From positions 7,670-27,762 of the IMG/VR virus record IMGVR_UViG_3300030107_006922: DNA of 20,093 nucleotides; one strand, written 5' to 3'. This stretch comes from a virus. The position numbers were made by a program, and so were the translations under genes. Below, in pieces: positions 1 through 20,093 of this stretch (positions within the stretch are counted from its first letter, which is position 1; each line of letters opens with the position of its first letter). The notes below the pieces were generated by a model, which saw only the letters and a program-made list of their open reading frames with translations, had not been told where the DNA came from and did not search any database.

Positions 1-90
1 GAGCTTATGGTTGCTAAAACTGATTGGGAATCAAGTCAATCTTTAACTGCTTTTAATAAGGCTATTACCGACGGTAAAGCTAAGCTTTAA
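1..90 (+). CDS. 3' end of an unidentified gene
   Basis: An open frame enters from the left edge and stops with TAA at 88-90, giving the last 29 residues of a protein (ending ...ITDGKAKL). The tail is polar and helix-prone. There is too little to assign a family. The next gene starts 14 bases downstream on the same strand, so the two may be co-transcribed. Confidence 0.5.
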   Translation, partial: ELMVAKTDWESSQSLTAFNKAITDGKAKL

Positions 91-104
91 TCTAATTTAC
101 TCTA

Positions 105-359
105 ATGCAGAAGATTATTAATGCGGTTGCCATTATATCTGGCACTATTTCGTTGACTCTTGTAGGATCTGGAATTTTTCTTTATGTAAATAGAGATTCA
201 TTAATAGACTCTGCAAAAGAGAAAATTATGTCAGAAGTAGGAGCTCTTGCTGGTGATGCAGTCAAGGATATGATTCCTTCGACTCCATCTCTACCTAGTA
301 TGACTGGTCCAGTTGCTCCAAGAAGTCCTCGAAGTGGGTTAGGAGTTCCTCAGTTCTAA
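105..359 (+). CDS. small single-span membrane protein
   Basis: This 84-residue protein begins with a hydrophobic stretch at about residues 6-27 (AVAIISGTISLTLVGSGIFLYV) that fits one transmembrane helix or an uncleaved signal anchor. A short charged segment follows, then a Pro/Ser-rich tail (about 58-82). No catalytic motif is visible. I recall similar small membrane proteins in marine cyanomyoviruses, but their function is unknown to me. Its TAA stop overlaps the ATG of the next gene (TAATG), which suggests translational coupling. The topology would place the Pro-rich tail on one side of the host membrane; which side cannot be judged. Confidence 0.7.
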   Translation: MQKIINAVAIISGTISLTLVGSGIFLYVNRDSLIDSAKEKIMSEVGALAGDAVKDMIPSTPSLPSMTGPVAPRSPRSGLGVPQF

Positions 360-1120
360 TGGCAGAGATACCAGAGATTGGTATACCTAACATTGATTCA
401 CAGATAACAGACATACCTGATTACAATTTAGAAACTCAATTAAACATACCTAGAACTCCAGCAGTAACCCTGCAAATTGGGTCACCCATTATTCAACTCC
501 CTGGGTGTGTTGAGTACAATCCTGCTAATAAAAAATCTAATAAGTTAAAAGAAGAAGATGAATCTCATAATGTAATCCTCTGTGATGGGACTGTACCGAG
601 TTACAACCCAATAAATTACGAGCCTAGACAATTAATACTAACTAAGCCAGCTGAAGTACCTATGGTTCCTATAGATACTGATTCAACAGTTGAGACTCCT
701 AAAACAGCTCTACCTCCTACTCCTGTTCCAAAAGTAGTTTGTCCACCTGTTGATGCTCCTGTTATTGGTTCTAAAGTTCAAGGTAATAAAAGTATTAGTG
801 GATATGAGATACAAAATGGTAGATGTATTACTCTTTACGAAGAAATTCCAATTATTAAGCAAGTTATAGAGGCGCTGCCGACCGCTGGGGCTGTTACAAC
901 TACTACCTCTATTGCTGTTGTGGCAACGACATCGGCAGTCCTAGCAAAGCCGCTGGCTGATCTTGTTCTGAAGGCGATAAAGCCCTTGATAAAGACCTTA
1001 ATGAAGAAGATTCAGAAGTTGTTTGGGAAGACTCCAGAGAAGTTGAATCGTTCTGAGATTCTTGCAAATCAGTATCGGGAGAAGAGAGATTTACCTCCTT
1101 TGAAGAAGGCGAAGAAATAA
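359..1120 (+). CDS. Pro-rich conserved cyanophage protein with a C-terminal hydrophobic segment
   Basis: The protein has 253 residues and starts directly on the stop of the preceding gene. Residues 1-135 are rich in Pro, Ile and Thr and look extended or poorly ordered. Four cysteines (50, 75, 128, 156) are spread through the first 160 residues. Residues 174-197 (AGAVTTTTSIAVVATTSAVLA) could form a membrane helix. They are followed by a strongly basic tail with many Lys and Arg. I recognise the hydrophobic-plus-basic C-terminus as typical of an unannotated cyanomyovirus family and know no function for it. The last 212 bases (909-1120) overlap, on the opposite strand, the end of the exported-protein gene at 909-1760. 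The coding of this gene looks normal through the overlap. Confidence 0.7.
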   Translation: MAEIPEIGIPNIDSQITDIPDYNLETQLNIPRTPAVTLQIGSPIIQLPGCVEYNPANKKSNKLKEEDESHNVILCDGTVPSYNPINYEPRQLILTKPAEVPMVPIDTDSTVETPKTALPPTPVPKVVCPPVDAPVIGSKVQGNKSISGYEIQNGRCITLYEEIPIIKQVIEALPTAGAVTTTTSIAVVATTSAVLAKPLADLVLKAIKPLIKTLMKKIQKLFGKTPEKLNRSEILANQYREKRDLPPLKKAKK

Positions 1121-1760
1121 TATGTTGATGTTGTGGTATGACTCCATGAGGATTGGTGACGACAATATCTGAGCAAATTTTGAAAGAGGGGCTGGAAGGA
1201 TGGAAGGATACTCCAAGTCTTTTTTGCTCGGCACAATGCTTAAGTCTCGCCATTTCGAAGTCTAATCGTTTATTAGCTAATAACTGCTTTGATAACTCTG
1301 TTTGAGTATTTGCGGCTCTTAAGCATCCTTCATGATGACGTTTGTCTAATGGTATAGATATGGTTGCGCTGAGTCCTAATGAAACATTGTTATTTGCCTT
1401 CTGCCCAGTCCTTGTAGGAACAGAGTACAAAATAGATCCTGGATTATTCAAATTACCATCATCATCAGTAGTCATGTCATAGACCGGTGAATCATAATAA
1501 TCTTCATAGGGGTCTTTCCAAGAATTACTTCCTGTCACAAATGGTGTGATATTTAACGTAGGTCCTTGACACGATACCCCATTTCCATAAGTATTACTTA
1601 TGTACGGACCCTGAAGAACCTGAATTGCTTGGTTCGTTACCGAGCCAGAGGAATTCGCGACTGGGGCTGCACTTGCGCTGACTCCGCCTATGGTTTCTGC
1701 TTTACTAACTTGAGGAAATAGGCTAAATGTATTGATAAGTATTACTAATATATACTTTAT
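909..1760 (-). CDS. exported protein, signal peptide, probable ATA start
   Basis: This is an unknown protein of the secreted type. The clearest signal-peptide reading begins at an in-frame ATA (1760-1758) that overlaps the TAA of the upstream gene as ATAA. It gives a Lys, a hydrophobic core (YILVILINTFSLF) and a cleavage site after VSKA, followed by ETIGGVSASAAP. No ATG, GTG or TTG lies in frame between there and the mature part. The only in-frame ATG (1868) would add 36 polar residues that overlap the upstream gene. The mature part (to about residue 210) resembles a cyanomyovirus family I recall, with motifs such as QVLQGPYI and a C-terminal half rich in Cys and His. The last 70 or so residues are Ser/Gln-rich and lie antisense to the 359-1120 gene, so the true length there is uncertain. 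Confidence 0.65.
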   Translation of the reverse strand: MKYILVILINTFSLFPQVSKAETIGGVSASAAPVANSSGSVTNQAIQVLQGPYISNTYGNGVSCQGPTLNITPFVTGSNSWKDPYEDYYDSPVYDMTTDDDGNLNNPGSILYSVPTRTGQKANNNVSLGLSATISIPLDKRHHEGCLRAANTQTELSKQLLANKRLDFEMARLKHCAEQKRLGVSFHPSSPSFKICSDIVVTNPHGVIPQHQHIISSPSSKEVNLSSPDTDLQESQNDSTSLESSQTTSESSSLRSLSRALSPSEQDQPAALLGLPMSLPQQQ

Positions 1761-2182
1761 TGGCTGAAGGTTGAAACCGTATCTGTGACCGAAGTTATTT
1801 CGCTGGTACGAGTTATCACTGTGTGAGATTTCATCCCTGGCTGAGTTAATGATGAAGTGAATTGCCATGCTTTTGTTGCATCTTTAATTGTAAAATTTGG
1901 CATATTGGTTGCATCTAATCCTGTCCATGTTGATACCACTCCATTAACGGTGTTAGATGTTGAAACAGCTGCAGGTAACAGGCTATCAGCATCTGTAGTT
2001 ATATTATTCCCTGTCACCGTCATTTGCCAGCCACTCTGATATTCAATTACCGATATCACCTCCGAAACTTTACTAGTAGTCTCAGTATGAGACGTCATAG
2101 ATCCAGATTGAAAATTTGGCGTGACAGGAACAGAAAAAGCAGGGATTGGGGCTAATAGTAAAAGCAGTAAAAGCCGCTTCAT
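1757..2182 (-). CDS. small exported protein with a signal peptide
   Basis: This 141-residue protein opens with a textbook Sec signal peptide: Lys-Arg, seven leucines, then APIPAFS with a likely cleavage before VPVTP. The mature part is Thr/Ser-rich and predicted beta (for example VISVIEYQSGWQMTVTG), has no Cys, and is compatible with a secreted or virion-surface beta protein. It is the middle gene of three consecutive signal-peptide genes on this strand. Five bases separate it from the upstream one, and its stop overlaps the apparent start of the downstream one. I recall it from cyanomyoviruses only as a conserved hypothetical. Confidence 0.75.
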   Translation of the reverse strand: MKRLLLLLLLAPIPAFSVPVTPNFQSGSMTSHTETTSKVSEVISVIEYQSGWQMTVTGNNITTDADSLLPAAVSTSNTVNGVVSTWTGLDATNMPNFTIKDATKAWQFTSSLTQPGMKSHTVITRTSEITSVTDTVSTFSQ

Positions 2183-2187
2183 GACTG

Positions 2188-2697
2188 CTACTTAACGGTT
2201 ATTTCACTTACAAATTGGCCCACCGCAGATGTGTTTGCACCTCCGGCGGTTATTGTCATAACGCCCGAACTCAAAATAGTCCCGGCGAGGGTACCTGCCA
2301 CACCACCAGAAGTTGTTGTGGTATTACCAAAAGCTGGCATATCGGCTACCACACCAGAGGCAACGTCCACACCGCTACCAATTGCTGGTATGGCGTCTCC
2401 TTGAGTCCATGACTCGCTGAAACTGAAGCTACTGCCTGTTGTATTTATGTCGTAAGTTCCGGCTTTAATCGTCGCTGCAGCTGTAGCTGATCCAGCTGTT
2501 AACCCTCCGAATACATCACTATTACCGGCACCTACTTTAATATTCGACCCCGATACTGCGTACGTCGAACCTAGACGCTCGGCAGCTGTACTTGCGCCGC
2601 CCACAGTCAATGAAGTACTGGTTGATAGACGGTGAATTAGATCTGCACGTACACTTGAAGCGCTAAATATAAACAATAGTGGTAAAAGTTTCCACAT
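2188..2697 (-). CDS. exported Gly/Ala/Ser/Thr-rich protein
   Basis: I chose the ATG at 2697 (169 residues) because it begins a clean signal peptide, MWKLLPLLFIFSASSVRA, with a V-R-A cleavage site before DLIH. An ATG four codons upstream (2709) is equally possible and adds LRK to the n-region. The TTG at 2760 would force the protein through a perfect palindrome (2723-2748) and is unlikely. AAGGA lies just ahead of the start, with tight spacing. The mature protein is rich in Gly, Ala, Ser and Thr with few charges, and alternates beta-type segments, as in secreted or surface beta proteins. It is the first gene of the three-gene exported set. Function unknown. Confidence 0.7.
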   Translation of the reverse strand: MWKLLPLLFIFSASSVRADLIHRLSTSTSLTVGGASTAAERLGSTYAVSGSNIKVGAGNSDVFGGLTAGSATAAATIKAGTYDINTTGSSFSFSESWTQGDAIPAIGSGVDVASGVVADMPAFGNTTTTSGGVAGTLAGTILSSGVMTITAGGANTSAVGQFVSEITVK

Positions 2698-2722
2698 TTT
2701 CCTTAACATTTGGGACAATAAT

Positions 2723-2748
2723 ATAAGTTTACATGAGGGTAAACTTAT
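2723..2748. repeat. perfect inverted repeat in the divergent junction
   Basis: ATAAGTTTAC (2723-2732) and GTAAACTTAT (2739-2748) are exact reverse complements around a 6-base spacer, ATGAGG. The repeat sits between the divergent starts at 2697 (minus) and 2768 (plus). It could be an operator for a dimeric regulator or a hairpin in a leader transcript. No T-run follows it closely enough to make it a convincing terminator. Confidence 0.6.
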
Positions 2749-2767
2749 TAAGTATTGCAATCATACG

Positions 2768-3232
2768 ATGACTGAAAAAGCAAAAGAAGTTTCTGTAAAA
2801 AATGATACTGAAAAGAAAAAAGGTGTATTTGGAAAAGTGAAAGATGCCATTCTTCCTGATCAAGAAGAACAAGCTGCAATTATATCTACAGGGGTCAGAA
2901 TTGTAGTACTTGGGTGGTCCGGTGCGATCTTGACGTTAAATTATGTTTCCATCCCAGGAATACCTCAACAGAAAATAGATCCAACTTTTATAGCTTCGGT
3001 GTTTACTGGGGTTTTAGCCTCATTTGGCATTGCTACAGCGTCTAAAAAAGGTGATGGAACGATGAAAATGAATGGCGATAATAATGGTCAAGTAAGTAAG
3101 AAAGATATGGAAGAAATGATAGCAAAAGCATCTGCTAATTCTGCTGTACAAACTATTAGAATTGAGCAGGCTCCATTAGTAATTAAGGCTGAAAATTCTA
3201 ATTCTAAAGATGATACAAAGTATCAGTTGTAA
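2768..3232 (+). CDS. two-span membrane protein (holin-like topology)
   Basis: The protein has 154 residues. A charged Lys-rich N-terminus (1-30) is followed by a hydrophobic segment at about 36-60, a short loop with PGIPQQ, a second hydrophobic segment at about 73-91, and a hydrophilic tail with Asn-rich and Lys-rich parts. Two helices with a charged tail, next to a C39-like protein, would fit a holin. That is a topology argument only, and I recall the family as uncharacterised in cyanomyoviruses. The start is ATG, with the palindromic junction immediately upstream. The gene is transcribed away from the exported-protein genes. Confidence 0.7.
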   Translation: MTEKAKEVSVKNDTEKKKGVFGKVKDAILPDQEEQAAIISTGVRIVVLGWSGAILTLNYVSIPGIPQQKIDPTFIASVFTGVLASFGIATASKKGDGTMKMNGDNNGQVSKKDMEEMIAKASANSAVQTIRIEQAPLVIKAENSNSKDDTKYQL

Positions 3233-3276
3233 CTAGATAAGGATTGGTTATTATACGGACAGCTTTTTATTAAAAT

Positions 3277-4095
3277 GTGTCATCTCTTCATTGGGCGTGG
3301 GTTTCAGTCACATCAAGATGTCATACATGGTTAAAAAGTCATCCAATAGATATAAATCAATTATCTTCTAAAGAGAAGGCTCAAGTAGTGCCTGATCGCT
3401 CTATATTGCGCTGTAAGGTCCTTAATCGTCAGAATAACCATACTCACCTAGAGATGAATGGATTAGGCGACTGGTGGGTGTTAGATAGCCATTGGAAGGG
3501 GTTAACTCTTGAGAGGTCACATACGCCTTATCTGGTCGAAGGAGATTTAGTTTATTTAAAAGATTTTCCTTATTTCTACCAAGAGTCAGATAAAGAGGAG
3601 GATAGTCAAGTATTTACCTTTACCATGTGTCTCAAGTACTTCGATACACCTAATATTAATGGGACTATGGATTATTTAAGAGTACTTAATAAGCACGGTA
3701 AGAGTATTTCTAAGGAAGCAAATAAGGCAACCTTAAATGAATTTGGTATGAATGCCACTTTTTCTCAATCCTTAGATCCTCAAGATATTAAAGAAGAGAT
3801 TAAGACTGGTCGTCCTGTTGCAGCTAGTCTTTTATCTAAAGGACCTATTGATCGCCCATATAAAGGTACCCACTTAGTAGCCATTACGGGGTATGGTAAC
3901 GACTATTGGTTAGTTCAAGATCCATTCGGCTCCATGGACATTGTTAATGGCCTGTGGAGTGATAGAGGACCACTTGCTGGACACAATGTTCGTTATAGTT
4001 TTAAAGATATGAATAGACGTTTATTTGTAAGTGGTGGGGCTTCTGGTTGGGGTTGGGTAAATTTCCGAAAGTTTGAACCAAAAGCGAAGATTTAG
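3277..4095 (+). CDS. C39-like papain-fold protein, catalytic Cys replaced by Ser
   Basis: This 272-residue protein starts with GTG. An N-terminal SH3-like stretch (about 36-80: RCKVL, DWWVLDSHW) precedes a domain matching the Peptidase_C39_2 type. That domain has a leading FPYFYQ segment (97-102), the helix TFTMCLKYF (114-122), a GTHLVAITGYG strand (197-207) with His199, and QDPFG with Asp215, at the usual His-to-Asp spacing. In relatives as I remember them, the first residue of the helix motif (C-N-V-T-x-x-A-M) is the nucleophile Cys. Aligned on MCLKYF, it is Ser110 here; the remaining Cys118 lies inside the helix. The family occurs in phages as peptidase or lysis/tail-associated domains. 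With Ser in place of Cys the protein may bind without cutting. Confidence 0.65.
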   Translation: MSSLHWAWVSVTSRCHTWLKSHPIDINQLSSKEKAQVVPDRSILRCKVLNRQNNHTHLEMNGLGDWWVLDSHWKGLTLERSHTPYLVEGDLVYLKDFPYFYQESDKEEDSQVFTFTMCLKYFDTPNINGTMDYLRVLNKHGKSISKEANKATLNEFGMNATFSQSLDPQDIKEEIKTGRPVAASLLSKGPIDRPYKGTHLVAITGYGNDYWLVQDPFGSMDIVNGLWSDRGPLAGHNVRYSFKDMNRRLFVSGGASGWGWVNFRKFEPKAKI

Positions 4096-4136
4096 TGGAG
4101 TTATTCTCCTAAGTGACCTTATTAAATACTTTAGTC

Positions 4137-4346
4137 ATGGCGGATGCTCCTAAATCATTAGTAGAGCAGTTACAGGCTCAGCGCGTACAACTCGAAACTC
4201 AGATACAAGATTTAGAAACTCAATTAATGAGGTCTAAAGAAGGTTATTTAAAAGTTTTAGGAGCTCTAGAGTTTGCAGCTATTCAAGATCAGCAAGCTAA
4301 TTCTCAAGAAGAAGCTCCAGCAGAAGAATCCAGTGCTCCAGAATGA
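4137..4346 (+). CDS. small coiled-coil protein
   Basis: I chose the ATG at 4137 (69 residues, starting MADAPKS). A GTG at 4113 in frame would add eight residues. Residues 5-45 form heptad-like helix (LVEQLQAQRVQLETQIQDLETQL), typical of a two-stranded coiled coil. The tail is short and rich in Glu, Ala and Ser. I recall similar small coiled-coil proteins in cyanomyoviruses without a known function. The stop is one base before the ATG of the next gene, so the pair is probably co-translated. Confidence 0.6.
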   Translation: MADAPKSLVEQLQAQRVQLETQIQDLETQLMRSKEGYLKVLGALEFAAIQDQQANSQEEAPAEESSAPE

Positions 4347-4347
4347 G

Positions 4348-4581
4348 ATGTTAAGCGAGTTCACGAAAAACAGGTATCGTGCTCTTCAGCTTTTAGCTGA
4401 GCATATAAGAAACCCGTCTCGTGAACTTTCTCTTAATGCAATTATTTCTGATATAAGTGATGAAGACTTACGTTGGGTAACAGATAAAATTCATTATTAT
4501 TTATTAAGACTTTTAGACGATGTTGAATATGATTCAGATGAAGAAGAATCTATTCAATTATTAGAAAATAGTTTGAGGTAA
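4348..4581 (+). CDS. small acidic helical protein, unknown
   Basis: The ATG at 4348 lies one base after the previous stop and gives 77 residues starting MLSEFTKNRYRALQ. The frame is open further upstream, but that part overlaps the preceding gene and is not natural coding. The protein looks all-alpha, with a strongly acidic segment near the end (EYDSDEEES). No motif is recognised. A 41-base gap separates it from the HNH gene. Confidence 0.6.
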   Translation: MLSEFTKNRYRALQLLAEHIRNPSRELSLNAIISDISDEDLRWVTDKIHYYLLRLLDDVEYDSDEEESIQLLENSLR

Positions 4582-4622
4582 GTCTATGTATTTTAAAGTT
4601 TTTGCATAGCTGTTAAACAACT

Positions 4623-4943
4623 GTGTTTCATAGCGAGAATGATCTTCTAGCTAACTTAATTGTTCTTACACCAAAGAACGCAAGACAGAAATTTCGAGAG
4701 TATATTTTTAATCTTTGGAACTGGAAATGTGCATATTGTGATGTCGAATTAAATGAAATAACAGCGACAATAGATCACATAATCCCTAAATATAGAGGAG
4801 GACATCATGTTAAAACTAATATGTGTTGTTGTTGTACGGAATGTAATCGCTCTAAGGGGTCTACACGTTTAGAAGATTGGTATAAAAAGGGGAATGTTCA
4901 TTACTGCGAGGAAAGATTTGTTAAACTGAAACAGTGGATTTAA
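4623..4943 (+). CDS. HNH endonuclease, small free-standing type
   Basis: This 106-residue protein has an intact HNH core. CAYC (36-39) forms the first zinc half; IDHIIPKYRGG (51-61) carries the catalytic His after Asp. The Asn in KTNMCCCC and the final CTECNRSKG complete the fold. It would cut DNA using a metal ion, and the cysteine pairs bind zinc. The start is a GTG at 4623, and the reading MFHSENDLLANLIVLTPK agrees with the N-terminus I remember for cyanophage members. Such genes are often homing or packaging-related nucleases. Because this one is compact, with no intron signs and a regular neighbourhood, its precise role is open. Confidence 0.85.
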   Translation: MFHSENDLLANLIVLTPKNARQKFREYIFNLWNWKCAYCDVELNEITATIDHIIPKYRGGHHVKTNMCCCCTECNRSKGSTRLEDWYKKGNVHYCEERFVKLKQWI

Positions 4944-4958
4944 TTATTTGTAAGCAAA

Positions 4959-5135
4959 ATGGATAAGCCTAAGAGAGATCCTTATGAATTTCTACGCGAA
5001 AGAGCGTTAAAAGTCGGTAGTGAAATGGAGGATCATCGTGATGCTAGAGACGTTGATATTGGAAGACGTGCAATAGCTGGAGAAAAACCCGATACTGTGA
5101 GAGAAAAAATGAATGATCGAGTCATTACAACTTAA
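4959..5135 (+). CDS. 58-residue charged protein
   Basis: An ATG at 4959 opens a 58-residue frame (MDKPKRDPYEFLRERALK... to ...NDRVITT) ending TAA at 5133-5135. Nearly half of its residues are charged and it should be one or two helices. It follows the HNH gene by 15 bases on the same strand and fills an otherwise empty gap, so I believe it is real. Its stop lies on the palindrome TTAA, which also holds the stop of the convergent hydroxylase gene. No function is recognised. Confidence 0.6.
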   Translation: MDKPKRDPYEFLRERALKVGSEMEDHRDARDVDIGRRAIAGEKPDTVREKMNDRVITT

Positions 5136-5938
5136 AGTAAGCTCCAACTTCTCCACCATTTTGTTATTACATATTTATCTTCGTTTTTAGGTGGCAATGC
5201 CTCATGTTTAGTTTTATAATTTGGATCTCCATTACTATATAGATTATTCCAAGCAAGTAATAAACCTCTTTTTGGTTTAATTTTTAAGTCTAGACTTTTA
5301 AAATAAGTTTCTCCTCCATTTTGTACGTCATTTAAATAGATCATAGTAGTCCAAGTACGTTGACCCATCCATTCGCAATATACTTTATGTTGAGTATTAT
5401 CTTCTGGTGGAAAGAAATCCCAATGTTTCTTGTAATATTGACCAGGATTATATTTTTGTGCTTGTAAAGCTTCACCTAAAAACATATCTAATTCCATTAA
5501 ATTTTCTAATTTTTCATTAATATCTAATATTAATTCTGCTGGAAAAAATTCTAAGTCTGCAGTTTGACTAGTCCTGTAATTAGAGGTTATTTGTTCATCT
5601 TTATCGTTTGCAATAGTAGAAGATCTAACTGTTTTATTTATGTTTTCTATTAATTCTAGACAACTTTCTTCTGATAGAAAATTTTCATAAGAGTACATTT
5701 GAGTGTAAGGGTAATCTAATTTTTTAGCTTTTGTACTTATTGGATTTTCATAGAAATATTTATAATTAATATTTTCTGGTTTCTTTTTAAATCTACATAA
5801 TCTAATTAGTTCGTTTATTTCTATATCATTGAGTTTGTATATTTTTTTAAACGATCTAGTTAGTTGCTTTTTTGAGACCCCACAAATTGCACTCCTTATG
5901 AAGGGATGAACTAAATCTTCTAATTCTGGTTTTGTCAT
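5132..5938 (-). CDS. 2-oxoglutarate/Fe(II)-dependent prolyl 4-hydroxylase-like oxygenase
   Basis: This 268-residue protein has the double-stranded beta-helix signature of P4H-type oxygenases. Iron ligands are His172 and Asp174 (KHWDFF) and His245 (KHEALPP). Lys255 (DKYVITKWW), ten residues after the distal His, should bind 2-oxoglutarate. The substrate-side strand TMIYLNDVQNGGETYF (198-213) is also typical. It couples oxidation of 2-oxoglutarate to hydroxylation of a protein or small-molecule side chain. All metal and cofactor residues are present, so it should be active. Residues 1-75 form an extra Lys-rich N-terminal region not needed for the fold. Such enzymes are common accessory genes of marine cyanophages; the target is unknown. 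Confidence 0.88.
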   Translation of the reverse strand: MTKPELEDLVHPFIRSAICGVSKKQLTRSFKKIYKLNDIEINELIRLCRFKKKPENINYKYFYENPISTKAKKLDYPYTQMYSYENFLSEESCLELIENINKTVRSSTIANDKDEQITSNYRTSQTADLEFFPAELILDINEKLENLMELDMFLGEALQAQKYNPGQYYKKHWDFFPPEDNTQHKVYCEWMGQRTWTTMIYLNDVQNGGETYFKSLDLKIKPKRGLLLAWNNLYSNGDPNYKTKHEALPPKNEDKYVITKWWRSWSLL

Positions 5939-5959
5939 CTTGAAGAATATTTCTTCTAC

Positions 5960-5988
5960 AATATATGTAGAGAATAAAACTACTGCAA
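5960..5988 (-). promoter_or_regulatory. candidate sigma70-type promoter for the hydroxylase
   Basis: Reading the minus strand, TTGCAG (5988-5983) and TATATT (5965-5960) are 17 bases apart, a good match to -35 and -10 boxes. The predicted start of transcription is about 15 bases before the hydroxylase ATG. A small hairpin, GAAGAA-TAT-TTCTTC (5942-5956), lies between them and could affect translation. Confidence 0.45.
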
Positions 5989-6102
5989 GTGGAATTTGCT
6001 GTTCTGAGCTTTATAGTGATTTTTGGGGGTAGCTACAGCATGGGTACTTTTATGCTTAAAAGAGGAGAAGAAGAGAGGATCATATACCGCCAAAGGCGTT
6101 AA
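5989..6102 (+). CDS. 37-residue membrane protein
   Basis: A GTG at 5989 opens a short frame ending with TAA at 6100-6102. The product begins MEFAVLSFIVIFGGSYSMG, which is one hydrophobic helix with small residues. It continues TFMLKRGEEERIIYRQRR, a strongly charged basic tail. This hydrophobic-then-basic pattern is what a one-helix membrane microprotein shows, and chance frames rarely have it. The gene lies divergent from the hydroxylase and 52 bases upstream of the NblA-like gene. The start is uncertain because no strong ribosome-binding site is visible. Confidence 0.45.
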   Translation: MEFAVLSFIVIFGGSYSMGTFMLKRGEEERIIYRQRR

Positions 6103-6154
6103 ATTGCAACCTTTGTTCATCGCTGGTAATATAAGAGTAAGGTTTTAACTTTTT

Positions 6155-6370
6155 ATGGATGCAATAGAGCTTCCAGTCGACGTTGAGTTTTCAATTCACG
6201 CCGCTTCTCTTGCGATTCAGAATTTGGATCGCGATTCTTTAGAGGAGGCTTTTGTTGAAATATTCCATCAAAAAGCCTTAGATCGTCAAATGTTTCTCGG
6301 CATTTTAAAAGATCACGGCATTGATGCCGAAATTAAATTCAACGTTTCCACAGAGGGACAGATTTCTTAA
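6155..6370 (+). CDS. NblA-like phycobilisome-degradation adaptor candidate
   Basis: This 71-residue protein matches the layout of cyanobacterial NblA without gaps, as I remember the family. It has an I-E-L lead (4-6), a first helix containing E-F-S-I (11-14), Q-N-L (22-24), a turn with Asp, then a long second helix with E-A-F-V-E-I-F-x-Q (31-39). It ends in L-K (51-52) and G-I-D (55-57). NblA dimers bind phycobilisome rods and recruit a Clp protease to degrade the antenna. Some cyanophages carry NblA. The last 14 residues extend beyond the usual end. The start is ATG with TAAGG about 13 bases upstream. A beta-rich gene begins 5 bases after its stop. The alternative is an unrelated helical-hairpin cyanophage protein. 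Confidence 0.6.
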   Translation: MDAIELPVDVEFSIHAASLAIQNLDRDSLEEAFVEIFHQKALDRQMFLGILKDHGIDAEIKFNVSTEGQIS

Positions 6371-6375
6371 TTACT

Positions 6376-6759
6376 ATGGCTACTCGTACTATTGAAGGCA
6401 CTTTAGATACTCTTAGTATTGATGCTGGTTCTGAGATTACTTATCTTGGGGCTACAGCAGCAGGAAACCCTGGCGAGGCTATTAGAGGCTTTCGCGTAAA
6501 TCCTGGCGGAACTGGGGACATAAAGGTCACATTGGACAGAACCAGTGCTATTGGGACAATGGAAATCTTCCAAGAAGATGATCATTCAGCAGGTAGTGCT
6601 CCTACTGGCTATAAGAAATTTGCCAATATAGCTAAAGATGGCAAAGGAAAAGGAGTCGTTGGTGTGACCGTTACTAACGCTGCTAAAAACTATGTTGTGC
6701 TATTAACATTAGATGGTTATTCTAGTGTTAGCTATAACGGTAGCGTTGTCGTCCCATAA
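6376..6759 (+). CDS. beta-rich conserved cyanophage protein, probably structural
   Basis: The protein has 127 residues, no cysteines and no membrane segment. Alternating short strands (ITYLGATAAG, GDIKVTLDRT, VVGVTVTNAA, NYVVLLTLDGY) suggest a compact beta-sandwich, as in phage decoration or tail accessory proteins. That assignment is inference from composition. The region after residue 90 has a KDGKGKGVVGVTV motif that I recall in cyanomyovirus homologues of unknown role. The gene follows the NblA-like one by 5 bases. Its last codons overlap the N-terminus of the lysozyme-like gene in another frame. Confidence 0.65.
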   Translation: MATRTIEGTLDTLSIDAGSEITYLGATAAGNPGEAIRGFRVNPGGTGDIKVTLDRTSAIGTMEIFQEDDHSAGSAPTGYKKFANIAKDGKGKGVVGVTVTNAAKNYVVLLTLDGYSSVSYNGSVVVP

Positions 6760-7489
6760 GAGTAATTTACAAGAAAAGTGGAAAGAATATCCGTTTTTAA
6801 CGAGAAAGGGTATTGATTTAATAAAAGAGCATTCGTTAGCCCGTACTTATATAGGTATGGATAGATATGCCTCGTATAAAGAGTATGGAGAAGACATTTG
6901 GAGAATAGGTTATGGGAGTAAAAAACTAGGTAAAAGGTGGGTATCCTCGTCTGAGAAGGCTACTAAGGAAGAAATAGATTCCCAATTAGAAGAAGATTTA
7001 AAGGATTTTTCAAATCTAGTTTCTAGTTACGTTTTAGTACCACTAAACACTAATAGAAAAGCAGCTATTTTAAGTTTTGCTCAAAGTATTGGTATAGCTT
7101 CTTTTAAAACTTGTCGATTATTAGATCTAATAAATAGTTCTGCTGGTAGAACTAAGATTATTAAAGAATGGAGTCCGTATATTAATCGTCTTTGGAGGTC
7201 AGGTGGAGATCTGATAATAGATAAACGTCGTATGGAACTGGATACGTACTTTGCCCCTGACAAGGAAATTCCAACTTTGGTTCCTCATCGTTGTAAGTTG
7301 AAGAGATGCTTATTAAATCTCCCTGAGACTTATAATGGAAATCCAAATCAACTGAAGGCAATTGATTATCTTGAGAAGAAATTGTTAAAATGGGATCCTT
7401 CTGGTGAGGTTTTACGTCAGTTTTTTCGTTATTGGTCTCAGAAGCCCACTTGTCTAGGATCTTCGCCGCGTCAGGCTCGTAATGTTTGA
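6746..7489 (+). CDS. GH24-type lysozyme-like protein with an altered active site
   Basis: From the TTG at 6746 this is 247 residues. Residues 18-160 follow the phage lysozyme fold: LTRKGIDLIKEH with the general-acid Glu28, the IGYGS signature (54-58), a helix with RKAAILSFAQSIG, and a final RRMELDTYF helix. The classical triad Glu-x8-Asp-x5-Thr is broken: about ten residues are inserted, and the Thr before IGYG is Arg53. Residues 165-247 are a cyanophage-specific extension ending in SGEVLRQFFRYWSQKP. It may cleave peptidoglycan during lysis or infection, or only bind it. An ATG at 6713 would add MVILVLAITVA, a hydrophobic lead overlapping the previous gene out of frame. I prefer the TTG because I recall homologues starting near SHKSNLQEKW. 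Confidence 0.75.
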   Translation: MSSHKSNLQEKWKEYPFLTRKGIDLIKEHSLARTYIGMDRYASYKEYGEDIWRIGYGSKKLGKRWVSSSEKATKEEIDSQLEEDLKDFSNLVSSYVLVPLNTNRKAAILSFAQSIGIASFKTCRLLDLINSSAGRTKIIKEWSPYINRLWRSGGDLIIDKRRMELDTYFAPDKEIPTLVPHRCKLKRCLLNLPETYNGNPNQLKAIDYLEKKLLKWDPSGEVLRQFFRYWSQKPTCLGSSPRQARNV

Positions 7490-7556
7490 GCATATCTATA
7501 GCGTCCCAGAGTTGTAGTTCTGGTGTGTAATTTTCTAGGAAGGTTTCGTACTGCAT
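7182..7556 (-). CDS. unknown protein, C-terminal part antisense to the lysozyme-like gene
   Basis: The ATG at 7556 opens a plausible beginning: MQYETFLENYTPELQLWDAI, then DMLKHYEPDAAKILDKWASE, a natural-looking helical sequence. From about residue 23 (position 7489) the frame runs entirely antisense to the lysozyme-like gene and continues to 7182 without a stop. Composition becomes less protein-like after about residue 50. Either the real protein is overlapping and about 124 residues long, or only the first part matters. It begins 22 bases inside the end of the DUF1599-like gene and is probably translated from that transcript. Function unknown. Confidence 0.45.
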   Translation of the reverse strand: MQYETFLENYTPELQLWDAIDMLKHYEPDAAKILDKWASETNNEKTDVKPHQKDPILTISSQDNQLPSVDLDFHYKSQGDLISISSTYNDEEPKLEFPCQGQSTYPVPYDVYLLSDLHLTSKDD

Positions 7557-7897
7557 GATGGAAGGGATGTTGTAGAGTTTCGAACTTTTACAGGTTTTAA
7601 AACTTTTTGTTGTTTATTTATACCTATTTTAAGTAAAATTAAATAACCTATCAAATCCATTAATACATCTTCATCTGTTGAAAGCAGTCCAACTCCTTTT
7701 TTTATACGATTTAATTTATCATCTATCCGTACTAAGAGTTGTTCTACTTCGTTTGCTTGACTGAATATTCGACAAGGATTTAAGGCTGAATCGCCATAAT
7801 TTTTATTTTTATATAATAAAAGTTCTTTTACATCATCACAAATACGTGCGATTTCAACTTGGGTATCTGTCATTACAGTATTACTTTGTATATTCAT
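7535..7897 (-). CDS. DUF1599/Nmad1-like protein
   Basis: This 120-residue, mostly helical protein carries a conserved phage pattern. Ile-Cys-x-x-Val-Lys-Glu-Leu-Leu is followed by KNKNYGDSALNP (31-42), then RIDDKLNRI (57-65), and finally DEDVLMDLIGYLILLKI (75-91). This matches the DUF1599 / nucleotide-modification-associated domain 1 type seen in many phages, whose biochemical role is not settled. I assign the family from memory of the motif order. The C-terminal 30 residues are basic and less conserved. It starts with ATG three bases after the Dam-like gene ends and overlaps the next gene by 22 bases, so it belongs to the same operon. Confidence 0.6.
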   Translation of the reverse strand: MNIQSNTVMTDTQVEIARICDDVKELLLYKNKNYGDSALNPCRIFSQANEVEQLLVRIDDKLNRIKKGVGLLSTDEDVLMDLIGYLILLKIGINKQQKVLKPVKVRNSTTSLPSCSTKPS

Positions 7898-7900
7898 AAT

Positions 7901-8527
7901 TTAACAGATGATTTTTCCAATGTTTGAAAACACTTCTTTAAATTTGTCGATTTGCGAAAAACCTAAATCCAATTTTGGTAAATAGATAAAGTAACCCCAG
8001 TATATAGGTGATTTCAGGGTATACAAGTCTTTGCCATGTATTAGATTAGCTCTATCAGTAGGAATACAAACAGGATAATCCCACATCTCTGGACATATCC
8101 TCATCATTTCTGGGTAAATAGTATAAAACAGTGCTTCTGGAATATTACGAAGCTTCCATTCTTTTACTAAACGTTTAAACCAAATAACTGAAGGTGCTTT
8201 AGAGGAAGCCCCAGACTCTAAACTCCATCGCCAAGTTCCCCGATCTTTATTAAAAGAGCATCTACCAAAACTCGGAGGAAATAGATAAGTGGTACCTGTC
8301 CAAGGATCTTGCATGTTTAAGCCATCCTCTTCTAAGGTATATATTTTTTTAGCCCTTAAGAATTCGATATTTGCCGTATGTGTTGAACAAGGATCTAGGT
8401 CAATATCTCCTAAAACGGCATAGATATAAGGTAAATATTCTGCTGGAGTTAACCAATCATCTTTTATATGAGATATTCGGCCTATTATTCGTTTGTAATC
8501 GGCCCATCTGAACTTTCGTTTCTTCAC
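7901..8527 (-). CDS. Dam-like DNA adenine methylase fold lacking the catalytic motif
   Basis: This 208-residue protein starts with GTG overlapping the previous stop (GTGA). It opens like phage N6-adenine methylases of the Dam (PF05869) type: WLTPAEYLPYIY (25-36), IDLDPCSTHTAN (42-53), an aromatic YTLEEDGLNMQDPWTG (63-78). The motif after this, normally Asn or Asp then Pro-Pro-Tyr/Phe, reads L-F-P-P-S-F (82-87), so the catalytic Asn/Asp is Phe. The rest has many aromatics (WYWGYFIYLP-type segments) and several cysteines. True Dam proteins methylate adenine using S-adenosylmethionine. This one may have lost catalysis or use a variant site. It is part of a tight six-gene minus-strand run. Confidence 0.65.
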   Translation of the reverse strand: MKKRKFRWADYKRIIGRISHIKDDWLTPAEYLPYIYAVLGDIDLDPCSTHTANIEFLRAKKIYTLEEDGLNMQDPWTGTTYLFPPSFGRCSFNKDRGTWRWSLESGASSKAPSVIWFKRLVKEWKLRNIPEALFYTIYPEMMRICPEMWDYPVCIPTDRANLIHGKDLYTLKSPIYWGYFIYLPKLDLGFSQIDKFKEVFSNIGKIIC

Positions 8528-8934
8528 ATCATTTTTATGAAATCGGCTCCTGCCGTGTCATGTTTATAGTGGACAAGAGTCATTTTTTCTTGATCTTGAA
8601 TAATAAATAGTGATTCTTTTTTAGGATCTATTTGTTCTGCTCTTGTGATTGCTTTTTTCATAACATCGGCAACCCCAGTCATATCCCTATTATTGAAGTC
8701 ATTAAGAGCGTTCATTAAATGGTCAACAGTTAAGTAGAACATGCTTTTCTTCTCATCTAGTGCATCTGGTACATAGACCATTGCTCCAGCTCCTTCTTTC
8801 TTATGAAATTCAGAATAAAATTCACACATGTCTGCACAGATACGTTCAATTGTCAGTTGAAGTAGCTTTGCTTCATCTTCCCCTGTTACGGTGCGTAAAA
8901 GTTTCTTGAGGAGTTTGTTTCGTCTGTTTGTCAT
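8524..8934 (-). CDS. unknown helical protein
   Basis: The protein has 136 residues and begins with a basic stretch (NRRNKLLKKLLR). A helical middle follows, with a conserved-looking GAGAMVYVPDALDEKK segment, and a mixed C-terminus with FIIQDQEKMTLVHY. There is no membrane segment or recognisable catalytic motif. It is translationally coupled to the Dam-like gene by a 4-base overlap, so the two may act together. The upstream gene ends 25 bases before. A GATAAATA box five bases upstream of the ATG is too close to be a normal promoter. Confidence 0.6.
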   Translation of the reverse strand: MTNRRNKLLKKLLRTVTGEDEAKLLQLTIERICADMCEFYSEFHKKEGAGAMVYVPDALDEKKSMFYLTVDHLMNALNDFNNRDMTGVADVMKKAITRAEQIDPKKESLFIIQDQEKMTLVHYKHDTAGADFIKMM

Positions 8935-8959
8935 GGATTTATTTATCTGATTTAGTTTA

Positions 8960-9553
8960 TCAAGGTTTACTTTGAGTTCCAGTCTTTACTTTTGGAACCG
9001 ATTTTATAAGATCGCCTAAACCAGATTTTTTTAGGGTTTCCAGTAGTTTAGGTAAGGGTTGATAGAGGACTACTGCTTTTTGCATATTACCTATTTTTTT
9101 AATTAATTTTCCATTTGCATCTCTTAATTTTGTTAGTTCACCTTGGCGTATTAGATATTCCGCAACGCATCTATATCTACGTTTTTCCGCTAGATTTATT
9201 TCTGGATAACGATCACAAATTGTACTAGTCCTCATATCGCTAAAAGTTAGTCTTATTTGATCTGCTAAAGAAAGACCAAGCATTGAATCTGTTGTGCTGG
9301 TTTCATAGCTACAGATTAGTTCTAAGTATCTTCTTAAGTCAGATGTTTCAAAGCTACCGGATGGTGGTATAAAAATTTCTACTTGCTCTATTAAAGAAGC
9401 AACTAGCTTTTCTTCATAGTTTTCGATGGTTACTGAGTTTATATCTAAATCGCAGAATCTATAGCTCTGATAAAGGTTTTCATCTGCTTCTATAGGTTCA
9501 TAATCTGTGTGATTTAGACTTTCAATCCAGTCCTCATTTTTTATAACTGTCAT
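8960..9553 (-). CDS. unknown protein, possible small winged-helix end
   Basis: This 197-residue protein starts with an ATG overlapping the previous stop (ATGA, 9550-9553). The first half is acidic and looks all-alpha with short loops. Residues 125-160 (AEKRRYRCVAEYLIRQGELTK, then LRDANGKLIKK) have the helix-turn-hairpin order of a small winged-helix domain, but this is only a resemblance. The C-terminus is Lys/Ser-rich. No motif ties it to an enzyme family. By position it belongs to the same run as the Dam-like and DUF1599-like genes. Confidence 0.55.
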   Translation of the reverse strand: MTVIKNEDWIESLNHTDYEPIEADENLYQSYRFCDLDINSVTIENYEEKLVASLIEQVEIFIPPSGSFETSDLRRYLELICSYETSTTDSMLGLSLADQIRLTFSDMRTSTICDRYPEINLAEKRRYRCVAEYLIRQGELTKLRDANGKLIKKIGNMQKAVVLYQPLPKLLETLKKSGLGDLIKSVPKVKTGTQSKP

Positions 9554-9951
9554 GCAAGGACTTTATCTTTTGGAATCTTAACCGAAAAATGATGATCGTC
9601 CCACTGTTTCTTATGATCTAATCGAATAACGAGTCGATAATAGTCATTAATATCTGCCATGTGCTCTTTCATGGTCGTCAATTGACGCCATTTTGATCCA
9701 TAGATTTCTTTCAGTCTTTTTTCACATTTTGTCCTTGAGCCGCCATAGTTTTCTGTTTCCCAAAGGGCTTTAGCAAACATTCTTTGTTGATGTGTTGTTA
9801 ATTCTAGTAATTCCTCTATGGACATTTTTGATATAAGCTCGCTAAACTCTGTAAGGAAAGGGTATTTTTCTTCATGCGTCGTCCTATTACATATGCTGAG
9901 CTGCTTTTGATCTTGGCTCTCTTGCCTGTCAGTATTATTGGGGTCCAACAT
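9550..9951 (-). CDS. unknown helical protein
   Basis: The frame from the ATG at 9951 gives 133 residues. The first 43 or so are polar, and their DNA is shared in antisense with the 9874-10002 membrane microprotein, so the true start could be an internal ATG at 9822 (MSIEELLEL). The remainder is clearly protein-like: SIEELLELTTHQQRMFAKAL, KCEKRLKEIYGSKWRQL, then YYRLVIRLDHKKQWDDHHFSV. It looks like an all-alpha, positively charged, possibly DNA-binding protein, but no family is recognised. It starts the six-gene minus run and overlaps the next gene by 4 bases. Confidence 0.5.
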   Translation of the reverse strand: MLDPNNTDRQESQDQKQLSICNRTTHEEKYPFLTEFSELISKMSIEELLELTTHQQRMFAKALWETENYGGSRTKCEKRLKEIYGSKWRQLTTMKEHMADINDYYRLVIRLDHKKQWDDHHFSVKIPKDKVLA

Positions 9952-10002
9952 TTACACGAGTTTGTGACAGATAGAATCAGTATAGAAATAAAACTAAAGT
10001 AG
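9874..10002 (+). CDS. 42-residue membrane protein
   Basis: An ATG at 9874 opens 42 residues, MRRPITYAELLLILALLPVS then IIGVQHLHEFVTDRISIEIK, ending LK and TAG at 10000-10002. The layout is a basic start, one hydrophobic helix (about 9-24) and a charged amphipathic tail. AAGGAAAGGG lies about 11 bases upstream as a ribosome-binding site. The Hint gene starts four bases after it. The first 78 bases are antisense to the start of the 9550-9951 gene. The sequence is too protein-like to be accidental in my judgement. Function unknown. Confidence 0.55.
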   Translation: MRRPITYAELLLILALLPVSIIGVQHLHEFVTDRISIEIKLK

Positions 10003-10006
10003 TACA

Positions 10007-11053
10007 ATGGGTAGACGCATACCTGATATGGAAGTTCTTTTATCAGGAGGTATAAAAAAACCTTTAAAAGAACTAGAGGTAGGAGATAAGGTTCAAACTC
10101 TTCATCAGGATACTTTAGAAGAAAGAGAGGCGGAAGTTAGTTATGTAAGGGTTATTGACTCTCCTTTACTTTCTTTAACTCTTTCAGGAAAAGAATTTGT
10201 TTGTTCAGAAGAGGATAGATTTTATGCAACTAATTTAAATAGATGGGTACACGCTTCAAGTCTATTAGAAGGCGATACAATCTCTCAGTTAGATGGAGAA
10301 GTCAAATTTGAAGGAAAGAAAAAAATAGGAAAAGGTAAATCAGTTGAATTAACCGTTGATGATGCCCATACATACGTGTGTGATGGAGTTTTAATGCATA
10401 ACAAGGGTGGTAGTCCTCCTCCACCAACCATTATCATGCCTCCTCCACCTCCACCACCACAGATTGTGACGGAAGTGACTCCCCAGCAAACATATCAGGA
10501 TGCTTCGGATTATCTGAGACGTATACAAAAGAGAGATGATGCAATAGAGAAGAGACGTTGGGACATGGGATTATCACCTGCCGATATAAGGGTTCGACAT
10601 ACTGCTAGTGATTTACGTGGTGCAGAGAATGCTGCCGCACTTTCAGGTCCACCAAATCCAGCAAGTATGCCAGGCTATTTTGGTTCACAGACGATGCCAG
10701 GTGGTAGAAGCGCTGCTAGTCAAATTGTTGATGCTTTATATTCTGGACCTGAGAAAGGAAGTCAAAGCAGACAAACTCGTATTACACCTAAACAATATTT
10801 AGATTACTCAACTCCTAAAGCTGTTTATGCAGGTCCACAAGCTCGATTAAATCAGATGCAGGAGGCATATGATCTTGCAATGCAACAAAAAGCTAAAGAG
10901 ACCTTTACTCCAACTGAGTTTGAAGCCCCTTCTTGGGCTGAAAGAGACTGGTGGGACGAAATTCAAAAATGGGAAGAGAGAAGCGATAAAGTCGAGATGG
11001 GGGATCCTACTCCTGTTATTTATGATGCTGACGATCTAAAAAAGAAAAAATAG
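10007..11053 (+). CDS. N-terminal Hint (intein-like) domain protein lacking Cys1
   Basis: This 348-residue protein begins with a Hint domain (1-133): MEVLLSGGIKKPLKELEVGD at the start, then WVHASSLLEGDTISQL, ending AHTYVCDGVLMHNK. The C-terminal splice residues His131-Asn132 and the block F His121 are present. The splice Cys normally at the domain start is missing (GRRIP), and the block B T-x-x-H is S-E-E-D (67-70). So N-terminal splicing is impossible as far as I can see, while Asn-dependent C-terminal cleavage could survive. A Pro-rich linker (137-151: PPPPTIIMPPPPPPP) leads to a helical, Gln/Arg-rich region and an acidic end. It is probably a tail or virion-associated protein in which the domain separates or processes the C-terminal part. 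Confidence 0.7.
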   Translation: MGRRIPDMEVLLSGGIKKPLKELEVGDKVQTLHQDTLEEREAEVSYVRVIDSPLLSLTLSGKEFVCSEEDRFYATNLNRWVHASSLLEGDTISQLDGEVKFEGKKKIGKGKSVELTVDDAHTYVCDGVLMHNKGGSPPPPTIIMPPPPPPPQIVTEVTPQQTYQDASDYLRRIQKRDDAIEKRRWDMGLSPADIRVRHTASDLRGAENAAALSGPPNPASMPGYFGSQTMPGGRSAASQIVDALYSGPEKGSQSRQTRITPKQYLDYSTPKAVYAGPQARLNQMQEAYDLAMQQKAKETFTPTEFEAPSWAERDWWDEIQKWEERSDKVEMGDPTPVIYDADDLKKKK

Positions 11054-11054
11054 T

Positions 11055-11240
11055 TCAAGTAGGTTGATCACGAGGGTCAGTTAGCCACTCTTGATAAGAT
11101 TCTTTTAAAACTTTATAATCTTCGAAGGGAATTAGTATTACATTCTCTTCGTCTATTTTTATATGGTCTTTATCTATATTGATTGCTGTAATGATATCTT
11201 CTAAATCAAACTCCAATTCTTGAAGTGTGATAGTTCTCAT
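11055..11240 (-). CDS. Phd/YefM-like antitoxin homologue
   Basis: A 61-residue protein that starts MRTITLQELEFDLEDIITAI and continues with the characteristic hairpin and strand: HIKIDEENVILIPFEDYKVL, then a helix ending KESYQEWLTDP. This fits the N-terminal DNA-binding domain of Phd/YefM antitoxins. Known members bind their own promoter as dimers and neutralise a toxin through a C-terminal tail. No toxin gene lies on either side: the neighbours are the Hint gene (convergent, one base apart) and a beta-sandwich protein. As a stand-alone copy it may repress transcription or block a host toxin; both are inference. Confidence 0.6.
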   Translation of the reverse strand: MRTITLQELEFDLEDIITAINIDKDHIKIDEENVILIPFEDYKVLKESYQEWLTDPRDQPT

Positions 11241-11256
11241 TACTTTTAGGCGGAGA

Positions 11257-11264
11257 TATTTATC
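11257..11264 (-). promoter_or_regulatory. candidate T4-like late promoter for the antitoxin-like gene
   Basis: GATAAATA on the minus strand fits the cyanomyovirus late-promoter pattern NATAAATA. It ends 16 bases before the antitoxin-like ATG, directly after the stop of the upstream gene at 11265. The motif is short and A/T-rich, so the assignment is weak. Confidence 0.3.
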
Positions 11265-11942
11265 TTAACTCTCTACTTCTCCAAAATCTAATAATTCATT
11301 TACTGTTCCTGTTATTAATCCAAAATCAATAGTTGCTTCTACATCTTCTGTTACGCTTCCCCAATCCAATATATTTACGTTTACACCAATTGAATAAGTC
11401 GTTTCTAAATATCTAATATCATTTGTAATAAGGAATAAATAATTACCTGCGTTTAATTTTAATGTTGGATAGTCATTAGTAACTAAACCTCCTTCGTCAT
11501 CTAGATAATCAATTGCCCCTTCGTTATATACATAACCTAAATCATTTATAGGTAACTCTTCTCTTCTTTTATCTTCTGTTATACGATAGAAAGCTATTAA
11601 TGTATTTTTATTAGTATTCTCTTCATAAGAAAATTGAGAAAAGTTCTGAGTAAACTGTACAGAACGTGGTTCTTTTAATTTTATTTGATAAAAAGTTGTC
11701 TGTTTACGTGATAAACCACCATGAGAGTTTTTTATTGTAAAAGAACGGAAAACTGATGAGAAATCTCCTAAGTCAATTGGGTTATTTAAGTTATCGCCAG
11801 ATTCAGCTGGTTTTGGATCTGAACCAAAATATGAAGTAGGGCCATAAGCTGTAGGTCCTGCTCCACCTGTAGGATACGCCTCAACAGTTCCTAGATTATA
11901 AAAACCTGTATTACTTGGAATTGTCGCTAGATACCTGCTCAT
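11265..11942 (-). CDS. PPC-like beta-sandwich protein, probable virion or adhesion protein
   Basis: From the ATG at 11942 this is 225 residues (MSRYLATIPSNTGFYNLGTV). An upstream ATG at 12020 is in frame but lies inside the next gene. The middle (about 55-190) resembles bacterial pre-peptidase C-terminal (PPC) domains: IDLGDFSSVFRSFTIKN, then TTFYQIKLKEPRSVQFTQNF, and LKLNAGNYLFLITNDI. These fold as beta-sandwiches used in adhesion. The C-terminus repeats the motif D-[WF]-G-x-[VI] three times (LDWGSV, IDFGLI, LDFGEV). I infer a structural or host-binding role. The PPC match is by pattern only, and family membership is not certain. Confidence 0.6.
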   Translation of the reverse strand: MSRYLATIPSNTGFYNLGTVEAYPTGGAGPTAYGPTSYFGSDPKPAESGDNLNNPIDLGDFSSVFRSFTIKNSHGGLSRKQTTFYQIKLKEPRSVQFTQNFSQFSYEENTNKNTLIAFYRITEDKRREELPINDLGYVYNEGAIDYLDDEGGLVTNDYPTLKLNAGNYLFLITNDIRYLETTYSIGVNVNILDWGSVTEDVEATIDFGLITGTVNELLDFGEVES

Positions 11943-12327
11943 ATTCTTCAGATAAACCAGTGTAAATTGAATGAAAAGGATGCTTAGGATCTGATCGTCC
12001 AGATTTTTCATACCTTTCATTCATTATTCTAACTCGTTCAGCCATTGCCCTAACTCCTTTTCTACCTGTACTTTCTTCCTCCACTGTTGAGATATTGTGA
12101 TAATCGAGATCAATTTCCAACTGGTTTAAATGTGCTTGAGCTTCTTTTTCTGTATCACACCAATCTCCAAAAGTAACATCACCCCCAATAACAATCATTG
12201 GTGCATATTGCTTTTCTTCTAAGTGATAATTACTAGGAACTACTTCACTCCTCTTCGATACTACTTTTTTTATCTTTGTAGTGTTTGAAGATGTTTCCAT
12301 GGGTGAGGCAGATGGTTTTAACTTCAT
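11911..12327 (-). CDS. unknown protein
   Basis: The start is taken at the ATG at 12327 (138 residues, MKLKPSASPMET). Another ATG at 12300 is in frame. The frame stays open further upstream, but that stretch lies inside the HNH-like gene. The protein has a Lys-rich N-terminus, a mixed middle with YAPMIVIGGDVTFGDWCDTEKEAQ and an amphipathic helical end. No motif is recognised. It overlaps the upstream HNH-like gene by 83 bases and the downstream beta-sandwich gene by 32 bases, so the set may be translated from one transcript. Confidence 0.5.
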   Translation of the reverse strand: MKLKPSASPMETSSNTTKIKKVVSKRSEVVPSNYHLEEKQYAPMIVIGGDVTFGDWCDTEKEAQAHLNQLEIDLDYHNISTVEEESTGRKGVRAMAERVRIMNERYEKSGRSDPKHPFHSIYTGLSEEYEQVSSDNSK

Positions 12328-13363
12328 TTGGTTCTGGAGAGTCCTTGAGCTCTTTGATTGTAAGGTGCATTGGGTTACAGCAGAAAGAAGTACATGTTGG
12401 TCTGCTGAAAATCCTATATTTACCTGTATAGCCACGACTTAACCAAAAAGCCACTCGTGATGCTGATTGAGTTTTAGCAGAATGAAAAGGAGATGGAAAA
12501 TAAGCAGTCGATTCAGTACCATTTTTCCTCGTTGCACCTTGCCATTTCCAGCATTCATCAGATCCTTGGATATCTACTTGATCCCAAAATCGCTTAACTT
12601 GCCAGTACCAAGTACGTACATCGAAGTTTTTAACGTCAATGGAGCACCTACCTTTTTTTATTTCTTCCATACAATCAAGACATTCCCCCATCTTTCCAAA
12701 GTTTCCTTTATGAGTTGATTCTTTTTGTTTATGCCAAGGACATTCAAGTTCGTTTGTCATGTGATACCTCAATTGAAATTGTTTAGTTTCGTCAGGATGA
12801 TTGTTTACTAATTCTTTACTTACTATAGAAAGATTATTCCATATTTGAACTATGTCTTCTTTTTCTTTTGTTTCTTCATAGGTTTCTTTATTACAAATAC
12901 GTCTAACTGTATGATATGGAATTTTATAAGTTTTCGATAATCGTGAACAGTTAATCCCCTCTTGATATTCTATTCTTAATTTAGTTATTAAGTCATTATT
13001 TAGTGATATTTTCTTTCTTTTAGCATTTTCTAATGCAACATCACTTCTTGTCCCCCAATAGTAATGAAACGGGTTTAAACAATAAGGAGAATTACATATC
13101 GATTTTCTTACAACAATATTATTTATTTCATCTGGAAATCTCCCAGTCATTGCAAGTATTAATGGTCTAGCATCTTTATTTTTATATAGTAATCGTTTCG
13201 GTTTACTTGTATTAAAGCCTTTAAATAGAGCATTTGTATTTTTCTTAACGCAAAAACAACTATCAAAAGCTGTTAATTGAAAAACGGTTTGGAGAGCTTT
13301 TGCAAAGACTATTTGATCATATGGAGTGAGATTTTGATATAAAAAGACGTTTTCGTAATCCAT
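12245..13363 (-). CDS. protein with two degenerate HNH_3-type modules, HTH and zinc ribbon
   Basis: The protein has 372 residues. Module 1 (30-110) ends with CNSPYCLNPFH (90-100). Residues 128-160 resemble a helix-turn-helix (GINCSRLSKTYKIPYHTVRR). Residues 208-231 hold a CPWH...CLDC zinc ribbon. Module 2 (270-335) starts CWKWQG and ends CCNPMHL. Both modules have the Cys-x-N-P-x-H ending of HNH_3 nucleases. In both, the His two residues before the first Cys is replaced: Ser88 in module 1 and Pro322 in module 2. Cleavage is therefore doubtful, and the domains may only bind DNA. I recall a conserved cyanomyovirus family of this layout. It is the first gene of a minus-strand set. Confidence 0.65.
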   Translation of the reverse strand: MDYENVFLYQNLTPYDQIVFAKALQTVFQLTAFDSCFCVKKNTNALFKGFNTSKPKRLLYKNKDARPLILAMTGRFPDEINNIVVRKSICNSPYCLNPFHYYWGTRSDVALENAKRKKISLNNDLITKLRIEYQEGINCSRLSKTYKIPYHTVRRICNKETYEETKEKEDIVQIWNNLSIVSKELVNNHPDETKQFQLRYHMTNELECPWHKQKESTHKGNFGKMGECLDCMEEIKKGRCSIDVKNFDVRTWYWQVKRFWDQVDIQGSDECWKWQGATRKNGTESTAYFPSPFHSAKTQSASRVAFWLSRGYTGKYRIFSRPTCTSFCCNPMHLTIKELKDSPEPNEVKTICLTHGNIFKHYKDKKSSIEEE

Positions 13364-13689
13364 AAGCGGTAGGGTGTGCAGTCAATACTAACTCAGAATG
13401 GAGTAATTGCAACGATATTTAATCAACACCCAAGTACTTCGAAAAAAACTCTATTTTATTCTCTTCTTAGAAACCTGAGGATAGGTATATGACTGTAACT
13501 CTTCTATATACATTCTTTAACCTAACCACAACATATACGTACTTAAGTAAAATGCCATTTATTTTTTAGAATTTGGGTGTTGATACTAAAAATTAGTCGT
13601 ATTAAAGGATTTTGTTTCAGAAATAAGGGTTACCCTACCGATTTTTTTGTTATTTTAGAGGTTATTTTTATACACTCAGTCACCTAATC
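13364..13689. other. mostly non-coding stretch with nested inverted repeats
   Basis: About 326 bases upstream of the HNH-like gene contain no convincing gene. The best small frame, at 13489-13569 (26 codons), is listed among rejections. The region holds two nested inverted repeat pairs, described separately. No tRNA cloverleaf was recognised by eye. Confidence 0.6.
13367..13640. repeat. nested pair of inverted repeats with equal spacing
   Basis: Outer arms CGGTAGGGT (13367-13375) and ACCCTACCG (13632-13640) are exact reverse complements. Inner arms ATCAACACCCAA (13422-13433) and TTGGGTGTTGAT (13573-13584) are too. The distance from outer to inner arm is 46 bases on the left and 47 on the right, while the sequence between them is not conserved. 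This looks like two inverted copies of one two-part signal, or a structured transcript. Confidence 0.65.
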
Positions 13690-13854
13690 TCAAAGGTAAT
13701 TGAAAAAATCCTCGTAGATTTTGGCAAAATCGTCAGCCTCGTAGGAGTCTCTAGCTATTCGACAAATACCTCCACCTGGGCAGCATACTCGGTGTTGATA
13801 AAGACCTTCTCCGCCTAAAATTTCAATTGTTGTTCCATGGGGTAAAGTTGTCAT
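13690..13854 (-). CDS. 54-residue Cys-containing small protein
   Basis: The ATG at 13854 opens 54 residues starting MTTLPHGTTIEILGGEGLYQ, then RVCCPGGGIC, and ending in an acidic helix (EADDFAKIYEDFFNYL). The Cys-Cys...Cys cluster after Gly-rich turns could bind metal. A GGGGGA element lies about ten bases before the start, and a good promoter precedes it. I take this as a real gene; the family is unknown. Confidence 0.5.
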   Translation of the reverse strand: MTTLPHGTTIEILGGEGLYQHRVCCPGGGICRIARDSYEADDFAKIYEDFFNYL

Positions 13855-13879
13855 TTTATTTATTTCCCCCGATAATATT

Positions 13880-13909
13880 ATTATAAGAAATAGGAATAAT
13901 AAATAACAA
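13880..13909 (-). promoter_or_regulatory. candidate sigma70-type promoter for the 54-residue gene
   Basis: On the minus strand TTGTTA (13909-13904) and a perfect TATAAT (13885-13880) are 18 bases apart. The transcript would start near 13873, leaving a leader of about 20 bases that contains GGGGGA. This fits an early-type promoter read by host RNA polymerase. Confidence 0.5.
13898..13905 (+). promoter_or_regulatory. candidate T4-like late promoter for the tail cluster
   Basis: AATAAATA matches the cyanomyovirus late motif NATAAATA and lies 57 bases upstream of the first gene of the plus-strand tail cluster. It overlaps the -35 region of the opposite early-type promoter, so early minus-strand and late plus-strand transcription would start from the same point. 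A/T richness makes chance matches likely. Confidence 0.3.
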
Positions 13910-13962
13910 GAAATGTCTTGGTAATCATAGCTTTATAATTAATAGAAATAGTTAATAAGTTA

Positions 13963-14196
13963 ATGGGCGGCGCAGGATTTGATCCATCTGGATTTGGAAT
14001 GCCTGAGGATCTGGGTGATCCTCGTAGACAATCGAAGTTACCTGGTGGATATGCGACACAAGGTCAAGCTGTTAGCGCTCCTTATGCTCAAGCCAATATG
14101 AGAGCTGCTCAAAAAATTAATCCCATGAATGCTGCTTCTCAGGAGCCAGGTGTGGGAGAAAGAGTTGACGATTTTCTCAGTCGTATAGGGGCATAG
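13963..14196 (+). CDS. small Gly-rich tail-cluster protein
   Basis: This 77-residue protein begins MGGAGFDPSGFGMPEDLGD and is Gly/Pro/Ala-rich, so much of it is probably extended. It ends with GVGERVDDFLSRIGA, a short amphipathic helix. A similar ending occurs in the next gene. It is first in the plus-strand cluster leading to the long fibre, with the next ATG two bases after its stop. Possibly a virion or fibre-attachment protein, by position only. Confidence 0.55.
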   Translation: MGGAGFDPSGFGMPEDLGDPRRQSKLPGGYATQGQAVSAPYAQANMRAAQKINPMNAASQEPGVGERVDDFLSRIGA

Positions 14197-14198
14197 TA

Positions 14199-14507
14199 AT
14201 GGGCTTTTTAGGAGGACCTATTCCATCTCAAACACGAAATGAATGGCATCCTTGGAAAGATAATAATTTTGAAGTAGGTGTTCCTGCAATAAGAGAGAAG
14301 CATGTAGGACTGGATGCTTATAAGTACATACCTTATGGAGGTAATCCTGACTATAGAGATACTTTATATAAAGCTGATGATTACGAAGGAGATCCATATC
14401 AACTTGCTCCTTGGATTTATCAAGAAATACCTAATACTGATCCTAGAACGTCAGGCGTTCAGGCTTCCTTGCCTGAGCGTATAAATCAATTTTTAGCAAC
14501 GGTGTAA
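14199..14507 (+). CDS. small tail-cluster protein
   Basis: The protein has 102 residues and starts MGFLGGPIPSQTRNEWHPWK. It is rich in Tyr, Trp, Pro and Asp (YKYIPYGGNPDYRDTLYKAD), without membrane segments or known motifs. The end ASLPERINQFLATV parallels the ending of the upstream protein (x-x-E-R-[VI]-x-x-F-L). Two bases separate it from each neighbour, so the three small genes are likely one translational unit. I recall no named homologue. Confidence 0.6.
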   Translation: MGFLGGPIPSQTRNEWHPWKDNNFEVGVPAIREKHVGLDAYKYIPYGGNPDYRDTLYKADDYEGDPYQLAPWIYQEIPNTDPRTSGVQASLPERINQFLATV

Positions 14508-14509
14508 TT

Positions 14510-14737
14510 ATGGGTGACAATGACTTCCCAGCAGTAATGGCTAATGGAGGCCGAGACGAAGCTAGGGATAAGGCAGCGAAGTGGAAGACGTACAGAAGTG
14601 GATCGTCTTCATATAGTCAATCAGGAACTCATATTCCAACTGGAAGTATGTATAGTCAAGGTGAATTTACTGATGGATCTGATACATCACCTTATGGTTA
14701 TGAGGAATTTGGGATCACACCTAGTTTATTGCGTTAG
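14510..14737 (+). CDS. small Ser/Gly/Tyr-rich tail-cluster protein
   Basis: A 75-residue protein starting MGDNDFPAVMANGG. A charged helix (RDEARDKAAKWKTY) is followed by a Ser/Gly/Tyr-rich, likely disordered tail ending FGITPSLLR. It completes the set of three MG-starting small genes ahead of the long fibre. A 55-base gap follows, holding an A/T-rich TATATAAA stretch that could be a late promoter for the fibre, though it is not an exact match. Function unknown. Confidence 0.55.
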   Translation: MGDNDFPAVMANGGRDEARDKAAKWKTYRSGSSSYSQSGTHIPTGSMYSQGEFTDGSDTSPYGYEEFGITPSLLR

Positions 14738-14792
14738 GTAGTAAGTTTTCTAATCGTAAAATTATATATAAAGCGTAGATTTCAGTTGGTAG

Positions 14793-17700
14793 ATGTCACA
14801 AACTAAGGCTCAATTATTGACAGGTAAGTCGGATCAGACTGTTACTGTGTCAACTTTAACTAGTGGAGATATAACTAGTAGCGGAAATTTAACCTTAAAT
14901 GCTCAAGGTGATCTTCGCTTAGCAGACAGTGATTCAAGTAATTATATAGCTTTCCAAGCACCAGCTACGGTTGCTAGTAATGTTACTTATACCTGGCCAG
15001 CTGCTGATGGAGCTGGAGCAAATTATGTTCTTGCTACTGATGGATCTGGAACGCTATCTTGGATAGCTGATCCAGCTGGACAATGGACAACTAGTGGTAG
15101 TGATATATATTTCAGCGGCGGCAATGTCGGTATAGGGCTTACAAATCCAGCAACTCCTTTGTCAGTGACTGGAACGTCAACTCTAAATGGAGACGTTACT
15201 TTTACTGGTGCAGCTGCGAACGTTACTTGGGATAAGTCAGAAGATGATTTGATTTTTGCTGATAATGCAAAACTAAAACTCGGGACTGGCGGTGATTTAG
15301 AGGTGTATCATACGGGAGGACATAGTCATATTAAGCAAGAGGGTACAGGTCATCTATATATAAATGCTGATACTTTTAGATTAAATAATAAAGCTAATGA
15401 TGAAAATATAATTGTTGCTGCTGCTGACGGAGGAATAGAATTTTATTTTAATCATACAAAACGAGCCGAAACGGTAAGCGCGGGATTTACGGTGACGGGA
15501 GTTTGCTCAGCAACTTCTTTTACCGGAGCGTTTAATAGTGATGGACAGAGTAATACTGTTTTAGGTACACAAGCAGGAGATAGTTTTTCAGGCACAGATG
15601 CAACATCTAACACTTTAATTGGATACGATGCTGGTACTGCAATTACTTCAGGTGATGAAAATACTGCAGTTGGTAGAAGTTCTTTAAAAACACTAGATAC
15701 AGGTATTAAAAACACTTGTATTGGAGCTTACGCTGCTGAAAATGCAACTGGTGTTCATTTCCATGAGAACGTAGCAGTTGGAAATAACGCTTTAAGAAAT
15801 GTTGTAGACGAAAGTGAAATTACAGCAGTAGGTTATGAAGCACAAGAAACAGATTGCGGTATTGGAAATACAGCCTTTGGTTATCGAGCTGCTAAAGGTA
15901 ATCATTCCACAAGATTATTAGCTATTGGTCATAGCGCTGGTCTAAATAATAATTCTTGGCCTAATACGTTTATTGGTTATAACTCTGGAGGTGCCAGCTC
16001 AGATATAACTGGAAACAACACAACTGCTGTAGGTTATGATTCTTTAAGTGTATTAACAACAGGTGGTAATAACTCTGCTTTAGGACATAAAGCTTTAGAT
16101 CTTAACACAACTGGAGAACGAAATACTGCCGTTGGATCATTTACCTTAGACGCCAATACAACTGGAAGTTATAGTACAGGTATTGGTATGTACGCCCTAG
16201 GCAACAGCACAACAGGTAGTTATAACACTGCTCTTGGATATAACGCATTAAACCTAAATACAACAGGAGCTGGACATGTAGCTATTGGTATATATGCCTC
16301 AGATGCAATAACAACTAATAACTACACAACAGCATTAGGTTATAACGTTTTAACTGCAAACACCGCAGGTCTTGTCACTGCTGTTGGAGCTTATGCAATG
16401 ACGGCTAATACTTCTGGTGAATACAACACAGCAGTTGGATATTCAGCGTTAGAACTTAATACAACAGGATATGAAAACGTAGCTATAGGTCATAAAGCTT
16501 TAGAAGCTAATACAGTAGCAGGAAGAAATGTAGCTGTAGGTTGTTATGCATTAGATGCAAATCAAACAGGTGTAGATAATGTTGCTATTGGTCGTAGTTC
16601 TTTGTCTGAACAAACTGATGGAGATCACAACACTGCAATTGGTAGTTTTGCGTTAGATGCTAATACAACTGCAGACCATAATACGGGTATTGGTTATCAT
16701 ACCTTAGGAGCAAACACAACTGGATCAAAGAACGTTGCTATTGGTAATTATGCGTTAGATGCGAACGTATCAAGTTCTGATAATGTTGCCGTTGGTTATG
16801 GAGCGTTATCTAACAGCACTACAAGTTATAACACTGCTGTTGGTTTTAAAGCGTTGCTAGAAAATACAACAGGAACATATAACACTGCTGTAGGTAATCT
16901 TGCTTTAGATGCAAACACTTCAGCTAGTTATAACACTGGCATGGGTCATGGATCATTAACTAGCAACACAACAGGATCTGGTAATACTGCTTTTGGTACC
17001 AATTCGGGATTATCAAACACAACTGGAGATAATAATACTGTTGTCGGTCATAACGCTTTATTTCTAAGCACAACTGCAGATAATAATACTGCTGTTGGTA
17101 AAAGTGCTTTAGGAGCTAATACAACTGGAACAAGAAACACTGCTGTAGGTTCTCAAGCTTTAGATGCCAACACTACTGCTGAAAGAAATGATGCTTTTGG
17201 TTATAACGCTTTAACAAGTAATACGACAGGAACGCTTAACGTTGCAATTGGCGATTCTGCAATGGCTCTTAATACCACAGGTGGTGCTAATTGTGCTATT
17301 GGAACAAGTGCTTTAAATGCTAATACAACAGCAAGTAGTAATACTGCTCTCGGATATTATACTTTGGCCTTCAATACAACAGGAGCACAAAACACTGCTG
17401 TTGGTAGGGGTGCATTGTATACAGCCACAACAGCTGATAATAATACTTCTGTTGGGTATCATAGTTTATTATTAAACACAACTGGAACTAAAAACGTTGC
17501 TTTTGGTTCTGAAGCATTAGATGCAAATACAACAGGTGATGGTAATGTTGCTGTTGGGTATGGAGCTTTAGGTGCAAATACTACAGGATATTCAAATACA
17601 GCTGTTGGTCTTGAGGCATTACTAGATAACACAACAGGTACTGCAAATACAGGAGTGGGCGATGGTGCCTTAGAAAATAATATATCTGGAAATGATAATG

Positions 17701-19148
17701 TTGCTATTGGCAGAAATGCCTTAATGACGAATACGACAGGAGATAAAAATCATGGATTAGGTCGTCAGGCATTATATGTAAACACAACAGGAGCTAATAA
17801 TACTGCTGTTGGTTATCAAGCTCTGTATGAGAATACCACTGCATCTGATAATACTGCTGTTGGTATGGAATCACTCCATTCAAACACAACTGGAGCTCAT
17901 AATACTGCAATAGGTCACGATTCTTTAGAGAGTGTTACTACAGGTAGTTATAACTGTGCGTTAGGAAGAGATGCTGGTAGAAGTATCACAACTGGATCAA
18001 GTAATGTTTGTCTTGGTTCTAATTCAAATGATGCTGCTAATACAAGTGATGTTGTAGCGATAGGAGATTTTGCCCTTTCAGCAAATGAAGCTGATGGTAA
18101 TGTTGCTGTTGGTCATAATGCAATGTATGTAAACACAACAGGAAGTCAAAATGTTGCTGTTGGTAATTTAGCTTTAGAAGATAATACAACTGGTGCTCAA
18201 AACACTGCGGTTGGTACTTATGCTTTAGATGCTTGTACAACTGGTAGTGAAAATACAGCTATCGGTCAGCAAGCTCTTACACATACAACAACGGCAAGTT
18301 ATAACACTGCTGTTGGTAGAGCAGCACTGAATGATAATACTACAGGAGAACAAAACACTGCTATTGGTCAAAATGCTTTAGCTGATAACACAACTGCTCA
18401 TAATAATACTGCTGTTGGTTGTCTTGCTATGCGATTAAACACAACAGGAACTTCAAACGTTGCTGTAGGTACATATGCATTAGATGCTAATGTAACTGGT
18501 TCTTATAATATTGCTATAGGGTATAAAGCTCTTTCCTTATCAACAAACTCTAGTAACACAGCAGTTGGACACGACGCTTTAAAAGCTTGTACATCTGGGC
18601 AAAGAAATGTAGCAATCGGTACTAATACTGGAAACGCAATTACAACAGGTTCTGATAATGTATTGCTAGGAAGAGATGCTGGTTTATCTACTTCACCTTC
18701 CGGTGCGATTACAACTGGTGACCATCAAGTAGTTTTAGGAGATGACGATGTAACAGATTTATGGTGTGCTGATACTTCAATATCATCCTCTGACTCAAGA
18801 GATAAAGCAGATATCACTGATTTCACTAAAGGTTTGGATTGGATTAAAGCACTTAGACCAGTTACCTATAAATGGGATAAAAGATCATGGTATGGAACAG
18901 ATGCAGAACCTTACGGCACATCAGATGGTTCTAAGAAAAAATCAAAAGTAAATATTGGATTTTTAGCTCAAGAAGTTCTTGCTGTAGAAAAAGCAAATGG
19001 TTACGGAGATACAAACGACAATATGCTAATTTGTAAGCTTACAGAAGACGAGATGAGATATGGACTTAAATATGAACGATTAGTTCCCGTTCTTGTTAAT
19101 GCAATTAAAGAACTATCAGCAAAAGTAACTGCACTCGAAACTGCATAA
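14793..19148 (+). CDS. long tail fibre with YadA-head-like repeats and peptidase S74 chaperone
   Basis: This 1451-residue protein is a receptor-binding fibre. The N-terminus (1-245) is beta-rich, with cyanophage fibre motifs such as LRLADSDSSNYIAFQAP, TWPAADGAGANYVLATDGSG and LEVYHTGGHSHI. Residues about 250-1318 are some 60 tandem copies of a 17-residue unit, N-T-T-G-x-x-N-T-A-V-G-x-x-A-L-x-x, the pattern of YadA/Hia-type trimeric beta-solenoid heads. The C-terminus (1329-1451) is a peptidase S74 domain with SSDSRDKADI; Ser1333 and Lys1338 have the Ser-x4-Lys spacing of the self-cleaving dyad. The last residues (ELSAKVTALETA) form a coiled coil. S74 domains help the trimer fold and then cut themselves off. 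Confidence 0.9.
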   Translation: MSQTKAQLLTGKSDQTVTVSTLTSGDITSSGNLTLNAQGDLRLADSDSSNYIAFQAPATVASNVTYTWPAADGAGANYVLATDGSGTLSWIADPAGQWTTSGSDIYFSGGNVGIGLTNPATPLSVTGTSTLNGDVTFTGAAANVTWDKSEDDLIFADNAKLKLGTGGDLEVYHTGGHSHIKQEGTGHLYINADTFRLNNKANDENIIVAAADGGIEFYFNHTKRAETVSAGFTVTGVCSATSFTGAFNSDGQSNTVLGTQAGDSFSGTDATSNTLIGYDAGTAITSGDENTAVGRSSLKTLDTGIKNTCIGAYAAENATGVHFHENVAVGNNALRNVVDESEITAVGYEAQETDCGIGNTAFGYRAAKGNHSTRLLAIGHSAGLNNNSWPNTFIGYNSGGASSDITGNNTTAVGYDSLSVLTTGGNNSALGHKALDLNTTGERNTAVGSFTLDANTTGSYSTGIGMYALGNSTTGSYNTALGYNALNLNTTGAGHVAIGIYASDAITTNNYTTALGYNVLTANTAGLVTAVGAYAMTANTSGEYNTAVGYSALELNTTGYENVAIGHKALEANTVAGRNVAVGCYALDANQTGVDNVAIGRSSLSEQTDGDHNTAIGSFALDANTTADHNTGIGYHTLGANTTGSKNVAIGNYALDANVSSSDNVAVGYGALSNSTTSYNTAVGFKALLENTTGTYNTAVGNLALDANTSASYNTGMGHGSLTSNTTGSGNTAFGTNSGLSNTTGDNNTVVGHNALFLSTTADNNTAVGKSALGANTTGTRNTAVGSQALDANTTAERNDAFGYNALTSNTTGTLNVAIGDSAMALNTTGGANCAIGTSALNANTTASSNTALGYYTLAFNTTGAQNTAVGRGALYTATTADNNTSVGYHSLLLNTTGTKNVAFGSEALDANTTGDGNVAVGYGALGANTTGYSNTAVGLEALLDNTTGTANTGVGDGALENNISGNDNVAIGRNALMTNTTGDKNHGLGRQALYVNTTGANNTAVGYQALYENTTASDNTAVGMESLHSNTTGAHNTAIGHDSLESVTTGSYNCALGRDAGRSITTGSSNVCLGSNSNDAANTSDVVAIGDFALSANEADGNVAVGHNAMYVNTTGSQNVAVGNLALEDNTTGAQNTAVGTYALDACTTGSENTAIGQQALTHTTTASYNTAVGRAALNDNTTGEQNTAIGQNALADNTTAHNNTAVGCLAMRLNTTGTSNVAVGTYALDANVTGSYNIAIGYKALSLSTNSSNTAVGHDALKACTSGQRNVAIGTNTGNAITTGSDNVLLGRDAGLSTSPSGAITTGDHQVVLGDDDVTDLWCADTSISSSDSRDKADITDFTKGLDWIKALRPVTYKWDKRSWYGTDAEPYGTSDGSKKKSKVNIGFLAQEVLAVEKANGYGDTNDNMLICKLTEDEMRYGLKYERLVPVLVNAIKELSAKVTALETA
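15540..18740 (+). repeat. tandem 51-base coding repeat in the tail fibre
   Basis: About 60 degenerate copies of a 51-base (17-codon) unit, recognisable from AACACAACTGGA or AATACAACAGGT followed by AACACTGCTGTTGGT. Wobble positions vary between copies while the protein consensus is kept, which indicates selection at the protein level. The early units (before about 16100) are the most divergent. Confidence 0.85.
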
Positions 19149-19197
19149 GCTTAACGAGTTAGTGATCCTACAATAGAAAAAAGTTCCCTAAGTAAGA

Positions 19198-19917
19198 TTG
19201 GCATACATCGGAAGACAATTAGTTCGTGGAGAGAATAGAGCTCTTGACGATATATCAGGTAGCTTTAATGGAAGCACCACGACATTTAATTTGACGGTAG
19301 GGAGTTCAGCGTCAGCTCCTGGAAGTATTAATCAGTTATGGATTTCCATAGGTGGCGTAATGCAGAAACCATCTACTGACTTTACTGTTTCAGATAGTCA
19401 GATTACTTTTACAACAGCTCCTGCAGCTGGTTTAAGTTTCTGGGGAATGATACAGGGAGATCAGGTTGATTCCAATACTCCTGCAGATGCAACTATAACT
19501 CCAAGTAAAATTGCAACTACTGGCAATTACACCTTCCCTGGGACGGTACATGCTTCCCTAGTTTTAGTTAATGCTTCTGATGCAAATACTACTTTAGGTG
19601 CTGGAAATAATATTAATTCTCTAGTTGTAATGACTCCAACTGCAGCTCGGAATTTGACAACTGCGACAGCAGCGCAATTTGTTACACAATTAGGTTCAAT
19701 TTGTCGTATTGGAACAGGTTTTGTTTTAACTGTTAGGAATCAAGCTGCTTCTACACATGCAATAACCTTAGTAGCTGGTACAGGAGTTACATTAGATAGT
19801 GATAATACAAATACCATTTCTGCTGCAAATACACGTCAATTCTTTGGTTATGTTACAAATGCAAGTAGTGGATCAGAAGCTGTGACTTTTTATAGTTTAG
19901 GTCAGGCGGCTCATTAA
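19198..19917 (+). CDS. tail fibre or tail-associated beta protein
   Basis: A TTG at 19198 gives MAYIGRQLVRGENRALDDISG, the N-terminus I remember for cyanophage tail proteins; AAGTAAG just upstream serves as the ribosome-binding site. The protein has 239 residues. Residues 20-90 (FNGSTTTFNLTV, ISIGGVMQKPSTDFTVSDS, ITFTTAPAAG) match the beta-domain common near the start of phage tail fibres. The remainder is Thr/Ala/Ser-rich with beta motifs and ends YSLGQAAH. It follows the long fibre by 49 bases and likely encodes another fibre or collar component. Confidence 0.7.
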   Translation: MAYIGRQLVRGENRALDDISGSFNGSTTTFNLTVGSSASAPGSINQLWISIGGVMQKPSTDFTVSDSQITFTTAPAAGLSFWGMIQGDQVDSNTPADATITPSKIATTGNYTFPGTVHASLVLVNASDANTTLGAGNNINSLVVMTPTAARNLTTATAAQFVTQLGSICRIGTGFVLTVRNQAASTHAITLVAGTGVTLDSDNTNTISAANTRQFFGYVTNASSGSEAVTFYSLGQAAH

Positions 19918-19919
19918 AT

Positions 19920-20093
19920 TTATTTTGACCACTCAGGTTTACCTGTAAAGTCTTTTCCAAGCCAGTTAGTAAGTTCAAAAGCTGGGATAACTGTTTCTTT
20001 AAGGAATTTTCTGTGTTCTTTTACTTGTTTAGTAGTGGTCTGAAAACCAAAATCTGTTATTTCCATAATACCGAATCCTGCAATAGCAGCAGC
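19920..20093 (-). CDS. 3' end of an unidentified gene
   Basis: The open frame enters from the right edge and ends with TAA at 19922-19920, giving the last 57 residues. They begin AAAIAGFGIMEITDFGFQTT and include KQVKEHRKFLKETVIPAFEL and a Trp-containing end, KPEWSK. The start lies beyond the window. It is convergent with the preceding tail gene, two bases apart. No family is recognised. Confidence 0.55.
   Translation of the reverse strand, partial: AAAIAGFGIMEITDFGFQTTTKQVKEHRKFLKETVIPAFELTNWLGKDFTGKPEWSK

Follow-up and report, generated by a model that had tools for sequence, protein, structure and literature searches.

The locus analysed here raises the question of whether a short open reading frame of an uncultured virus encodes a viral form of NblA, the protein with which cyanobacteria mark their light-harvesting antennae for breakdown, as an initial annotation, made from the sequence alone, had proposed. 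The window, that is, the whole stretch of DNA analysed, comprises 20,093 nucleotides of IMG/VR record IMGVR_UViG_3300030107_006922, and the features considered are collected in Table 1. The frame of 71 residues was present as claimed, running from ATG to TAA. Its relatives in IMG/VR numbered at least 149 in a single-sequence search and 230 in a profile search; the best 80 were all 71 amino acids long and aligned without gaps, and this length was kept in nearly all the members inspected, one divergent clade having 70. Thirty-eight positions were invariant among 37 distinct sequences, and the nucleotide differences among family members fell mostly on third codon positions (2744, 928 and 8086 at positions 1, 2 and 3, respectively). 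As judged from this third-position bias and from the many relatives of equal length, the frame is a genuine gene, subject to purifying selection, and not a product of chance.

Table 1. Features at and around the NblA-like gene. Positions refer to the window, except the one prefixed L242.
Feature	Position	Strand	Remarks
NblA-like gene	6155..6370	+	ATG at 6155, TAA ending at 6370; 71 aa; homologous to NblA over residues 3-53, followed by a conserved tail particular to the lineage (54-71)
Promoter-like element	6105..6143	+	TTGACC-type -35, TAAGAT-type -10, spacer with TTCAGCGCTG, AAGG ribosome-binding-like site
127-aa conserved gene	6376..6759	+	No known family; starts 5 nt after the NblA-like stop
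Phage lysozyme	6713..7489	+	PF00959, E 1.7e-13; the gene probably starts within this frame
Dam-like gene	7901..8527	-	PF05869, E 0.0068, below cut-off; synteny marker also present in the S-EIV1 lineage; distance to the NblA-like gene about 2 kb
2OG-Fe(II) oxygenase	5132..5938	-	phrog_61, E 6.6e-24; divergently placed upstream neighbour
Second endolysin	3277-4095		Lysis gene near the NblA-like gene
Large tail-spike genes	14793-19148 and L242:685-7494		Flank the NblA/lysis region further out
348-aa protein	10007-11053		By eye, N-terminus like a Hint/intein-splicing domain, fused to a possible structural protein
Three consecutive genes	909-2760	-	Signal-peptide-like starts; conserved across the lineage

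Concerning the resemblance to NblA, the landmarks that had been named were found in the protein, which reads IEL, EFSI, QNL and FVEIFHQ where the NblA of Anabaena reads IEL, QFSI, QNM and FLVKLYEQ. The alignment with cyanobacterial NblA (PF04485; NF045916; PDB 1ojh from Anabaena PCC 7120, and 3cs5) is gapless, as had been stated, over about residues 3-53, but the G-I-D landmark requires one gap of a single residue (LK-DHGID against LKHQWGLD in Anabaena), the window family lacking one residue ahead of Gly-[IL]-Asp. Both families have in common an N-terminal L-x-[VL]-[DE]-x-[EQ]-F-x-I motif and the position of the loop, and the hydrophobic pattern coincides at 42 of 52 positions, while only 25% of the 52 aligned residues are identical and a Pro replaces Ser/Thr after the first Leu. 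The window family also differs from the cyanobacterial one in its extra conserved tail of 18 residues, nearly invariant in the window family and absent from cellular NblA. By comparison of the two families, this tail is a lineage-specific addition to the NblA part.

At so low an identity, a chance resemblance had to be considered, in which a conserved phage protein bears no relation to NblA. The window protein gave no useful match to Pfam or PHROGs, with no hit to PF04485 at its gathering cut-off of 25 bits; against NF045916 it scored 18.7 bits (E 0.0015, model positions 10-56 of 56), far below the equivalog cut-off of 100 bits. Searching phage isolates directly with cellular NblA by tblastn produced either no match or irrelevant ones. 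The profile tests, however, largely refute a chance origin, which we regard as extremely improbable. When the window protein was compared by phmmer with 177,635 PDB sequences, ranks 1 and 2 were two NblA structures (E 0.003 and 0.006). A profile of the window family by itself reached 3cs5 at E 4.5e-4; with orthologues of the S-EIV1 type added, it gave two matches at E<=10, both to NblA (4.3e-6 and 3.2e-5); and a joint profile with more divergent members found only NblA (1.5e-6 and 1.4e-5). At E<=10, the family profile brought up no further helical protein from the PDB. The NblA model of NCBIfam was the top family for 37 of 37 members, with a best E of 3.5e-5. An NblA HMM built by us from 14 sequences, none of them from the window lineage, gave the window frame 27.1 bits (E 5.1e-7) and unrelated frames of the same set 7.1 bits at most; the highest score of an unrelated frame in a set of 21,791 ORFs was 12.9 bits. 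Finally, the profile-profile comparison that had been called for was run with hhalign between the window family and NblA; it yielded a probability of 94.7% and a score of 40.8 over 63 columns, against a maximum of 17.9 in 150 column shuffles and 15.0 for the reversed alignment, which excludes the absence of a significant profile match. These results, together with the bridge through S-EIV1 described below, support well the view that the window protein is a remote homologue of NblA, with common ancestry along residues 3-53. Since the PF04485 cut-off was not reached, the protein is not a member by the Pfam rule, and it is best filed, on sequence grounds, as a homologue of NblA that lies beyond the reach of the Pfam model.

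Among phage isolates, a plausible relative was found only in Synechococcus phage S-EIV1, whose protein AHV82245.1 is annotated as hypothetical and is 26% identical to the window protein over 68 residues (blastp). Taken alone, AHV82245.1 had a single Pfam match, NblA (E 0.014), and a single PDB match, also NblA (E 0.016). The HMM of the window family matched the S-EIV1 family at E values down to 1.2e-5. As in the window family, AHV82245.1 and its relatives adjoin a lysozyme gene and the Dam-like, 8524r and 8960r genes, which in relatives such as L221 lie on the reverse strand about 2 kb away. The HMM match, the lysozyme adjacency and this common gene run indicate that both families are most likely orthologues. 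Two members of the S-EIV1 group, L221 (26.5 bits) and L227 (26.2 bits), pass the PF04485 cut-off, so that some of these probable orthologues are NblA by a curated rule. The start of the C-terminal tail is similar in both groups. The S-EIV1 group differs from the window family in an acidic C-terminal extension (total length about 106 amino acids), in having the lysozyme gene before rather than after the NblA-like gene, and in not having the promoter element of the window family. A mismatch was seen in L063 / G016, where a window-type NblA-like protein accompanies a PolA sharing 74% identity with that of S-EIV1 and about 40% with those of the other relatives; it indicates a transfer, of either the NblA-like gene or the polymerase, from one lineage to the other.

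With respect to the fold, AlphaFold2 applied to the joint alignment predicted helices at residues 8-21 and 26-53, with pLDDT of 82-86 over most of residues 11-50 and a mean of 76; a previous model, made from an alignment of too similar sequences, had a pLDDT of 52 and was discarded. The predicted helix-loop-helix, with a short first and a long second helix, fits the NblA monomer. A fold other than that of NblA, which would have spoken against the initial annotation, was thus not seen, but Foldseek comparison of the monomer with the PDB and viral models did not pick out NblA and returned nothing significant. This search, run with no positive control and with a short two-helix hairpin, which is a poor query, is uninformative, and the identity of the fold rests on the helix boundaries and the sequence alignment.

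The Foldseek outcome could also be read in favour of a small virion or lysis-module protein of function unrelated to NblA, the match reflecting no more than a two-helix shape common to both and recruited for assembly or lysis. The location of the gene would agree with this, as it stands directly before the 127-aa gene and the lysozyme gene, and between tail-spike genes. The tail-cluster context assigned to the gene is in fact only loosely right: its nearest neighbours are lysis genes, and the large tail-spike genes are found further out on both sides. The 127-aa gene occupied the same place in 78 of 106 scanned loci, many of them incomplete. The two tail spikes, of 1451 and 2269 amino acids and on the same contig, contain dozens of NTAVGYxAL..NTTG repeats and both end in a domain like an intramolecular chaperone. 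Against a virion or lysis role, the profile significance and the shuffle controls exceed what a helical shape alone would give, and the gene is preceded by a promoter-like element of its own, not seen elsewhere in the scanned loci. A role of this kind appears therefore very unlikely.

The promoter-like element spans 12-50 nucleotides upstream of the ATG, ending 12 nucleotides before it, and was common to 50 distinct loci in a gap-free alignment; it was not flagged by a generic sigma-70 scan. No second copy was found in the scanned loci, and for this reason a general late promoter was rejected. The simplest reading of the sequence is that it would be a private promoter of the NblA-like gene. 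The palindrome CAGCGCTG, placed between the -35 and -10 boxes of this element, which in the scanned loci stands only before the NblA-like gene, could be a regulator-binding site.

As to the virus, the DUF6450 gene of the window gave 424 matches to isolate or single-cell phage records, all of them cyanophages or marine single-cell viruses; psbA was present in 6 of 21 window-family contigs of 35-88 kb tested, and hli-like matches were common. By gene content, these three lines show the window lineage to be one of cyanophages. For its placement, the phrog_2 terminase gave no match and PolA was used instead, being 40% identical to the PolA of S-EIV1 and 35% to that of Syn5. Where found in relatives, PolA was a single frame of about 610-650 amino acids, and no tyrosine integrase (PF00589) was detected in 20 records including the window contig, relatives and S-EIV1. 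In a set of 80 loci chosen solely by the neighbouring Dam-like gene, the NblA-like gene was present in 75, and the remaining five stop short of its expected slot or at about that point; it behaves thus as a core gene of the lineage.

It seems reasonable to interpret, with a probability of about 0.72, that the gene encodes a divergent viral NblA that feeds host antenna proteins to the Clp protease, a function deduced from homology. The protein would be made during infection from its own promoter and would dimerise, as NblA does in forming its four-helix bundle. Its second helix or C-terminal part would bind host phycobiliproteins and its N-terminal part would bind ClpC, in such a way that, as a ClpC adaptor, it would deliver phycobiliproteins to degradation by the Clp protease. 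Antenna breakdown would free amino acids and lower light capture during phage replication; that the phage benefits from the amino acids is what we infer. If the protein is functional, infection by these phages would include the dismantling of the antenna as one of its basic elements, undercounted in marine surveys. The residue aligned with what we take to be Lys53 of NblA, on the phycobiliprotein side, is a Lys (window residue 52) invariant in 43 distinct members, and the position presumably equivalent to Leu51 is Ile or Val. At the other end of the protein, the N-terminal motif is kept in the window family with the Ser/Thr to Pro change. In NblA, the N-terminal part is described as the ClpC side and the C-terminal part as the phycobiliprotein side (PMC4103541).

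An NblA homologue by descent could, on the other hand, have been retargeted, acting as a ClpC adaptor for another host protein, for example residual phycoerythrin, another photosynthetic protein or a defence protein, either through infection of Prochlorococcus by some of these phages or through a change of specificity brought about by the tail. In two relatives, psbA (G002:C1:80257-81153 and G009:C1:66979-67875) was closest to that of Prochlorococcus phages (92-94%), so the host of some relatives may be Prochlorococcus. This organism has neither phycobilisomes nor nblA (PMC7439483), and the target may then not be the phycobilisome in every host. Retargeting would also agree with the nearly invariant tail and with the loss, in the S-EIV1 group, of the Lys that the window family has at the Lys53 position. 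Nevertheless, that lysine of the phycobiliprotein side does not vary within the window family, and Synechococcus, the host of S-EIV1, possesses phycobilisomes. Moreover, psbA is weak evidence of the host, since it moves between phages; the observations come from relatives, the window contig being a 27.8-kb fragment on which psbA was not shown. A change of target is, on balance, unlikely but should be kept in mind. Its more specific form, a core viral NblA in a lineage reaching into Prochlorococcus, which would be an imported ClpC adaptor with a different substrate and with the tail as a new targeting part, is rather improbable.

Returning to the divergent viral NblA, proteins of the same family and presumed role are known from the freshwater phages Ma-LMM01, PaV-LD and MaMV-DC, with expression during infection and bleaching upon expression of the gene (PMC9602691, PMC4103541). 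Those proteins are close to host NblA and are found by standard annotation, whereas that of the window is a remote form and belongs to the core genes of a different lineage. In marine phages (cyanopodoviruses, S-TIM5 and S-SCSM1), nblA is, according to PMC9602691, which cites Nadel 2019, also remote and, like that of the window family, picked up by profile methods only; one such protein is active, causing bleaching in S. elongatus. The S-SCSM1 NblA (54 amino acids) was found neither by our NblA HMM nor by the window-family HMM. The uncultured marine cyanophage lineage with nblA of Flores-Uribe and Nadel (2019) reportedly has an integrase and a split DNA polymerase. As the window lineage showed no integrase in the 20 records and has an unsplit PolA, it stands apart from that lineage as so described. 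A recent study is also said to have found nblA in several families of cyanophages and to have seen it affect infection.

A 2017 survey of photosynthesis genes in genomes of the S-EIV1 type reported hli and ptoX and no nblA (PMC5332604). This, together with the hypothetical status of the S-EIV1 gene, makes the NblA label look new for both lineages in the literature searched; the novelty asserted at the outset holds to that extent, but not for phage NblA as such, which is already known, including the marine bleaching case (PMC9602691). What is added is a divergent NblA, carried by an uncultured lineage of cyanophages, together with its more distant orthologue from the S-EIV1 lineage, both of a kind that standard automatic annotation misses. 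Phage NblA has been known mostly as a patchy accessory gene, while here it occurs at every examined locus that reaches its slot. Because S-EIV1 is an isolate with a host, Synechococcus, the NblA proposal is directly testable. A minor observation concerns L082 (QQUU01000116.1), a contig assigned to a MAG of Bacteroidetes, which carries the cyanophage NblA-like gene at 85% identity; it was rejected as a host gene, the contig being most likely a mis-binned one of phage origin.
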